Shown here one piece after another: positions 1 to 64,000 of a stretch of DNA of 64,000 nucleotides. Under the pieces are notes generated by a model that had not been told where the DNA came from, made no database searches, and saw nothing but the letters and a program-made list of their open reading frames with translations. Both the position numbers and the translations under genes were made by a program. The number at the start of each line of letters is the position of its first letter. Position 1 is the first letter of the stretch. The DNA lies in contig NZ_PEEX01000001.1 in the NCBI RefSeq assembly GCF_002754245.1, positions 248,001 through 312,000 on the forward strand. The letters run 5' to 3'. Source of the DNA: Chryseobacterium sp. 52 (GTDB lineage: Bacteria > Bacteroidota > Bacteroidia > Flavobacteriales > Weeksellaceae).

Positions 1-250
1 CAACAGTTTTAGAAGAAGAAGAGTAGATATCCATCAATCTCTTGTGAGCTGATAACTGGAACTGCTCTCTTGCTTTTTTGTTTACGTGCGGAGATCTCAA
101 CACAGTGAAGATTCTCTTATTTGTAGGCAATGGAATTGGTCCGTTTACAACAGCACCAGTAGCCTTTACCGTTTTTACGATTTTCTCAGCAGACTTGTCT
201 ACCAAGTTGTAATCGTAAGATTTTAATTTTATTCTGATTCTTTGTGACAT
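1..250 (-). CDS. rpsJ: 30S ribosomal protein S10 (partial, 3' end outside window)
   Basis: The complement reads from an ATG at 250 into the left edge and begins [20 protein letters not shown], followed by the S10 signature region TGPIPLPT-like (here [22 protein letters not shown]). S10 is a small-subunit head protein that also acts with NusB in antitermination. Only about the first 83 residues are present. It lies 17 bp downstream of fusA on the same strand, the order expected at the str/S10 operon junction in Bacteroidota, so it is probably co-transcribed from the rpsL promoter. Confidence 0.96.
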
Positions 251-267
251 TTTTCTAATTTAAAAAA

Positions 268-2385
268 TTAACCTTTTGCTTTAGCAATGATATCTTCTGC
301 AACGTTCTGAGGAGTTGCTGAATACTTCTCTAATTCCATAGAAGAAGTAGCTCTTCCTGATGAAAGTGTTCTCAGAGTCGTTACATATCCAAACATTTCA
401 GAAAGTGGAACTAAACCTTTGATAACTACGGCTCCGTTCTTCTCTTCCTGGCCACTAATGGTACCTCTTCTTTTGTTAAGGTCACCAATAATGTTACCCA
501 TATATTCTTCCGGAGTTACAACCTCCAATTTCATAATAGGCTCCATAATTACTGGCTTAGCAGCACGTCCCGCTTCTTTAAATCCTAATTTTGCTGCCAT
601 TTCAAAAGAAAGTGCATCAGAATCGACTGCGTGGAAAGATCCGTCTTTAAGAACTACTTTAATACCTTCAACTTCGAAACCAGCCAAAGGACCGTTTTTC
701 ATTGCAGCTTTAAAGCCTTTTTCAATAGCAGGAACAAATTCTCTAGGAACGTTACCACCTTTGATTTCGTTAATAAATTCAAGACCAATTTTTCCTTCTT
801 CAGCAGGTCCAAGTTCGAATACGATATCAGCAAATTTACCTTTACCACCAGATTGTTTTTTGTAAACTTCTCTGTGTTGAGCAACTCTTGTAAGATTTTC
901 TTTGTATTCTACCTGAGGCTGACCCTGGTTAACTTCTACTTTGAATTCTCTTCTCATACGATCTACAAGAATGTCAAGGTGAAGTTCACCCATTCCTGAG
1001 ATAATCGTTTGACCAGAAGCTTCGTCAGTTTTAACCTGGAAAGTAGGATCTTCTTCAGCTAATTTAGCTAGAGCGTTACCCATTTTATCCTGATCTGCCT
1101 TAGTTTTAGGTTCAACAGCGATACCAATTACCGGATCTGGGAATACCATCGATTCAAGAATGATCGGGTTTTTCTCATCACACATTGTATCACCAGTTTT
1201 GATAGATTTGAAACCTACCGCTGCACCAATATCTCCTGCTTCAATATATTCTACAGGATTTTGCTTATTAGCGTGCATCTGATAGATTCTTGAGATTCTT
1301 TCTTTATCTCCTGAACGCGTGTTCAAGATATAAGAACCTGCATCTAGTCTTCCAGAGTATGCTCTGAAGAATGCCAATCTTCCTACGAAAGGATCGGTAG
1401 CAATCTTAAATGCTAAAGCCGCGAAAGGCTCTTTTACGTCTGGTTTTCTTGTGATTTCAAGATCTGTTCTTGGATCAGTTCCTTTGATATCATCTTTATC
1501 CAATGGAGAAGGCAAGTATTTACATACTGCATCCAACATGAACTGTACTCCTTTATTCTTGAATGAAGAACCACAAGTCATTGGGATAATAGAAAGATCA
1601 ATAGTCGCTTTTCTAAGAGCTTCGTTGATTTCTTCTTCTGAAATTGAATCCGGATCTTCGAAGAATTTCTCCATCAAAGTATCATCGTAATCAGCAACAG
1701 CTTCAACTAATTTCTCTCTGTATTCCAGAACTTCAGCCTTCATGTCTTCAGGAATTGGCACTACTTCGAAAGTAGCTCCTTGTCCTGCTTCATCCCAGAT
1801 GATCGCTCTGTTTTTAATTAAGTCTACAACACCTTTAAAATCTTCTTCAGCACCGATTGGTAAAACGATTGGAACTGCATTAGATCCTAACATCGTCTTA
1901 ACCTGGTTTACCACGTTAAGGAAGTCAGCACCTTGTCTGTCCATTTTGTTTACGAATCCCATTCTTGCTACTTTATAGTTGTCAGCAAGTCTCCAGTTTG
2001 TTTCAGACTGAGGCTCTACTCCATCTACTGCAGAGAATAAGAATACCAAACCATCCAATACTCTTAGAGATCTGTTTACTTCTACTGTGAAGTCAACGTG
2101 TCCCGGTGTATCGATGATGTTGAAGTGGTAAGGCTTACTTTCAGGTAAAATTTTACCTTGGTCTGTTGGAAAACTCCAAGAACAAGTTGTTGCAGCAGAA
2201 GTAATGGTAATACCTCTTTCTGCTTCCTGCTCCATCCAGTCCATTGTAGAAGCTCCATCATGAACTTCACCAATTTTATGGTTAACCCCTGTATAGAATA
2301 AGATTCTTTCTGTAGTGGTAGTTTTTCCCGCATCAATGTGCGCAGCAATACCAATGTTTCTTGTAAATTTAAGATCTCTACTCAT
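268..2385 (-). CDS. fusA: translation elongation factor G
   Basis: 705 residues, a full-length EF-G, the GTPase that drives ribosomal translocation. The GTP-binding motifs are clear: P-loop AHIDAGKT at 15-22, RGITI at 58-62, DTPGH at 92-96 and NKMD at 146-149. The rest matches EF-G domains II to V, ending in a conserved [17 protein letters not shown] region. It follows rpsG by 6 bp and precedes rpsJ by 17 bp, the normal str-operon arrangement. It is the housekeeping copy by context and length; nothing is odd in the sequence. Confidence 0.98.
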
Positions 2386-2391
2386 TTCTAA

Positions 2392-2868
2392 TTAGAATTT
2401 AAAGTGTGAGAAAGCTTTGTTAGCTTCCGCCATTTTATGAGTATCAGATTTTTTCTTGTAAGCAGCACCTTCTTCTCTTGAAGCAGCTACTACTTCATTA
2501 GCTAATTTCAAAGCCATAGACTTATCATTTCTTTTTTTAGAATAGCTAATTAACCATTTCATTGCCATAGAAATTTTTCTATCAGCTCTGATTGGCATTG
2601 GAATCTGGAAGTTAGCTCCACCTACTCTTCTAGAACGTACTTCTACGTGAGGCATAACGTTAGTTAATGCATCTTTCCAGATTTCAAGGGCTGTTTTCTC
2701 AGTTTCTCCTTTTTTAGCTTCTACTAGCTCAAGAGCATCATAGAATATTTTGAATGCAATAGACTTCTTACCATCTAGCATCAAGTTGTTTACGAATCTA
2801 GTTACCAATTGATCATTAAATTTCGGATCTGGTAACAACGGTCTTTTTTTCGCTTTTGTCTTTCTCAT
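2392..2868 (-). CDS. rpsG: 30S ribosomal protein S7
   Basis: 158 residues, full length for S7, which nucleates assembly of the 16S rRNA 3' domain and contacts tRNA at the E site. Recognisable elements are the basic N-terminus [15 protein letters not shown], the [15 protein letters not shown] segment and [15 protein letters not shown]. It lies between rpsL (23 bp upstream) and fusA (6 bp downstream) on the minus strand and is part of the str operon. Confidence 0.98.
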
Positions 2869-2891
2869 TGCTTCTGTACCTTATTTAATGA

Positions 2892-3305
2892 TTATTTTTT
2901 CTTTCCTTTAGCTGGTGCAGCAGCTGCCTGACCTGGTTTAGGTCTCTTAGCTCCATACTTCGATCTTCTCTGTGTTCTTCCACTTACACCTGCTGTGTCT
3001 AATGCACCTCTAACGATGTGGTAACGTACTCCCGGTAGGTCTTTCACCCTTCCGCCTCTAACCAATACTATCGAGTGCTCTTGAAGATTATGTCCTTCGC
3101 CCGGGATATAGGCGTTGACTTCTTTCCCGTTAGAAAGTCTTACCCTTGCTACTTTTCTAAGTGCAGAGTTAGGTTTCTTAGGGGTGGTAGTATATACTCT
3201 CGTACATACACCTCGTCTTTGTGGACAAGAATCAAGGGCAGCCGATTTGCTCTTCTTGGCAAGCGAGACTCTTCCTTTTCTTACTAATTGTTGAATAGTA
3301 GGCAT
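2892..3305 (-). CDS. rpsL: 30S ribosomal protein S12
   Basis: 137 residues with an S12 core and a short Ala/Lys-rich C-terminal tail ([14 protein letters not shown]) of the kind seen in Bacteroidota. S12 sits at the decoding centre. The [13 protein letters not shown] loop and the [14 protein letters not shown] loop both keep the lysines that are altered in streptomycin-resistant mutants, so the gene reads as the susceptible wild type. It is the first gene of the str operon here, directly behind a strong promoter on the minus strand. Confidence 0.98.
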
Positions 3306-3329
3306 TTAATTGCTTTTTATTTTAGGGTG

Positions 3330-3359
3330 CAAAAATAGGAATATTTTTTTAATCTACAA
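3330..3359 (-). promoter_or_regulatory. str operon promoter (Bacteroidota type)
   Basis: On the minus strand the -7 element TATTTTTG lies at 3337-3330. A -33 TTG lies at 3359-3357, 19 bp upstream. This is the housekeeping promoter form of Bacteroidota. It is about 25 bp before the rpsL start codon, so it should drive rpsL-rpsG-fusA-rpsJ. Confidence 0.75.
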
Positions 3360-3508
3360 AAACTTATACAAAAATTAAAATCAAACACTTACATGAAAAA
3401 GAGGTAACCTCTGAACTGTCAAATAACAGACCACCGATATACATTGAGAAAATGCAGAAACAAAAAGTGGATTTTCCTTAAGAAGGATAGATTAAATATT
3501 TGTAAAAT

Positions 3509-5095
3509 TTATTCTGTTATTTTAACATCAACGTTTTTATTCCAGTTGAAGTTTTTCACATTTTGCTGTAATGAACTATGGATTTTTGGATCTATAGAAT
3601 AAATAGTTACCTGTTTCAGCCCCAATACGGCATTGAGTCCTTTTACTTCCAGAACAGCAACTTTCTTCCAATTTTTTGGAGTGTGGCCTTCTAGCCAGGC
3701 TTCGTAGATTATGGCCAGCTGATAGTGATTCTGTACAGAATATTGGGTCAGAAAATGTTCAAACTTATCATCGAGTCCTTTCTTCTTTACTTTAAAAGGA
3801 ACCATTTCTTTTGAACCCAGTCCGGCAACATCAAGCAGATGAATATCGGTAAAGTAACATATAGCACCAATATCATTGGCAATCACTTTGGAACTGTTAT
3901 AATACTTTTTCAAAAATTCTGACGACTGTACCTGCTGTTCGTAGATGTTTCTGCTTCCAATGACAATCAGCATACTCCCTACAGCCATTTTAAGAATCAA
4001 CAGCATACATGTAAGTAATGTAAGAAGAACAGGCACCCTACTCTGTTTTAACAGAAAATTCCTGTTGTCAAAAAGATTTTTTATCCTTGGAATAATCACC
4101 ATTGCAAAAGCAGTCAGCAGATAAGCTTCATATCTGAAAAAATTGGTAAACTGACCGAAAGCTCCCTGAATGAAAAGGTTAATCGTTAATGCAATAAGAA
4201 GAAAATTATTGGCAATCATCTCCCTGAAACTTAATTTATTTTTATAATCTTTAAAAATCAAAAAAGAAACAAAGCATAACGGAAGTAGTCCTGCAACATA
4301 GAAATAAGGTTTTAAAACTATTTTATTCAGGAATATATTTTTAATCTGAAGAAGATAATTTCCGGAGACATCAAACTTAGTTCCTTTTACAATCACCGAA
4401 TTCGGGAAAAAGTAGCCGGTTTTCTGATAGGTGAAATACCCAAAAACCAAAATAGGAACAAAGCCAAACATTAATAACAGTGCGCTATGCTTAAATTTCC
4501 TGAGCAACAGAAATACAAAAGCAAGTGCTGCAAAGTAAAATATACTCTCAAAACGGATCAGTCCCAGCAACGCAATCGTTAAATAGAACCCGACGGTGTA
4601 AGAGGAATTTTTAAAATCAAACGCTCTCCATTTTTCAAAACAATATATATTAATAATGACAACGAGCACCTGAAGCACATGTTCCATCCCTGAAAAAATA
4701 AGCAAATGAACAGAAGCAAAAAGAAGCGTAAAAACACTTGCTAAAACAATGGATCTATTTTCTTTAAAAAAATCTGAATAATATCTATTCAAAAGATACA
4801 CTGCCAAAAATGCACACCCAAAATTAAAGAATAAAGGAATAAGCTGATTGTTTCCAAAAACAGAGATCAGCCCACTTAAAACAAATGTAAAAAACGGTGA
4901 CGAGGAAGAAGAAGAAAAAGTATATTCCGTTACTCCCCAGACTCCGTGAAGCGCATAATTCTTAGCCATAGCCAGATGAATATAGGCGTCATCTAATATA
5001 TAGGTAAAATTATTTTCTGTTCCCGACAGCATGAGCAGGATATATATAAAACATATCCCGAAAAAAACAGCAGCTGTTGTTAATGCACTTTTCAT
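3509..5095 (-). CDS. polytopic membrane protein, possible GT-C fold glycosyltransferase
   Basis: 528 residues, mostly hydrophobic: about ten predicted membrane segments in the first 370 residues, then a soluble C-terminal part. After the first membrane helix comes DDAYIHLAMAKNYALHG, resembling the acidic first periplasmic loop of GT-C glycosyltransferases such as ArnT/PMT-like enzymes, which use polyprenyl-phosphate sugars. This assignment is by architecture only. A Ser run (TFSSSSSSPF) follows the loop. The gene stands alone, divergent from dps and about 200 bp from rpsL. An O-antigen or protein-glycosylation role is possible but not shown. Confidence 0.6.
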   Translation of the reverse strand: MKSALTTAAVFFGICFIYILLMLSGTENNFTYILDDAYIHLAMAKNYALHGVWGVTEYTFSSSSSSPFFTFVLSGLISVFGNNQLIPLFFNFGCAFLAVYLLNRYYSDFFKENRSIVLASVFTLLFASVHLLIFSGMEHVLQVLVVIINIYCFEKWRAFDFKNSSYTVGFYLTIALLGLIRFESIFYFAALAFVFLLLRKFKHSALLLMFGFVPILVFGYFTYQKTGYFFPNSVIVKGTKFDVSGNYLLQIKNIFLNKIVLKPYFYVAGLLPLCFVSFLIFKDYKNKLSFREMIANNFLLIALTINLFIQGAFGQFTNFFRYEAYLLTAFAMVIIPRIKNLFDNRNFLLKQSRVPVLLTLLTCMLLILKMAVGSMLIVIGSRNIYEQQVQSSEFLKKYYNSSKVIANDIGAICYFTDIHLLDVAGLGSKEMVPFKVKKKGLDDKFEHFLTQYSVQNHYQLAIIYEAWLEGHTPKNWKKVAVLEVKGLNAVLGLKQVTIYSIDPKIHSSLQQNVKNFNWNKNVDVKITE

Positions 5096-5188
5096 TTCCG
5101 TGCAATATTAATACTTCCAAACTATTTTTAAAAATTTTCTTATAGTTATCTTCTATTGACAACGGAAGCTTTTCGGCATAATATTTTC

Positions 5189-5196
5189 TAAATTTG
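5189..5196 (+). promoter_or_regulatory. candidate -7 element for dps
   Basis: TAAATTTG matches TAnnTTTG and lies 20 bp before the dps start codon. No TTG is found at the usual distance upstream, so this is a single-box call. Confidence 0.45.
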
Positions 5197-5216
5197 TTAG
5201 TATAAAAAATAAACGT

Positions 5217-5693
5217 ATGAAAAATGCCAGCATCATCGGCCTGCAAGAAGCCGACTGTAAAAACATTTCAGAAAAATTAAATACCCTTTTAGCCAACTAT
5301 TCAGTATTCTATCAAAACACCAGAGGTTCCCACTGGAATATCAAAGGTGACCAGTTCTTTACACTTCACCCGAAATTTGAAGAATTATACAACAGCCTGG
5401 TATTAAAGATCGATGAGATCGCAGAAAGAATTCTGACATTAGGTGCAACGCCTGCCCATAATTATTCGGACTATCTGAAAGTATCTACCATTAAAGAAAG
5501 CAAAGAAGTAAGTGACGGCACAAAAAGTGTGGAAAACATTTTAAATTCCTTTAAAGTAGTTCTTGATTTACAGAGAGAACTTTTGGATATCACTGATGCA
5601 GCAGGAGATGAGGGTACCAATTCTCAGATGAGCGACTACATCACCGAACAGGAAAAAGAAGTATGGATGTACAATTCTTATTTAGGGAAGTAA
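5217..5693 (+). CDS. Dps family DNA-binding ferritin-like protein
   Basis: 158 residues, a typical Dps length. Dps dodecamers bind DNA, oxidise Fe(II) with peroxide and store iron during starvation or oxidative stress. The inter-subunit ferroxidase ligands can be read as H39 (in SHWNIKG), H51, D66 and E70 (in KIDEIAER), the canonical spacing. The C-terminal helix ends EQEKEVWMYNSYLGK. There is no long basic N-terminal tail, so DNA binding may be weak. The gene is monocistronic: its own -7 box upstream, and a hairpin terminator about 30 bp after the stop. Confidence 0.92.
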   Translation: MKNASIIGLQEADCKNISEKLNTLLANYSVFYQNTRGSHWNIKGDQFFTLHPKFEELYNSLVLKIDEIAERILTLGATPAHNYSDYLKVSTIKESKEVSDGTKSVENILNSFKVVLDLQRELLDITDAAGDEGTNSQMSDYITEQEKEVWMYNSYLGK

Positions 5694-5720
5694 CCTGCAA
5701 AAATCAATTGGTAAATAAAA

Positions 5721-5747
5721 AAATCGCCTTACATTTAGGCGATTTTT
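5721..5747 (+). terminator. rho-independent terminator after dps
   Basis: The inverted repeat AAATCGCCT / AGGCGATTT has a 7-nt loop and a T-rich tail. It lies 27 bp after the dps stop codon. Confidence 0.8.
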
Positions 5748-5759
5748 ATTTTAAATGAC

Positions 5760-5767
5760 TATATTTG
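5760..5767 (+). promoter_or_regulatory. candidate -7 element for pncB
   Basis: TATATTTG fits TAnnTTTG and lies 19 bp before the pncB start codon, just downstream of the dps terminator. No clear -33 TTG is seen. Confidence 0.5.
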
Positions 5768-5786
5768 CGTTAAAATTACACATATC

Positions 5787-6965
5787 ATGTACGACGTTCG
5801 ATTAAACTCTATACTAGACAACGATTTCTATAAAATAACCATGCAGAATGCGGTGGTTAAGTTATTCCCAAGCTCTATTGTAAAATACGAATTCATCAAC
5901 AGGGGAAAGCATCAGTTTCCGGAAGGTTTTGATGTGGCTTTAAAAGAAGCAGTCAATAAAATGGCAGAGCTAAAACTTACCAAGGATGAAAAAAAGTTCA
6001 TGGCAAGGACCTGTCCTTATATAGACCTGCCCTATCTTGATTTTTTAGAAGGTTATCATTATGATCCGTCTGAAGTAAAAATTCATCAGGAAGGCAGTGA
6101 TCTTTCCGTAACCGTTGAAGGACTTTGGTACAGAACGATTCTTTGGGAAGTTCCTCTTCTTGCATTAATCAGTGAGCTTCATTATGAAATGAATCACATG
6201 GAAAGGGATTCCAATGAGATCGTCATGAAAAGAACTTTAGAAAAGGCAGATTCACTGGCAAGACTTGGGGTGAATTTCGCAGAATTCGGAACCAGAAGAA
6301 GACATTCTTATAAGGTACAGAATCTGGTGATGGAAGCTTTAACGCAAAATAAAGAATCCACTTTCATCGGAAGCTCAAATGTTCATTTCGCCATGAAATT
6401 CGGAGTAAAACCAATCGGGACTCATGCTCACGAATGGTTTATGTTCCACGCTGCAGAATATGGTTTTAAAATGGCCAATGAACTGGCACTTGAGCATTGG
6501 GTAGATGTTTACAGAGGTGATCTTGGAGTTGCCCTGTCTGATACTTATACAACGGATGTTTTCTTCCAGCAGTTTGACAAAAAATTCGCAAAACTGTTTG
6601 ACGGTGTGCGCCACGACAGCGGTGATCCACTGGAATTTGCAGACAAAACAATTGCCCATTATAAAAACAACGGAATCAATCCTTTATTTAAATACATTAT
6701 TTTCTCCGATGCACTGAATCTGGAAAAAGTAGAGGAAATTACCAATTACTGCAAAGGAAAGATCGGGGTATCATTCGGAATCGGGACCAATCTGACCAAT
6801 GATGTCGGTTTAAAGCCTATGAATATTGTGATGAAGCTTATCGGAGTACAGGCGACCAACAAAGAATGGATTCCTACCGTAAAACTTTCTGATGAACATG
6901 GAAAATACACCGGTGATCCAAAAATGATTGAACTGGCTAAAGAATTTTTAAGAATAAAAGATTAA
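5787..6965 (+). CDS. pncB: nicotinate phosphoribosyltransferase
   Basis: 392 residues, the usual length for the PncB family. The enzyme joins nicotinate to PRPP to give nicotinate mononucleotide in the NAD salvage (Preiss-Handler) pathway, with ATP hydrolysis. Family landmarks are the N-terminal LDNDFYKITMQNAV, the FGTRRRHSY segment, THAHEWFMFHAA, and the phosphoribosyl-binding RHDSGDP motif followed by SFGIGTNLTND. It is cytoplasmic. No NAD-related genes adjoin it, and it appears monocistronic behind its own -7 box. Confidence 0.96.
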   Translation: MYDVRLNSILDNDFYKITMQNAVVKLFPSSIVKYEFINRGKHQFPEGFDVALKEAVNKMAELKLTKDEKKFMARTCPYIDLPYLDFLEGYHYDPSEVKIHQEGSDLSVTVEGLWYRTILWEVPLLALISELHYEMNHMERDSNEIVMKRTLEKADSLARLGVNFAEFGTRRRHSYKVQNLVMEALTQNKESTFIGSSNVHFAMKFGVKPIGTHAHEWFMFHAAEYGFKMANELALEHWVDVYRGDLGVALSDTYTTDVFFQQFDKKFAKLFDGVRHDSGDPLEFADKTIAHYKNNGINPLFKYIIFSDALNLEKVEEITNYCKGKIGVSFGIGTNLTNDVGLKPMNIVMKLIGVQATNKEWIPTVKLSDEHGKYTGDPKMIELAKEFLRIKD

Positions 6966-7021
6966 ATTAGATGTCAGACATCAGATATTAGACTTACCAC
7001 TAAATAAATTACTATTAAATC

Positions 7022-7492
7022 ATGAAAGTAAAAATTTATTTTTCCCTCAGTCTCTTGATAGCAATTTTATCTTTCGCTCAAGAGAAAAAAGTAACAAAAC
7101 CAAAATTTAATCAGGAATTAGCTACTTCACTGGGAGCAGATCAATATGGAATGAAAGCTTACACTATTGTTATGCTTACAACAGGACCTTCAAAAGTGGA
7201 AGATAAAGCCAAAATGGGAGAACTGATGAAAGGCCATATGACCAATATAGGAAAACTGGCTGATGAGGGAAAAATTGTTGTGGCAGGTCCGTTTTTAGAA
7301 AAAAATAAAGAAAACTACCGTGGAATGTTCATATTCAATACAAAATCAAAGGAAGAAGCTGAGCAGTGGGTAAAAAGTGATCCTGCCGTACAGGCAGGAG
7401 TTTTCAGCTATGAAATTTTTCCATGGTACGGTTCTGCTGCCTTACCTTTATATTTAAAACATCACGGAGAAATATCGAAAGAAAATCCATAA
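7022..7492 (+). CDS. exported YciI-like protein
   Basis: 156 residues. An N-terminal signal peptide (MKVKIYFSLSLLIAILSFAQ) precedes a domain resembling the YciI/YCII ferredoxin-like fold: KAYTIVMLTTGP, a GHMTNIGKLADEGKIVVAGPF segment, and the SKEEAEQWVKSDPAVQAGVF pattern typical of that family. Function in exported members is unknown. The next gene starts 1 bp after its stop codon, so the two are translationally close. Confidence 0.75.
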   Translation: MKVKIYFSLSLLIAILSFAQEKKVTKPKFNQELATSLGADQYGMKAYTIVMLTTGPSKVEDKAKMGELMKGHMTNIGKLADEGKIVVAGPFLEKNKENYRGMFIFNTKSKEEAEQWVKSDPAVQAGVFSYEIFPWYGSAALPLYLKHHGEISKENP

Positions 7493-7493
7493 A

Positions 7494-7820
7494 ATGGGGT
7501 TTTATACCAATTTTTCCGAACACGATCTTATCGAATCTTACACTAATCAAATTGATTATCAAGGTAAAGCTGATCATGAAATTTTAGAAGAGATCTTATC
7601 CAGAGGTTCTCTGGAAGATTTTCAAACTAAAATTAAAAACAAAAATCTAATTCAGAATGAACAAAACAGACTGATCCGAGAGATTCATGAGCATTATATG
7701 AACAAGGTATCAAAACAGGAATGCCTGTCACTAATAAGTTCTGATGCATTAACCACCAAAGACATCAACCTTCTTGTAGAAGTAAAATACAACCAGATTC
7801 ATAAGCACATTGAAATCTAA
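7494..7820 (+). CDS. hypothetical protein
   Basis: 108 residues, predicted soluble, helical and highly charged, beginning MGFYTNFSEHDLIESYTNQ. I do not recognise the family. It begins 1 bp after the stop of the YciI-like gene and is followed 20 bp later by a small membrane-protein gene. All three may form one transcript. The tight spacing supports its being a real gene. Confidence 0.6.
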   Translation: MGFYTNFSEHDLIESYTNQIDYQGKADHEILEEILSRGSLEDFQTKIKNKNLIQNEQNRLIREIHEHYMNKVSKQECLSLISSDALTTKDINLLVEVKYNQIHKHIEI

Positions 7821-7840
7821 AAGTAGATTCAAATATTTTG

Positions 7841-8080
7841 ATGTACAGCTTTATTGGGACCATCATCTCATCAATTATCAGTTCAATTATTCTTTCCGTT
7901 ACGGTTTATAAATTTAGTTTTCTTTTAGTTTTTACATTTTCGCTGCTGATTCCTACGTATATAATCAATTATTGGATCATAAGATTAATTACCGGAAAAA
8001 CAAGGGATAACCTGGCTGTGTTTATTGCCTCATTTGTTGCAACCCTACTTAATTGTATCTATTTCTTTTTCCTATCCTAG
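7841..8080 (+). CDS. small hypothetical membrane protein
   Basis: 79 residues from the ATG at 7841; a TTG three bases upstream is in frame but less likely. Nearly the whole protein is hydrophobic, with two to three membrane segments (FIGTIISSIISSIILSVTV, FSFLLVFTFSLLIPTYIIN and a C-terminal helix) separated by a short basic loop ITGKTRDN. No family is recognised. It is probably the third gene of the set starting at 7022. Confidence 0.5.
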   Translation: MYSFIGTIISSIISSIILSVTVYKFSFLLVFTFSLLIPTYIINYWIIRLITGKTRDNLAVFIASFVATLLNCIYFFFLS

Positions 8081-8226
8081 CTCAATACTTTACAGTGTTA
8101 CAGATAGAATATTTTGTAAAATTTAAATAAATCACCATGATGTTATATATTGATTTATTTTTTTACTATATTCGACACTCATTTTCAGAATTATACCAAT
8201 TAAAACCAACAAAAAAAATTAATTTC

Positions 8227-9201
8227 ATGAAAATAAGACTATTCGTTTTGCTGTTTTTAGTATCAACAAAACTGCTCTTCGGACAAACTGTTCCCAAAGA
8301 ATACACCGATAAAGTAAAAACGGCTGAATCACTTTACCATGCCAAGGATTTCAAAAACTCTGCCAGCAACTATTCAGAAGCATTTAAATCTAACGGTTGG
8401 AAAGCATCTCTGAATGACAGGTATAACGCTGCATGCTCTTGGGCAATGGCATCAGGGCCAGACAGTGCATTTTCACAACTTGACAGGATTGCAGTAAAAT
8501 TCAATAATTATAACCATATAACAACGGATACAGACCTTAGCTCTTTACATAGTGATAAACGATGGAAGCCTCTAATCGAAAAAATCAAACAGAATCAGGA
8601 GAAAGCAGAAGCAAACTTGAATAAACCCTTGGTTGCAAAGCTTGGTGACATTTATAATGAAGACCAAAAGTACAGAAAACAAATCGAGGATATTGAAAAA
8701 AAATATGGTGGGAGCTCAAAAGAAATGAATGAGCACTGGCAGATTATCAATAAAAAAGATTCACTAAATCTTATTGAGGTAAAAGCCATTCTTGATAAAT
8801 ATGGCTGGGTGGGTCCTGATGTTGTGGGCGGACAGGGAAGCGTTACAATATTTCTTGTTATCCAACATGCAGATCAGGCAACACAGGAAAAATATTTACC
8901 CATGATGAGAGATGCTGTAAAAAACGGTAAAGCACAAAGCAGTAGTCTGGCCCTTCTCGAAGACAGGGTGGCCCTGAGACAAGGTAAAAGACAAATTTAC
9001 GGCAGCCAGATCGGACGTGATCCTGAAACTCAAATATATTATGTATCCCCACTGGAAGATCCTGAAAATGTAGATAAAAGACGCGCAGATGTTGGACTTT
9101 CTCCATTGGCAGACTATGTAAAGAATTGGCAAATTAAATGGGATGCTGAACAATATAAAAAAGACTTGCCTAAACTGGAGGCAAAAACAAAGCACAAATA
9201 A
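8227..9201 (+). CDS. exported protein with TPR-like region and DUF6624-like domain
   Basis: 324 residues from ATG 8227, chosen because a signal peptide (MKIRLFVLLFLVSTKLLFGQ) begins exactly there; an in-frame ATG 90 bp upstream would bury it. Residues about 25-110 resemble a TPR-like helical repeat. The C-terminal half has GWVGPDVVGGQGS, a HADQ motif, LALLEDRVALRQGK and an IYGSQIG..DPETQ segment, which I associate with the DUF6624 family. No biochemical function is known. It is probably periplasmic or surface-associated and monocistronic. Confidence 0.72.
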   Translation: MKIRLFVLLFLVSTKLLFGQTVPKEYTDKVKTAESLYHAKDFKNSASNYSEAFKSNGWKASLNDRYNAACSWAMASGPDSAFSQLDRIAVKFNNYNHITTDTDLSSLHSDKRWKPLIEKIKQNQEKAEANLNKPLVAKLGDIYNEDQKYRKQIEDIEKKYGGSSKEMNEHWQIINKKDSLNLIEVKAILDKYGWVGPDVVGGQGSVTIFLVIQHADQATQEKYLPMMRDAVKNGKAQSSSLALLEDRVALRQGKRQIYGSQIGRDPETQIYYVSPLEDPENVDKRRADVGLSPLADYVKNWQIKWDAEQYKKDLPKLEAKTKHK

Positions 9202-9434
9202 ATAGAAATCACATCACTATACTATTCAGAGTTAGATTTCAACTAATTGATATTCTTCTATTTTAAACTTATTTAGCATTTTAAAAAAAACAACCTTCAT
9301 TTTAACATTTATCATAAATTAATTCAATTATGATAGAATAATTTACTATTTTAGTTCAATCTTTTTAAATCTACTTATCTAATTATAAGAGTGTTAAAAA
9401 TAAATTAATTTCCTAAACAAAAAAAAATTAAACC

Positions 9435-9668
9435 ATGAAAAAGAATTCAACAAAACTTTCAAGAACAGAATTGAAAGAGGTATTCGGCGGATATTTACAT
9501 CTTCCAGAATGTCCGGGAGGATGCCCTGGTGAGGGTATGATCAGATGTCCTGACGGCTCAACCACTATGACTAATTTTATATGTATGGGCGGAAGATGCC
9601 AGGCAGCAGCCATGTGTAAACCATTGGTTCTTGAACCTTTTCCAGATCCGGTTATCTTCATTCCATAA
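9435..9668 (+). CDS. bacteriocin-like peptide precursor with double-glycine leader
   Basis: 77 residues. The N-terminus MKKNSTKLSRTELKEVFGG is a classic leader ending in GG, with the Leu-Ser-Arg-x-Glu-Leu-Lys pattern found in many Chryseobacterium 'bacteriocin-like' peptides. The 58-residue core has six Cys, three of them in Cys-Pro pairs (ECP, GCP, RCP), and an acidic/aromatic Pro-rich tail. Such leaders are cut by C39-peptidase ABC exporters. No transporter, modifying enzyme or immunity gene lies nearby. The gene has its own terminator. Product activity is unknown; it may be an antimicrobial or a secreted Cys-rich peptide. Confidence 0.72.
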   Translation: MKKNSTKLSRTELKEVFGGYLHLPECPGGCPGEGMIRCPDGSTTMTNFICMGGRCQAAAMCKPLVLEPFPDPVIFIP

Positions 9669-9687
9669 TCTGATCAATAACAAAAAA

Positions 9688-9717
9688 AAATGAGCTTATC
9701 CGGCTCATTTTTTTTTG
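9688..9717 (+). terminator. terminator after the double-glycine peptide gene
   Basis: AAATGAGC / GCTCATTT with a 7-nt loop and a run of T follows the stop codon by 19 bp. Confidence 0.8.
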
Positions 9718-9936
9718 TTCAGACAGATCAGTAATCTAAAAAACTGACCGGATAAAAATCTTTGCAAAAAGCCTTTGTTAATAAAATGAAAAAATAATCA
9801 ATCTAATTTTAGATCATCCATTCTAATAATATAAAATTCGCTATATTTACGATACAATAGATTGAATTTCAGATAAAATAACACGTTTTAATTTCAATTA
9901 TTTAAAATATTATTATATTAGAGAAAAATTTATCCT

Positions 9937-11532
9937 ATGAAAAAAACATTACTTTTGAGTTTTATGGCACTCGCTACCATGGGCAGTGCGCAGATTTTAG
10001 TTACGGAAAGCTTTGAAAATGCTACCTATCCGGGATTCGTCGTAACAGGCGGTTATACAGGGACAGCCGGAACCTATATTTCCGGTGCCTGTGATGGCAC
10101 TGTAGCCATAGGGGCTGAAGCATATGGATTTAATGACGCTAACAGAACCGTCAATTTAGTCTACACAAAACCAGCAGGTCTAACTGCCAACGGAAAAAAA
10201 ATTGACATTTCTTTTACATACAGTACAAGTGCTTATGATGCAGCAAGCAGCATCGGTGGGACCATGAATGTAGGGTACTCTACAGACGGAGGTACCACCT
10301 ATACCCCAGTTGGCTCTGCAGTTACATTAACCGCTGCACCTCAAACCTGTGCTGCATTTACAGGGACAATTCCTGAAAGCGCCAATATAAACGGAAATTT
10401 CAAGTTGCGTATCCAGACTCTAGGGACAACAGGAACTACTTACGATTTCTTTAACTTTATTGATAATGTTAAAATCAAGCAGGAAGTAACAGCTACTCCT
10501 ACATGTACCACCATCAGCAGCCCTGTAAGCGGCGCAACTGCCGTTTCTGTACGTCCGCAGATGAGCTGGGCAGCTGTAGCAGGTGCAGAATCTTATAAAA
10601 TAAAAGTAGGAACGACTCCGGGAGCTTCCAACATATATACGGGAACAACATTTGGGACTTCTTTCTCACCTGCATCTACGAGCGTTTTCCCTCAAAACAC
10701 ACTTCTTTACGCTTCGGTTACGCCAACCAATGCTTTAGGTGATGCTACAGGATGTACGGAAATCTCTTTCACAACGGGTGCTAATCCATTTACTCCTTAT
10801 TGTGGAACACTTGTGTCTAAACTTGGTGTATACCCAATATCTAATGTTGTACTGAGCAATATGACCAATGCATCCAGCGCAACTGCAAATACCGGTGACG
10901 GCCAGGAAGACTTTACCAATAAAGTAGCTACGGTTACCAGAGGAACCTCTTATCCTATCAATCTTACCGGAACAGGAGTAGGAACCAACAGATTTGGATT
11001 TACAGTATTCATTGACTGGAATCAGAACGGAAGCTTTGGAGATGCAGGAGAGACTTATTTTGTAACTTCTGATTTTGCAGGAGGTACAGGTGACGTGGTT
11101 GCTGTTACCAAAAATATTGCAATACCGGCCACTGCTGCTCTGGGAAATACCAGAATGAGAATAAAATTTCAGTTCAACAGTTCAACGAACAGTGTAAGAG
11201 CGGAATTATCTAGCCCATGTACTGATCTTAGCCAGGGACAAGCAGAAGATTATACTCTTCTGGTACAGAAAAATGTATTGGGAACTTCAGATGTCAATGC
11301 TAATGGCAAAATGGACATCTCGGTTTATCCTAATCCATTTAAAGACATTGTAACTATTTCTGACATCAAAGGTGTAAAATCTATTACGGTGTCTGATGTT
11401 TCAGGCCGTCAGGTGAAAACACTTAAACCAAGTACTGAACTTAACCTTTCTGATTTAAATTCAGGGCTTTACCTTATCACTCTTCATATGGAAGATGGAA
11501 GTACAAAAACGGTAAAAGCAATTAAGAAATAA
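9937..11532 (+). CDS. T9SS-exported protein with GEVED-like domain
   Basis: 531 residues. A signal peptide (MKKTLLLSFMALATMGSAQ) is followed by an adhesin-like beta region (about 20-180), a fibronectin-III-like segment with PVSGATAVSVRPQMSWAAV (about 190-280), and a GEVED-type domain (about 285-445: FIDWNQNGSFGDAGETYF, GQAEDYTLLV). The last 75 residues are a type A Por sorting domain (VYPNPFKDIVTI, SGRQVKTL, LNSGLYLITL, KTVKAIKK), so the protein should cross the outer membrane by type IX secretion and be surface-bound or released. The ligand is unknown. A terminator follows. Confidence 0.88.
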   Translation: MKKTLLLSFMALATMGSAQILVTESFENATYPGFVVTGGYTGTAGTYISGACDGTVAIGAEAYGFNDANRTVNLVYTKPAGLTANGKKIDISFTYSTSAYDAASSIGGTMNVGYSTDGGTTYTPVGSAVTLTAAPQTCAAFTGTIPESANINGNFKLRIQTLGTTGTTYDFFNFIDNVKIKQEVTATPTCTTISSPVSGATAVSVRPQMSWAAVAGAESYKIKVGTTPGASNIYTGTTFGTSFSPASTSVFPQNTLLYASVTPTNALGDATGCTEISFTTGANPFTPYCGTLVSKLGVYPISNVVLSNMTNASSATANTGDGQEDFTNKVATVTRGTSYPINLTGTGVGTNRFGFTVFIDWNQNGSFGDAGETYFVTSDFAGGTGDVVAVTKNIAIPATAALGNTRMRIKFQFNSSTNSVRAELSSPCTDLSQGQAEDYTLLVQKNVLGTSDVNANGKMDISVYPNPFKDIVTISDIKGVKSITVSDVSGRQVKTLKPSTELNLSDLNSGLYLITLHMEDGSTKTVKAIKK

Positions 11533-11562
11533 CAAGTCTTAAAAACATTTATTGATAATGAT

Positions 11563-11594
11563 AAAGCGGCAGTACTCTACTGCCGCTTTTTATT
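11563..11594 (+). terminator. terminator after the T9SS protein gene
   Basis: AAAGCGGCAGTA / TACTGCCGCTTT is a perfect 12-bp stem with a 3-nt loop followed by T-rich sequence. Confidence 0.88.
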
Positions 11595-11645
11595 TTCTGC
11601 ATATTAAACAGGATTTTATTATATTTAAGTATAACTAAAACCATT

Positions 11646-12395
11646 ATGAAAACCATAGAAGAAGTTCTGAAAAAACTGGATGAGATTATCATCTGGTGTA
11701 AAGAAAACCAAAGCCCGGCAGGATATTTTGCCTGTACCTACCGCATTATGACCGCACAGGTTCTGAAAGGAATTCAACAGAAAAAATTTGAAGATAATCC
11801 CAGAATGATCCTTCTTGATATTGCTTTTGCCCAGAGATATCTGGAAGCCTGGGAAAACTACAGTAAAGGAAAAAAGTGCAGCCTTTCATGGTACACAGCT
11901 TTTGAGGCTACAAAAAACAAAAATCTTCTCATCTTACAGCATATTTTCCTGGGAATGAATGCTCACATTAATCTGGATCTGGGAGTTTCTGCCGCTGCCA
12001 TTATGCCGTACCGAAAAATCAATCCCCTTAAAAAGGATTTTGAGAATATCAATACGGTCATCGCTTCCATCAACCAGAAGGTTCAGGACTCTTTGAACAA
12101 AATCTGTTATCCTGTAGATCTGATCGACAAAATATCCAACGGAAAAGATAATGCTGTTCTGGATTTTGCAATTTCTAAAGCACGGGAAACTTCATGGGCC
12201 ACAGCAGTCATTGCTTCCAATACGCCCAATTTCTTAAGAGAATCCGTCATCAGTATTGTAGATTATGCTGCAGCTAAAGTAGCCTCACAAATATTGAATC
12301 CCAAAATTCTCACACCCGCATTGACGAAAGAATTGAAAAAATATGAGAGTACCGATATTGTAAAAAATATTGAAATCTTAGAGTCAACAAAATAA
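11646..12395 (+). CDS. DUF5995 family protein
   Basis: 249 residues, predicted soluble and helical with no signal peptide. The segments YFACTYRIMTAQVLKGI, RYLEAWENY and LILQHIFLGMNAHINLDLGVSAA match the DUF5995 family as I know it. The conserved His and Asp in HINLDLG suggest a metal site, but no activity is established. It lies between a terminator and the rmuC promoter, so it is probably monocistronic. Confidence 0.82.
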   Translation: MKTIEEVLKKLDEIIIWCKENQSPAGYFACTYRIMTAQVLKGIQQKKFEDNPRMILLDIAFAQRYLEAWENYSKGKKCSLSWYTAFEATKNKNLLILQHIFLGMNAHINLDLGVSAAAIMPYRKINPLKKDFENINTVIASINQKVQDSLNKICYPVDLIDKISNGKDNAVLDFAISKARETSWATAVIASNTPNFLRESVISIVDYAAAKVASQILNPKILTPALTKELKKYESTDIVKNIEILESTK

Positions 12396-12464
12396 AAATT
12401 AATCTATTAGAAAAAGATGAAAATTATTGAGGCTTCCCGTAAAAGAAATCAATTTTTCTTTTTG

Positions 12465-12472
12465 TAATTTTG
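12465..12472 (+). promoter_or_regulatory. -7 element 4 nt before the rmuC start
   Basis: TAATTTTG ends four bases before ATG 12477. With the transcription start normally a few bases past this box, the mRNA would begin at or next to the start codon. A -33 TTG at the usual distance is not evident. Confidence 0.5.
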
Positions 12473-12476
12473 AAAA

Positions 12477-14024
12477 ATGGAGATGACATATTTAATTATT
12501 GGATTTATTGCCGGTGGAGCTCTGGGAGCTGTGATTTTATATTTTGCTTTAAAATCATCAACCGTCTCAAGACGTTCTTATGACGAACTGAATAATCTGC
12601 ATATCAAGAATCATTCGGATCTGGAAAATCTTAATCTGAAAGTTCAGGAGCTAACCCAAAATATCAGCAGAGAAAAGGAACAACATCAGCAACAGACTGA
12701 TTTGTTGAATGATCTGAAAAATGAATATGCAAAAATTTCTGCAGAACACACTTCCCTGAATTCTCAATTTTTGGAGCTAAAGCAACTTAACACCAAACAA
12801 ACTTCTCAGATCGAAAATCTATTAACTGAGAAGCAAAATATTTTTGCGAAAAATTCTGAGCTTTCTGCCATTAATGACAGTTTAAAGAAATCTATTGAAA
12901 CTCAGAAAGAGGAAGTTATTAAAATTCAGGAGGAAGGTAAATTACAGTTTGAAAATTTAGCTAATAAAATCCTGGAAGAAAAAACAGAGAAATTTACAGA
13001 ACAGAATCAGCTTAATCTTAAAAATATACTAAGCCCTCTTCAGGAAAAAATCAACAATTTTGAAAAAAAGGTAGAAGATACCCACAAAGAAAGTATTGAT
13101 TATCATGCTGCTCTCCGACAGCAAATCATTGGATTGAAAGATTTAAATATCCAAATGAGCAAAGAAACTTTGAACTTAACTAAAGCACTGAAAGGTGACA
13201 GTAAAATTCAGGGGAACTGGGGCGAGCTTGTATTGGAAAGAGTACTGGAAAAATCCGGTCTGGAAAAAGGCAGGGAATATGAAGTTCAGAAAAGCCATGT
13301 AACCACCGAAGGAAACAGAGTTCTACCAGATGTTATTGTCAATCTTCCTGACGGGAAGAAAATGATCATCGACTCAAAAGTATCTCTGGTAGCATATGAG
13401 CGTTATGTGAACGAAGAAAGAGACGAAGAGAGACCGTTGTTTTTAAGAGAACACGTGTTGTCCCTAAAGAGACATATCGAACAGCTTAGCAACAAAAACT
13501 ACCATAGTCTTTATGAAATGGAAAGCCCGGACTTTGTTTTGCTTTTCATTCCGATAGAACCCGCTTTTGCCATTGCGCTTAATGAAGATAGCTTACTTTA
13601 TAACAAAGCTTTTGAAAAAAATATCGTTATTGTTACGCCTTCCACTCTTTTAGCGACTCTCAGAACGATTGACAGTATGTGGACCAACCAGAAGCAGCAG
13701 GAAAATGCCATAGAAATTGCCCGCCAGGCCGGTGCGTTATATGATAAGTTTGATGGTTTTGTTACTAATCTGTTAAAGGTGGGTAAAAAAATGGAGGAAG
13801 CTAAAACGGAATACCAGGGAGCTATGAATAAACTGATCGAAGGAAGAGGAAATCTGGTAATCAGCGCTCAAAAATTAAAGACAATGGGAGCTAAAGCAAC
13901 AAAATCACTTCCTGAAAACTTAATTACAAGGGCTAAATCTAATGAAGAAAATACAGATCTGCTGGAAGAAAACACGCCACAGAATCTTATCGATAACAGC
14001 AGCTTTTTAGAAACAGAAAACTAA
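12477..14024 (+). CDS. rmuC: DNA recombination protein RmuC
   Basis: 515 residues. One N-terminal membrane helix (about 4-25) is followed by a long coiled coil (about 30-190) and the RmuC endonuclease-like domain, with GNWGELVLERVLEKSGL near 246, LPDVIVNLPDGKKMIIDSK near 286-301 and VTPSTLLATLRTI near 386. The family limits recombination at inverted repeats and is related to PD-(D/E)xK nucleases; the Asp and Lys of that motif are present. A second in-frame ATG lies at 12483. The next gene starts 4 bp after the stop. Confidence 0.93.
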   Translation: MEMTYLIIGFIAGGALGAVILYFALKSSTVSRRSYDELNNLHIKNHSDLENLNLKVQELTQNISREKEQHQQQTDLLNDLKNEYAKISAEHTSLNSQFLELKQLNTKQTSQIENLLTEKQNIFAKNSELSAINDSLKKSIETQKEEVIKIQEEGKLQFENLANKILEEKTEKFTEQNQLNLKNILSPLQEKINNFEKKVEDTHKESIDYHAALRQQIIGLKDLNIQMSKETLNLTKALKGDSKIQGNWGELVLERVLEKSGLEKGREYEVQKSHVTTEGNRVLPDVIVNLPDGKKMIIDSKVSLVAYERYVNEERDEERPLFLREHVLSLKRHIEQLSNKNYHSLYEMESPDFVLLFIPIEPAFAIALNEDSLLYNKAFEKNIVIVTPSTLLATLRTIDSMWTNQKQQENAIEIARQAGALYDKFDGFVTNLLKVGKKMEEAKTEYQGAMNKLIEGRGNLVISAQKLKTMGAKATKSLPENLITRAKSNEENTDLLEENTPQNLIDNSSFLETEN

Positions 14025-14028
14025 TGTC

Positions 14029-14460
14029 ATGAAAAAAAACCATATCATTTTAATAATCAGCATTGTCATTTTTATAATCTCTCTGGCACTGCCTGCAGTT
14101 TTTACTCAAAAGGGCAGTGAAATGTATGGTTTGGCCTGTTTTCTATTGGGCTGGGCAGATCTTTCCGGAGACGGAACTTCATGGCTGGCCAATCCTATTC
14201 TTCTTTTTTCATGGGTTTTCCTGCTGGTCAAACAGCCAAAAATTGCCGCTTTTTTAGGCTTATTTGCTGTAGGCGTAGGGCTCTATTATCTGACTGAAAC
14301 TGAAATAACCGTCAATGAGGCAGGCCATAAATCCCCAATTACATCTTACGGTCTAGGATATTACCTGTGGATTGCAAGTTGTGTGACGATGGGTATTGGA
14401 AGTTTACTTCTCTTAAAGTCTAAGCCGGAAACGCAAGGCCGGTCTGAAAAATTAAATTAA
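14029..14460 (+). CDS. hypothetical membrane protein
   Basis: 143 residues with four predicted membrane helices (about 5-25, 34-48, 57-80 and 104-127) joined by short loops; the loop ETEITVNEAGHKSPITSYG is the longest. No family is recognised. It begins 4 bp after rmuC, and the LytTR regulator gene follows 14 bp after its stop, so rmuC, this gene and the regulator may share a transcript. Confidence 0.65.
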   Translation: MKKNHIILIISIVIFIISLALPAVFTQKGSEMYGLACFLLGWADLSGDGTSWLANPILLFSWVFLLVKQPKIAAFLGLFAVGVGLYYLTETEITVNEAGHKSPITSYGLGYYLWIASCVTMGIGSLLLLKSKPETQGRSEKLN

Positions 14461-14474
14461 AAAGCTCCATCCCT

Positions 14475-15323
14475 ATGTTTTCCTTTACCGCTGCTTCCTA
14501 TCCGAAATCTGAATCTTATCAGGAGATCCTGATTTCATCGGTAGCTGCCGGAATTTTAATTTATCTTTTTCTGGTCGTTTTTCAACCTTTCGGAACAGAA
14601 AACTTCCATCATCAATATAAGTATTTATTGCTTTTTCCCTACTCCGTTATTTTTGGAGCAACTTTCTTTGCAGCAAGTCTGATCAGCATCCGGGTGAAAG
14701 ACTGGAACATAGGTTCTGAACTGTTGAAAATGACTGTCATTCTCTTTTTAGCTTCCATTCTCTCCTACTTTTACAATGCATTTTTTATCAGTCATGTTAC
14801 GTTGAGTTTTGGGAATTATTTTTATATGTTTCTTTATTCTCTGGCGTTAGGTCTTCCTATTTCTACTATTTATATGCTGTCCCGATACATCTATTTGAAA
14901 AACGTTTATGAAAAAACAGCAGCAGAAGTCTCACAACATTTAACAGACAATTCAAAACTAAAAAGCAAAGGTCTTCCTAAAGCATTAAAAATATCAGGCA
15001 ATCCTCATGAACTTCAGATTTCTGAAGACAATTTTATCTCTGCGCAGTCCATGGAAAATTACTGTTCCATTTACTTTTTTGAAGATCAGGAAGTAAAAAA
15101 GCTTTTAATCAGAACCAGTCTGTCAAGTCTTTTGGAGCAGATTCAGACAGATCATATTCAAAAATGTCACCGCTCTTATATTGTCAATCTTAATAAAGTA
15201 AAGAATATTAAAGGAAATGCACAGGGCTACAGGCTTTCTCTTGCTGAAATTGATTTTGAAATTCCTGTTTCAAGAAGTTTCATTCCAGTCATTATCCCTA
15301 AATTAAGGTCTTTAAAAATCTAG
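14475..15323 (+). CDS. membrane-anchored LytTR-type transcriptional regulator
   Basis: 282 residues. Four membrane helices in residues 15-150 are followed by a linker and a C-terminal LytTR DNA-binding domain (about 180-280: FISAQSMENYCSIYFFEDQE, LIRTSLSSLLEQI, KCHRSYIVNLNKVKNIKG, PVSRSFI). LytTR proteins bind DNA with a beta-sheet fold. Here the sensor part is a membrane domain instead of a phosphoacceptor, a layout common in Bacteroidota. Targets cannot be told from sequence. It follows the small membrane-protein gene by 14 bp. Confidence 0.88.
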   Translation: MFSFTAASYPKSESYQEILISSVAAGILIYLFLVVFQPFGTENFHHQYKYLLLFPYSVIFGATFFAASLISIRVKDWNIGSELLKMTVILFLASILSYFYNAFFISHVTLSFGNYFYMFLYSLALGLPISTIYMLSRYIYLKNVYEKTAAEVSQHLTDNSKLKSKGLPKALKISGNPHELQISEDNFISAQSMENYCSIYFFEDQEVKKLLIRTSLSSLLEQIQTDHIQKCHRSYIVNLNKVKNIKGNAQGYRLSLAEIDFEIPVSRSFIPVIIPKLRSLKI

Positions 15324-15414
15324 ATTTTGTCACCGGTCACTTTTCTTTGCCATTCATCACTTTCATTTGTTCGTGAATAGCATAACCTGCAATTTTGTTC
15401 AAAACTTACAGACA

Positions 15415-16200
15415 ATGAACAAAACAATCCGTTTCTTTTTCCTGTTTATAGCAGGCTTTTCGGCTTATTATTTTTTTGACCTTTTCTACTTTAGCAGTAT
15501 ACAAAACTTCGTAAAAGGAATATCCGGAAGCAAAGCTGTTGCTCATGTTGCGGCATATTCCGTCACCCTGATTCCCTTAATTATAACATTAAAAATTCTA
15601 TTTTCTCAAAAGACTATTGTCGATCTTTTTTCAATAAACCAATCTATCGCTAAAGGATTTTTAATTGCTTTCACCGGAACAGTTCCTATGCTCATTGGGT
15701 ATATCATTTACTTTAAACTGACGAAAAGAATAGATTTTCAATCCTTATTTATCAATACCATTTCATCTGCATTTTTTGAAGAAATTATCTTCAGGGCATT
15801 TCTCATAGGAACCTTATACAGGTTCACCAGACTAGGTTTCATTTCTTCCATTCTGTTCGGATCTCTGTTATTTGCCTATATACATCTATACCAAAGCAGT
15901 AACCCCACGGAACTGGTTGAAATATTGATGATAACATTTTTAGGATCAGCATTTTTTTCATGGACCTATTTTGAGACTGATTTCAATTTGTGGACAGCTA
16001 TTTTCCTTCATTTCTTTATGAATTTATACTGGGAAATATTTAATGTTTCAGAGAATGTTTCGGGTAATATCCATGGAAATATCTTTAAGTTCCTATCAGT
16101 TGCTGTTGTTATCGCCATTATTGTCTACACCAAACGTAAGAATAAAGCTCCCTATCAGATCACCGGAAAAAGTCTTTTCATTAAAACTAAACCTGCCTAA
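15415..16200 (+). CDS. CPBP family intramembrane metalloprotease
   Basis: 261 residues from ATG 15415; an in-frame TTG 48 bp upstream would add an unlikely N-terminus. There are seven to eight membrane helices. The CPBP (Abi/CaaX-like) motifs are present: FFEEIIFRAFLIG (EExxxR, about 121-133), FGSLLFAYIHL carrying the second metal-ligand region, and a late HFFMNLYWE (HxxxN/E). Such proteins cleave near membranes or process peptides; in Gram-positives some serve bacteriocin immunity. The substrate here is unknown. It stands alone before the RNA methyltransferase gene. Confidence 0.85.
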   Translation: MNKTIRFFFLFIAGFSAYYFFDLFYFSSIQNFVKGISGSKAVAHVAAYSVTLIPLIITLKILFSQKTIVDLFSINQSIAKGFLIAFTGTVPMLIGYIIYFKLTKRIDFQSLFINTISSAFFEEIIFRAFLIGTLYRFTRLGFISSILFGSLLFAYIHLYQSSNPTELVEILMITFLGSAFFSWTYFETDFNLWTAIFLHFFMNLYWEIFNVSENVSGNIHGNIFKFLSVAVVIAIIVYTKRKNKAPYQITGKSLFIKTKPA

Positions 16201-16214
16201 TCACAAATTTTGCA

Positions 16215-16222
16215 TAATTTTG
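16215..16222 (+). promoter_or_regulatory. -7 element 4 nt before the RNA methyltransferase start
   Basis: TAATTTTG ends four bases before ATG 16227, identical in sequence and spacing to the rmuC element. It predicts a leaderless or nearly leaderless mRNA. Confidence 0.5.
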
Positions 16223-16226
16223 CAGC

Positions 16227-16994
16227 ATGTTGATAGAAAGTTTTCAAAACGATAAAATAAAAAATGTCACCAAACTTCTGGCTGACAACAGATTCCGTAA
16301 AAAATCAAAAGTTTTTGTTGTAGAAGGACAACAGGAAAATGAAAGAGCATTGCAGTATGATTTTGAACCTGTAGAGTTTTTTATCTGTGAAAACATCTTT
16401 AAAGGAAGTCTTCCGGACGGTAAAATCCACCTTGTAAACGAAAAAGTATATGATAAAATAGCATACAGAGGAAGCTCTGAAGGAATTATTGGAGTATATA
16501 AAACTAAAGAAAGCCTGCTTTCATCATTTATTCCTAAAGAAAATTCTACAATAATCATTGTGGAAGGTGTAGAGAAACCCGGTAATCTGGGTGCAATTCT
16601 GAGAAGCTGTGAGGCTTTTGGCATTGACGCCCTGATTGTTGCAGACGGAAAAGCTGATTTTTATAATCCCAATGTGATAAGATCAAGTGTAGGATGTCTT
16701 TTTGGAATGGAAGTTTATGACGCAGAAAACGAAGAAACTCTGGAATTTTTGCAGAAAAACAAGTTCAATATCTATACAACTCTTATGGATGAAACTGCTG
16801 AAGACCTTTATAAAAGAGATTTCACGCAGCGTTCTGCCGTATTATTCGGAACTGAGCATTCCGGATTGAGCGATTTCTGGATAGGAAAAGGAAAAAACAC
16901 ATTGATTCCGATGGCCGGAAGCATTGATTCTTTAAACCTGAGCAATGCTGTAGCGATTACCTGCTATGAATCTTTAAAACAAAAGAAGGGATAG
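16227..16994 (+). CDS. TrmH/SpoU family RNA 2'-O-methyltransferase
   Basis: 255 residues. An N-terminal substrate-binding domain (about 1-95, with VTKLLADNRFRKKSKVFVVEG) is followed by the SPOUT methyltransferase domain with its three motifs: GNLGAILRSCEAFGID (about 124-139), LFGTEHSGLS (about 209-218) and DSLNLSNAVAITCYE (about 234-248). These enzymes transfer methyl from SAM to ribose 2'-OH of rRNA or tRNA; the target base cannot be assigned from sequence. No terminator is evident after the gene. Confidence 0.92.
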   Translation: MLIESFQNDKIKNVTKLLADNRFRKKSKVFVVEGQQENERALQYDFEPVEFFICENIFKGSLPDGKIHLVNEKVYDKIAYRGSSEGIIGVYKTKESLLSSFIPKENSTIIIVEGVEKPGNLGAILRSCEAFGIDALIVADGKADFYNPNVIRSSVGCLFGMEVYDAENEETLEFLQKNKFNIYTTLMDETAEDLYKRDFTQRSAVLFGTEHSGLSDFWIGKGKNTLIPMAGSIDSLNLSNAVAITCYESLKQKKG

Positions 16995-17132
16995 AGATTA
17001 GAAAGGAAATTGGATCGTCTGAGTTTTAGTTATTTTAAAACAGCAATGGAGTTTTAAGAATTTCTATGAATAGATTTTAAAGATGAGACCCAGGAATACA
17101 ACCTTTCTATTTCAGATGTGATCATAAGACAT

Positions 17133-17167
17133 AAAAAAACCGCTTCACAAGGTGAAACGGTTCTTTT
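17133..17167 (-). terminator. terminator of the Ala-rich lipoprotein gene
   Basis: AACCGCTTCAC / GTGAAACGGTT, with one mismatch, a short loop and A/T runs on both flanks, lies about 20 bp past the minus-strand stop at 17189. It could act in both directions. Confidence 0.75.
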
Positions 17168-17188
17168 ATTGTTAAGCTTATGCTAGAA

Positions 17189-17530
17189 TTATTTCTTAGC
17201 AGCGTCTTTAACTTCTTTAGCAGCATCAGCAGCAGCACCTTTAGCAGCATCAGCAGCTCCTTTAGCAGCTTCAGCAGCTCCTTTAGCAGCGTCTTTAGCA
17301 ACTTCAGCACCAGCAGCAGTTGTAGCAGCAGCAGCATCTTTAGTAGCGTCAACAGCAGTAGTAGCAGCAGAATCGATTACTTTAGCAGCAGAATCAGAAA
17401 CTACAGCAGCAGAATCAGCTACGTTAGCAGCAGCAGAATCAGTTGCTCCTTCAGTAGAAGTAGCTTCAGTTTTTTTACAAGCAACTAGAGAGATTGCAGC
17501 GATAGCAGCTACGAATAATGACTTTTTCAT
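17189..17530 (-). CDS. alanine-rich repetitive lipoprotein
   Basis: 113 residues. The signal peptide ends in a lipobox (ISLVACKK, Cys 18). The mature part is extremely Ala/Lys/Asp-rich: first a Ser/Ala/Asp section (ATDSAAANVADSAAVVSDS), then repeats of the type AAKGAAEAAKGAADAAKG, forming a predicted long amphipathic helix like LEA or Lpp-type proteins. The DNA is correspondingly low in complexity (GCA/GCT codons). No enzyme domain is present. It may be a cell-envelope spacer or stress protein. It has its own -7 box and terminator. Confidence 0.7.
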   Translation of the reverse strand: MKKSLFVAAIAAISLVACKKTEATSTEGATDSAAANVADSAAVVSDSAAKVIDSAATTAVDATKDAAAATTAAGAEVAKDAAKGAAEAAKGAADAAKGAAADAAKEVKDAAKK

Positions 17531-17600
17531 AATAAATTAAATTTAATTTTGTTAATATTGTTTTATATAAATTTTCTTCTGTTCTGTTATTTGAACAAGA

Positions 17601-17608
17601 CAAAGGTA
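17601..17608 (-). promoter_or_regulatory. -7 element for the Ala-rich lipoprotein gene
   Basis: TACCTTTG on the minus strand lies about 70 bp before the start codon at 17530. No TTG is seen at the expected -33 distance. Confidence 0.5.
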
Positions 17609-17713
17609 GACCAGATAGAAAAGTTGTTTATGAAAAATAATTGTAATACATTTGTAAAATAGTTTTACAAAAAAATACTACTGATAATCAACAATTTAAT
17701 TATTTTATAAAAA

Positions 17714-18880
17714 TTGACAGATTTAGATCTATTACATTTTGAACAGCTAAAAAAGGATGTTCAGACAGAATATTTAAAAAGATCGACCCCCTCTCATGAT
17801 GATATTTCAAAATGGAAGGGGATAGATATTATATATTTCCAGGAAGACCTTCGCAAAAAAGCGAAAGGCAACATCAGTGAAAAGTCATTTTACACCTATT
17901 TCAAAACTTCACCCGTTACGAAATTACCCAGAATAGATATGCTCAATTTACTGAGTATCTATACGGGTTATGAATCATGGTATGATTTCAAAAAGCAGCA
18001 TCTTTTCGCTGGGGAATTATTGCTTGAAAATGAAGATCTTGAAGAGGAAGAAATCAAAGAACTGGAAAAAACGGCTTCTTCAGCTCCTGAAGTTCAAAAA
18101 AATGAAGTTCCTGCCAAAAAAACAGAATATATTGCTCAGGAAAACACTGATTTACAAAAATCAGCTACTGACAATCAGACAAATACAAAAAACGCAACCC
18201 AAGCTACCCATTTAGAGATTCAGCACACTGTACCCAGAAAAAATTTCTTAAAAAAGAACGCCTGGGCGATCATTACGTCTATTTTAATTACCATAACCGG
18301 AGTTCTTGGTTTTAAGGACGAAATTTTTTCAAAAACCTATAAATATTGTTTTACCGATAAAGACCGTGGTGTTTCTGTGATCAATACCCTTGAAATAAGA
18401 GTCATCAAAGAAAACGAATCTCCGCTTCTGTATAAAATAAAACCGGGTGAATGTTTTTATTATTCTACTAAAGACAAAAATATCCGGATGCAGATCACCG
18501 CACCGTTCTATGAATACCTGGAAGTGAACAGAAACCTGGAGAATGCTCCGGCAGAAGAAATGATAGAACTGAAGCCTGATGATTATAAAATGGCCGTTAA
18601 TTACTTTTCTGTAAAAGATGCCAACGGAAATCCTGAACTCCTGAGGCAGAAGAGAAGCCAGCTCGAAAATTTAATCAGCAATAATGCAGTGATCTATCAG
18701 GTGTATGACAACAAAACGTATGGTATAGAAAGACTTGACAAGCAAAAATACATTACACTGGTAACAACCCCTACTACATCTCTGAAAAACCTTAATGTTA
18801 TAGAAATGAAGAAGGACAGTAAAGGGAAAATAGTATCTATCAAATTTAAAATTGCCTCCACAGATGAAGAGAATAAATAA
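17714..18880 (+). CDS. single-pass membrane protein with N-terminal signalling-type domain (TTG start)
   Basis: 388 residues from a TTG at 17714; no in-frame ATG fits upstream of the conserved N-terminus. Residues 1-95 form a compact helical domain (GNISEKSFYTYFKTS, KLPRIDMLNLLSIYTGYESWYDFKKQ) of a kind I have seen at the N-terminus of various Bacteroidota signalling proteins. An acidic low-complexity linker (about 100-175), one membrane helix (about 188-205) and a C-terminal, probably periplasmic, domain follow. The layout resembles transmembrane regulators, but DNA binding is unproven. The next gene overlaps its end by 17 bp. Confidence 0.68.
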   Translation: MTDLDLLHFEQLKKDVQTEYLKRSTPSHDDISKWKGIDIIYFQEDLRKKAKGNISEKSFYTYFKTSPVTKLPRIDMLNLLSIYTGYESWYDFKKQHLFAGELLLENEDLEEEEIKELEKTASSAPEVQKNEVPAKKTEYIAQENTDLQKSATDNQTNTKNATQATHLEIQHTVPRKNFLKKNAWAIITSILITITGVLGFKDEIFSKTYKYCFTDKDRGVSVINTLEIRVIKENESPLLYKIKPGECFYYSTKDKNIRMQITAPFYEYLEVNRNLENAPAEEMIELKPDDYKMAVNYFSVKDANGNPELLRQKRSQLENLISNNAVIYQVYDNKTYGIERLDKQKYITLVTTPTTSLKNLNVIEMKKDSKGKIVSIKFKIASTDEENK

Positions 18881-19445
18881 GTTTTTAATGTTCGCAGTAC
18901 TTTTTTTAGCATTTGTTTCCTGCAATAATAAGAAGTCTGAAGTAAGCGATCTGGATAAACTGAGAAATAGCAACAATGTAAGAAGTTATCCTGCTGTACA
19001 AATGGACAGTATGCAAGCGATTAATTCTATCACAAAGCAGAAAGTACAGGAGCTCCTGGATCTTTCAACACTTTATTTGTCCGGCAACAGAAATACAGAG
19101 ATAGACACCGTTATTTATTCACAAATGGAAAGCTATTTCCATAAACCGGACTCCTTGACGTTTAAAAAACTATTCCATGAACTGGACAGTCTGAAAGTAA
19201 AATCGGTAAAAGTAAACAGTCTGAATGTTTATAAAGAGTTCTATAAAAAGGACACCCTGGATTATGCCAAATTCAATCTGGAATATTTTGACGTAAAAAA
19301 CAAATCTTTGGGAACTTTTGAAAAGAATGCCCAGTATATTTTACTGGCATCCCCGATGATCAAAAAAGAATTTAAATTTTATTTCCTGGATTTCTATTCC
19401 ACTCCTTTAAAGAAAGACAGTACTTCCGTAGGCGTAACCAAATAA
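18864..19445 (+). CDS. hypothetical lipoprotein, partner of the preceding membrane protein
   Basis: 193 residues from ATG 18864. This start puts a signal peptide with lipobox at the N-terminus (FLAFVSCNN, Cys 20); a TTG 12 bp upstream was discarded. The mature part is soluble, Lys/Ser-rich and of unknown fold (segments DSLKVKSVKVNSLNVYKEF, LASPMIKKEFKFYFLDFYS). The 17-bp overlap with the upstream gene suggests coupled translation and joint function. Its last 52 bp overlap, tail to tail, the coding region of the folate cyclo-ligase on the other strand. Confidence 0.7.
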   Translation: MKRINKFLMFAVLFLAFVSCNNKKSEVSDLDKLRNSNNVRSYPAVQMDSMQAINSITKQKVQELLDLSTLYLSGNRNTEIDTVIYSQMESYFHKPDSLTFKKLFHELDSLKVKSVKVNSLNVYKEFYKKDTLDYAKFNLEYFDVKNKSLGTFEKNAQYILLASPMIKKEFKFYFLDFYSTPLKKDSTSVGVTK

Positions 19446-19969
19446 TCTAAAGGAATATCATTTTCCCAGACGTCATCAATCTGTTCGTCGGGACTGAAGT
19501 AATTGACCCCAATTTTTTTGGAGGCCCTGGAAATGCTTTGAAAGAATTCATCATAAAAACCTTTTCCATACCCCACCCTGTTTCCTTTATGATCACAATA
19601 GAGCAAAGGGGTGATGACATAATCAAAATGATGTGTTTCTGAGTCTTCGTTGGAAACAGGCTCTGAAATCCCCCACCGGCTTGTCTCAAATTCGGTATCT
19701 TTATTAATCTCCACGGAGATCAGATGACCTTCAACAATCTTGGGCACGAAAACACGAATCTCTTTCCCGAGAAAAGCATCAATAAAGATTCCCGTATTGA
19801 TCTCATTAAACTTTTCAATAGGAATAAAAACATGTACTTTCTGCCCTGAAACAGGTTGAAAACAGGTCATAAAATAATCAAATATTTTCTGAGATAAAGA
19901 CAAAGCCTCATCTTGCGACAAGGCTTTTCTTTTTTGTATATATATGTTTCTTAATTCTGATTTTTTCAT
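19394..19969 (-). CDS. 5-formyltetrahydrofolate cyclo-ligase
   Basis: 191 residues, the expected size. The enzyme converts 5-formyl-THF to 5,10-methenyl-THF using ATP. Landmarks are the N-terminal Arg/Lys-rich helix MKKSELRNIYIQKRKALS, the VFIPIEKFNEINTG segment, and the C-terminal nucleotide/folate loop VGYGKGFYDEFF followed by GVNYFSPDEQI. It is cytoplasmic. The 3' end lies over the 3' end of the convergent lipoprotein gene. It is followed upstream, on the same strand, by trhO 41 bp away. Confidence 0.93.
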   Translation of the reverse strand: MKKSELRNIYIQKRKALSQDEALSLSQKIFDYFMTCFQPVSGQKVHVFIPIEKFNEINTGIFIDAFLGKEIRVFVPKIVEGHLISVEINKDTEFETSRWGISEPVSNEDSETHHFDYVITPLLYCDHKGNRVGYGKGFYDEFFQSISRASKKIGVNYFSPDEQIDDVWENDIPLDYLVTPTEVLSFFKGVE

Positions 19970-20010
19970 TTCTAAACCATTTTCAGAGTTCTGACCGTTG
20001 TTTCAGAAGC

Positions 20011-21363
20011 TTACAAAATTTTATATAATTTGTCAGACAAACGAATTTTAAAAGGGATTTCAAAGGTAACCTGATCTCCTTTTTTTGCCGTTTCACAAAG
20101 ACTTCCGTTAGCGAAAATCTCAGTCATTGTCAATTCCTGTTCACCAGTTGTCGGACCTGAGATCAATACTTTATCACCGACTGAAAGTTCTTCGTTTTCA
20201 ATTAAAAACTGCCCGATCTTTGATTTTGTATAATAATGTTCTCCCTTTCCAACCAGTACTTTTTTAACGGTAATTTTCTGGCGAATATTTTTTGTTATTG
20301 CTTTTGCTAAAGGTTTATCGGGTAAATCGCCAGAATTTTTAAATTTCAAAGCCTCTGATTTCCCTTTTCTGAACACTTTATTTCCAACCTGCACTCCCCT
20401 TCTTAATTTCACCTGTTCATCCAAAGGTAAATGTACTGTTTCCAAACATTCTGTAGAACAACAATTTTCCATTGCGGCTTTACATTCATCACACTGAATG
20501 AACAGTAAATGACAGCCATCATTGGAACAATTCGTGTGATTATCGCAAGGCTTTCCACACTGATGACACTGCGAAACAATATCGTCTGTAATCCTTTCTC
20601 CTAGGCGATGATCAAATACAAAGTTTTTACCGATGAATTTACTTTCAATGTTTTCTTCTTTTATCTGACGTGTATATTCAATAATCCCGCCCTCTAATTG
20701 ATAAACATTTTTAAAGCCCTGATGCTTGAAGTAAGCACTGGCTTTTTCGCAACGAATTCCACCTGTACAATACATTAACAGGTTTTTATCTTCTTTGAAA
20801 TCCTGTAGTTGCTCATTGATAATCGGTAAGCTTTCTCTAAATGTTTCTACATCGGGAGTAATAGCCCCTTCAAAATGACCGACTTCACTTTCGTAATGGT
20901 TTCTAAAATCAACGACTATGGTATTCGGATCTTCCAGTAAATTGTTAAATTCCTGTGCTTTCAAGTGAATTCCTTTATTGGTAACATCAAAAGAATCATC
21001 ATTCAAACCGTCGGCAACAATTTTGTGTCTAACTTTTATGGTTAATTTTAAAAAAGAATGGTCATCCTGATCAACGGCTACGTTTAATCGGATTCCTTTC
21101 ATAAAATCGTAGCATTCTAACGTATCACGAAAAGCTTCTAATTGATCCGCAGGAATACTCATCTGAGCATTAATTCCTTCATGGGCAACATAAATACGTC
21201 CCAGCGCATCGAGTGCGTTCCAGGCTATAAATAATTCGTCGCGAAATTTTTTAGGGTCTTCAATTTTGGCATACGCATAGAAAGACAAAGTAAGGCGTTG
21301 CTTACCAGCTTCATCAATAAGTTGAGCTCTTTCTTCTGCGCTTAAGGTGTTATACAGTTGCAT
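20011..21363 (-). CDS. trhO: tRNA uridine(34) hydroxylase (rhodanese family)
   Basis: 450 residues. An N-terminal acylphosphatase-like domain (about 25-115: LSFYAYAKIEDP, RIYVAHEGINAQMSI) is followed by a rhodanese domain (about 135-240) with active Cys 199 in MYCTGGIRCEK, then a Cys-rich cluster (about 268-312, CHQCGKPCDNHTNC and following). This is the TrhO/YceA family, which makes 5-hydroxyuridine at tRNA position 34 using oxygen. About 130 further C-terminal residues form an extra domain seen in longer Bacteroidota members. It lies 41 bp upstream of the folate gene, with its own -7 box. Confidence 0.93.
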   Translation of the reverse strand: MQLYNTLSAEERAQLIDEAGKQRLTLSFYAYAKIEDPKKFRDELFIAWNALDALGRIYVAHEGINAQMSIPADQLEAFRDTLECYDFMKGIRLNVAVDQDDHSFLKLTIKVRHKIVADGLNDDSFDVTNKGIHLKAQEFNNLLEDPNTIVVDFRNHYESEVGHFEGAITPDVETFRESLPIINEQLQDFKEDKNLLMYCTGGIRCEKASAYFKHQGFKNVYQLEGGIIEYTRQIKEENIESKFIGKNFVFDHRLGERITDDIVSQCHQCGKPCDNHTNCSNDGCHLLFIQCDECKAAMENCCSTECLETVHLPLDEQVKLRRGVQVGNKVFRKGKSEALKFKNSGDLPDKPLAKAITKNIRQKITVKKVLVGKGEHYYTKSKIGQFLIENEELSVGDKVLISGPTTGEQELTMTEIFANGSLCETAKKGDQVTFEIPFKIRLSDKLYKIL

Positions 21364-21742
21364 GCTATAAACGTTTTAAGTGAGAAAAATATTTTTGCAA
21401 AGGTAATAATTTTTCAATTAAATCTAATGATCAGCTAAAATCACAGTCTTTATCAATAGGAATATTTAAAAATCAAACATTAGATAGATGGACGAGAAAC
21501 CTAAGGCTTCGGATTATTTGTCGTAACTTATAGGTTACAAAATGTCACATTTTTCTTTAATAAAATTTTAAGTTTTGTTAATACCCCGTTTAAGATTATG
21601 ACATAAAGTATAAAATGACACAATAGCCGTTAAATTTTAGTTAAAATTGAAACACTTCATGCTAACTGTATACTTATCTAGCATTAAATTTGCTTAGTGT
21701 AAAACATAGAAAACAATAATAATAAAAAAAGAAAGATATACA
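21364..21742. other. 379-bp intergenic region between trhO and htrA
   Basis: This divergent promoter region is AT-rich. It holds a minus-strand -7 box TACCTTTG (21405-21398) for trhO and a plus-strand -7 box TAAATTTG (21685-21692) for htrA. Neither has a convincing -33 TTG. A perfect inverted repeat AAAATGT-C-ACATTTT lies at 21539-21553. No reading frame or RNA gene is supported. Confidence 0.6.
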
Positions 21743-23275
21743 ATGAAGAGTACTTTAAAAAAACTATTACCATTTGCAGTAGTGGGAGTTGTCTCAGGAG
21801 CTACTACCGTTGGGACATTACAATATTTTGGTCAGCATTCTAATAATGGCGACCAGTCTTATTTCACAGCAGCTGCCCCAAATGCCTCATTTGTAGGAAT
21901 GAATACAGGAACAGTGGGCGATGACTTCGTAAAAGCATCCAAAACGACAGTTCCAGCCGTTGTTACCATTAAAAATTACCAGAGCAGGTCAACCAGCAGA
22001 GCTTCAGAGCAGGATCTGTTTGATTTCTTCTTCGGAGATCCATTCGGGGGCGGAGGAAGAGGCCAGCAGAGACAGAAGCAGCAGGCTCCTGACAATATGC
22101 CATCGGGAATGGGATCCGGAGTGATCATTTCACCGGACGGATATATCATCTCCAATAATCACGTTGTAGCAGGTGCCAATAAACTTGAAGTGGTTTTAAG
22201 CAATAAAAAGTCTTATATCGCCACTCTTGTGGGAACAGATCCAAATACAGATATTTCCTTGTTAAAGATCGAAGAAAAAGGACTTCCTTATTTAAATTTT
22301 GCAAATTCGGATAATATTGAAGTTGGACAATGGGTTCTTGCAGTAGGAAACCCGCTGGGATTAAATTCTACAGTAACAGCAGGAATTGTTTCAGCTAAAG
22401 GCAGAGGAATCGGTATTTTAGGCGGACAAGGAAAAGCAACAAACCCTATTGAAAGTTTTATACAGACCGATGCAGCGATCAATCCGGGGAACTCCGGAGG
22501 TGCTTTGGTGAATGTGAATGGGGATCTTATCGGGATCAACTCTGCGATCCAGTCTACCACAGGTTATTACCAGGGATACGGATTTGCTGTTCCTGCCAAC
22601 TTAGCCAGAAAGATTGTTGAGGATATCAAGAAATTCGGTATTGTACAGAGAGGATTCCTGGGAGTTTCATCGTTAGACCTTTCTAATGATCAGCAGGTAT
22701 TAGCATACAATAAGCAGTTTAAAACCACTATTAAATCAGGATCCGGAGTTTATGTAACAGGATTTGGAGATAAAAGTGGAGCTGAAGATGCAGGCCTGAA
22801 AAAAGGGGATATCATCACTAAAATAGATACTTATGAGATTACTGATTTCGCGGATCTTTCCATGTCTATCGGAAGCAAACGTCCGGGTGATAAGGTTCAG
22901 GTAACCTATTCAAGAAACGGTAAAGAAAGCACTACAACAGTAACTCTTAAAGACCAGCAGGGAGGAACTTCCACCAGAACAAAAGCTGATCTGAGCGTCA
23001 CTGAAAAAATAGGTGCAGACTTTGAACCGCTTACCGAAAAATTCAAAACTGAATACGGATTAAACAGTGGTGTCGTTGCTAAGAATGTTAGCGAAGGAAG
23101 CGAAATGGCCAAAATTGGAATCGTAGATAACTACATCATTATTGAAATCAATGGCAAGCCTGTAAATTCACAGAAGGATGTAGAAAAAACACTGGATAAA
23201 TATCAGGGTAATGTACAGGTGAAATTTGTGGATGACTATGGAAGAATCTATACCAAAGGATTCAAAATGCCTTAA
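21743..23275 (+). CDS. htrA: Do/HtrA family periplasmic serine endoprotease
   Basis: 510 residues. An N-terminal signal or anchor segment (about 8-28) precedes a trypsin-like domain with the full triad: H140 (SNNHVVAG), D170 (NTDISLLKI) and S251 (GNSGGALV). Two PDZ domains follow (about 305-395 and 415-505; first with SGVYVTGFGDKSGAEDAGLKKGD). A Gly/Gln-rich LA-loop-like insert (GGGGRGQQRQKQQAP, about 108-122) precedes the catalytic core. DegP-type proteases degrade or refold damaged envelope proteins. It is monocistronic with a strong terminator; the inverted repeat upstream may bind a stress regulator. Confidence 0.95.
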   Translation: MKSTLKKLLPFAVVGVVSGATTVGTLQYFGQHSNNGDQSYFTAAAPNASFVGMNTGTVGDDFVKASKTTVPAVVTIKNYQSRSTSRASEQDLFDFFFGDPFGGGGRGQQRQKQQAPDNMPSGMGSGVIISPDGYIISNNHVVAGANKLEVVLSNKKSYIATLVGTDPNTDISLLKIEEKGLPYLNFANSDNIEVGQWVLAVGNPLGLNSTVTAGIVSAKGRGIGILGGQGKATNPIESFIQTDAAINPGNSGGALVNVNGDLIGINSAIQSTTGYYQGYGFAVPANLARKIVEDIKKFGIVQRGFLGVSSLDLSNDQQVLAYNKQFKTTIKSGSGVYVTGFGDKSGAEDAGLKKGDIITKIDTYEITDFADLSMSIGSKRPGDKVQVTYSRNGKESTTTVTLKDQQGGTSTRTKADLSVTEKIGADFEPLTEKFKTEYGLNSGVVAKNVSEGSEMAKIGIVDNYIIIEINGKPVNSQKDVEKTLDKYQGNVQVKFVDDYGRIYTKGFKMP

Positions 23276-23305
23276 TAAACACAGACAATAAGTCTTTATA
23301 TCAAC

Positions 23306-23337
23306 AAAAAACGCTGCAGAATCTGCAGCGTTTTTTT
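23306..23337 (+). terminator. terminator after htrA, bidirectional
   Basis: AACGCTGCAGA / TCTGCAGCGTT with A and T runs on both sides. It serves htrA on the plus strand and reaches the stop codon of the minus-strand gene at 23336. Confidence 0.88.
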
Positions 23338-23791
23338 ATTTTGTTTTGTTCATTTTCTCAGCAATTCTTTTTTTCTTATTCCGTTCATAAATTACCTCTA
23401 CAATCTTTCCACCTATCCATGAAAACGGGAAAAACGTAAGAAAAATAGAGATCTTATAAAAGGTTGGATGGTAAGGAAAAATAATAACATCCAGCATCGC
23501 TATAAAAAGCATAATAAAGCCGATAAGGATAGCATAGGCAACTTTAGCATACTTTACAATAAGAGCGGTAGCAACCCCTCCTATCGTGGTCCCCAGCCCG
23601 GAAATAAATAACAGAAACCCGAAAAATGCATTATCATCTTTCATGCTGTAAAGAAATCTCTGCCAGTGCTCAAACGGGGCAAAAGCTTCGAAAGTGATCC
23701 ATTGCGGAAAAACTCTTATACCAAGAGTAATAATAAGCCCCGCTATACCAAGGCCTACCAAAATCGCAATTGTGTTTCTTATAAAACTCAT
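23336..23791 (-). CDS. hypothetical membrane protein downstream of ridA
   Basis: 151 residues with about four membrane helices (about 7-27, 54-74, 81-101 and 112-133) and a very basic C-terminus (YERNKKKRIAEKMNKTK). It resembles unnamed flavobacterial membrane proteins with no known role. Its first base is the last base of the ridA stop codon, so the two genes form one transcription unit. The stop codon lies inside the shared terminator tail. Confidence 0.7.
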   Translation of the reverse strand: MSFIRNTIAILVGLGIAGLIITLGIRVFPQWITFEAFAPFEHWQRFLYSMKDDNAFFGFLLFISGLGTTIGGVATALIVKYAKVAYAILIGFIMLFIAMLDVIIFPYHPTFYKISIFLTFFPFSWIGGKIVEVIYERNKKKRIAEKMNKTK

Positions 23792-24171
23792 TAATCCTGA
23801 TGTGCAATCATAGAAATTTCAATGTCAACATTTTTAGGCAGACAAGAAACCTGTACAGTCTCGCGGGCAGGATAGCTGTCTGCATCAAGATATGAAGCAT
23901 AAATATCATTCATCACGGCAAAATCGTCCATGCTTTTAAGGAAAATCGTAGCCTTCACTACATTTTTGAAGGTCATTCCTGCTTCCGTAAGAACAGCTTC
24001 AAGGTTTTTCATGACCTGATGCGTTTCCTTCTCAATTCCTTCTACCAATTTACCAGTTGCAGGATCTACAGGGATCTGTCCGGAAATATACAATATTCCG
24101 TTTGCCATATTAGCTTGTGAATAAGGCCCGATTGCTGCAGGTGCATTAACTGTGTTGATTATTTGTTTCAT
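23791..24171 (-). CDS. ridA: RidA family reactive enamine/imine deaminase
   Basis: 126 residues, the standard length of a RidA trimer subunit. The enzyme hydrolyses 2-aminoacrylate and related imines released by PLP enzymes. The motifs are PAAIGPYSQANMANGILYISGQIPVDP-like (split here as PAAIGPYSQA and YISGQIPVDP), the NVVKATIFLKSMDDFAVMN segment, and the YPARETVQVSCLPK motif with the substrate-binding Arg. It is co-transcribed with the membrane protein gene downstream, from a promoter about 100 bp upstream. Confidence 0.95.
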   Translation of the reverse strand: MKQIINTVNAPAAIGPYSQANMANGILYISGQIPVDPATGKLVEGIEKETHQVMKNLEAVLTEAGMTFKNVVKATIFLKSMDDFAVMNDIYASYLDADSYPARETVQVSCLPKNVDIEISMIAHQD

Positions 24172-24276
24172 ATGTAGATATTTATTTTTTCAAAGGTCAT
24201 ATGCAATCACGATCTCCCGTATTCGTCTGTTGGCAAATTTCGTCAACAGTGATTTCATTAGAACTTATTTTGGTTG

Positions 24277-24307
24277 CAAATATAAAATTTATATTTACAA
24301 TTGTCAA
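24277..24307 (-). promoter_or_regulatory. ridA operon promoter
   Basis: On the minus strand TATATTTG (24284-24277) is preceded by TTG (24307-24305) with a 20-bp spacer. The implied 5' leader to the ridA ATG at 24171 is about 100 nt. Confidence 0.6.
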
Positions 24308-24314
24308 TCTGATA

Positions 24315-26900
24315 TTAGAAAGGTGCGTTAGGCTGTGTAAAACTTCTGTCTTTATATTTCAGCGCATCGCTTAAGATATTGGCTTTTATACCGATAAAGA
24401 AATCATACACTTTATATTGTCCAAAAGGCACCCAGTTAAAGTTGATGGTAAAACTTCGCTGATCTCTGGAAAATCCTATCCTTGTATACGCCAAATCTTT
24501 TGTCACCAGGTCAAAATGGGTACTTCCGTTGATATTCCAATAAGGAGTAAGTTTGATACTACCGTCAAGACCTACAGAAGCAATTTTAGTTCCAAGTGCC
24601 GAAAGACCTTTTGAGTAGGCATAGTTGGCATTAATATTTAAAGTCCAGGCCTGATCGAAATGGGCGTAATTATCATCATCAAAATAATAATTCTCATTTC
24701 TCACTTCTCCTTTTGCGGGATACTTTTTAGCATAATCCGTTTTTTCACCAAAGATTTCACTCGTTAATGGATAAGACAGCTGTACGTTGAATCCCTGTAC
24801 GCTGAAAGCTCCAAACTGCTCCGTTCTTACTCCCTGCGTTGCACCAGGAGCAAAAACTATTTTATAAGGCTCCAGAGACAGGCTGGTGTTAACGCTTAAT
24901 TTATTATTAAAGAAAGAAGACTGTCCGTTGATACTGAAAACAGACCAAGGGTGATCCTTCGCCGCAAAATTATAATTCCCTGAAAGGTTAAGAGATTCGA
25001 AGATCTTTATTTTCTTCACCCCGGTAGAATCACTTTTAGATTTCACCTTCATTTCAATATTGTTTCCAATATTAAAACCTAAAGCTCCCACAACACCACT
25101 TGACGGGCTTCCAACAATTCCTTTTTCAAAAATAGAATAAGGGGTCAGGGCTCCTTCTGCGTTATAATAATTTCTATAATATCCAAAACCGGGGCTGGAG
25201 AAATCCGGTGAATAGGTAAAGCTAAGACTCGGCGTCATCATATGTCTTACCGCTTCTACAGCAGATCCTTTTTTGAACTTCAACATTCCGTAAAGCGTTG
25301 TCTGAAGACTGGCTGATGAAGAGAATGTAGAATATCCTGCAATATTTTTCTGGATTTCGTCCGCATCAACATTCTTTACAGGATCATAGTATTTTTTAAG
25401 TGTTTTAGTGGTTAAAGCATTATCAATATTCGCACTTAAACTGAAAGTGAAATATTTCGCCACAGTTGTATTCGTTCCTAAAGCAATATTATTTTTAAGC
25501 CCGGTCTGCATTTTGTCCCACATTGCCTTTGTAAACAGTTCGCTCTCCTGAGTACTCACAGAATTAGTCAGGTTGAAACCTGTATTCACGGTGATATTTT
25601 CAAGAAGCCCCTGTCTTACTCCTGTTTTTGATTTAAAAAGATAAAACTGATTAATCGCCACATTCATCTGAGGAAGACGAAGATCTGCCAGTCCGGTAGC
25701 AAAATTCTGAGCATATGAAGCTGTTCCGGTAATTGTTATTGGCAGCTTCAAAAACCTTTTGGTAAGTGTTACCCCTGAGTTCTGCTGCGTATTCAGAACG
25801 TTCTGGTTGAAAATGTAGTTATTGTTAAGCGGGTTGTTATAAAACTTTGTACTTACGATATCCACAGAAGCACTGAAAGTCAGAAAAGGATTCGCTTTAG
25901 CATCCTGCGTGTGAGTCCATGCAATTCTGTAGGTACTGTTTTTAGTGTAATCATCCAATCCTTTAATTCCTCTTACCATCGTTCCGACATCTGCCGTAAA
26001 GGTTCCCGAATAACGGTATTTCTTCAGATAATTCATCTGCGGCCTCACATTCCAGCTTCCTTTGGTATAAATATCAGCAAGCACTTTAAGGTCAAAATGC
26101 TCCCCTATCGGCTGGTAATACCCAAGTCCGTTAAGGAAAAATCCTACATCTTCCCTTTCCCCGAAACTTGGAATCAGGATACCAGCTGCCCTCTTGTCTG
26201 AAAACGGAAGAATGGCAAACGGAAGAATAAGCGGTGTAGGAACCTGTTCAATGTACATCTGAATAGGACCGGTAACAATTTGTGATTTATTTTTAGTCTT
26301 GATCAGCTTGATATTGGATGCCCGCATAAAGTAATCCGATGCTGTATCTTTTTTCTTGATGTAATATTCGTCAGTTGTATAATCCGCGTTCCTCATTGCG
26401 AAGACAGAATCATTATACTTTTTGGTTTTCTGTGCCGTGATTACCCCTTCGTTTTCTTCTGTACGTGCATTAAAAGCAATAGCCTGCCTTGTTTTGGTAT
26501 TGTAACTAAACTCGTTGGTTTCATATTTCTTCCCTGCCTGAGTCGTAATTACAGGTTCAATAATCTTCCCCAGAGAATCCTGTTTTCCACGGGCATAGAT
26601 CAGGCTTTTATTGTCATCGATAGAAATATAATCTGCGTCAATCTGCATATCCTGGTATTTTACCTGGGCATTTTTATTCAGAAAAGTCATTTTCTTAGGG
26701 ACATCTCTTCGCTGATCATCCGCTTTTGTACGGAGAATATCATCTAAAGATTCTTTTTTTACAACAATGGTATCCTTTTTGGAAATAGTATCATTAACCA
26801 CATTTTTAGGCAATTTTTCAGGAGTTTTCTGTGCTAAAAAATTGTTAAAAATTAGGATAATTAAAATTTGTAATATATTTTTGAGGACGGTTTTGGCCAA
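24315..26900 (-). CDS. LptD-like outer membrane LPS assembly protein
   Basis: 861 residues from a TTG at 26900; no ATG fits, and this start gives a signal peptide (MAKTVLKNILQILIILIFNN, cleavage near LAQ). Residues about 60-230 form an OstA/LptA-like jellyroll (NAQVKYQDMQIDADYISIDD, IYARGKQDSLG). The rest is a large beta-barrel with alternating aromatic strands, and the PTPLILPFAILPFSDKRAAGILIPS segment is typical of Bacteroidota LptD. It inserts lipopolysaccharide into the outer leaflet, with LptE. It is divergent from the amidase gene, 53 bp away. Confidence 0.9.
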   Translation of the reverse strand: MAKTVLKNILQILIILIFNNFLAQKTPEKLPKNVVNDTISKKDTIVVKKESLDDILRTKADDQRRDVPKKMTFLNKNAQVKYQDMQIDADYISIDDNKSLIYARGKQDSLGKIIEPVITTQAGKKYETNEFSYNTKTRQAIAFNARTEENEGVITAQKTKKYNDSVFAMRNADYTTDEYYIKKKDTASDYFMRASNIKLIKTKNKSQIVTGPIQMYIEQVPTPLILPFAILPFSDKRAAGILIPSFGEREDVGFFLNGLGYYQPIGEHFDLKVLADIYTKGSWNVRPQMNYLKKYRYSGTFTADVGTMVRGIKGLDDYTKNSTYRIAWTHTQDAKANPFLTFSASVDIVSTKFYNNPLNNNYIFNQNVLNTQQNSGVTLTKRFLKLPITITGTASYAQNFATGLADLRLPQMNVAINQFYLFKSKTGVRQGLLENITVNTGFNLTNSVSTQESELFTKAMWDKMQTGLKNNIALGTNTTVAKYFTFSLSANIDNALTTKTLKKYYDPVKNVDADEIQKNIAGYSTFSSSASLQTTLYGMLKFKKGSAVEAVRHMMTPSLSFTYSPDFSSPGFGYYRNYYNAEGALTPYSIFEKGIVGSPSSGVVGALGFNIGNNIEMKVKSKSDSTGVKKIKIFESLNLSGNYNFAAKDHPWSVFSINGQSSFFNNKLSVNTSLSLEPYKIVFAPGATQGVRTEQFGAFSVQGFNVQLSYPLTSEIFGEKTDYAKKYPAKGEVRNENYYFDDDNYAHFDQAWTLNINANYAYSKGLSALGTKIASVGLDGSIKLTPYWNINGSTHFDLVTKDLAYTRIGFSRDQRSFTINFNWVPFGQYKVYDFFIGIKANILSDALKYKDRSFTQPNAPF

Positions 26901-26923
26901 TTTTGTTCTATATAATTAAGGCT

Positions 26924-26931
26924 CAAAATTA
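26924..26931 (-). promoter_or_regulatory. -7 element for the lptD-like gene
   Basis: TAATTTTG on the minus strand ends 23 bp before the TTG start codon at 26900, inside the 53-bp divergent spacer. A -33 TTG is not clear. Confidence 0.45.
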
Positions 26932-26953
26932 ATATAATTTTTAAAACTGTAAG

Positions 26954-28240
26954 ATGTACAAGCAAAAATTTAAAATAATTTTATCATTTCTCCTTATTCT
27001 TTCAAGCACTTTAATATTTTCGCAAAAGAAATTTACGATCGTTTTAGATGCTGGTCATGGGGGAAGTGACCACGGAGCGAACAGGTCTTATGCAGACATT
27101 GGAAGGGTTGCAGAAAAAGACGTTACGCTTGCCGTTACCTTAAAAGTAGGGGCAATGTTGGAAAAAAACAGAGATTTCAAAGTCATATATACCCGTAAGA
27201 TTGACGAATATCCTTCTCTTTCGGACAGAACCAACCTGGCGAACAGAAGCAAAGCTGATCTTTTCGTCTCCATTCACTGTAATTCTTCACAACGACCTAC
27301 AGCGTACGGAACTGAAACTTATGTGCAGGGGCCTAATCAGAATGACGAGAACCTTGAAGTCGCCAAAAGAGAGAATGATGTAATTTTTCTCGACGAAAAG
27401 GATAAGCAGACTTTCGGTTCTTATAATCCAAGTTCTCCGGAATCTCTTATTGCACTGAAACTTCAGCAGAACAAATATCTGGAATCAAGTTTACTGCTTG
27501 GCGGACTGGTGGAGGATAACTTTGTGAATAAAGATAAAAGATTTTCAAGAGGTGTTTTCCAGAAAAACTTACACGTATTGCGTATGAATGCAATGCCTTC
27601 CGTACTGATAGAGACCGGATTTATCAACCATCCTGAAGAAAGTCACTATCTGGCGTCTGAAAAAGGACAGAACGAAATTTCGGAAAGTATCTATAATGCG
27701 ATTATTGATTACAAAAGAGCAATTGACAGAAAAACAGGAGGATCTATTGCTACCAAAAGACCTGAACCTGAGAAACCTGCAGAGTCCCCTTTAAAAAATG
27801 ATTTCAGAATTTTATTACTGAGCTCACCTACCAAATACAATGAGGGAGATCCTGCCTTAAAAGGTCTAAATTATATTCTTCCTCTAAAAGACAACGGGCA
27901 ATACAAATACTATTATGGGGTAACCAATATGGCTTCCGTAAAAGATATTAATTTAAAAACGGCAAAAGATGCAGGTTTCAGAAATGCCTATGCGGTAGGA
28001 TTTATGCCTAATCAAAAACTGCTTACAGGATACTATACCATTGAGGTGTATACCGGTGAAAAGCTTAACGGGAATTCATTTATCCTTCAGACACTTAAAG
28101 ACGTGGAACGAAACAAAGACAATGGTATTTTTTACTACACGTATGGTAAAGTTTTCACTTTGGAGGATGCTGTAAAGCTCCAAAAAGACCTTGAATCCAG
28201 AGGAATTAAAAACACCATAATTCAAAAAGTTTTCAAATAA
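26954..28240 (+). CDS. N-acetylmuramoyl-L-alanine amidase
   Basis: 428 residues. A signal peptide (about 1-24, ending TLIFSQ) precedes an Amidase_3 zinc domain (about 28-245) with VLDAGHGGSDHGA (His ligand), a Glu in RVAEKDVTL, SIHCNSS (His ligand) and VLIETGFINHPEE (catalytic Glu). The enzyme cuts between MurNAc and the stem peptide during cell separation. The C-terminal 150 residues hold a SPOR-like region (GYYTIEVYTGEK, FTLEDAVKLQKDLESRGI) that may bind denuded septal glycan. It is divergent from the LptD gene; the tRNA cluster follows. Confidence 0.92.
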   Translation: MYKQKFKIILSFLLILSSTLIFSQKKFTIVLDAGHGGSDHGANRSYADIGRVAEKDVTLAVTLKVGAMLEKNRDFKVIYTRKIDEYPSLSDRTNLANRSKADLFVSIHCNSSQRPTAYGTETYVQGPNQNDENLEVAKRENDVIFLDEKDKQTFGSYNPSSPESLIALKLQQNKYLESSLLLGGLVEDNFVNKDKRFSRGVFQKNLHVLRMNAMPSVLIETGFINHPEESHYLASEKGQNEISESIYNAIIDYKRAIDRKTGGSIATKRPEPEKPAESPLKNDFRILLLSSPTKYNEGDPALKGLNYILPLKDNGQYKYYYGVTNMASVKDINLKTAKDAGFRNAYAVGFMPNQKLLTGYYTIEVYTGEKLNGNSFILQTLKDVERNKDNGIFYYTYGKVFTLEDAVKLQKDLESRGIKNTIIQKVFK

Positions 28241-28254
28241 GATTAAAAATAATT

Positions 28255-28284
28255 TTGAAGTTAAAAAGTTAATCACTATTTTTG
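28255..28284 (+). promoter_or_regulatory. promoter of the first tRNA-Glu
   Basis: A -33 TTG at 28255-28257 and a -7 TATTTTTG at 28277-28284 are separated by 19 bp, a near-ideal match. The transcript would start about 10 nt before the tRNA. Confidence 0.8.
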
Positions 28285-28298
28285 CAACCTCAAAATTT

Positions 28299-28373
28299 GG
28301 CCTATTCGTCTAGTGGTTAGGACTCAAGGTTTTCATCCTTGCAACAGGAGTTCGATTCTCCTATAGGCTACCA
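28299..28373 (+). tRNA. tRNA-Glu (TTC), CCA encoded
   Basis: A full cloverleaf can be drawn: acceptor GGCCTAT / ATAGGCT (first pair G-U), D arm with GTGGTTAGGA, anticodon stem CAAGG / CCTTG with loop TTTTCAT giving anticodon TTC, and T arm with GTTCGATTC. The discriminator A at 28370 is followed by an encoded CCA. It differs from the two other tRNA-Glu genes nearby in the acceptor, anticodon and T stems. The hypothetical gene at 28385 starts 11 nt downstream, so one primary transcript probably carries both. Confidence 0.93.
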
Positions 28374-28384
28374 AATTTGATATC

Positions 28385-28705
28385 ATGCCGGATTTAAAAA
28401 TACAAGAAGCAAAACTTCTTTTTAAGAAAATCCACTCTAACCCAAAAAGTTACGATTTACAAATCAATGAAGACGGGATTACAGGCAGGGATGATAAAAT
28501 AAGTTTCAGACTTTACAGGACTGGAGAAAGGGTCGCCTTTGAAGTAACAATTGATGGACTTACCTTCACCAATACCACTGGAGAATGGAACAACGCGATG
28601 ATTATGCTAAGTAGCACAATCAAGAAAATAGAAAGAGAACAAGAGAATTTAAAAATAGAACAAGCAATAGATAAACTCAGAAAATACCTGTCAGAAGAAA
28701 ATTGA
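28385..28705 (+). CDS. hypothetical protein directly downstream of tRNA-Glu
   Basis: 106 residues, soluble, acidic/basic mixed, no signal peptide (MPDLKIQEAKLLFKKIHSNP). The middle has beta-strand-like EDGITGRDDKISFRLYRTGE and VAFEVTIDGLTFTNTTGEWNN; the end is helical. I do not recognise a named family. The start lies 11 nt after the tRNA 3' end with no separate promoter visible, so its mRNA is probably released by tRNA 3' processing. The next gene, rpsT, has its own promoter inside the spacer and the 3' end of this gene. Confidence 0.65.
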   Translation: MPDLKIQEAKLLFKKIHSNPKSYDLQINEDGITGRDDKISFRLYRTGERVAFEVTIDGLTFTNTTGEWNNAMIMLSSTIKKIEREQENLKIEQAIDKLRKYLSEEN

Positions 28706-28723
28706 AAAATTTTAAAAATAAAT

Positions 28724-28754
28724 TTGGCAGATTGAAAAAAAGTTTATAGTTTTG
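28724..28754 (+). promoter_or_regulatory. rpsT promoter
   Basis: TTG (28724-28726) and TAGTTTTG (28747-28754) lie 20 bp apart. The -7 box is 18 bp before the rpsT start codon. Confidence 0.7.
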
Positions 28755-28772
28755 CACTCACATTTGAACGAT

Positions 28773-29027
28773 ATGGCAAATCATAAATCAGCATTAAAAA
28801 GAATTAGACAAAACGAAGTTAGAAGAGTTCGTAACAGATATTATCACAAGACTGCAAGAACTGCTCTTAAAGTCCTGAGAAATGAAGAAAATAAAGCTGC
28901 TGCTACAGAGCAACTGCCTAAAGTTATCGCTCTTTTGGATAGATTAGCTAAAAAGAATATCATCCACAAGAACAAAGCGGCTAACTTGAAAAGCAAATTG
29001 ACTAAGCACGTTAATAAATTAGCGTAA
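28773..29027 (+). CDS. rpsT: 30S ribosomal protein S20
   Basis: 84 residues starting [15 protein letters not shown] at ATG 28773; a TTG 21 bp upstream lies within the promoter and was discarded. The protein is a Lys/Arg-rich helical bundle ([39 protein letters not shown]) that binds 16S rRNA early in assembly. The second tRNA-Glu begins 10 bp after the stop codon, so rpsT and the two following tRNA genes may be one transcription unit ending at the terminator near 29300. Confidence 0.97.
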
Positions 29028-29037
29028 AAGTATAGTA

Positions 29038-29109
29038 GGCCCGTTCGTCTATCGGTTAGGACCTCAGATTTTCATTCTGGTAAGAGGGGTTCGACTCCCC
29101 TACGGGCTA
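29038..29109 (+). tRNA. tRNA-Glu (TTC), copy A of an identical pair
   Basis: 72 nt, with acceptor GGCCCGT / ACGGGCT, D arm containing ATCGGTTAGGA, anticodon loop TTTTCAT (anticodon TTC) and T arm GGTTCGACTCC. CCA is not encoded (discriminator A is followed by CAA). It begins 10 bp after rpsT and is identical to the copy at 29211. Confidence 0.93.
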
Positions 29110-29210
29110 CAAACTTAATCACTACTAACCGGGTGGTTATAAATAAGAGTTGTAAACTTATAAAAACAAAAAACTAACCCTGTAGATATTTTATTTGCAG
29201 TTTGGTAGAT

Positions 29211-29282
29211 GGCCCGTTCGTCTATCGGTTAGGACCTCAGATTTTCATTCTGGTAAGAGGGGTTCGACTCCCCTACGGGCTA
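29211..29282 (+). tRNA. tRNA-Glu (TTC), copy B of an identical pair
   Basis: 72 nt identical to the copy at 29038, separated from it by a unique 101-bp spacer. CCA is not encoded. A terminator hairpin begins about 10 bp downstream. The pair is a recent or concerted duplication. Confidence 0.93.
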
Positions 29283-29291
29283 CTTAACAAC

Positions 29292-29324
29292 AAAAAACTC
29301 TGGTATTTTTATCAGAGTTTTTTT
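29292..29324 (+). terminator. terminator of the rpsT/tRNA unit
   Basis: AAAAACTCTGGTA / TATCAGAGTTTTT with one G-T pair, a 4-nt T loop and a T run. Confidence 0.82.
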
Positions 29325-29554
29325 GTTCGTTAATCCTTCGGATTTCTTAAAACCTTTCTTACCTGATCTTGTCCGAAACTTACTTTACATTTTCAAATTC
29401 GGCTTATTTTCAACTTCAGCCATGATTTCAGTACACTGAATTTATAAACACGTAGCACATACGGTTTAAAAAATGTGACAGAGCTATTGATCTGCATATT
29501 AATTCTCAGAAGAGAAACTATAATGTGTAGTTTTGTAGTATTCAAAATAAAAAC

Positions 29555-30592
29555 ATGGCATTCATTAATGATTTAGGTAAGATTATTGTTTTTTTGTTTT
29601 TACTGTTAAGTGTTTTTCTGATGACTGCAAAATCCGAAAGAAAACTGCCTGATTATTTATTTGCTTCTTTTCTCCTGATATCTGTGATCGATTTTTCCGG
29701 TCTTTTCTTATCAATGCCTGATTCCAAAATACTCAAAGGAGGAAAACTGGCCAGCGTTCTCCTGCAGATGCCTCTGTATTATTTATATGTCAACTCAGCC
29801 TGTTATTATAATTTCAAACTCCGGAAAAAGCATCTTTTGCATGGGCTCCCGTTTTTATTTGTTTTTTGCTTCTTCAGTGCCACAGGAATTTCAAAACTGG
29901 GCTACCGGGTATTTGATGTGATCTCTATTATTCAGTATTACTTTTATATCATTGCTGTGTTTCTGGTGTTGAAAAACTTCAGAAAATTATATCAGGAAAA
30001 TTATTCCAGTAATCATCACCTTACCTACAAATGGCTGATGCAAACCACTGTCCTTTTTCTGATTGGAAACATCTTTGTTCTTATCCGAGGTTTCGTTGAG
30101 AACAATAGCCCTGTTTATAACTACCTATTCACCATAACCTCCCTATTTGTTTTATTTGTAATCACCTGGTTTGTGCTGAATGCTTTGTACCGCCCTAATT
30201 TGTTTGCCGGAATCAATAAAGATCTGGTTCCTGTACACTCGGAAAAGGAAGTAAAGGAAGAACCGGAGCAATTGAAAAGCCTTCTGAAATTCATGGAAAC
30301 TGAAAAGCCTTATTTAGATGATAAACTGACCTTGCAGAAATTGGCCGAACAGATTAATTTACCTGAAAAGCAATTATCCCTGCTGATCAATCAACATACC
30401 GGAAAACATTTTTTCGACTTTATCAATGAATTCAGAATTAATGATGCAAAAACCCTTCTCAAGGAACAGTCTCAGTTAACGGTACTGGAAGTATTGTATG
30501 AAGTGGGCTTCAATTCAAAATCTTCATTCTATACTGCATTTAAAAAGGAAACCAATTTAACGCCTACAGATTACAGAAAATCAATCGTTTAG
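29555..30592 (+). CDS. membrane-bound AraC-type transcriptional regulator
   Basis: 345 residues. Six to seven membrane helices (about 8-215) precede a C-terminal AraC domain (about 245-345) with two helix-turn-helix units: LTLQKLAEQINLPEKQLSLLI and LTVLEVLYEVGFNSKSSFYTAFKKETNLTPTDYRKS. This 7TM-plus-AraC layout is common in flavobacteria. The signal and targets are unknown. The serine hydrolase gene 120 bp downstream is on the same strand and is a plausible target. A -7 like box TAGTTTTG lies at 29528-29535. Confidence 0.88.
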   Translation: MAFINDLGKIIVFLFLLLSVFLMTAKSERKLPDYLFASFLLISVIDFSGLFLSMPDSKILKGGKLASVLLQMPLYYLYVNSACYYNFKLRKKHLLHGLPFLFVFCFFSATGISKLGYRVFDVISIIQYYFYIIAVFLVLKNFRKLYQENYSSNHHLTYKWLMQTTVLFLIGNIFVLIRGFVENNSPVYNYLFTITSLFVLFVITWFVLNALYRPNLFAGINKDLVPVHSEKEVKEEPEQLKSLLKFMETEKPYLDDKLTLQKLAEQINLPEKQLSLLINQHTGKHFFDFINEFRINDAKTLLKEQSQLTVLEVLYEVGFNSKSSFYTAFKKETNLTPTDYRKSIV

Positions 30593-30712
30593 CAATGTCC
30601 GATTTTAAGTCGGACTGTTTTTCTACTTTAAAATCAGTCCGGTTTCCGATAGTCGGATGTTTATCTAACTATAAATTTCCAGATTTGCTTCATTATTTAA
30701 AAATTAAATCAA

Positions 30713-32365
30713 ATGAAGCTATCAATCAAATGGACATTGTTCTTTTTTTCTTTATTGACTTCCGGACTCTGCTCTGCCCAATCCAAACAAACAGATCCGA
30801 TCAGGAGAACAGATTCTCTCCTGAATGTCTATAAACAGGAAAATACGCCGGGCACGGCCGTTGCCATCATAAAAAACGGAAAAGTAATTTATAAGAAAAC
30901 CTATGGCCTGGCTAATCTGGAAAACAAAATTCCGGTAACAGATTCCACGGCTTTTAATATCGCATCTGTTTCTAAACAGTTTACCGCATTTATTGCCCTA
31001 TTAGCTGAAAAAGAAGGGAAGCTATCCTTAGATGATGATATAAGAATCTATCTGCCTGAGCTGAAGCATCTGCCCTATAAAATTACGGTCCGTCAATTGG
31101 CAAATCATACCCATGGATTACCCAATTTTAGTGAAATAAAAAAACTACAGGGTTTTGGAGATGAATTTAAAGTAACCAATGATGAAGGAGTACAAACCAT
31201 TCTGGGGATTAAAAGTATCAACTTTTCTCCCGGAGAAAAATACCAATATAATAATACCGGTTTTACGCTGCTTGCTGAAATTCTCCACAGGATTTATAAA
31301 AAAGATTTTAACCAAATCGCCAAGGAATACATTTTTAATCCTTTGCTCATGAAAAACACCATAGCTTTAAACGATCCTGATAAAATCATCCCGAACACAG
31401 CAGAATCCTACCGGCCAGCGGGCAACACTTTTTTGAAGTTTCCTATCGCACAAATGGTGGATGGCTCATCTAATATCTATACGACACTGAATGATCTGTG
31501 TAAATGGGCCTCCAATTTTCAGAATCCCATACAGGGAAGCCGCGAGCTTTACAATACAATGCAAAAGAGTACCGTCCTCAGTACGGGCAAAACCATAGAA
31601 TATGGATTGGGACTGCAGACTGAAAAATATAAAGGTTTGGACATCGTCTTTCACGGTGGCGGTACAGTGGGTTATCGTGCCTATATTTTACATGTTCCTT
31701 CCCAACAGTTTTCTGTCGTAATGCTGGGCAACAAGCAAAGCTTTGAAGGTTTGGAGATTGTTTATCAATTGGTAGACTTCTTTCTCAAAGATCAGCAGAC
31801 CCTTCCTTCTCTGCCACAAAAAACAAATTATACTCCAGCTGAACTGAAAAAATTTGAAGGAATTTATGAATTTAGTCCCGGAAATTTTCTTGAAATATCA
31901 GCGGAAGGGAAAGATCTTTATATGGGAACCTATAACCGAAAAGGTAAGGAACCGCTTCAGATGGTCGGGGACAGTAAATTTAAGATTATATCTATTCCTA
32001 CCGCAAGTTTAACCTTTCATACTGGCTCGGTTGTTCTTAGGATTGCTGATTTTACCTACACTGCCAAAAAAATAACCCTGAACCCACCTAAAGCAGAGAA
32101 AATGGTTTTGAGCAAATTCGTAGGTTACTACAGGAATGAGGAATTTAATACGACCTACCAGCTAGTCCTTGAAAACAAGAAGCTTATCGCAAGACATCCG
32201 TTGAATGGTGATATTGAACTCTATCCGTTACACCCTGCAAGCTTCTACTCCACAACTGATTATTTCGGGCAACTTGATTTTACATATGATCAAAATAATG
32301 AAATCACGGAATTTATGTTATCGGGATCAAATCTTTTAAATGTTGAATTTAAAAAAATAAAATAG
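30713..32365 (+). CDS. serine hydrolase, class C beta-lactamase-like (exported)
   Basis: 550 residues. A signal peptide (about 1-22, ending LCSAQ) precedes a beta-lactamase/transpeptidase-like domain (about 30-365) with SxxK as SVSKQFTAF (about 93-96), YxN as YQYNNTGF (about 180-182) and HGGG as FHGGGTVGYRAY (about 313-316). About 180 C-terminal residues form a beta-rich domain often found in D-aminopeptidase or esterase homologues. The family includes AmpC, DD-peptidases and esterases; the tail argues against a plain beta-lactamase. A terminator follows. Confidence 0.88.
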   Translation: MKLSIKWTLFFFSLLTSGLCSAQSKQTDPIRRTDSLLNVYKQENTPGTAVAIIKNGKVIYKKTYGLANLENKIPVTDSTAFNIASVSKQFTAFIALLAEKEGKLSLDDDIRIYLPELKHLPYKITVRQLANHTHGLPNFSEIKKLQGFGDEFKVTNDEGVQTILGIKSINFSPGEKYQYNNTGFTLLAEILHRIYKKDFNQIAKEYIFNPLLMKNTIALNDPDKIIPNTAESYRPAGNTFLKFPIAQMVDGSSNIYTTLNDLCKWASNFQNPIQGSRELYNTMQKSTVLSTGKTIEYGLGLQTEKYKGLDIVFHGGGTVGYRAYILHVPSQQFSVVMLGNKQSFEGLEIVYQLVDFFLKDQQTLPSLPQKTNYTPAELKKFEGIYEFSPGNFLEISAEGKDLYMGTYNRKGKEPLQMVGDSKFKIISIPTASLTFHTGSVVLRIADFTYTAKKITLNPPKAEKMVLSKFVGYYRNEEFNTTYQLVLENKKLIARHPLNGDIELYPLHPASFYSTTDYFGQLDFTYDQNNEITEFMLSGSNLLNVEFKKIK

Positions 32366-32385
32366 TCTTACCTGCTTCAATTACT

Positions 32386-32418
32386 GAGGTTATCTCCATT
32401 GAGAGATAGCCTCTTTTC
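32386..32418 (+). terminator. terminator after the serine hydrolase gene
   Basis: GAGGTTATCTC / GAGATAGCCTC, one G-T pair, 6-nt loop and a TTTT tail, 20 bp after the stop codon. Confidence 0.8.
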
Positions 32419-32504
32419 TGTCAATGAACTTCGCAGATGCACTTATTTTTTTACCGTGTAAATAAAATCCTTCTGGAAATTAGGGTAAGATATTTTAAAA
32501 GTCA

Positions 32505-32526
32505 TACCTTTGCATTCATCAGATGA
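32505..32526 (+). promoter_or_regulatory. promoter -7 box and operator of the FadR-type regulator
   Basis: The -7 box TACCTTTG (32505-32512) is followed three bases later by the palindrome TCATC-A-GATGA (32516-32526), which would cover the transcription start. The same palindrome recurs before the MFS gene. A regulator bound here would repress its own gene. Confidence 0.6.
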
Positions 32527-32530
32527 TAAG

Positions 32531-33193
32531 ATGTATATGCAAATTCAAAGAAAAACATTAGCTCAGGAAGTCGCGGAAAGATTAATTCAGGGAATAATCA
32601 ACGACGAATATACTATTGGAGATAAGCTTCCAATTGAGCCGGAACTTATGAAAATATATGGCGTGGGGCGTTCAAGCGTTCGCGAGGCTATCAAAATTCT
32701 TTCGATAAAAGGAGTTCTGAGTGTGCAGCAAGGCGTGGGTACTTTTGTGATATCAAAGAATATTCAGGAATCATTGGAAACCCAAATCAACAAAGCGGAA
32801 ATCGAAGAGGTATATGAGGTACGTTCTCTTTTGGATTCAAAAATAGCATCAAGAGCGGCTATTTACAGGACTGAAGAAGAACTGAAGATGATTAAGATGT
32901 ATTTGGATCTCAGAGATAAATTCGCTGAAGAAGACCAGGCCCAGGAATGTTATCAGGCTGATATAAATTTCCACATTTCTATCGCTGAAGCATGCGGTAA
33001 TACCCTTTTGAAAGAAATTTACAAAATAGCCAGTAAACATATTCTTACCTCTTTTGAAATCAGTCATAACAACAATACAGATTCTTTCAAACTCTCACAA
33101 AAAATACATGCTGATCTTTATACTGCTATTGAAAATAAAGATTCTGACACTGCTGCGCATATTGCACAACTTATCGTTGAAAGAGTATATTAA
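32531..33193 (+). CDS. FadR/GntR family transcriptional regulator
   Basis: 220 residues from ATG 32531; a second ATG at 32537 is equally possible, and the in-frame TTG upstream lies in the promoter. The N-terminal winged helix has AQEVAERLIQGIINDEYTIGDKLPIEPELMKIYGVGRSSVREAIKIL, given here only as its landmarks KLPIEPEL and GRSSVREAIK, and GVGTFV. The C-terminal FCD helical domain (about 90-215) carries the likely metal/ligand residues in ADINFHISIAEACGN and KIHADLYTAI. It lies 57 bp before the MFS gene with matching operators upstream of both. Confidence 0.9.
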   Translation: MYMQIQRKTLAQEVAERLIQGIINDEYTIGDKLPIEPELMKIYGVGRSSVREAIKILSIKGVLSVQQGVGTFVISKNIQESLETQINKAEIEEVYEVRSLLDSKIASRAAIYRTEEELKMIKMYLDLRDKFAEEDQAQECYQADINFHISIAEACGNTLLKEIYKIASKHILTSFEISHNNNTDSFKLSQKIHADLYTAIENKDSDTAAHIAQLIVERVY

Positions 33194-33212
33194 TCATTAA
33201 ATTCATAACAAA

Positions 33213-33235
33213 ATTCATCTGATGACATGATGAAT
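33213..33235 (+). promoter_or_regulatory. candidate FadR-type operator before the MFS gene
   Basis: TCATC-T-GATGA (33215-33225) is the reverse complement of the palindrome at 32516-32526. Here it also lies inside a longer inverted repeat ATTCATC-N9-GATGAAT (33213-33235). It lies 16 bp before the MFS start codon. Confidence 0.6.
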
Positions 33236-33250
33236 TAAAGATAACATTCT

Positions 33251-34456
33251 ATGGAAAAAGTACAGACACAAGCCATTGATACCACTAAAATTGTATATCC
33301 TATTTTATTTATGATCAGTTTTTCTCATTTGCTGAATGATCTGATCCAATCCACTATTCCTTCATTATATCCTATTCTGAAAGGTGAATTCCGTTTATCA
33401 TTTGCTCAGATCGGGATCATCACACTGGTTTTTCAGCTTACGGCTTCTATTCTACAGCCGTTTGTTGGAATTTATACTGATAAAAAGCCTAACCCAAGAT
33501 CTCTGGCTATAGGAATGGGACTATCTATGGCTGGTTTATTATTATTGGCAGCCGCCCATCAATATTATGTAATTCTGATAGCAGTGGCATTAATTGGTAT
33601 GGGGTCTTCCATTTTTCACCCTGAAGCTTCCAGAGTTGCCCAGTTGGCATCCGGCGGGCAAAAAGGACTTGCTCAATCTATATTTCAGGTAGGCGGAAAT
33701 TCAGGAAGTGCCATCGGGCCTTTATTGGTTGCTTTGATTATTCTGCCTTTAGGTCAGAGTTATGTTGCTCTTTTTGCCATTGCAGCTTTTATAGGCATTA
33801 TTGTATTATGGAGAATCGGAAATTGGTATGCAGAAAGACTGTCTCTTAAAAAATCTGCTGTTCACCCGGATAATATCATAGAAATACAACTGTCCCGCAA
33901 AAAAGTTATATTTTCTATTACCATTCTGTTGGCTCTTGTATTTTCTAAATACATCTATTTAGCATCAATGACTAATTATTTCACTTTTTTTCTCATCGAT
34001 AAATTTCATGTTTCCGTAAAAGATTCTCAGCTGTACTTATTCCTGTTTCTTGCAGCCGTAGCCGTAGGAACAATTTTGGGCGGAAAGTTGGGAGATAAGT
34101 ATGGAAGAAAAAAAATCATTTGGGCTTCTATTTTGGGAGCAGCACCTTTCACACTCTGTCTTCCCTATCTTCCTTTGGTATGGACTATCATATTTGCTGT
34201 TTTAATCGGCTTAATTATTGCCTCAGCATTTTCTGCAATTCTGGTATATGCTACAGATCTTATGCCTAATAAAATTGGATTGGTAGCAGGCTTATTTTTT
34301 GGATTTATGTTTGGGATGGGCGGAATTGGTTCTGCAGTACTGGGAGCCGTAGCGGATGATACCGGAATCGAGTATGTATTTAAAATCTGTGCTTTTTTAC
34401 CTCTTATGGGTATTATCACTGCACTTTTACCGAATATTAAAGGACGTAAAAAATAG
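33251..34456 (+). CDS. MFS transporter, fosmidomycin-resistance (Fsr)-like
   Basis: 401 residues with twelve predicted membrane helices. FMISFSHLLNDLIQSTIPSLYP at the start, GIYTDKKPNPRSLAIGMGLS (the loop 2-3 motif) and GSSIFHPEASRVAQLASGG resemble the Fsr branch of the major facilitator superfamily; GGKLGDKYGRKKII repeats the motif in the second half. Fsr-type proteins are drug/proton antiporters, but the natural substrate is unknown. It is the likely target of the FadR-type regulator encoded upstream, which suggests induction by a small carboxylate or sugar acid. Confidence 0.88.
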   Translation: MEKVQTQAIDTTKIVYPILFMISFSHLLNDLIQSTIPSLYPILKGEFRLSFAQIGIITLVFQLTASILQPFVGIYTDKKPNPRSLAIGMGLSMAGLLLLAAAHQYYVILIAVALIGMGSSIFHPEASRVAQLASGGQKGLAQSIFQVGGNSGSAIGPLLVALIILPLGQSYVALFAIAAFIGIIVLWRIGNWYAERLSLKKSAVHPDNIIEIQLSRKKVIFSITILLALVFSKYIYLASMTNYFTFFLIDKFHVSVKDSQLYLFLFLAAVAVGTILGGKLGDKYGRKKIIWASILGAAPFTLCLPYLPLVWTIIFAVLIGLIIASAFSAILVYATDLMPNKIGLVAGLFFGFMFGMGGIGSAVLGAVADDTGIEYVFKICAFLPLMGIITALLPNIKGRKK

Positions 34457-34595
34457 GTCTTCCAAAATTCGAAATAACAAAAACTGGATGTATCGCTTAT
34501 AGATTTTTATTCAAGGTTAATCTCCGATTATTTTTAAGAAAACCATACGCAACATTACGAAATCATTACATAATTCACATTTATTAGAGATAATA

Positions 34596-34626
34596 TTGTA
34601 TACATATACTTTTATGCTTAAATTTG
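34596..34626 (+). promoter_or_regulatory. promoter of the T9SS protein gene at 34657
   Basis: TTG (34596-34598) and TAAATTTG (34619-34626) are 20 bp apart. The -7 box lies 30 bp before the start codon. Confidence 0.7.
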
Positions 34627-34656
34627 GGTAAAACATTAACCAAAAATCTCTATAGT

Positions 34657-35430
34657 ATGAAATCTATTCTACTTTCAAAGAAGTGCCTGTTTCAGGCCGC
34701 ATTATTTTTAGCATTCTTATTCCAATCGAGCAATGCACAGGCACAAAGCAGAATCTATGCACATGACCAACTCTCCAATGTATACGGAGTATGTCTGGCA
34801 TGTGGTGTACAGAATCCTCTGAATGCCCTGGGAGATAACGAAGATAACTATTCTACCATGGTTATGGGTACCGTTTTATTGGGAGGCGTTGAGCAGACCT
34901 TAAGGTTTCCGGAAGTGAGAACTAACACTAAGCTAGTCATCGGTATCGGAACCAATAACATCCCTCTGACCGTTCAGCTTTTAAGCGGTGTCTATATAGA
35001 AACGCTAAGCGGAACGACAGCCAACAATGACAGCCAGATGGTAACCGGCAGTTTACTGAAGCTTGCAGACAATTCTTCCAGAGCAACAATTGAACTGGTT
35101 CCTGCCAGCTCATATAACGCAGTTAAAATAAGGCTGAGCGGAGGTGTACTAAGTCTGGGTGGCGGATTCAGAGTGTATTATGCTTACCAGGATCCTCTTG
35201 CTACCATAATGGCTTACAGCAAAGACGGACAGATTACTCTGGGTGGTACTGTTTCACTGGAAGGTTCTGAAGTGAGTCTAAGAAATGCTTCCGGTAAAGA
35301 AGTACACCGATCTACACTGCATTCTAAAACATTTGACCTGTCTTCTCCACAACCTGAAGGAATTTATATCCTGACAGTAGAAACGAAAGACAAAAAGACT
35401 TATAGCCGTAAGATCAGAATTACGAACTAA
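34657..35430 (+). CDS. T9SS-exported protein of unknown function
   Basis: 257 residues from ATG 34657, which puts a signal peptide at the N-terminus (about 1-30, ending SNAQAQS); an in-frame TTG 33 bp upstream overlaps the promoter. The central part (about 30-175) is beta-rich, with YGVCLACGVQNPLNALGDNEDNY near its start, carrying the only two Cys of the mature protein as CLAC. The C-terminal 75 residues are a Por sorting domain (SGKEVHRSTL, EGIYILTVETKDKKTYSRKI). It has its own promoter and terminator. Confidence 0.78.
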   Translation: MKSILLSKKCLFQAALFLAFLFQSSNAQAQSRIYAHDQLSNVYGVCLACGVQNPLNALGDNEDNYSTMVMGTVLLGGVEQTLRFPEVRTNTKLVIGIGTNNIPLTVQLLSGVYIETLSGTTANNDSQMVTGSLLKLADNSSRATIELVPASSYNAVKIRLSGGVLSLGGGFRVYYAYQDPLATIMAYSKDGQITLGGTVSLEGSEVSLRNASGKEVHRSTLHSKTFDLSSPQPEGIYILTVETKDKKTYSRKIRITN

Positions 35431-35445
35431 GTAACAGGACATATT

Positions 35446-35486
35446 AAAACTCCGGCAGGCTTTCAGCCTGCCGGAGTTTTTTTTAG
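35446..35486 (+). terminator. terminator after the T9SS gene at 34657
   Basis: ACTCCGGCAGGC / GCCTGCCGGAGT, a perfect 12-bp stem, 5-nt loop, followed by eight T. Confidence 0.92.
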
Positions 35487-35499
35487 CCTACTGATGAAT

Positions 35500-35533
35500 T
35501 AAAAAAATCGGCGGCCCGAAGGGCCGCCGATTC
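35500..35533 (-). terminator. terminator of the cobalamin-uptake operon
   Basis: On the minus strand ATCGGCGGCCC / GGGCCGCCGAT with a 3-nt loop and a T run after it. It lies 25 bp past the stop of the gene at 35558 and is back to back with the plus-strand terminator. Confidence 0.9.
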
Positions 35534-35557
35534 ATTGAAATAAAATAGACTGTGAAA

Positions 35558-37837
35558 CTATTTTTTGATTAACTTCTGCTGATATACTGCTTTATCAGTC
35601 GCAGCATTCAGAATATATACTCCGTTTGGAAGCATACTCATATTGATCTGACCGTTATTAAGTTGTGTATTCACCAATTTTCCGGAAGCATCATAAACAG
35701 AAACGCTTATGATCTTCTCCTGGGTTTTGATGGTAAGAATATCTGTAACCGGATTTGGATAGATACTGAATTCAATTTTCTTCACCTCAGCCGTAGCTAA
35801 AGTAGAAGTAGTACTCGTTACAGTAAGTATTTTATCAACTACTTTTCCGTTTGAATTAAAGCTGATTTTAATATCAGCCGTTCCTGAAGCCAATGGAGTC
35901 AGAACAAGTTCGTCATTCGCATTAATCACAGCAGAAACCGCTACCGGATTGGAATTTGACTTAATTGATTTTACAATGGCTGAAGAAAGGTTGTCTTCAT
36001 CAGAAACTATTGTTTTAAGATCAATCACAGATGCACTGTTCACATTAACCTGTGATGGGAAAGTATTACTTACCGCAGGCAGTGTATTATCCGGAAATAC
36101 GGCTAAAGCCGGGAACCAATAATAATCATTAAGTGTTTTTGTATTGGTAATAGCTCCGGTAATATTAATCGTATGGATCCAGTTTTTCTGGTAATGGGCA
36201 CCATAACCGCTTTCTGTAGTATTAAGAATCAGTTCATCCGTTGTTGGATTGACACGAAGTCCCGCACCATAAGCAATCTGCTTATAAGTACCCGTCTGAC
36301 CAGGAATTACAGCAAAGCTTTCGTTAAACGTTTTGGTTGCTACATCAAACTTTACAATCTGTGTTCCTGAAACAAAACTGTTCACTGAATTGATCCAGTA
36401 TAAAACATTCTGCTTACTGCTCGCTGAAAAGCTTCCCGCATTCCATGCCCCCCAGGATCCAAGATATTTTGTCGTCGGAATACTGTATGACGTAGTGGCA
36501 AAGGTGGTAGGATGAATATTCACTACTTTCTGATCCTGAATAGCCCAGATACTTCCGTCTTTTGCCTGAACAATAGAATGGAAAGCTCCCGGTATAGTAC
36601 TGATCAGGGTATCAGTAGCAGGGTCTATTACTAAGATTCCGGCTGACTGCTTTACAGCAAATACATATTTGGAAGAACGGATCATATTACCAATCTGTCC
36701 TGCATACTGACCGCCACCGCCTGTTCCGGCTATAGCACTTCCAACCTGTAAGTTAGCAATATCAAATACAAAAACTCCATTAGAAGCACCGATGTATCCT
36801 TTATTCTCATTAACCCCTACAAATGATCTTCCGTCACCACCTCCAATATTGTTAAAGCCTGCAATTTTCTGCATGGTATTCGCATTCGCAACGACAAGTC
36901 TTCCTCCAGGAGTGTATTGGGTATCACCACCGTCTGCAGCCTGCTTTGAAATAAAATAAAATTTGTCCCCATAGATCGTACCGTACTGGGTTGTTGCCCC
37001 AAAAGCATGGTCGTTATTAGCATTACTGTAAACACGGTAGTTGACCTGTCCGTTACTATCTATAAAATTAACAGAACCGTTGGTATGCCCGAACCATTCT
37101 TCGTTCACCATAAAATAACCGTTGTTAAAACTCGTTGCAGCCACATAAGGCGAAACAGGAGTCATCGTAGAAGAAATATCAGGCGACGTAAATGACGGAT
37201 TAAAATTCCATACATCCCATGAACCGTTTTGCAAAGTACGGGAAGTAGCCCCTACTCCGGAATATCCGAAATCTGCATCTGTAGGATCTTTTACCCAATA
37301 CGACCAATACCCGTTAACCGTCCATCCGGACTTCCAGTGGTCATTAGTATCAGCAGCTGCATAGGTGTCAAAATCATAAGCGGACGTATTGACCACCCCT
37401 CCTACCGGATAAAACGGATATGTGGTGTCTCCGTTTTTATAAAGAGCATTGGAATTCTGTCCGTTCAGGTCAAAACCCATTCCTCCAATTGCTGTTCCGA
37501 ACTGAGTTCCCGGATAAAGCAATGTAAAGAATCTGTGATCTGCCTGTGCAATAGCTCTGAGCATATCTTCTCCTGTAGCAGTCCCGTTCCATCTGAAGCC
37601 CCATACCAGAGCATCAGGATTTTTACTGTCGTTCCACTGTACAACAAAAGCGGCTTCATTCGTTCCGCTTCCTACCCAATATTGGATATCAGAGAAATTG
37701 ACATTGGTTGTTACGGTGGTATTCAGCTGATTGCTGCTGCCCTGAATATCATTTCTGGGCACTCCCTGCACCGTTACCTGAGCATTCGTAAAGAACGCAA
37801 ACAGCAACAGCATGGTAAAAAGGTAAAACTTTTTCAT
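35558..37837 (-). CDS. T9SS-exported surface protein with beta-propeller region, last gene of the cobalamin operon
   Basis: 759 residues. Signal peptide (about 1-19, FFTNAQ). Residues about 20-270 form an Asn/Trp-rich domain (SDIQYWVGSGTNEAAFVVQW, DALVWGFRWNG) met in Bacteroidota cobalamin loci. Residues about 270-590 read as YncE/DUF5074-like propeller blades (GIYG-type DKFYFISKQ, GRLVVANANTMQKI, VFDIANLQVG, VIDPATDTLISTIPG). A short Ig-like segment and a Por sorting domain (about 690-759, IYPNPVTDILTI, LPNGVYILNA) follow. Likely a surface or secreted corrinoid-binding protein; binding is inferred from operon and propeller similarity. The T9SS tail is notable, since BtuG-type proteins are lipoproteins. 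Confidence 0.78.
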   Translation of the reverse strand: MKKFYLFTMLLLFAFFTNAQVTVQGVPRNDIQGSSNQLNTTVTTNVNFSDIQYWVGSGTNEAAFVVQWNDSKNPDALVWGFRWNGTATGEDMLRAIAQADHRFFTLLYPGTQFGTAIGGMGFDLNGQNSNALYKNGDTTYPFYPVGGVVNTSAYDFDTYAAADTNDHWKSGWTVNGYWSYWVKDPTDADFGYSGVGATSRTLQNGSWDVWNFNPSFTSPDISSTMTPVSPYVAATSFNNGYFMVNEEWFGHTNGSVNFIDSNGQVNYRVYSNANNDHAFGATTQYGTIYGDKFYFISKQAADGGDTQYTPGGRLVVANANTMQKIAGFNNIGGGDGRSFVGVNENKGYIGASNGVFVFDIANLQVGSAIAGTGGGGQYAGQIGNMIRSSKYVFAVKQSAGILVIDPATDTLISTIPGAFHSIVQAKDGSIWAIQDQKVVNIHPTTFATTSYSIPTTKYLGSWGAWNAGSFSASSKQNVLYWINSVNSFVSGTQIVKFDVATKTFNESFAVIPGQTGTYKQIAYGAGLRVNPTTDELILNTTESGYGAHYQKNWIHTINITGAITNTKTLNDYYWFPALAVFPDNTLPAVSNTFPSQVNVNSASVIDLKTIVSDEDNLSSAIVKSIKSNSNPVAVSAVINANDELVLTPLASGTADIKISFNSNGKVVDKILTVTSTTSTLATAEVKKIEFSIYPNPVTDILTIKTQEKIISVSVYDASGKLVNTQLNNGQINMSMLPNGVYILNAATDKAVYQQKLIKK

Positions 37838-37874
37838 TTTTAATTATATGTATTAAATTTTTGTAGTGTGAATA

Positions 37875-39083
37875 TTAATTGAGATGCAAATCATAAGCTC
37901 CCGCCACTTCCGTTGAAACTTCTCCCAGCCAGCCGGCTTCCTGATTGATTCCTGTATAGACTTTAATAAAATCGATGCCCGGCAGCTTTACATATTTTCC
38001 ATTTCTGTCTACGGCCCAGGAAATATCAATGTTCGAAGCTTCGTCATTGTTCGGGGCATTGTCTGCATAGCCATAATCATAAGATGTCCCAACCCAATAA
38101 TTCCCCGTTCCGCTCTGGTCGTAAAAATTATCCTTAAGTCTGGTTCCTGTCAGGCTGTAAGAAGCATTCGGGAGCCACAAAGGATAATAGCTTTGTGCAT
38201 GGAAGGTATTTTTAGTTTTAAATCCTGAATTCCCATTATTATCCTGCCATTTGATGTACTCCACATCAGTCTGCCAAAACTCACTTCCGGGAACGGGGGG
38301 CTTAGTTTCATTGGGTTTAAAGTAAGTTATACTATAATTTTTAGTTGTTGAATTTTTAAAGTATTCACTGCCGGCAATTTCATACCACTCATCTTCATCA
38401 GGTTTCCCGTTTTTATTTTTGTCGTAACCTACCATGATAATTCCAGGCTCGCAGGATCCTGATCTCGTAGTATTCGCACTATTTCCCCAGAATGCATTCC
38501 CGAGAATCTTAAAATCTCTTCCTTCAAGATTGGGAATAGTATGATCAAATCCGAAAGCAACATAACCTCCGAAACCTCCGAGCGTGATCATTGTGGAATT
38601 TCCGCCTACCAATGATTCCTTCGCTCTTTTAATCATATCAGTTTCAGTATTTCCGTTGACATATTCCGGAATCTCATTCGCAAACTGTCCAACAGCCGGG
38701 CGGAATTCAAAAACATCTGCAATATATTTGCTGTAAGGTGTCACCTCTTTATTGACGATAATTGAAGATTTATAGATTTTTACAGCCCCTTTTATTTCCA
38801 CTTTTAAGGTCAGAGGATATGTTTTTGCATAAGAACTTACAAAATCAAGCTGAAGATGATCAGAAATAATAGAATCATTAATACTCCAGGTCAGATTACC
38901 TTCAATTTTCGGATCTATATTTAAAAGCTTAAGTCTGTTGATGGTATAAGATTCCTTAAGAACTTCTGCCGGGAAAGTTACTTCTTCCACCACGTCTTCA
39001 CTATCGCTTTTACAGGCAACAGTTCCCAAAAGCACTGAAGACAGAAGGATGGTTTTTAAAATATGTATCGTTTTTCTTTCCAT
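37875..39083 (-). CDS. surface lipoprotein of the cobalamin-uptake operon
   Basis: 402 residues. Lipobox LGTVACKS (Cys 24). An N-terminal Ig/PKD-like part (about 30-120) precedes a globular domain with GGFGGYVAFGFDHTIPN, CEPGIIMVGYDKNKNGKPD (an Asp/Asn loop that resembles a calcium site), EWYEIAGSEY and a Trp/Tyr-rich end (IDISWAVDRNGKYV, DFIKVYTGINQEAGWLGE). Such 'cell surface' proteins recur next to BtuB/BtuG in Bacteroidota and are likely to help capture corrinoids, but the exact role is not established. It lies 13 bp after the btuG-like gene. Confidence 0.75.
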   Translation of the reverse strand: MERKTIHILKTILLSSVLLGTVACKSDSEDVVEEVTFPAEVLKESYTINRLKLLNIDPKIEGNLTWSINDSIISDHLQLDFVSSYAKTYPLTLKVEIKGAVKIYKSSIIVNKEVTPYSKYIADVFEFRPAVGQFANEIPEYVNGNTETDMIKRAKESLVGGNSTMITLGGFGGYVAFGFDHTIPNLEGRDFKILGNAFWGNSANTTRSGSCEPGIIMVGYDKNKNGKPDEDEWYEIAGSEYFKNSTTKNYSITYFKPNETKPPVPGSEFWQTDVEYIKWQDNNGNSGFKTKNTFHAQSYYPLWLPNASYSLTGTRLKDNFYDQSGTGNYWVGTSYDYGYADNAPNNDEASNIDISWAVDRNGKYVKLPGIDFIKVYTGINQEAGWLGEVSTEVAGAYDLHLN

Positions 39084-39096
39084 TTTTTTGATTTAA

Positions 39097-40230
39097 TTAT
39101 TTATATAAAAAAGTAAAATGGGCAGGAATATTCCCGCCTTCGGTTTTCCATCTGAACTTTCCGTTCTTGTCAAAACAGTATACATATCCTGTGGTCACAT
39201 AGTTTCTGGCATCTGTAATGTAGACATCTTCTGTATAAGGGTTTACAGCAATTCCGTAAGGTGCTTTGATTTCATCCACATATTGCTGATCAATAATTTT
39301 AGTGGCAATCACCTGCTCTGTTTTTACATCAATAATCCCAAAAGTTTTGTTGTAGGTGTGGGTATTATAATTAAATTCATTACCATAATAATACAGCTTG
39401 TCATTGACGATTGTCATTCCGCTTACGGCAACGTGAAAATCTTTTTTCACAGTTCCTGTAGCAGCATCTACCAGAAAAAGACTGGAAGGAATATTGTAAT
39501 AATCTCCTCTGGAACTCACATACAGGTCTCCGTAATTATCTTTCTGAAGACGATGAAGATTAATCGCCACATCAATTTTCTTGGTTTGTGTAAAAGTGTT
39601 TAAGTTTATGACTGAAACCGTTTTGTCATAATTCGGGAACATATATCCTCCGGAATTGGCTACAAACAGCTGATCTCCTATAATTTCTATCTCTTCCGGC
39701 TGATATCCTACCACCGCTTCTCTTTGAATAGTAAGCGATGCTGTATCAATCTCTACTACTTTTCCCGGTGGAGAGTTTGGATTCAGTTCAACAGGTCCGG
39801 CATAGCTGCTGGCGTATACTTTATTTCCTTTAAAAGACATATACCGGCAATTCTGCAGCTGTATGGTTTTGATACGTTTTGCCGTTTTAGCATCCAGTAC
39901 TTCAATTTTATTGGAAACGTTTACGATCACGTACATTTTGCTTCCATAGATCATGATATCATTTCCTACATCTCCAAGCTCCTTAACTACGTTCGGATTG
40001 ATTTCAGCATAAATATTCCGATGGTAGGTTCCGGTAGCATAATCAAAATAATCGAGGGTACATTTGTTGCTGCCCATATTTCCTTCATTCAGAAGATAGA
40101 ATCCTTTGATAGGCGTATCTTCTCCGGTACTTACCTCGTCTTTTTCTGAGGGAACCACATAGTCATCTGTCCGGCAGGAGAAAAGAAAGAGAATCGTAAA
40201 AGCCAGCAGGCAAAAGTTTAGTTTTTTCAT
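39097..40230 (-). CDS. BtuG-like beta-propeller lipoprotein (cobalamin binding)
   Basis: 377 residues. Lipobox LFLFSCRT (Cys 19). The body is a seven-bladed YncE/DUF5074-type propeller beginning GFYLLNEGNMGSNKCTLDYF, with blades such as IEVLDAKTAKRIKTIQL, VVEIDTASLTIQREAVVG and VSVINLNTFTQTKKIDV. In Bacteroides, BtuG is a surface protein that sits on BtuB and binds vitamin B12 very tightly; sequence and operon position agree with that. Its ATG overlaps the btuB stop as ATGA, so translation is probably coupled. Confidence 0.85.
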   Translation of the reverse strand: MKKLNFCLLAFTILFLFSCRTDDYVVPSEKDEVSTGEDTPIKGFYLLNEGNMGSNKCTLDYFDYATGTYHRNIYAEINPNVVKELGDVGNDIMIYGSKMYVIVNVSNKIEVLDAKTAKRIKTIQLQNCRYMSFKGNKVYASSYAGPVELNPNSPPGKVVEIDTASLTIQREAVVGYQPEEIEIIGDQLFVANSGGYMFPNYDKTVSVINLNTFTQTKKIDVAINLHRLQKDNYGDLYVSSRGDYYNIPSSLFLVDAATGTVKKDFHVAVSGMTIVNDKLYYYGNEFNYNTHTYNKTFGIIDVKTEQVIATKIIDQQYVDEIKAPYGIAVNPYTEDVYITDARNYVTTGYVYCFDKNGKFRWKTEGGNIPAHFTFLYK

Positions 40231-42260
40231 AATGTAAAGCTTACAATGAGTTTAAAATTTCTTCCGGGCATCGGATAATTCTTTACCACGTCATAATTTT
40301 GATCGAGGATATTATTGACTTCAAAACTGGCTTTGAACTGATGAGAATCCCAGTTGAATTTTTTCTGAATAGATAAATCATGGGTATACCACGGCTGAAG
40401 ATAATTGATCTGGATATTATTAAGCTGTGCATCATAACGTTCTCCGGTATACATAAAACTGTAATTGAAGCTCCAGTCTTTATAATCTGCCATCATGGTA
40501 AAGGTCAGGGCATGCCATGGTACATAAGAGATCTGGTCTGCGTAATAATCTTCTTTTTTATCGGTGTAGTCACCCGCTCTCTGATAGGTATAGCTTACCA
40601 GAGGTTTTAGTTTTATTTTATGAATATCAAATTCAGCCTGAACATTAACATCTGCGCCTATAATCCTTACATCGCCCAGATTCGTCATCATCCATCTGAA
40701 AAGATTGGTCGTAGGAACGGCAATGATTTTATTCTCCACTTCATTGTAGTAGCCGTCAACTTTCACATAAATCCCTTTAAAGAACTGATGGTCGTAGAGT
40801 TTCTGATAGGTAAAACCAACATCATACTGGCTGGTATATTCCGGTTTCAGCATCACATTCCCGATCATAGTGTAATACAGATCATTGAATGTAGGCATCC
40901 TGAAAATCCTTTTGTAAAAAGCGCGAACCGTAAAATCTTTTGAATCAAATGGCTGGTAACTCAGAAATGCAGATGGTGTCCATTCCGTTTTATTTGGAGA
41001 TTTGGCATTCATTTTTACATTCTCGTTTACAAATGTTCCAAGAACGCTTCCCAAAAATTTAAATTTATTCCACTGATAGGTTGTAGCAAAAGCAAGAAGT
41101 GAGGTATAGCGGGTAGGATAAGAGAAATTTGTCAGGCTTGCATTCAGATTATTATACTGAAAATCATAGCTCGCACTTACATCCCAGTCTTTATTAATGG
41201 AATAAACATTGGATGTAGAAAAATAAAGTTCCCTCTGAACATAAGAATTATCTATCGGAAGAACTGTTGTGGCAACATTGACGGTATCTAAAAACCGGGT
41301 GTAGTCATAGGCGAATTTCGCTTTAACCTGGGTTTCAAATTTTGGAAACAGCTTTTTTCTGAAATTAGCCTGAACAAAATAATTTTCATCCAGCATCTGC
41401 TGCCCTTTAGGCCCAAACCCATTGTTGACAATAGCTGTGGGAATTCCCCGATCCGAAATATAACCGTAGCCCCGCACATTCCAGCTTCCGTCATTGATCA
41501 ACCCGTGAAGACTGGTTTCAAAACGTTTAGCCCGGATATAAGAATCATATCTTCTGGCAATGGTATCGTACGCAACAGATCCGTCGGAATTTTTCTTTTG
41601 GTATTTATATTTATACAATCCATCACTTTGTACAAACTCTGAGCTGACACTTGCCGAAACCTTATCGGACAGCTTCTGTTCCAGACGGAATGAAGGATTG
41701 AATAAACTGATGGAGCCTAATTTTAATTTAACCGTTAAGTTCGTTTTCTGATCTCCTTTAAAAACAGGTGTTTTGGGCTGAAGATAAATAGATCCCGAAG
41801 ATCCGAAGTCTTTCGCCGGCTGGAAAATTTCACTTTTCTGCCCATTGTATAAAGAAATAGATTCAATATCATCCAATGAGAACTTTCCAAGATCCACAAT
41901 CCCGTTCTGGACATTGCCAAGCTGAATACCATCATAGAAAACACCCACATGCTGGCTTCCCATACTTCGGATATTCACTGTTTTCAGGCCGCCCATTCCT
42001 CCGTAATCTTTAATCTGCACTCCTGAAAAATACCTTAAAGCATCAGCGACCGACTGACTGTTCAGTCTTTCCAGCTGTTCCCCTGAAAGTATCTGAGCAG
42101 GAATAATTTCTTTAAAATCTTTTTTATAAATATGGATCGGAAGAATCGTTTTCTCCCGGATACTGTCTCTGGATTGTGAGAAAATAAGTTGAGATGCTGC
42201 CACAAATAATGTGATAACACTTTTTTGAAACTGTGAAGCAGTGAGTAGTTTTTTAACCAT
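40227..42260 (-). CDS. btuB: TonB-dependent cobalamin receptor BtuB
   Basis: 677 residues from ATG 42260, which opens a signal peptide (MVKKLLTASQFQKSVITLFV, ending LIFSQ); a GTG 57 bp upstream is in frame but would bury it. The plug domain (about 45-160) has EQLERLNSQSVADALRYFSGVQIKDYG-like sequence (landmarks SVADALRYF and NIRSMGSQHVGVFYDG). The rest is a 22-strand barrel ending in FKLIVSFTL with the terminal aromatic. It imports corrinoids with TonB energy. A cobalamin riboswitch in its leader supports the specificity. The downstream gene overlaps by 4 bp. Confidence 0.93.
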   Translation of the reverse strand: MVKKLLTASQFQKSVITLFVAASQLIFSQSRDSIREKTILPIHIYKKDFKEIIPAQILSGEQLERLNSQSVADALRYFSGVQIKDYGGMGGLKTVNIRSMGSQHVGVFYDGIQLGNVQNGIVDLGKFSLDDIESISLYNGQKSEIFQPAKDFGSSGSIYLQPKTPVFKGDQKTNLTVKLKLGSISLFNPSFRLEQKLSDKVSASVSSEFVQSDGLYKYKYQKKNSDGSVAYDTIARRYDSYIRAKRFETSLHGLINDGSWNVRGYGYISDRGIPTAIVNNGFGPKGQQMLDENYFVQANFRKKLFPKFETQVKAKFAYDYTRFLDTVNVATTVLPIDNSYVQRELYFSTSNVYSINKDWDVSASYDFQYNNLNASLTNFSYPTRYTSLLAFATTYQWNKFKFLGSVLGTFVNENVKMNAKSPNKTEWTPSAFLSYQPFDSKDFTVRAFYKRIFRMPTFNDLYYTMIGNVMLKPEYTSQYDVGFTYQKLYDHQFFKGIYVKVDGYYNEVENKIIAVPTTNLFRWMMTNLGDVRIIGADVNVQAEFDIHKIKLKPLVSYTYQRAGDYTDKKEDYYADQISYVPWHALTFTMMADYKDWSFNYSFMYTGERYDAQLNNIQINYLQPWYTHDLSIQKKFNWDSHQFKASFEVNNILDQNYDVVKNYPMPGRNFKLIVSFTL

Positions 42261-42379
42261 TAGCTCATTTAGAATAATATTGACGCTAATGGATATAAGA
42301 TAGCAAAGACAAAGCACAGCTGTTACTGCACAGAATCATTGTTGTCCTAAGCTTTATTCCACGAAAGCATCAAACGTTC

Positions 42380-42545
42380 ATCCTCCGGCAGGTCTTCTGA
42401 CTTACTCCATTTTTGAAATCCTTCCCATTAAAAAAACAGTGGATATAATCTTCAAAAATTTTGATATGGAGCTTACAGCAGCGGGTCTGTTCCGGATTTT
42501 CACCGGATTCCCTTTTAAGTGCTTTTTACAGCGCACCAGATTTCG
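42380..42545 (-). promoter_or_regulatory. cobalamin riboswitch
   Basis: The minus strand carries a cobalamin-riboswitch core: GAATCCGGTGAAAATCCGG, then ACAGACCCGCTGCTGT, and the B12 box AGTCAGAAGACCTGCC at 42402-42387. These are the conserved segments of the adenosylcobalamin class. It lies between the promoter at 42575-42547 and btuB, with about 120 nt of expression platform. B12 binding should switch off the btuB operon. Confidence 0.93.
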
Positions 42546-42546
42546 G

Positions 42547-42575
42547 CAAAGATAGAAAATTCCTGATAGAATCAA
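42547..42575 (-). promoter_or_regulatory. promoter of the riboswitch-btuB operon
   Basis: On the minus strand TATCTTTG (42554-42547) is preceded by TTG (42575-42573) with an 18-bp spacer. The predicted start falls just before the riboswitch. Confidence 0.72.
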
Positions 42576-42601
42576 AATTGATTTAACAAAATGATTATCA
42601 A

Positions 42602-42644
42602 CAACAAAACCGGCGACTTTGAAAATCTCAGTCGCCGGTTTTAT
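42602..42644 (-). terminator. terminator of the MbnP/MbnH-like operon
   Basis: AAAACCGGCGACT / AGTCGCCGGTTTT, a perfect 13-bp stem with an 11-nt loop, lies about 95 bp past the stop of the gene at 42740. Confidence 0.8.
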
Positions 42645-42739
42645 GCATCATGAATATGTTATAATTTACTCTTGAAAATCAGAATACCTTATTATTTTAC
42701 ATCTATTCTGAACAAATTCATGAACACAATCTTTTAAAA

Positions 42740-43693
42740 TCAAATTCCAAAATTGAGAAAAATACTGAATCTAGATTTTGCTTCAATATCACCTCCCGCC
42801 AGATTGGAATAAGCCGGAAGCATGACTTCACCTCCCAAACTGAACTTTTTATACGAGGCTTCAAAACCCAGTTTTCCGTATAAAGCACTTCCCGCTGTAT
42901 TGGGAAGCACTTCATCAAACTGCTTATTTTTATCATACACTTCACCCTGAAGTCCCGCCTTGGCAGAAAAGATTGTTTTTTCATTTCCTGAAATCTGATA
43001 AAAGCCTGTCGCAGCGTAATTCCATTGGTTTCCAAAACGGTATTGCTTTTTATTCTCTGTTTTCACCGTATAATCTGTATTTACCAGTACAGCCAATTTA
43101 TTTTTTTGAAATTTATAGTTCAAAGCTGCCTGGTAGTCCCAGCTTCCCGTTCCCAGCTGAAAACTTGGATTGACACCGGAAGCTCCTTTTACATCAAATT
43201 TCCCCAAAGGGACTTTCACTCCCAAACCACCATTCAACTGATGAAAACTATCTTCAGAATTAATGATTCTGTAAATGCCCATCAGATTCAAATCTCCGAT
43301 ACCGTTAATATTGACATCGCCCTGCATTGTTTTTTTCTCATGAAACTGAAAGGGAAGGCTAGCGTATACACTTAACTTTTTAGTTAAAGGAATTTTACCC
43401 CAAACCTGTAAGGTATTAAAATACTGATCCTGCGTAAGGTCTTTGACAAAAAGGTTTTCCTTTGCTTTATAATGCTGGGCAAAGTATTTGATTCCTATAA
43501 ACTGAGGATTTAACAGGGATTCAAAGCCTGATGAGCCATTCCCTGCCGCACATCCACAGGCATCACAGTCATCATCAAAAAATAAAGTACGGTTTTCTTC
43601 ATCTCTTGGTATGTACAAACTGTCATTTATATTTTTAGCCTGATGTATATTGAATAAAAGCAGGCTTATTCCTGCAAAAAATATCTTCTTCAT
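42740..43693 (-). CDS. outer-membrane beta-barrel protein with N-terminal CxxCxC motif
   Basis: 317 residues. Signal peptide (about 1-19). The mature N-terminus has an acidic stretch and a Cys cluster DDDCDACGCAAGNGSSG (about 40-56). The rest alternates polar and aromatic residues as in a 12- to 14-strand barrel (LQVWGKIPLTKKLSVYASLPFQF, GIGDLNLMGIYRI, GLGVKVPLGKF) and ends in ..RFSIFLNFGI with a terminal aromatic strand. It resembles 'transporter family' barrel proteins of Bacteroidota. It lies 11 bp after the MbnH-like gene, so a metal-linked outer-membrane role is inferred from context and the Cys cluster. Confidence 0.7.
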   Translation of the reverse strand: MKKIFFAGISLLLFNIHQAKNINDSLYIPRDEENRTLFFDDDCDACGCAAGNGSSGFESLLNPQFIGIKYFAQHYKAKENLFVKDLTQDQYFNTLQVWGKIPLTKKLSVYASLPFQFHEKKTMQGDVNINGIGDLNLMGIYRIINSEDSFHQLNGGLGVKVPLGKFDVKGASGVNPSFQLGTGSWDYQAALNYKFQKNKLAVLVNTDYTVKTENKKQYRFGNQWNYAATGFYQISGNEKTIFSAKAGLQGEVYDKNKQFDEVLPNTAGSALYGKLGFEASYKKFSLGGEVMLPAYSNLAGGDIEAKSRFSIFLNFGI

Positions 43694-43704
43694 TTTAATT
43701 TATT

Positions 43705-44784
43705 TTACTCTGAAAATTTTGAATCCGTTATAAAACTTTTATCGCTTAACGTCTTTAAGAAAGCTATGATATACTGTTTATCATTCCCTGTCATTGGAAT
43801 CCCTATATGTCCGTTCTTTTTTAAAAGTGGATCCAGATTGGGCTGATCTTCCACATTATCGGAATAAAAATTGAGCACTGCATCCAGCGTATAAAATCTA
43901 CCGTCATGCATATATGGAGCTGTATATTCGATATTTCTAAGACTTGGCACTCTGAATTTCATATTGTCATCCCAGTCTAAAGTCACTCTGTATCTTCCGC
44001 GGTCATCAAACTGGGCGTTATAATACATTCCGGTATTTCTATACGTTTCATCTGTAAACAGTTCTCCCGAATGACAGGATGCGCATTTATTCTGAAACAG
44101 TGCCATTCCTTGTGTTTCATCACCGGTAAGAACAGCCTGTCCTTTTTTGTACAAATCATATTTAGAATTAGCAGAAACCATGGTTGCCATAAATTGAGAT
44201 AAGGCTTTCAGTATTCTGTCACCTGTAATATTTTCGTCTCCAAAAGCAGCCCCGAACATTTTTTTATATTTCGCATCAGCATTAAGCTTCCCAATTGCCT
44301 CAGGCAGGGAACTATCCATTTCAAAATCGGTTGTAATAGGAACCAACGATCTTTCATCGAGATGATGACTTACCCCGTCCCAGGTATAGTTTTTGAGAAA
44401 AGCCATATTTTGAATAGGCGGTGAATTTCTGATGCCTAATCGATCATCAATTCCATGGCTTACAGGATGTCCGTGATGCGTAAAAGCAAATTCCTGGATA
44501 TGGCAGAATCCACAGGAAATAGTATTGTTTCTTGACAATCTTCCTTCATAAAAAAGTTTTTTTCCTAATGCCACTCCATTAACGGTTATAGGATTTCCCG
44601 TCACATCGAATGTTATTTTAGGAAAGCCTGTGGGGGTTTGCAGATCATATGGATTATCCCTATCTAAAGCTACAGGTTCCATGACTTCCTCAGAACATGA
44701 TAAAAACATCAGGGCAATAAAAATGAAAGAGATCCAAAGAGAGCAGAACTGCCCTCTTTTGGATGTTGTGAATAGGTTAATCAT
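43705..44784 (-). CDS. di-heme cytochrome c peroxidase family protein, MbnH/MauG-like
   Basis: 359 residues. Lipobox FLSCSE (Cys 30). Two c-type heme sites: CGFCH (91-95) and CASCH (234-238), the layout of bacterial di-heme peroxidases and the MauG group. FYEGRLSRNNTISCGFCH and PSLRNIEYTAPYMHDGRF are family hallmarks. The gene overlaps the stop region of an MbnP-like gene by 8 bp. In methanotrophs, MbnH oxidises a tryptophan of its partner MbnP to kynurenine to form a copper site; gene pairing argues for the same here. A plain peroxide-detoxifying role is the alternative. Confidence 0.88.
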   Translation of the reverse strand: MINLFTTSKRGQFCSLWISFIFIALMFLSCSEEVMEPVALDRDNPYDLQTPTGFPKITFDVTGNPITVNGVALGKKLFYEGRLSRNNTISCGFCHIQEFAFTHHGHPVSHGIDDRLGIRNSPPIQNMAFLKNYTWDGVSHHLDERSLVPITTDFEMDSSLPEAIGKLNADAKYKKMFGAAFGDENITGDRILKALSQFMATMVSANSKYDLYKKGQAVLTGDETQGMALFQNKCASCHSGELFTDETYRNTGMYYNAQFDDRGRYRVTLDWDDNMKFRVPSLRNIEYTAPYMHDGRFYTLDAVLNFYSDNVEDQPNLDPLLKKNGHIGIPMTGNDKQYIIAFLKTLSDKSFITDSKFSE

Positions 44785-45610
44785 TGTGAACGTGATCTAC
44801 TTTGAACATTTTTGAAATATTATTCGTAACATTGACCAAATGTGGGTTAGAACCCATGGCCATATTATTGGTATTATCTAATGTTAATGCAGTTTGTCCG
44901 CTCAGATACTGATTAAAATTTGCCAAAATATGAATAGAAGGGGTAATATCCTTCGTTACCCTGGCGGTTGTAGGTAAATCAAGAGTGATTTCACGGTAAA
45001 GATCAGCGGTATTATTAGCAGCTGTATTCCCCATATTTCCACAGTGATTCATGAACTCGGTAGTTGCAGAAGAGGTTCCGTATTTACCTTCCAGTTTCGT
45101 AAATATATAACCGGCTGCCCATGACCATGCCATTCCTGCAGTTTTAGCCTTTTGCCAGAATATCCCCTGGCCATCCTGACCGATAAGATACGCTGTCTGG
45201 CTGACTCCCAGCCCGATTCTAATTTTTTTATAATTATTTTTAGGAATCTCAGTAAGATTAATATAGTTGACTCCGGCAACCGCTTCAGCCTGATCCACAA
45301 TGAACGCTCCTTTATCCGGATCATTATAATGGTATTTGAATTCGGCACCGTTTTCATCAATTAACGTGATATTACTGATCACATACTTCAGGGTAGAAAA
45401 CTGATGCTTTTGCCCGTTTGCAGAAGCCTGTGTCGTCTGATTCAAGACAATGTTCCCTAAATTATTAAAACCGTTTTCGAATTTCACCTGAAGTTTCCCC
45501 GGGTTTGTATCTGTGATCACCTCTTCCTCATCGTCATTATTACGACATGATGAAACTGTAAATAAAGTAAAGGCAATAAAGAATAATGATAAAAATTTGT
45601 AAATTTTCAT
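44777..45610 (-). CDS. MbnP family lipoprotein
   Basis: 277 residues from ATG 45610, which opens a signal peptide with lipobox TVSSCRN (Cys 22); an in-frame start 54 bp upstream would spoil it. Family landmarks are LQVKFENGFNNLG, the LKYVISNITLID strand, and the Trp-rich stretch FWQKAKTAGMAWSWAAGYIF (W152, W162, W164) followed by Lys. MbnP proteins are periplasmic copper binders whose Trp is modified by the di-heme partner. A His- and Asp-containing tail KVDHVHND closes the protein. It is the first gene of a three-gene unit with the di-heme protein and the barrel protein. Confidence 0.85.
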   Translation of the reverse strand: MKIYKFLSLFFIAFTLFTVSSCRNNDDEEEVITDTNPGKLQVKFENGFNNLGNIVLNQTTQASANGQKHQFSTLKYVISNITLIDENGAEFKYHYNDPDKGAFIVDQAEAVAGVNYINLTEIPKNNYKKIRIGLGVSQTAYLIGQDGQGIFWQKAKTAGMAWSWAAGYIFTKLEGKYGTSSATTEFMNHCGNMGNTAANNTADLYREITLDLPTTARVTKDITPSIHILANFNQYLSGQTALTLDNTNNMAMGSNPHLVNVTNNISKMFKVDHVHND

Positions 45611-45842
45611 TTTGATTTTTAAGTTAAATTTTTGAAATAGAAATGCTTTTGAATGAGTAAACATTCAATTTTAAATGGAAAAGGCACAAAAATTTCACCT
45701 CAACACTGAGGTTTTAAGTTGAATACAATGCTATAAGTTCATGTACTCTTATGATGTTTATAAGCCAACTGAAAATAACTAAAGTGCTTAAAAACTTTTG
45801 TGACTTTTGTGGTTCAACCCACGATTGAAAATAATATGAAAC

Positions 45843-46211
45843 TTAAAAAACCGGTGGTTTGAAAATATGTTTCAGAAACAGAAAAGAATAGGCTGTTTCA
45901 TAGAGAAAATTGAAGTTTAGAGAAAGAAAATTCTCTGTTTTCTGAATAGCCGCAATTTCAGGAAGAGTACAGATGTCTATAATTTTCTGCCCTGAGTTTT
46001 TGGTCTTGTTTAAAGGAGAAGAGTCGGTATTATTTGTTTTGGCAAGTTCTTTACTCAGGTAACATTTTCCGTTACAGTGAAGCTCAGGTTTGCTTTTATT
46101 GATACACAGAACTGTGGAAATATAATGATAATTTACAGCATACTCCATCAATGGTATCAGAGGTCTGAACACCATATAAAGAGTAAGGAATATGCTGCAA
46201 ATTAAGTTCAT
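45843..46211 (-). CDS. small membrane-anchored Cys protein (paralogue of 48141-48503)
   Basis: 122 residues from ATG 46211, 3 bp after the superoxide dismutase stop. An N-terminal hydrophobic segment ends RPLIPLMEYAVNYHYI, then LCINKSKPELHCNGKCYLSKELAKTN with three Cys (C-x10-C-x3-C), a variable polar middle, and the end HIFKPPVF. The gene at 48141 shares the N-terminus, the C-x-G-K-C-Y-x-S-K-E-L-A-K block and the IFxPPxx end. No named family is recognised. Cys content and neighbours suggest metal handling. It is probably co-transcribed with the dismutase. Confidence 0.68.
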   Translation of the reverse strand: MNLICSIFLTLYMVFRPLIPLMEYAVNYHYISTVLCINKSKPELHCNGKCYLSKELAKTNNTDSSPLNKTKNSGQKIIDICTLPEIAAIQKTENFLSLNFNFLYETAYSFLFLKHIFKPPVF

Positions 46212-46214
46212 CAA

Positions 46215-46889
46215 TTATTTTTTGCTTACCGCGTCCTCATATCTCTGGCTCACTGATTTCCAGTTCAGCACATTCCAGACTGCTGTAAGGTAATCTGCTC
46301 TTTTGTTCTGATATTTCAGATAATAAGCATGTTCCCAAACATCAATTCCTAAAATAGGAGTTCCTTTCTCTTCTACAACATCCATTAAAGGATTGTCCTG
46401 ATTTGGAGTTGAAGAAACAAATAATTTTCCGTTTTTATCCACAGAGAGCCAAGCCCATCCGGAACCGAAACGGTCTGCCCCGGCTTTGCTCATTCTTTCT
46501 TTAAAAGCCTCCATACTACCGAAAGTTTCATTAATTGCTTTCGTTAGTTTTGCTGATGGCTGTGTATTTTTTTCAGGAGTAAGCATCGTCCAGAAAAGCT
46601 CATGATTATAGTGCCCTCCTGCATTATTTCTTACTGCCGGAGTCAGTTTGGAAACTCCCGAAAGAATCTGAAACAGACTCTGTTTTTCCTGAGGCGTTCC
46701 TGCAATCGCTTTATTCAAATTGGCAACATAAGCTGCTGCATGCTTTGAATAGTGGATTTCCATAGTCTGTGCATCAATCGAACCTTCCAATGCATTGTAT
46801 GCATACGGGAGTGGTGTCTGCTTAAACTGCGCAAAAGCAAACTGTGCGGCAAATACGGCACTTAACGCTGCTATTTTCAAAATTTTCAT
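46215..46889 (-). CDS. exported Fe/Mn superoxide dismutase
   Basis: 224 residues. A signal peptide (MKILKIAALSAVFAAQFAFA) makes this an exported enzyme, unlike the usual cytoplasmic form. Metal ligands are present: His in MEIHYSKHAAAYV, His in GGHYNHELFW, and Asp/His in LGIDVWEHAYYLKYQNKR. It converts superoxide to oxygen and peroxide. Fe or Mn use cannot be settled by eye. It lies 3 bp before a small Cys-protein gene and among copper/redox genes, consistent with protection against metal-driven oxygen radicals in the periplasm. Confidence 0.93.
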   Translation of the reverse strand: MKILKIAALSAVFAAQFAFAQFKQTPLPYAYNALEGSIDAQTMEIHYSKHAAAYVANLNKAIAGTPQEKQSLFQILSGVSKLTPAVRNNAGGHYNHELFWTMLTPEKNTQPSAKLTKAINETFGSMEAFKERMSKAGADRFGSGWAWLSVDKNGKLFVSSTPNQDNPLMDVVEEKGTPILGIDVWEHAYYLKYQNKRADYLTAVWNVLNWKSVSQRYEDAVSKK

Positions 46890-47042
46890 AACGTTTTGTT
46901 TTTATGGTTTAACAATATTTTTCATTTATAGAAGGAAAGAGGGAGGATGGAAGCATAAAGTTATTTCTGTCTGAAGATTAGTCTACTTCATTCATGCTTC
47001 CTCATATCTTTAATCATCATCACCTTCCGGCTTCTCCTTATT

Positions 47043-47726
47043 CTATTTCAATAATTTCTTAATATCCTCAATCAATATTTCCCGGTCAGGATGGTACTTT
47101 CCCATAAGCTTTGGGATCTTCCCTTCCTGATCTTCATAATTCAATCCTGAATAATACAGGATGGGCATATTGTCTTTATTGTATCTGCAACGGATATTCC
47201 CTTCTTTATCGACAAGAGCGATCATACCGCTGTGGTTTAAACTTTCGCCCTCGTCTTCTTTATCTCCAACATAAATATTGAACTGATCCGCAATTTTTCC
47301 GACATAATCTCTGTTTCCGGTAAGAAAATGCCAGTCCGGAGACTTCGCTCCCACACTTTTCGCATGTTCTTTTAATATGGCGGGGGTATCATTCTCTGAA
47401 TCTATGCTGATTGAAATAATCCCGAATTCAGGACTGTTCACCTCATCTTCGATGGCTCTCATATTACGGTTCATCACCGGACAGATTGTAGTACATCTGC
47501 TGAAAAAAAATTCTACCAGATACACTTTCCCAAGCATATCTTTATTGGTAATTTTTTTATTATTCTGATCGGTAAGTTCAAAATCGGGAACCTTCATTAC
47601 GGTATAGAGGTTCTTTTTAAAGTATCCCATTCCAACCCCTATTCCGAGAAACAGCAGGGCAAAAATAGCAATCGGAATGATTACCTTTTTTTTCGCACCG
47701 GTTTTCGTGTTATTATTTCTGGGCAT
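47043..47726 (-). CDS. SCO1/SenC family protein
   Basis: 227 residues from ATG 47726; another in-frame ATG at 47753 would overlap the upstream gene by 41 bp instead of 14. One membrane helix (about 15-35) anchors a thioredoxin-like domain with the copper motif CTTICP (C-x3-C) in EFFFSRCTTICPVMN and the distal His in SLNHSGMIALVD. SCO proteins deliver copper to the Cu-A site of cytochrome oxidase or act as thiol reductases. Its start lies within the 3' end of the YHS-domain gene, so the two are coupled. Confidence 0.9.
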   Translation of the reverse strand: MPRNNNTKTGAKKKVIIPIAIFALLFLGIGVGMGYFKKNLYTVMKVPDFELTDQNNKKITNKDMLGKVYLVEFFFSRCTTICPVMNRNMRAIEDEVNSPEFGIISISIDSENDTPAILKEHAKSVGAKSPDWHFLTGNRDYVGKIADQFNIYVGDKEDEGESLNHSGMIALVDKEGNIRCRYNKDNMPILYYSGLNYEDQEGKIPKLMGKYHPDREILIEDIKKLLK

Positions 47727-47988
47727 ACTTCTCTGGATTTTTTTTAAATTCATCCTTACAGTAGCTACTGCAAAAACCGTACGTTTTATCTTTATATACT
47801 ACTGTATCTTTCATGTCATCTTCTGTTTTCATATGACAGATCGGGTCTTCCGAATTCGCAAATTTCACTTTTTTTGCTGTTGATTTTGAAGATGCAGTAC
47901 TCTTTTTATGCTTTACTTTAGGCGTTTCCTGAGCGCAGGCGAATAATGAAACAGACAATAATGCCGTTAAAATAATTTTTGATTTCAT
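47713..47988 (-). CDS. YHS-domain lipoprotein
   Basis: 91 residues. Lipobox VSLFACAQ (Cys 18), a Lys/Ser-rich linker (about 24-42), and a YHS domain with PICHMKTEDDMKDTVVYKDK, YGFCSSYCKDEFKKNP. The Cys in ICHM and the FCSSYC pair are the usual metal-binding residues. YHS domains occur in copper chaperones and P-type ATPases. Translation runs into the SCO gene (overlap of at least 14 bp). Together they suggest a periplasmic copper-delivery pair. Confidence 0.85.
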   Translation of the reverse strand: MKSKIILTALLSVSLFACAQETPKVKHKKSTASSKSTAKKVKFANSEDPICHMKTEDDMKDTVVYKDKTYGFCSSYCKDEFKKNPEKYAQK

Positions 47989-48140
47989 TTTAAATTGAAA
48001 TTGAAATTTATAATATGATCAATAGAATGAACTGATTTTTTAACACAAATTTAATCAACGCTCTTACTGTACTCATATAAGTTCAGTATAACACACGAAG
48101 ACAATTTGACAAAAAAAACTAAAAATATAGTTTAAAAAAA

Positions 48141-48503
48141 TCAGGCTAACGGAGGATGGAATATTCTGGAAAAATATTCTGAAGTATGAAAGGTAAGATA
48201 ATCTGAATGCAGAGTCTTGGCTTCCACATCAGATTCTTTTTTATTTAAGAATACAAGTGTATCGTGAGAAAGAAAAACATCCAGAACTGATATTTTTATA
48301 ACCTGAGAATTATTAGACTGTCTTTCTGTTTTGGCAAGTTCTTTACTAACGTAGCATTTCCCTTTACACGTAGACTGGGGTACATTTCTGTTCTCACAAA
48401 GATTTTTTACAATATAATCATAGTTCACCGCATAGTTTACCAATGGCAAAATGGGACGTAATGCAATGGTAAAAATGATAAATATGGAAATAAAAAATCT
48501 CAA
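48141..48503 (-). CDS. small membrane-anchored Cys protein (paralogue of 45843-46211)
   Basis: 120 residues from a TTG at 48503. This start was chosen because it aligns exactly with the ATG of the paralogue (both give 20 residues before the conserved block) and because a -7 box TATATTTG lies just upstream at 48528-48521; an in-frame TTG at 48536 would lie within that promoter. The protein has ALRPILPLVNYAVNYDYI, NLCENRNVPQSTCKGKCYVSKELAKTE (split: three Cys, C-x10-C-x3-C) and the end RIFHPPLA. The function is unknown. Confidence 0.62.
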   Translation of the reverse strand: MRFFISIFIIFTIALRPILPLVNYAVNYDYIVKNLCENRNVPQSTCKGKCYVSKELAKTERQSNNSQVIKISVLDVFLSHDTLVFLNKKESDVEAKTLHSDYLTFHTSEYFSRIFHPPLA

Positions 48504-48520
48504 TGATCTGTTCTGTGTTA

Positions 48521-48528
48521 CAAATATA
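48521..48528 (-). promoter_or_regulatory. -7 element for the small Cys protein gene
   Basis: TATATTTG on the minus strand, 17 bp before the TTG codon at 48503. It supports that start over the upstream one. Confidence 0.5.
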
Positions 48529-48645
48529 CTACTCAAATTCAGTTTATGGCTTATTTATGATGAATGTCATTATTATTTTTAGATTAGAGAAAATAAACTG
48601 CCATAGGGATTGTGATGGTGGGCTATTATTTTTTGCAATAAAAAA

Positions 48646-48672
48646 CCTTATAGGTTTTGGAAACCTATAAGG
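48646..48672. repeat. perfect intergenic palindrome
   Basis: CCTTATAGGTTT / AAACCTATAAGG with a TGG loop, a 12-bp perfect stem in the 270-bp gap between the small Cys protein and the P-type ATPase. The stem is itself nearly self-repeating (CCTTATAGG). It has no strong T run, so it is more like a dispersed palindromic repeat than a terminator. Confidence 0.5.
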
Positions 48673-48808
48673 CTGGGTTCTATTTTTATAGATGATGCAT
48701 AATTTTTAAGGGCAAAGGCGCAAAGATTTTATTTCCGATAAAATTTCACTGTGCTTATCATTTGTCAGATTATCTGTTATCTAAAATCTTTTATCTTCTA
48801 CCTGCTCT

Positions 48809-50773
48809 CTAATTAAATTTCATTCTTTGAATTCTTACTGCATTTAAGATGGCTAATAACGCGACTCCTACATCAGCGAATACGGCTTCCCACATGGTGG
48901 CCAAACCTCCGGCTCCAAGAACCAGAACCACAGCTTTTACCGCAAAAGCTAAAATAATATTCTGCCATACGATTTTCTTGGTCTGCTTTCCTATATTGAT
49001 GGCCATTGGAATCTTGCTTGGCTTATCATCCTGAATAACGACATCTGCAGTTTCAATCGTGGCATCGCTACCCAGTCCGCCCATCGCAATTCCTACATCA
49101 CTGAGAGCGACTACCGGAGCATCATTCACCCCATCCCCCACAAAGGCTACGGTCTGGTTTTTGGCTTTGATTTCTTTTACTTTATTGACTTTGTCTTCCG
49201 GCAATAAATCTCCAAATGCACTGTCTATGCCAAGCTGATCTGCCACATATTTTACCACGGTGCTTTTATCTCCGCTCAGCATGGTTGCTTTCACTCCCAT
49301 TCGGTGCAGATTGTCCACCGTTTCTTTAGCATCACTTTTTATACTGTCTGCAATGGTGATATAGCCCGCAAACTTGTTATCATACGCTATAGCAATAAGG
49401 GTATATACAATATTGGCGTGGTTGATGTCATAGCTGATATTAAACTTATCCATCAGTTTAAAATTACCCACCAGAAGCTCTTTTCCATTGACGGAAGCTT
49501 TTAAACCATGTCCTGCAATTTCTTCTACATTTTCCAATGGAATAGAATGATCGATCTGGCCTGCATAATTGTGGATTGCCGTGGCTACAGGGTGTGTACT
49601 TTTGCTTTCCAGTACATTGACGAGCTTCAGGATTTCTTCTTTATTGAATTCAGATTTGATGCTTACTTCCTGTACTTTGAATACCCCTTCTGTCATGGTT
49701 CCGGTTTTATCCATGACCACATTCTGTATTTCTGCGATACTGTCTAAGAAATTACTTCCTTTGAATAAGATCCCATTTCGGCTTGCCGCTCCAATTCCTC
49801 CGAAATATCCTAACGGAATGGAGATCACCAGGGCACACGGACATGAAATCACCAGGAATATCAATGCTCTGTACAGCCAGTCTCTGAACTGATAGTCACT
49901 GACGAAAAAATACGGGAGAAGACAAATTCCTATGGCAAGAAAAACAACGATTGGCGTATATACTTTTGCGAATTTCCTGATGAATAATTCAGTCGGGGCT
50001 TTCTGCGCGGTAGCATTCTGTACCATTTCCAGTATTTTGCTCAGTTTACTGTCTTCGTAAGCGGTATTGACCTTTACGAGAGCAATGCTGTTCATATTAA
50101 TCATCCCTGCCAATACCACTTCACCTTTTGTTTTAGTGTCAGGTTTACTTTCTCCCGTCAGTGCTGCTGTGTTGAATGAAGCTGATTCTGTAATCAGTTC
50201 ACCATCAAGAGCTAGTTTTTCACCGGGTTTTAGCTGGATGATATCTCCTATTTTTGCTTCTTTTGCTTTTATTGTTTTAGGCTGGCTTCCTTCCATGATT
50301 GTTACCTCATCGGGCCGTTGGTCAAGTAGAGCTTTGATATTTCCTTTCGCTCTTGAAACAGCCATTCCCTGAAATACTTCACCTACCGAATAGAAAAGCA
50401 TTACGGCAACACCTTCCGGATACTGCCCGATTACAAAGGCTCCTACGGTGGCTATTCCCATCAGGAAAAACTCAGAAAACACATCTCCTTTAATGATACT
50501 TTCATACGCTTCCTTTAAAACCGGAAGGCCTACGGGAATATAGGCGGCCAGATACCATACTAAACGTACCCAACCTGTAAACCATTCTGTTTTTATATAA
50601 TTATCTAATGCTATTCCTATCAATAAAAGCACAAGAGATACAATGGCAGGAAGGAACATCTGGAAAGCTGTTTTATCTCCTGTATCATGAGAGTGGTCGT
50701 GTCCGTCTCCTTCTGAATGATCATGTTTATGCTGTTCTTTTTGTTTTGGTTTTGTACTGCAACATTCTTCCAT
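48809..50773 (-). CDS. heavy-metal translocating P-type ATPase (Zn/Cd/Co type)
   Basis: 654 residues. The N-terminus has a Cys pair (MEECCST) and a His-rich tail (HKHDHS, HDHSHD, about 15-29) instead of a ferredoxin-like metal domain. The core has TGES (206-209), the CPC metal motif (311-313 in SCPCALVISIPLGYFGG), DKTGT (355-359, phosphorylated Asp) and GDGVNDAPVV. It exports soft divalent ions from the cytoplasm to the periplasm. It lies directly behind the Fur-family gene and a palindromic operator, and belongs to the same metal region as the RND pump. Confidence 0.92.
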   Translation of the reverse strand: MEECCSTKPKQKEQHKHDHSEGDGHDHSHDTGDKTAFQMFLPAIVSLVLLLIGIALDNYIKTEWFTGWVRLVWYLAAYIPVGLPVLKEAYESIIKGDVFSEFFLMGIATVGAFVIGQYPEGVAVMLFYSVGEVFQGMAVSRAKGNIKALLDQRPDEVTIMEGSQPKTIKAKEAKIGDIIQLKPGEKLALDGELITESASFNTAALTGESKPDTKTKGEVVLAGMINMNSIALVKVNTAYEDSKLSKILEMVQNATAQKAPTELFIRKFAKVYTPIVVFLAIGICLLPYFFVSDYQFRDWLYRALIFLVISCPCALVISIPLGYFGGIGAASRNGILFKGSNFLDSIAEIQNVVMDKTGTMTEGVFKVQEVSIKSEFNKEEILKLVNVLESKSTHPVATAIHNYAGQIDHSIPLENVEEIAGHGLKASVNGKELLVGNFKLMDKFNISYDINHANIVYTLIAIAYDNKFAGYITIADSIKSDAKETVDNLHRMGVKATMLSGDKSTVVKYVADQLGIDSAFGDLLPEDKVNKVKEIKAKNQTVAFVGDGVNDAPVVALSDVGIAMGGLGSDATIETADVVIQDDKPSKIPMAINIGKQTKKIVWQNIILAFAVKAVVLVLGAGGLATMWEAVFADVGVALLAILNAVRIQRMKFN

Positions 50774-50789
50774 AACTAATATTTTTATG

Positions 50790-50825
50790 TAAAATTAGGG
50801 TTAAACTCAATGCAATACTATTGCA
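50790..50825 (-). promoter_or_regulatory. candidate Fur-family operator and promoter for the P-type ATPase
   Basis: On the minus strand, TGCAAT-AGT-ATTGCA (50825-50811) is followed after 13 nt by TAATTTTA (50797-50790), one base off TAnnTTTG. The palindrome overlaps the stop codon of the Fur-family gene. The same palindrome with the same 13-nt spacing occurs before the RND pump gene. Confidence 0.65.
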
Positions 50826-51237
50826 AACTTTCCAGACAGTTTTCACAGATTCCTTTAGCAAAAAGCCTTATTTCATCAATCCTGAAATTGGTCTGTACAT
50901 TTTCCGGAAAGGAGATATCTTCTCTGCATGTGGTCTGCTTGCATATTTTGCAGTAAAAATGAAGGTGCCAGTCTTTATGGGTCTTTTCATCACAACCATC
51001 ATCACATAATTTATATTTTGTGGTTGTATTTTCCTGTATGCTGTGAACAATTCCTTTTTCCTCAAAGGTTTTTAAGGTTCGGTAAATCGTAGTTCTGTCT
51101 GCATTATCAAAGTAACTTTCAACTTCTGAAAGTGATAACGCAGCTTCCTGTGTGCTTAAAAAATCATATACCAAAATCCTCATACTGGTAGGCTTGGTAT
51201 TTTTATCGATGAGTTTATTTTCTATATCTTTTTTCAT
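50818..51237 (-). CDS. Fur family metal-responsive transcriptional regulator
   Basis: 139 residues. An N-terminal winged helix (about 15-75) has LSLSEVESYFDNADRTTIYRTLKTFEEKG (landmarks DRTTIYRTL and FEEKGIV). The C-terminal dimerisation domain carries HLHF (91-94), CKIC (96-99) and CENC (131-134), the structural zinc cysteines, plus C78/C82. Fur relatives sense Fe, Zn, Mn, Ni or peroxide; place among efflux genes suggests control by Zn or a similar ion. Palindromes flank it on both sides of the operon. It lies 15 bp after the CDF gene and 44 bp before the ATPase gene. Confidence 0.9.
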   Translation of the reverse strand: MKKDIENKLIDKNTKPTSMRILVYDFLSTQEAALSLSEVESYFDNADRTTIYRTLKTFEEKGIVHSIQENTTTKYKLCDDGCDEKTHKDWHLHFYCKICKQTTCREDISFPENVQTNFRIDEIRLFAKGICENCLESLQ

Positions 51238-51252
51238 TCGTAAGGTTCATTT

Positions 51253-52149
51253 TTAAAGGTGTACTTCCTGTTCTTCATAGCCTTCCTCTTCTATCTGAAA
51301 GGTGGTATGACTGATTTTAAAGTTTCCGGTTGTTACTTCGGTTAATGTTTTCAGCAAAGGATTCTGAGCGGTTTCACGATCTCTGACAATGTGTGCACTC
51401 ATGGCATTGACGCTTGAAGTAAGTGACCAGACATGAAGGTCATGAACGTTTTTCACTCCCTGAACTTCTTCCAATGATTTGCGCAGCTGATGAATATCTA
51501 CATCTTTGGGAGTTCCTTCCAGCAATACATTGACAGCTTCTTTCAGTAAACGCCATGTTCTTGGAAAAATCAACAGGCCGATAGCTGCAGAAATAATTGG
51601 ATCCGCATAATACCAACCTGTTGTCAGAATAATAACCCCGGCGATCATCACGCCAATAGAGGTAAGCATATCTGAAAGAACTTCAAAGTAAGCCCCTTTC
51701 ATATTCAGGCTTCCTTCCGAATCTTTTCTCAGGATCATCATCCCAATAATATTAACGACAAGTCCTATTCCTGCTACAATAAGCATTATTTTACTCTGAA
51801 CTTCCGGAGGATTCTGAAACCGCTGATAAGCTTCATACAAAACGTAAAGAGAAATCCCGAGCAATACCACAGCATTAATGACTGCAGCTAATATTTCGGT
51901 CCGGTAATACCCGAATGTTTTAGAAACATCTGCCTTTCTTTCTCCTATTTTGATGGCGATAAATGCCAAGAGCAATCCTACAACATCAGTGAGCATATGG
52001 GCTGCATCTGCCATCAGCGCTAAGCTTTGGGTAAAGACACCACCAATCACCTCAGCAATCATATAGGTTCCACTTAAGAACAGGACAAAAAGGAGATTCT
52101 TTTTGTGTCTGCTTGCCGGTGAACCTGTTTGTATTTTTGTTTCTTCCAT
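51253..52149 (-). CDS. cation diffusion facilitator (CzcD/ZitB-like)
   Basis: 298 residues with six membrane helices and a cytoplasmic C-terminal domain (about 205-298). The transport-site motif HxxxD appears in ADAAHMLTDVVGL (TM2) and its TM5 counterpart has Asp in YFEVLSDMLTSIGVM. CDF proteins export Zn, Co or Cd in exchange for protons. The C-terminal part has GVKNVHDLHVWSLTS, a usual metal-sensing segment. It lies between the bestrophin gene (20 bp) and the Fur-family gene (15 bp). Confidence 0.93.
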   Translation of the reverse strand: MEETKIQTGSPASRHKKNLLFVLFLSGTYMIAEVIGGVFTQSLALMADAAHMLTDVVGLLLAFIAIKIGERKADVSKTFGYYRTEILAAVINAVVLLGISLYVLYEAYQRFQNPPEVQSKIMLIVAGIGLVVNIIGMMILRKDSEGSLNMKGAYFEVLSDMLTSIGVMIAGVIILTTGWYYADPIISAAIGLLIFPRTWRLLKEAVNVLLEGTPKDVDIHQLRKSLEEVQGVKNVHDLHVWSLTSSVNAMSAHIVRDRETAQNPLLKTLTEVTTGNFKISHTTFQIEEEGYEEQEVHL

Positions 52150-52169
52150 GTTTTTGAAATTTTAGCGGA

Positions 52170-53051
52170 TCACATTTCGTAATACAAAGAATTCTCTTTT
52201 TTCGCAGGGACATTCTGATCTCCTGTCATCTGTTTTATATTCATTTCTATAGTCTGTGCCAATGATGTCACAGGTGTATCAACAGGGCCGTTTTCAAATG
52301 GATCCTGCATGATAATTGATGTTTTTTCTATGGCAAGAAACATGACCGGAATCAGAAAGGTAATGATGATTTCAACAGCCAGCTGACCATCATCCAATCC
52401 AAAAGGAAGTATGGCCGCGAAAACATAAATCATGGTATGAAGCAGAATACTGTAAGATCTTGGAAAAACAGTATTCTTGAGTCTTTCACATTTCCCCATA
52501 CTGTCGCAAAGTCTGGTGATTATATCATTCAGCTGCATTTGCTGAAAATCTGTTAATCCTTTTGAAGAAGCTGTTTCTTTAAGCTGCTGAGAATGGGCAT
52601 CTAAAAGAGCATTGGGAATATTTACTGCTTTAATCTGATGTTCATCCAGGTATTTCTGAACTCTATCGGAAAAAGGCTGTCTTCTGAGAGATTCGCCAAG
52701 CGCATAGGTCCAGATCATCTGCCTTTCTGCAAACTCTTTAATGATCTTGTCTTCTCCTGCAGGAAAGAACTGTATGATCAACCTCATCAGTGTCCTTGAA
52801 TCATTAACTATTGCTCCCCAGACGGTTCTCGCTTCCCACCATCTTTCGTAAGACTGGGAAGTACGGAAAGCCAGCAGTAGTGAAACTGCTGTTCCCAGCA
52901 GCGCCGGGATATTCAGAGGGAGAGAGATTCTGCGGAATCCCGGAAGGAGATCTAACAGCCCTATAGACAAGGCAAATATTCCCATATACACTATCTGAGC
53001 TTTTATTTCACGGATGAAATACCAGATGGATATTTTCTTGTTTAACAACAT
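52170..53051 (-). CDS. bestrophin family channel protein
   Basis: 293 residues matching the bacterial bestrophin (RFP-TM) family: four membrane helices, the IWYFIREIKAQIVYMGIF start, LGTAVSLLLAFRTSQSYERWWEARTVWGAIVNDSRTL (landmarks FRTSQSYERWWEAR and GAIVNDSR) and the ENGPVDTPVTSLAQTIE segment. Bacterial bestrophins form pentameric channels, reported as cation-selective in Klebsiella. The gene lies inside the metal-efflux operon, 20 bp before the CDF gene and 128 bp after the adaptor gene; whether it serves metal or charge balance is not known. Confidence 0.9.
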   Translation of the reverse strand: MLLNKKISIWYFIREIKAQIVYMGIFALSIGLLDLLPGFRRISLPLNIPALLGTAVSLLLAFRTSQSYERWWEARTVWGAIVNDSRTLMRLIIQFFPAGEDKIIKEFAERQMIWTYALGESLRRQPFSDRVQKYLDEHQIKAVNIPNALLDAHSQQLKETASSKGLTDFQQMQLNDIITRLCDSMGKCERLKNTVFPRSYSILLHTMIYVFAAILPFGLDDGQLAVEIIITFLIPVMFLAIEKTSIIMQDPFENGPVDTPVTSLAQTIEMNIKQMTGDQNVPAKKENSLYYEM

Positions 53052-53179
53052 AACTGAATGATATTAGGATGTTTCTTGTATGTGTGACCTTGAAAATTTA
53101 CCGTAAGCACCTCTAATTTAGGGATAAAAATCGGGACTTTTTCCAGTCTGTTCTTATAAATCAATGAGCATTTTGTGAT

Positions 53180-54451
53180 TTAATGCTCATGCCCTCCGGA
53201 ATTGGAAAGTTTTGCATTAACAAAAAAGGCTCCTTTCACGACTATTCTGGCATCAGCAGGGATTGCGCTCACAGGTGTGATCGCTGTATACCCCATATCT
53301 GAAGTACCTTTCACAACTTCTACCTTTTCAAAATTGACCATTTTTTCCTGATGTTTAGGACTTTCTCCGGCGGCGGCTTTATTTTTTTCACCATCTCCTG
53401 AAGCTTCTTCTTCATGTTCCTCCGCTTTTTTATCTGTCCGGATGAAAACATAATACTTTCCGTCTGCTTCTACGATCGCTTCTGTAGGAACAGCAGGTGT
53501 TGTATTTTTATCGAGGCTTACAATTCCGGTAATATTCATTCCGTCGATCAGGCCAGCTTTATTTCCTGTTACGGTACCGTGCACTGAAACGGTTTTGCTT
53601 TCGTTCTCAAAAGAAGAACCTACGCTGTACACCATTGCATCGTACTCAGTTTCAGGATTATTGGTCAGCTTGAAATGAACGATCTGCCCGATTTTCATCC
53701 TGGGAAGGTCTTTTTCAAAAACCTGAAGGTCAAGATGGATAGAATTGTTATCAATGATCTCTGCTACAGGTGACGAAACATCTACATAACTTCCGATCTG
53801 TGCTGAAATACTGCTCACCGTTCCGCTGATTGGTGCTGTAATGACCAGTCCGGATCTCATATTGCTATTGTTTACTTTTCCAGGGCTTATTCCCATCATC
53901 TGAAGCTGTCTTAAAAGCGAAGCTCTGCGGGTTCTTAATGTTTTCAGCTCTGCATCTGCGCTCTGAAGATTCTTCTTTGCGCCGGCATCATTGTCAAAAA
54001 GTTCTCTCTGTCTTCTGTATTCCTGCTCGGCATAAGTAATTCTGCTGTTCGCATTCAGATATTCTTCCTGGAGCTGTATAAATTCAGGATTGGCAATGGT
54101 TGCAATCACCTGCCCTTTCTTCACGAGGCTTCCTACCTGTACGTTCAGCGTTTTGATGACTCCGCCGTACAGAGAAGTGACTGTTGCTTTATTGTTGTTC
54201 GGCACACGAAGAAGCCCGTTTGCTTTAATCGTAGATGTCAGTTCTTTCATTTCCACAGTGCCCAAAGAAATCCCTACTGATTTCATTTGTTCTTCGGTTA
54301 AAGAAGCAATAGTCTGTGGCCCTTCCTCATGACCGGCTTCGGCTTTTTCAGTTTTCACTTCGGGCTTTTCTGCCGGTGTTTCTTTTTTTCCGCAGCTTAT
54401 AATTAAAAGGGCCGTGACTGTCAGAAATATGATATTGTGCTTTATTTTCAT
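53180..54451 (-). CDS. RND efflux periplasmic adaptor subunit (CzcB-like)
   Basis: 423 residues. Lipobox LIISCGKK (Cys 20). A membrane-fusion protein with beta-barrel and lipoyl domains: VTSLYGGVIKTLNVQVGSLVKKGQVIATI (landmarks GGVIKTLNVQ and GSLVKKGQVI), a helical hairpin (about 130-190) and SGLVITAPISGTVSSI. A His/Glu-rich region (KKAEEHEEEASGDGEKN, about 342-358) and the C-terminal GGHEH may bind metal. It links the inner-membrane pump with the outer-membrane channel. It begins 1 bp after the pump gene stop. Confidence 0.92.
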   Translation of the reverse strand: MKIKHNIIFLTVTALLIISCGKKETPAEKPEVKTEKAEAGHEEGPQTIASLTEEQMKSVGISLGTVEMKELTSTIKANGLLRVPNNNKATVTSLYGGVIKTLNVQVGSLVKKGQVIATIANPEFIQLQEEYLNANSRITYAEQEYRRQRELFDNDAGAKKNLQSADAELKTLRTRRASLLRQLQMMGISPGKVNNSNMRSGLVITAPISGTVSSISAQIGSYVDVSSPVAEIIDNNSIHLDLQVFEKDLPRMKIGQIVHFKLTNNPETEYDAMVYSVGSSFENESKTVSVHGTVTGNKAGLIDGMNITGIVSLDKNTTPAVPTEAIVEADGKYYVFIRTDKKAEEHEEEASGDGEKNKAAAGESPKHQEKMVNFEKVEVVKGTSDMGYTAITPVSAIPADARIVVKGAFFVNAKLSNSGGHEH

Positions 54452-54452
54452 G

Positions 54453-57400
54453 TTATTTATTGATGATTGAATTAATAGTAACTACAGATTGATTGACCTG
54501 CTGAATAGATTCTAAATATTTTAACTGAATATTGGTAGCGGTCTGCAATGCAAAAAGATATTCTACATAGGATATTTCTCCCGTTTTGTAGCCTAGCTGA
54601 GCTGCTTTTACAATTTTTTCAGCGTTAGGAATAGCCTGACTCACATAATAATCATATTGCTGTATATCCTGCTGATATTGTCCGAAAGCATTTTCCAGTT
54701 GTGCTGAAAGTTGTTTTTGCTGCATTTTCGCATTGGTTTCAGCGGCTTGTTTTTCATATTCCAGAGATTGCATTCTTGCTTTTGTAGCCCCGAATGTCAA
54801 AGGAATAGCAACGCCTACGGAGAAAGAATTGAAGCGGTCTCCGGTATTATAAAATTTCTCCTGTCCGTTTTTGGTATGGAAACCAATCAAAGACTGACTT
54901 GTCAGCCCAAGACTGAATTCAGGAAGTCCCTGAGATTTTTCTACATTTTTATTCTTCTCGGCAATCTCCATTTCATTATAAAAAGCTTTAACGGTTGGAT
55001 TATTGGCTACAGATGTACTGTCTAGAATATTTTCTGTTCTTAAAGGTTCATAATCACTTTTAAAAGGAACTTCAAAATTCTCAGAAGTATTCAGTAATGT
55101 CTTTAAATTTTTATAGGCATTGTTTAAATAGACTTCGTTCTGTTTCAACAGCAGATTAATTTCCCCTTTCTGGGTTTCTGCCGTGTTAATTTCAATCTTT
55201 TTGATATCTCCCGCTTTAAATCTTACGGTAGCAATCCTGATAAAATCCTGGTAAAGGCTGTCAAGATCTTTCAGTTTGAATTTATTATACTGAAGATATT
55301 CAATCTGATAATAATAAGTACGGACCTGCTTTGTGAGCTCGTTGGCAGAAACGTCCTTATTAATTTGCCTGCCCTTAACATTTTCGGTGATCAACTCTCT
55401 CCTTGCTTTGAAGAGCGTAGGAAAAGGAATGCTTTGTGAAATGGAAAACGACTGGTCAAATTTTGGACTGTTGTATTGTCCCAGCTGAGCTGTAAAGTTT
55501 AGCTTAGGAAGTTCTTTCGACGTTCCTTTCAATGCTTCTGCTGATTGTATGCTGAGATTTTTTGATTTTAAAATCAAACTATTATCCGCTGCCATTTCTA
55601 CGGCCTGTTCCACAGAAATCTGACGGGTCTGAGCTTTAAAATTCTGTCCAAACATCAGAAATCCTAAGACAATCACCGTAGTCACTGGCTTAATTTTATT
55701 CATCTTTCCTGAGATTTTTGAATTAAAAATAATATACAGCATGGGCAGAACAAACAAAGTAAGGAATGTAGCCGTTACCAGTCCTCCGATTACCACGGTT
55801 GCCAAAGGTTTCTGTACTTCAGCTCCGGCTCCGGTAGAAATTGCCATCGGCAGAAATCCTAATGAAGCGACTGTTGCCGTCATCAGAACGGGTCTCAATC
55901 TGGTTTTTGTCCCTTCATATACTCTTTTCAACACATCTGTTTCACCCTCTTTTTCCAGTTGGTTAAAAGTTCCGATCAAAACGATTCCATTAAGAACGGC
56001 AACTCCAAAAAGGGCAATAAATCCGATTCCGGCACTGATACTGAAAGGCATATCTCTTACAAGAAGGGCAAATACACCTCCTATCGCACTCATCGGAATG
56101 GCTGTAAAGATCAGACCGGCCTGTTTAAATGAGCGAAATGTGAAATACAGTAACATAAAAATCAAAAACAGGGAAACCGGCACCGCAATCATCAGGCGTT
56201 TGCTGGCTTCCTGTAGATTTTCAAACTGTCCGCCATACGTAAAGTAATACCCTGAAGGCAGTTTTACCTGCTTATCCAGTTTTGCCTGAATATCTTTCAC
56301 AACACTCTGTACATCACGGTCTTTTACATTAAAACCAATCACGATTCTTCTTTTACCTTCTTCACGACTGATCTGTGCGGGTCCTAATTTATAGCTGACA
56401 TTCGCAACCTGAGAAAGCGGAATCTGCGTTCCCGTAGCTGTTGAGATCATTAAATTATTAACATCATCGATATTTGTTCTGTGAAGGCTGTCAAGACGGA
56501 CGACAAGATCAAAACGTCTTTCATTTTCAAAAACCTGGCCTGCCGCTTTTCCTGCAAAGGCTGTACTTACGACGTTATTCACATCTTCTATGTTTAAACC
56601 ATAGTTGGCCATTCTCGTTCTGTCGTATTCTACATTGATCTGGGGAAGTCCGCTTATTCTTTCAATCTGAGGAGGTGTTGCTCCGTCTACGGTCTGGATG
56701 ATATTCCCGATTTTATCCGCATAAATGGATAACGAATCCAGATTCTCTCCAAAAATCTTCACGGCAACATCCTGTCTGATCCCTGTCATCAGTTCATTGA
56801 AACGCATCTGAATCGGCTGGTTCTTTTCAAAAAACACCCCTGGAATTGTTTCCAGTTTTTCACTGATTTCATCTGCCAGTTCTGTATAGGATTTTTTTGA
56901 TTTCCATTCTGTCTGTGGTTTTAATACCACAATCAAGTCGGTTGCTTCAGGGGGCATCGGATCTGTAGGAACTTCAGCAGAACCTGTTTTTCCCACAACC
57001 ATTTTCACCTCGTCAAACTGTTTAATAATTCTGGAAGCCTGCATAGAGGTTTCTATACTCTGGCTCAGTGAACTTCCCTGTGGCAGAATACAGTGGAATG
57101 CGTAGTCTCCTTCCTGCAGCTGCGGAATGAATTCACCGCCCATATTTTTAAAAATAAAAGCGCTAATGACAAAAATAAAAATGGTTGCTGAAACAATGAT
57201 ATATTTTAGCTTAACCGCTTTCTGAAGCATCGGCTGATAGATACCCTGCAGAAAATCCATCATTTTGTCACTGATTGTTTTTTTATTGGTTATCTTTTTT
57301 GAAAGGAACAGGGCACTTGCTGCCGGAATATAAGTTATAGAGAGAATTGTTGCTCCTATAATGGCAAATCCCACTGTCTTGGCCATCGGTGTAAACATTT

Positions 57401-58817
57401 TCCCTTCTACTCCTACCAGCGTAAGGATAGGCACATACACGATCAGGATAATAATCTGTCCGAATATGGCACTGTTCATCATTTTGGATGCGGCAGTTCC
57501 CACTTCCTGATCCATCTGAACCTGAGTGAGTCTGTTTTTATAATTTTTGTTGTGTTGCAGTACATGTAGCGTCGCTTCTACAATGATCACGGCACCATCG
57601 ACAATCAATCCGAAATCTATGGCTCCAAGGCTCATTAAATTGGCACTTACTCCAAAAACATTCATCATTCCCAAAGCAAACAGAAGCGACAGCGGAATAG
57701 CCGAAGCTACAATAAGTCCTGCTCTAAGGTTTCCAAGGAAAACGACCAAAACGAAAATAACAATAAGAGCTCCTTCTATCAGGTTTTTCTCTACAGTATT
57801 GATTGCTCTTCCTACAAGATCTGTCCTGTCTAAGAAGGGTTCTATCACCACATCATCGGGAAGGGATTTCTGAATGTTTGGAATTTTTGCTTTAATACTG
57901 CTGACAACGTCGTTACTGTTGGCACCTTTCAGCATCATTACAACACCTCCTACAGCATCTACTTTTCCGTTATAAGTCAATGCTCCGTAACGAACAGCAC
58001 TTCCGAAACGGACGTCTGCAACGTCTTTTATAAATATAGGAACGCTTCCTGTTTCATTTTTTACGGAGATATTTTTAATGTCATCTAACGAAGTAACGAA
58101 GCCAATTCCACGGATAAAATAAGCATTCGGCTTTTTGTCTATATACGCTCCTCCGGTATTCTGGTTATTTTTTTCTAGCGCTGTAAAAATATCGGAAATG
58201 CTTACGCCCATTGCTTTCAGGCGATCAGGACTGACACCGACTTCATATTGTTTCAATTCTCCTCCGAAACTGTTGATTTCTGCTACTCCCGGAGTTCCGT
58301 TCAGCTGTCTGCGGACAATCCAGTCCTGCATGGTACGCAGCTCTTTGGCAGAATATTTTTTCTCACTTCCCTTTTTAGGATGAAGGATATACTGATACAC
58401 TTCGCCCAAACCTGTACTAACAGGTGCCAGTTCCGGGGTTCCCACTCCTTTGGGGATTTCTTCTACAGCCTGCTTCAACTGTTCATTGATCAGCTGTCTG
58501 GCAAAATAGACATCTACATTTTCTTTGAATACCACTGTGATCACGGAAAGTCCGAATCTGGAAATACTTCTGGTTTCCTGGATATCCGGCACATTGGCAA
58601 TACTCTGTTCTATGGGAAAGGTAACAAGCTGTTCTACTTCCTGCCCTGCCAATGTGGGGCACGCGGTAATGATCTGCACCTGATTATTGGTAATATCAGG
58701 AACAGCATCTATGGGAAGTTTTGTAGCACTCCATACTCCCCAGATAATCAGAAGTAAGGTCATAATACCTACGACCACCTTATTTTTGATACTGAATTTT
58801 ATGATTTTATCTAACAC
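54453..58817 (-). CDS. CzcA-like heavy-metal RND pump fused to a TolC/CzcC-like outer-membrane protein
   Basis: 1454 residues from a GTG at 58817 (M-L-D-K-I-I-K-F). Residues 1 to about 1030 are a full heavy-metal RND pump with twelve membrane helices and the conserved block DGAVIIVEATLHVLQHN. From Met 1039 a second part begins with a signal-peptide-like stretch (VTTVIVLGFLMFGQ, then NFKAQTRQ) and continues as a TolC-type outer-membrane factor (ISVEQAVEMAADN, two long helical repeats, TGEISYVEYLFALQTA). The fusion is found in other Bacteroidota. Proton-driven export of Zn, Cd, Co, Cu or Ag is possible; the operon points to the divalent group. Confidence 0.93.
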   Translation of the reverse strand: MLDKIIKFSIKNKVVVGIMTLLLIIWGVWSATKLPIDAVPDITNNQVQIITACPTLAGQEVEQLVTFPIEQSIANVPDIQETRSISRFGLSVITVVFKENVDVYFARQLINEQLKQAVEEIPKGVGTPELAPVSTGLGEVYQYILHPKKGSEKKYSAKELRTMQDWIVRRQLNGTPGVAEINSFGGELKQYEVGVSPDRLKAMGVSISDIFTALEKNNQNTGGAYIDKKPNAYFIRGIGFVTSLDDIKNISVKNETGSVPIFIKDVADVRFGSAVRYGALTYNGKVDAVGGVVMMLKGANSNDVVSSIKAKIPNIQKSLPDDVVIEPFLDRTDLVGRAINTVEKNLIEGALIVIFVLVVFLGNLRAGLIVASAIPLSLLFALGMMNVFGVSANLMSLGAIDFGLIVDGAVIIVEATLHVLQHNKNYKNRLTQVQMDQEVGTAASKMMNSAIFGQIIILIVYVPILTLVGVEGKMFTPMAKTVGFAIIGATILSITYIPAASALFLSKKITNKKTISDKMMDFLQGIYQPMLQKAVKLKYIIVSATIFIFVISAFIFKNMGGEFIPQLQEGDYAFHCILPQGSSLSQSIETSMQASRIIKQFDEVKMVVGKTGSAEVPTDPMPPEATDLIVVLKPQTEWKSKKSYTELADEISEKLETIPGVFFEKNQPIQMRFNELMTGIRQDVAVKIFGENLDSLSIYADKIGNIIQTVDGATPPQIERISGLPQINVEYDRTRMANYGLNIEDVNNVVSTAFAGKAAGQVFENERRFDLVVRLDSLHRTNIDDVNNLMISTATGTQIPLSQVANVSYKLGPAQISREEGKRRIVIGFNVKDRDVQSVVKDIQAKLDKQVKLPSGYYFTYGGQFENLQEASKRLMIAVPVSLFLIFMLLYFTFRSFKQAGLIFTAIPMSAIGGVFALLVRDMPFSISAGIGFIALFGVAVLNGIVLIGTFNQLEKEGETDVLKRVYEGTKTRLRPVLMTATVASLGFLPMAISTGAGAEVQKPLATVVIGGLVTATFLTLFVLPMLYIIFNSKISGKMNKIKPVTTVIVLGFLMFGQNFKAQTRQISVEQAVEMAADNSLILKSKNLSIQSAEALKGTSKELPKLNFTAQLGQYNSPKFDQSFSISQSIPFPTLFKARRELITENVKGRQINKDVSANELTKQVRTYYYQIEYLQYNKFKLKDLDSLYQDFIRIATVRFKAGDIKKIEINTAETQKGEINLLLKQNEVYLNNAYKNLKTLLNTSENFEVPFKSDYEPLRTENILDSTSVANNPTVKAFYNEMEIAEKNKNVEKSQGLPEFSLGLTSQSLIGFHTKNGQEKFYNTGDRFNSFSVGVAIPLTFGATKARMQSLEYEKQAAETNAKMQQKQLSAQLENAFGQYQQDIQQYDYYVSQAIPNAEKIVKAAQLGYKTGEISYVEYLFALQTATNIQLKYLESIQQVNQSVVTINSIINK

Positions 58818-58871
58818 GATCTGTATTTAATTTTTTATGGGTAATAACTGCATACGGCGATAATGCCGTTG

Positions 58872-58907
58872 CAAAAATATCACGAAGATCTCTGCAATAA
58901 AATTGCA
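58872..58907 (-). promoter_or_regulatory. candidate Fur-family operator and promoter for the RND pump operon
   Basis: On the minus strand TGCAAT-TTT-ATTGCA (58907-58893) is followed after 13 nt by TATTTTTG (58879-58872), a perfect -7 box. The palindrome takes the place of the -33 region. It matches the element before the P-type ATPase in both halves and in spacing. Confidence 0.7.
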
Positions 58908-58952
58908 AAGTTCAATAGATAGAAAGCCTAACTTTCTAACAATCAATAAAAA

Positions 58953-59276
58953 TTAAATTTTAGGAGGCTGCCAGATATGGTCATACATCTGGTAAGCGAA
59001 ATTGTTTTTCTGAAAAAGAATTTTCTTTGAAAAATATGCCTGAACATGGCTTGGAATCTCTAATAAAGGATCCATTTTGAAAGCTGACACTGTAATCTGA
59101 CAACAACCGCAAGCACAGAGTGGTGAACAGATATCTCCCAGGTCTTTTGAATGGGATTCCTGAAGATTGAAGGACAGTCTAGTCTCTGAAGCCCCTGAAG
59201 GACGGTGCACATCTTCGCATGGCATCAGTGATAATGCCATAAAATAGAATGCAAGTATCCATCTTAACAGGTTCAT
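58953..59276 (-). CDS. small Cys-rich lipoprotein-like protein (DUF6660-like)
   Basis: 107 residues. A hydrophobic N-terminus ends ALSLMPCED (Cys 20, lipobox-like). The mature part has a Cys cluster in DICSPLCACGCCQIT (five Cys) and ends NFAYQMYDHIWQPPKI. I relate it to DUF6660, small exported proteins next to CzcA genes in Bacteroidota. Like the two small proteins at 45843 and 48141, it ends with PP plus two residues. It is the head of the metal-efflux cluster and has its own -7 box. A metal-binding role is likely but untested. Confidence 0.75.
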   Translation of the reverse strand: MNLLRWILAFYFMALSLMPCEDVHRPSGASETRLSFNLQESHSKDLGDICSPLCACGCCQITVSAFKMDPLLEIPSHVQAYFSKKILFQKNNFAYQMYDHIWQPPKI

Positions 59277-59281
59277 ATGGA

Positions 59282-59289
59282 CAAAGGTA
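59282..59289 (-). promoter_or_regulatory. -7 element for the DUF6660-like gene
   Basis: TACCTTTG on the minus strand ends 5 nt before the ATG at 59276, again predicting a nearly leaderless mRNA. No -33 TTG is evident. Confidence 0.5.
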
Positions 59290-59430
59290 AAGTTTTTTTC
59301 TAAAACGAAAAGAGTATCCCGGTATTTAATATATCCTTGACATTGGATTGGTCTTTCTAAGAAACAGTATATTTTTTATATTTTTGAAAATAATAACCGT
59401 TTCAATAAATAGGTGGGTAAAGGTAAGCAG

Positions 59431-59904
59431 ATGGAAATAAAAAAATTACAAGATGTAATAACAGATTTAATTGTATTTTGGAAAAAGCAAAACATCTTGA
59501 TCTGTCCCACATCCGAACAGAAAATTAGTGAATTCCAAAAAAACAGATACTTCAAATTTCCTGCTGATTTCCTAGAATTCTACTCAAAAGTAGATGGAAT
59601 GAAAACGTTGTATCCCAATGAAAATGATCATGAAGGTTTTCTATTCTATCCTTTAGATGCTGTCATTTCAGTAAGTAATGAATTCGGAGATTCTGCACTA
59701 ATCAATAAAGATCAGATTTTCCTATTTGCAGATTATATGCATAAAAGCTGGTGGTATGGCTTTGAACTGATCAGTGCTGATAATTATGTGATTGGAATTT
59801 TTTCTGACAAAAATTCTTTTAAGCCGATTACTAATTCACTAGCCGATTTTATTGAGATGTATATGAAAGATTCTCCTAAGCTCTATGATTATTTATCATC
59901 ATAA
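59431..59904 (+). CDS. SMI1/KNR4-like protein
   Basis: 157 residues from ATG 59431; a GTG 18 bp upstream is in frame but is less likely because a purine-rich stretch (AGGTAAG) sits between the two. The pattern FQKNRYFKFPADFLEFYSKVDGMKTLYPNENDHEGFLFYPL (landmarks FPADFLEFYSKVDG and GFLFYPLDA), then SWWYGFELI and SLADFIEMYM, fits the SMI1/KNR4 fold, many members of which are immunity proteins of contact-dependent toxins. No toxin gene is adjacent, so it is an orphan. It is soluble and monocistronic. Confidence 0.75.
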   Translation: MEIKKLQDVITDLIVFWKKQNILICPTSEQKISEFQKNRYFKFPADFLEFYSKVDGMKTLYPNENDHEGFLFYPLDAVISVSNEFGDSALINKDQIFLFADYMHKSWWYGFELISADNYVIGIFSDKNSFKPITNSLADFIEMYMKDSPKLYDYLSS

Positions 59905-60012
59905 TTTGATTCTTAAACGTTCGGGAACTGCTGTTTCTGAATTTACTTCTATATGCTAATTGAAAAATTTAATAACAAATCAAGCAATGAAGATGTTGTG
60001 AAAGTTGAAACA

Positions 60013-60046
60013 AAAGAGGTTGTCTGACGGGACAACCTCTTTTTAT
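60013..60046 (-). terminator. terminator of the SusC/SusD unit
   Basis: AGAGGTTGTC / GACAACCTCT with a 6-nt loop and A/T runs on both sides, just past the SusD stop codon. It may also stop plus-strand transcription from 59431. Confidence 0.85.
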
Positions 60047-60050
60047 TTAC

Positions 60051-61544
60051 TTACAAATTCGGATTATTATCTAATTCCTTCTGAGGAATACTAAACAGAT
60101 AATACCTACTGTTCGGTGCAAAAGCAGTCTGATCAGGGAAATTAAAGACTGAATGGCCTCTTCCGTTTACTGTTTTTACGGTTCCATCAGGAGTGATAAT
60201 CTGAACTTTTACAGGTTGCCCGTTGGCATCTACAAATGGCTTTCTTACCACTGTCCCCTGCGTTCTGATAATATCTGAAAGAGAGAATCCTTCTCCAAAG
60301 AGCTCTTTTCTTCTTTCAATCAGTATTTCTTTCACAACGTCATTTTGGGCAAGTGAACCAGTATAAGGATTGGCATTTCTCGCGGTTTTCAATTGGTTTA
60401 AAACGGTAATTGCATTGGTAATATTTCCGATTCTGGCTTCAGCTTCAGCTTCGATCAGATACATTTCTGCGGCTCTCATCAATACAATATCTGCGATAAG
60501 ACCTGTTTTAAATTTAAACTTGGAATATCTCAGCAGACCTTCCCTTCCCTGAAGACCATCCCATTGAAAAAGCTGGTATCTGATATCATTGGTATCAAAC
60601 AGATCTTTGAAAAACGGATCTGCCATAAAACTGTAGTAATAACTTCCTGAAGAAGAAACATCAAGATAATGGAAAGCATAACTGGCTCCCGACTGTTCCT
60701 GAGTCTGCCCGTGTCCCCAGATCCATTCACTGTTATTGATATCATTGAAACCTTCTTTATATTTTTCAGGAGCCATTAACGGATACCCAGCTCTTGCTAT
60801 TTTTGCAGCCGCTGCTGCCTTGCTCCATTCACCGGTGTTCAGATAAGTTCTTGCCAAAAGTCCGTTGACTACAGCTTTATTAAGCTTATCCTTATTATTT
60901 CTTGTATAATTGGTCAAAAGTTGATCTGCTTCCGTAAGGTCGCTTTTGATCAGGGTATACATTTCTTCCAGACTTGCTCTTTTCTTTGGTATAGAGGTAA
61001 TTGTAGAAGGTTCTGTATAGATCGGTGCCGTAAGCGCCGTTTTGTCTTTCAGATAACTGAACTGGTAAAAACTGGCTAAGTTCAGATAACAAAATGCACG
61101 CAATGCTTTAGCCTGTCCTTTTACCTGATCTTTCTTTGCCTCGCTTCCTGTTGTCTCATCAATACGGGAGATCACATTATTCATGTTATTGATCGTAGAA
61201 TATAATGCAGACCAGATAAACTGCGGGCGTGAGATGGTATTGTTGATCATCTCTGTAAAGGCATAAGCAGAAGGAAACCCATATTTATTAGTAAGAATTG
61301 CAGCATCACTCCCCATCGCATCGTTGGTTCTGAGAACCGTTGAATATCCAATATTGGCGTAGGATGTGCCGTCATCATTAAATTTCGCCCATGCTCCGTT
61401 AATTACCGTTTCTGCACTTTCTGCTGTTTTGAAAACCTCTGCACCATTGGCCTGATCTGTAGGAGCTGTTTCCAGTTCACTTTCACAGCTTGTGAGCGAC
61501 CATACGGCAATCAGAGCAAAAGATATGTATTTTAATTTTTTCAT
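60051..61544 (-). CDS. RagB/SusD family nutrient-binding lipoprotein
   Basis: 497 residues. Lipobox SLTSCESE (Cys 19). The TPR-rich SusD fold is visible: AEVFKTAESAETVINGAWAKF, KGQAKALRAFCYLNLASFY, VNGLLARTYLNTGEWSKAA and the C-terminal DIVLMRAAEMYLIEAEAEAR, RRKELFGEGFSLSDIIR. SusD proteins sit as a lid on SusC and bind oligosaccharides or peptides. No glycoside hydrolase or regulator lies within the window, so the substrate cannot be inferred. It follows SusC by 18 bp. Confidence 0.95.
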   Translation of the reverse strand: MKKLKYISFALIAVWSLTSCESELETAPTDQANGAEVFKTAESAETVINGAWAKFNDDGTSYANIGYSTVLRTNDAMGSDAAILTNKYGFPSAYAFTEMINNTISRPQFIWSALYSTINNMNNVISRIDETTGSEAKKDQVKGQAKALRAFCYLNLASFYQFSYLKDKTALTAPIYTEPSTITSIPKKRASLEEMYTLIKSDLTEADQLLTNYTRNNKDKLNKAVVNGLLARTYLNTGEWSKAAAAAKIARAGYPLMAPEKYKEGFNDINNSEWIWGHGQTQEQSGASYAFHYLDVSSSGSYYYSFMADPFFKDLFDTNDIRYQLFQWDGLQGREGLLRYSKFKFKTGLIADIVLMRAAEMYLIEAEAEARIGNITNAITVLNQLKTARNANPYTGSLAQNDVVKEILIERRKELFGEGFSLSDIIRTQGTVVRKPFVDANGQPVKVQIITPDGTVKTVNGRGHSVFNFPDQTAFAPNSRYYLFSIPQKELDNNPNL

Positions 61545-61562
61545 TGTTTCAATTTTAAGAGT

Positions 61563-64000
61563 TTAAAGAGTCGCCTGAAGACCGAAAGTGATCGTTCTCA
61601 TTGCAGGATACCTGTAATATGTAGTTCCATCCAATGCCTGTTCCGGATCCATTCCTTTATGCTTGTAGAAAGTCAGAAGGTTTTCAGCCTGAACATAGAT
61701 TCTGAATTTCTTCAATCCCAGTTTTTCAAAATAATCTGAAGGAAGCGTATATCCCAGACTTACATTTTTAAGTCTCGCATAAGTCCCTGAATATAAAAAT
61801 CTTGAAGAAGAGGAATTCCAGTTATTCGTTACCGTACTTAATGCAGGAACATCGGTATTGGGATTTTCCGGAGTCCATCTGTTCAGCATTTCGGCACTCC
61901 ATGCACGTCCTGCAGAATTTCCACTGGACAGCAATGACGTATAATCGGTATCAAGAATCTTTCCTCCAATACTAAATGTCAAGAGACCTGAAACATCAAA
62001 GTTTTTATAAGCAATACTTGTGGTAATCCCACCTGTTACTTTAGGTAAAGCAGATCCCTGGTACGTTCTTGTAGCCTTTGCATATTCTGAAGTCGTTCCG
62101 TCTACCGTATTTCCGCTGGCGTCCTGATAAATGTATCTCCATAGCGGTTTTCCGTTGGAAGGATCTACTCCTTTCCATTCCTGAAGATAAAAATCATAAA
62201 TAGAACCACCTACTTCCAGACGTTTGGTACCGGATATTACAGCACCTTTTGGCAGCTTGGTAATTTTATTATGTAGCGTGCTCAGATTCACATCTACATT
62301 CCACTGGAAATTATCATTTTTGATGGGTGTTGTGAATAGTGAAAATTCAAAACCGGTATTCTGTATCGTCCCAACATTGAATGGAAAATCACTGATTCCC
62401 AGAGATGGAGCGACTGGCATATTAAACAGAAGATCCTGGCTTTTTCTTTTAAAATATTCGATATTACCTTTCACTCTGTTTTTAAGAATAGCAAACTCAA
62501 GACCCACATTTAAATTAAGATTGGTTTCCCATTTAACATCGTTGGTCTGTACTTTTTCAAGAACCGTTCCCGGCTCGCCAAGGTTGTTATAAAATTTATA
62601 TAATTCCTGATAAGCGTAATAAAGCGATGACCCGTTAGGTCTCCTTAATTTATCATTCCCCTGGCCACCATAACTTGCACGTAATGTAAGCTGATTAAAA
62701 ATATTCAGATCCTTGATAAAATCTTCATTCGAAACTTTCCATGAACCTCCCACAGACCAGAATTTCCCCCATCTGTTATCGGCAAAGAACCTTGAAGAAC
62801 CGTCTGCTCTTCCTGATACTGATAAAAAGTAGGTGTTATTAAAATCATATTCCGCTCTTCCCAGGAAACTCAACAGAGAGAATTTATCACTGTTTCCACT
62901 GAAACTTCCTAATAAAGCAGCTGCATCGGGCTCATAATAATAAGGCAGAGAAAACTGGCTTCTGGAACCTGATATCGTTTGATAATCATATTTATAAAAT
63001 TCCTGACCTCCCAGGATATTAATATGGTGCTTCCCGAATTTCTTGTCATAAGTCAGAATATTACTGGTCGTATAAGAAAGTGTTCTGCTGTTTGACTTCG
63101 TTACAGAGCCCCCTGTCTCACTTCCTTGTCCTATTAATGGATTCGAGTAATAATGACCGTTGTAATTCACTAAATCAACAGAAAAACTGGTCTTAAATTT
63201 CAGCTCCGGAAGGAAAGTGAAGTCTAAAAATCCTTTTCCTGAGAAATTGTCCTCTTTATTTTCATTTTTATCCAAAGGTAATGTTGCAGCAGCATTTTGA
63301 TTTTGAAGCGCACTTGTAGGCCTGTATTTTCCAAAATCATAGATTCTGTTTCCTTCCGAATCCAGTCTGTAACTTCCGTCATCATTTCTTTCATAATATG
63401 GATAAAAAGACGGAACTACTCTTGCGGCCAGAATGATATTATCCTGTCTGGAATCTGAAGATGGCGGAGCCTGCTGCATACTGTTGGTGTAACTTAAATT
63501 CACGCCCGCATTCAGCCATTTTTTAACCTCAGAATTAATCTTCAATCTCGTCCCGAATTTTTGAAAACCGGACTGAATAGCAATGCCTTTATCATCCAGA
63601 TAGCCTAGTGAAAAGAAATAATTGCTTTTTTCACTGCCTCCACTGATGTCAAAATCTACCTGATTTCTGGAAGCTGTTCTTTGAAGAATATCTCTCCAGT
63701 CATCATTCCATAGAGGTTTTGCTCCGGGAAGAAGTTTTCCGTCTGTTCCTACAGGTTTTGAAAATGAAGCTCCATAAGGATTTATTCCCAGAGCGGTAAC
63801 AAGGTTGTCACTTGCCATCTGGCCTGCCTGCTGTGAAGATATCTGTCCGGATTTATAGCCATTTCTCAAAGCTTCCCAATACAGCTGGAAATATTGGTCT
63901 GTAGTCACCTGCTTATAGTCTTTGACAGCTCTGCTTGAAAATCCCTGACTGATATTAAAGTTCACTCTCGACTCTCCTTTTTTACCGGATTTTGTTGTAA
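61563..64000 (-). CDS. SusC/RagA family TonB-linked outer membrane protein (5' end outside window)
   Basis: At least 811 residues, C-terminal part. The reading frame continues to the right edge (TTKSGKKGESRVNFNIS), so the true start lies beyond 64000; the plug domain's conserved TTKxGKxG is right at the edge. The barrel has ADGSSRFFADNRWGKFWSVGGSWKVSNEDF (landmarks GRADGSSRF and WSVGGSWK), LRASYGGQGN and the terminal FGLQATL. It forms the import pore for the SusD partner, energised by TonB. The signal peptide and CarboxypepD-like domain are not visible. Confidence 0.94.
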   Translation of the reverse strand, partial: TTKSGKKGESRVNFNISQGFSSRAVKDYKQVTTDQYFQLYWEALRNGYKSGQISSQQAGQMASDNLVTALGINPYGASFSKPVGTDGKLLPGAKPLWNDDWRDILQRTASRNQVDFDISGGSEKSNYFFSLGYLDDKGIAIQSGFQKFGTRLKINSEVKKWLNAGVNLSYTNSMQQAPPSSDSRQDNIILAARVVPSFYPYYERNDDGSYRLDSEGNRIYDFGKYRPTSALQNQNAAATLPLDKNENKEDNFSGKGFLDFTFLPELKFKTSFSVDLVNYNGHYYSNPLIGQGSETGGSVTKSNSRTLSYTTSNILTYDKKFGKHHINILGGQEFYKYDYQTISGSRSQFSLPYYYEPDAAALLGSFSGNSDKFSLLSFLGRAEYDFNNTYFLSVSGRADGSSRFFADNRWGKFWSVGGSWKVSNEDFIKDLNIFNQLTLRASYGGQGNDKLRRPNGSSLYYAYQELYKFYNNLGEPGTVLEKVQTNDVKWETNLNLNVGLEFAILKNRVKGNIEYFKRKSQDLLFNMPVAPSLGISDFPFNVGTIQNTGFEFSLFTTPIKNDNFQWNVDVNLSTLHNKITKLPKGAVISGTKRLEVGGSIYDFYLQEWKGVDPSNGKPLWRYIYQDASGNTVDGTTSEYAKATRTYQGSALPKVTGGITTSIAYKNFDVSGLLTFSIGGKILDTDYTSLLSSGNSAGRAWSAEMLNRWTPENPNTDVPALSTVTNNWNSSSSRFLYSGTYARLKNVSLGYTLPSDYFEKLGLKKFRIYVQAENLLTFYKHKGMDPEQALDGTTYYRYPAMRTITFGLQATL

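Follow-up and report, generated by a model that had tools for sequence, protein, structure and literature searches.

The window, a 64,000-nt stretch of the Chryseobacterium sp. 52 genome, carries a group of predicted metal export genes, all on the minus strand. Read along that strand, they encode a small, Cys-rich, exported-looking DUF6660 protein (58953..59276; PF20365), a 1454-aa CzcA/CusA-type RND pump fused to a TolC-like outer membrane protein (54453..58817; TIGR00914, ACR_tran and OEP), a CzcB-like periplasmic adaptor (53180..54451; profile matches), a bestrophin-like protein (52170..53051; PF25539), a CDF cation efflux transporter (51253..52149; PF01545 and TIGR01297), a Fur-family regulator of 139 aa (50818..51237) and a P1B-type ATPase matching the cadmium subfamily model (48809..50773; TIGR01512, 481 bits against a cut-off of 313.5).

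The regulator was assigned to the Fur family by its PF01475 score (30.3 bits, above the cut-off of 23.1), by alignments and by its fold, which combines a winged helix with a dimerisation domain as in the Fur superfamily. Its conserved residues are H65, C78, C82, H91, H93, C96, C99, C104, C131 and C134. The two CxxC pairs (C96, C99, C131 and C134), present in 61 of 61 aligned rows and invariant in a wider alignment of 27 rows, have the arrangement of a structural Zn(Cys)4 site, which they would form. H65 and C78 also occur in all 61 rows, C78 being merely nearly invariant in the wider set; they align with H77 and C88 of E. coli Zur, while the other two ligands have no certain match. PerR and Fur use a His ligand in the N-terminal domain (H33/H37). 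No His precedes residue 65 anywhere in the N-terminal sequence of the window protein, and the NCBIfam PerR and Fur models score 22.6–31.2 bits, far below their cut-offs of 180–220; PerR-type peroxide control was therefore set aside, although the conserved cysteines may still serve in redox sensing. The regulator differs from E. coli-type Zur (PDB 4mtd) in its score against the NCBIfam Zur model (NF008646; 32.6 bits, far below the cut-off of 167), in a putative sensor region that is richer in Cys (C78, C82, C104), and in its genomic linkage to exporters rather than to zinc uptake genes.

Dyads and promoters in the window

Two perfect copies of TGCAATN3ATTGCA lie on the minus strand, at 50811..50825 and 58893..58907, where an earlier note on this DNA had placed them. 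The genome search proposed there returned exactly these two copies from the whole genome, with none for the reversed pattern, and each stands 13 nt before a -7 box, the gap that had been reported. Counted from the first base of the box, the dyad centre lies 21 nt upstream in both copies, so that the -33 region is covered, again as the note had held.

Candidate operator 1, TGCAATA-G-TATTGCA, is a perfect 7-1-7 dyad, a finer description than 6-N3-6; 7-1-7 is a common box geometry in the Fur family. It had been described as embedded in the 3' end of the fur gene, which is true of 8 of its 15 nt; the rest lies beyond the gene, the dyad straddling the stop codon with the TAG as part of it. The -7 box of the ATPase promoter, TAATTTTA (50790..50797), departs from TAnnTTTG in its last base, and in relatives frequently reads TAAATTTG or TACATTTG (n = 30 loci). 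Candidate operator 2, TGCAATTTTATTGCA, lies ahead of the czc operon, followed by the -7 box TATTTTTG (58872..58879) and flanked on its upstream side by AACTT (58908..58912). In the window the DUF6660 gene is upstream of this dyad; in many relatives it is downstream, as the first gene of the RND operon. Both dyads are kept in relatives.

Compared with 300 dinucleotide shuffles, the window is not exceptional in its number of perfect 6-N3-6 repeats (30, against a mean of 25.4), and some repeated arm was present in 132 of the 300, so that the inverted repeat by itself is unremarkable. For TGCAATN3ATTGCA itself the shuffles gave a mean of 0.007 occurrences, and in none of the 300 was there a repeated arm at equal distance to a -7 box, on which ground a chance origin was rejected. 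Since a scan allowing three mismatches gave 40 matches, below the shuffle level, only perfect copies count. Ten of the 11 one-mismatch dyads examined in the genome itself (L006–L016) are in or beside genes without a visible metal link; the eleventh (L012) is a TGCAAC-type tandem about 14 kb from the Zur-like paralogue described below. The reversed-pattern control is weak for the dyad motif (85 against 339 matches at two mismatches), and the weight was put on shuffles, control dyads and the association with genes; for the spaced pattern, the reversed control was found in one genome of the family scan of 197, in two of a further scan and in none of a phylum scan.

Conservation and co-occurrence with the regulator gene

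Searched by motif, blind to the protein, 114 of 197 family genomes contain the spaced element. With the element counted at any spacing of 5–25 nt and the Fur-family gene at E 1e-20, 108 genomes have both, 11 the gene only, six the element only and 72 neither (Fisher p 3e-34, uncorrected for kinship); in G069 and G118 the element is present and the Fur match is not strong. Spacing was 13 or 12 nt in 117 of 150 sites, among those listed. Within a set of 60 blind loci, 32 of the 34 with 12/13-nt spacing lie ahead of exporter homologues, as against none of the 26 with other spacing. Blind 12/13-nt sites also precede a TetR/TolC efflux operon (L124, L131), a copper-type ATPase (L305) and a transglutaminase-like gene that has no exporter homologues within 18 kb (L198).

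When loci were instead fetched by the protein, no more than 700 nt separated the fur stop from a dyad with at most one mismatch in 54 of 60; in the other six it was missing from this range, whereas six control dyads matched in one of 360 windows. A -7 box was found in 50 of these loci; with the box closest to 13 nt taken in each, the distance was always 12 or 13 nt. Similarly, a site at 12/13 nt lies on the same strand as fur in 74 of 80 named relatives, and of their 118 dyad/-7 pairs 9–20 nt apart, 103 are at 13 nt and 15 at 12 nt. The dyad and its spacing are kept beside homologues down to about 40% identity. A blind scan of the phylum gave 23 sites in 17 of 296 genomes (control, 0), and the same operon was recovered blind in further families and orders; of 50 listed sites beyond the family, 11 are at 12/13 nt, 22 at 15–19 nt and 17 elsewhere.

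The stop codon is TAG in 32 of 34 loci with the overlap and in three of 26 others, many of these rows being close kin. In exporter sites without this TAG signature the AACTT flank is one-sided, kept on the upstream side only: among 39 non-redundant sites, TT is directly upstream in 32 and AA directly downstream in two. Lastly, in seven genomes where the Fur gene has no strong homologue, none of the ten ATPase copies has the dyad in the 420 nt upstream, one mismatch being allowed.

From this comparative evidence we conclude, with high confidence, that the dyad is probably the operator of the linked Fur-family protein and that the czc unit and the ATPase would form one metal-export regulon. The protein, whose gene lies between those for the CDF transporter and the ATPase, would bind TGCAAT-N3-ATTGCA; the copy at 58893 would control czcA-OMP, czcB, bestrophin, CDF and fur, a presumably co-transcribed unit that includes the regulator's own gene, and the copy at 50811 would control the ATPase. 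Both proposals of the earlier note, a binding site for this regulator and joint control of the two exporter units, gain support from the 197-genome co-occurrence, conservation, blind recovery and the ATPases that lack the dyad where the regulator has no strong homologue. The pump families and the alignment of H65 and C78 to E. coli Zur sensor ligands suggest zinc or cadmium as the signal.

Mode of control and a second dyad class

Two further things are new here: a Zur-like Fur paralogue that is unlinked to the locus (G000:C1:3655495), and a heterogeneous second class of almost identical dyads. In a midpoint-rooted tree without an outgroup (canonical Fur not included), the linked regulator and the paralogue form separate clades (support 100/98); in alignment, the likely ligands are common to both. 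Some dyads of the second class precede cobW-type and MerC genes and several precede lipoprotein-like or unknown genes. Their half-sites are mostly TGCAAC, those of the exporter class mostly TGCAAT, and they lie mostly 16–19 nt from the -7 box. Exporter dyads are nearer the box, seldom come with a -33 TTG at the normal spacing and carry the one-sided AACTT flank; a second box over the -7 is present in ten of 17 other-class sites and none of 67 exporter sites. With a nearly identical half-site, 16–19 nt away and over a proper -33 TTG, the Zur-like paralogue would probably repress the cobW-type and MerC genes.

For the exporters, whose direction of control the earlier note left unstated, we favour metal-dependent activation, to which we give about an even chance: a metal-loaded dimer would occupy the -33 of the exporter promoters and activate them at high metal. 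In these genomes, ordinary -7 boxes show an excess of TTG at 19–20 nt. Even there the element is weak, with about 6% of the boxes carrying TTG at 19 nt and about 6% at 20 nt, and exporter sites rarely have it (2 of 50 and 2 of 34 at 17–23 nt). This scarcity, the one-sided flank and the class difference in second boxes over the -7 argue for activation. However, a repressor seated on the -33 would produce the same TTG pattern, and since the position of the TTG follows that of the dyad in either class, it is no independent evidence for the mode. Classical repression by metal-loaded Fur was rejected on logic, as it would shut the pumps in excess metal.

Somewhat less probable, yet a serious contender, is the opposite sign with the same regulator and operator, in which metal-free or partly loaded protein covers the -33 and represses until surplus Zn or Cd releases it from the DNA, derepressing the pumps. 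A dyad centred on the -33 region would block RNA polymerase, a -7 box so well preserved points to a promoter that could function unaided, and Corynebacterium glutamicum Zur represses efflux genes at low zinc, according to excerpts of a Zur review (PMC6103462). The same excerpts describe Zur as normally binding and repressing when zinc-loaded, and the likely ligands of the linked regulator are also in the Zur-like paralogue; moreover, blocking requires neither 12–13-nt spacing across unrelated spacers nor a one-sided flank.

It is unlikely that the unlinked Zur-like paralogue, or both proteins together, reads the exporter dyads, with zinc-loaded Zur shutting down uptake and switching on export as in Streptomyces, where excerpts of two papers have Zur activating an exporter (PMC5472717, PMC11077047). 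The nearly alike half-sites and the shared ligands would allow this, and in G070 (L194) the czc operon retains a 13-nt site with no Fur gene adjoining. Nevertheless, the element follows the linked gene: G130, G154, G194 and G183, of the same genus, lack the gene and have no 12/13-nt site, while three of the four still have a weaker Fur-family relative. The clades are also separate and the targets split by spacing. Least probable by far is that two chance repeats near promoters, or an unrelated factor, account for the dyads: repeats and repeated arms are common in window and shuffles, but the equal -7 spacing and class-wide conservation speak against it, and pure chance is already refuted.

Tentatively, and with activation as the mode at the exporters, two Fur-family paralogues with near-identical operators may split zinc control in Bacteroidota, promoter geometry setting the sign. 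At 16–19 nt from the -7 box, the dyad would lie across a functional -33 element and repress; 3–7 bp nearer, a shift of at most about half a helical turn, it would take the place of the -33, and the metal-loaded protein would activate, perhaps by distorting an over-long spacer (AACTTTG at 25–26 nt) in a MerR-like manner.

Relation to known systems

At zntA, a zinc ATPase gene, the MerR-family protein ZntR likewise acts through a metal-responsive dyad whose position in a non-standard promoter is fixed, between the two promoter elements; ZntR belongs to an unrelated protein family, and the window dyad instead covers the -33. If activation is true, the switching-on of zinc export at high zinc would be shared with Zur of Streptomyces coelicolor and Xanthomonas campestris, activators of CDF exporters. 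There, excerpts of the review (PMC6103462) describe one Zur for both jobs, with a box upstream of the -35 or a 59-bp GC-rich site, whereas the window regulator is of a separate clade and has a single dyad at a fixed distance over the -33. In C. glutamicum, too, a Fur-family protein, Zur, governs a P-type ATPase and a CDF protein (zra, zrf) from a site on the -35; with its sensor sites empty it binds a 10-1-10 repeat at the -35 of two efflux genes (excerpts of PMC6103462), a direct repeat, in contrast to the 7-1-7 inverted repeat of the window.

The strings 'Bacteroidet' and 'Flavobacter' do not occur in the text of that review, and among the open-licence papers listed by our searches none was recognisable as describing this regulator or operator; little seems to have been described of the way in which Bacteroidota detect a surplus of zinc or cadmium and turn on their pumps. 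In many Bacteroidota the dyad recurs at a near-equal promoter distance ahead of zinc/cadmium pumps, and it is very probably the docking site of the neighbouring Fur-family regulator. Across several orders, sequence now suffices to recognise the candidate regulon, together with its operator and a promoter geometry that hardly varies. The pair of paralogues makes it possible to test cleanly whether a protein of the Fur family can activate while seated on the -33, and whether moving a site by a few bp converts it from repression to activation.

Paired dyads and their gene context

The earlier note had claimed that two dyads of the form TGCAATN3ATTGCA, one before a P1B ATPase gene and one before a czc operon, stand at equal distance from a -7 box (a TAnnTTTG-type promoter element) and bind the linked Fur-family regulator, which would control both exporters. 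Both are present on the minus strand, at 50811–50825 (operator 1) and 58893–58907 (operator 2), each 13 nt upstream of a -7 box, and they are the only perfect copies in the 5,298,815 bases of the genome. The dyad before the ATPase, which has a 7-1-7 geometry, does run into the 3' end of the Fur-family gene: eight of its 15 bases lie inside that gene, whose TAG stop codon forms part of it. Repeated inverted repeats were frequent in shuffled windows (132 of 300); TGCAATN3ATTGCA itself had a frequency of 0.007 per shuffle, and none of the 300 held a repeated arm whose copies stood equally far from a -7 box. The dyad finding is genuine.

The minus-strand order is DUF6660 (58953–59276), operator 2, a CzcA pump fused to an outer membrane channel (54453–58817), CzcB (53180–54451), a bestrophin-like gene (52170–53051), CDF (51253–52149), the Fur-family regulator (50818–51237), operator 1 and the P1B ATPase (48809–50773). 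The regulator gene thus lies inside the operator-2 unit and immediately before operator 1; the order of its genes and the shortness of most gaps suggest that this unit is organized as an operon. The closest named relatives are Chryseobacterium.

The CzcA-type RND pump and the TolC-like outer membrane protein share a single 1454-aa reading frame. DUF6660, a short, Cys-rich, exported-looking protein and a possible periplasmic metal binder, is encoded by the first gene of the RND operon in many relatives from outside the genus; in Chryseobacterium its gene stands upstream of the operator. Two related-looking small proteins with a C-x-GKCY-x-SKELAKT motif (48141–48536 and 45843–46214) are encoded near the metal genes; a Pfam search of the former returned no family.

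Conservation of the element with the regulator gene

Homologues of the Fur-family protein were found in 129 of 197 Weeksellaceae genomes at E 1e-3, and in 119 at E 1e-20. Sixty regulator loci, picked across the whole identity range, were searched from 12 nt before to 700 nt after the fur stop, and 54 contained the dyad with at most one mismatch; six scrambled dyads matched 1 of 360 such windows. No such dyad was found in that region of L100, L103, L104, L106, L108 and L120, and in L100, L108 and L120 one lies farther off, in front of the ATPase gene. Choosing the -7 box nearest to 13 nt, we found TAnnTTT[GA] downstream in 50 of the 54 loci, at 13 nt in 40 and 12 nt in 10, and none downstream of the dyad in L091, L094, L105 and L107. 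Among the 34 loci whose dyad overlaps the end of fur, 32 use TAG as the fur stop, versus 3 of the 26 others (Fisher test; the rows include many close relatives); selection on the DNA signal itself would produce such a bias. Among 80 named relatives, including Sphingobacterium, Parapedobacter, Salegentibacter, Avrilella and Flavobacterium, 74 show a site on the same strand as fur; of the 118 dyad/-7 pairs with a gap of 9–20 nt, 103 are spaced by 13 nt and the other 15 by 12 nt. In Avrilella and Salegentibacter, CDF replaces the ATPase downstream of the site, indicating that the element is retained while its predicted target gene has switched.

A blind search from the DNA side (TGCAAYN3RTTGCA, then TAnnTTTG 5–25 nt later) matched 114 of 197 family genomes (control pattern, 1) and 88 of 346 order genomes, family members included (control pattern, 2). 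Among the family matches listed (150 sites, 86 genomes), spacing was 13 nt in 93, 12 nt in 24, 16–19 nt in 26 and other in 7, with a 12/13-nt site in 83 of the 86 genomes; among the 50 matches listed outside the family, 11 were at 12/13 nt, 22 at 15–19 nt and 17 elsewhere. Sixty blind loci (30 from each scan) were sorted by first downstream gene: 32 of the 34 at 12/13 nt (hereafter the exporter class) precede a homologue of the window ATPase, CzcA/DUF6660 or CDF, as do none of the 26 at other spacings (the other class). Among these 26, no gene was found downstream of the site in L143 and L161, and the L155 site precedes a gene that is TolC-like by inspection but without a BLAST match. The remaining two 12/13-nt loci, L124 and L131, have a TetR gene downstream, followed by TolC-, HlyD- and ABC-like genes in L195, from the same genome as L124. 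L198 has a 13-nt site before a transglutaminase-like gene and no exporter homologue within 18 kb around it; a similar gene lies between fur and the ATPase in L320. These exporter-type sites possibly mark extra targets: a TetR-TolC-HlyD-ABC operon in one genus, and transglutaminase-like genes.

The exporter operon, together with a Fur gene of its own, is also present outside the family (L184–L190, L192, L193). A phylum-wide blind scan at spacing 12–13 gave 23 sites in 17 of 296 genomes, with no match for the control pattern; none of the 223 genomes of other classes was matched. Seventeen of 18 new loci adjoin exporter or Fur homologues, the new locus L305 adjoins a copper-type ATPase (by inspection), and the other five sites had already been classed as exporter sites among the blind loci.

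When the element was counted at any 5–25 nt spacing and the gene at E 1e-20, 108 of the 197 family genomes had both and 72 had neither; the gene occurred without the element in 11 and the element without the gene in 6 (Fisher test). Of the six element-only genomes, four were looked at (the others being G069 and G118): in G183, G015 and G017 the spacing is not 12/13 nt and the matches look fortuitous; G070 has a genuine 13-nt site before DUF6660-czcA. There (L194, 9263–12895), the czc operon and an intact operator are accompanied, as judged from ORFs, by mobilization-type genes at the expected place of the Fur gene. Since relatives of the Fur gene also stand on 13 plasmid records ('transcriptional repressor' in 12, 'Fur family transcriptional regulator' in one), the module may move. 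Nine of the 78 genomes lacking a strong homologue of Fur were sampled, G070 and G118 being excluded. Seven of the nine carry ATPase homologues, ten copies in total and some directly after czcB; the dyad (at most one mismatch) was absent from the 420 nt upstream of all ten. A two-mismatch near-copy at -48 of the G183 ATPase looks like a decayed operator. Through this conservation and gene-element co-occurrence, the dyads are well supported, on comparative grounds, as predicted sites of the linked Fur-family regulator for both exporters.

A Zur-like paralogue and the other dyads

The genome encodes three Fur-family genes by PF01475. One of them, an unlinked Zur-like paralogue (L005, G000:C1:3653995-3657288) with the same likely ligands as the window regulator, forms with 11 relatives a clade separate from the other 72 rows (support 100/98, tree without outgroup). 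In same-genus and other-family genomes, dyads of the other class that stand 15–19 nt from the -7 box, mostly with the form TGCAAC-N3-RTTGCA, precede genes for a CobW-family GTPase (L134, L135, L165; Pfam for L134), MerC (L150, L166; Pfam for L150) and an oxidoreductase (L139; Pfam), and in L164 a 10-nt-spaced dyad precedes a relative of the Zur-like gene. The class is mixed, because further sites precede lipoprotein-like or unknown genes. As CobW/COG0523 genes are among listed Zur targets (PMC6103462), we infer that part of these dyads are the paralogue's sites; the TGCAAC-type boxes of L134, L135, L139, L150, L165 and L166, some double, are probably part of a zinc-uptake regulon.

In L012 (G000:C1:3639672-3642686, site 1501) and L143 (site 134), tandem TGCAAC-type boxes also stand in front of a gene for an ABC transporter that carries a peptidase C39 domain (by Pfam in L143). 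The own-genome copy lies ~14 kb from the Zur-like gene, and the transporter could be a zinc-controlled peptide exporter.

Promoter geometry and mode of control

Before 278 non-redundant promoter-like -7 boxes in the fetched DNA, TTG occurs at 19 nt in 16 and at 20 nt in 17, against a mean of 6.7 at 26 other distances (maximum 13, at 33 nt). In the other class, the TTG of the right half-site lies near 19–20 nt from the -7 box; in the exporter class it lies at 14–15 nt, and no more than 2 of 50 and 2 of 34 exporter sites have a TTG at 17–23 nt. This placement follows from dyad position, and the real finding is therefore the two spacings. Of 17 non-redundant other-class sites, 10 have a second box (at most two mismatches) over the -7 element, an arrangement suited to a repressor; none of 67 exporter sites has one there. 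Exporter sites that lack the TAG signature were treated as non-coding; the 39 non-redundant ones have an AACTT consensus flank on the upstream side only, with TT directly upstream of the dyad in 32 versus the mirror-image AA in 2.

The fixed distance, the rarity of a spaced -33 TTG and the one-sided flank point, suggestively only, to a regulator that acts together with RNA polymerase rather than just blocking it. We give roughly even chances to a mechanism in which the metal-loaded regulator would activate the exporter promoters. Derepression, the opposite mode of control by the same regulator, is somewhat less likely but a serious possibility. Zur is an activator of a CDF exporter in Streptomyces and Xanthomonas, and a repressor of efflux genes at low zinc in C. 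glutamicum (PMC6103462); P. aeruginosa Zur activates czcR (PMC9827704). In Riemerella anatipestifer, also of the Weeksellaceae, a MerR-type protein named ZntR affects zinc tolerance, and the term 'Fur family' is absent from the text of that paper (PMC11960050). None of these is the window system. What appears to be new is a clade of Fur-family regulators tied to metal export, whose putative operator and promoter geometry are conserved across several orders of one class.
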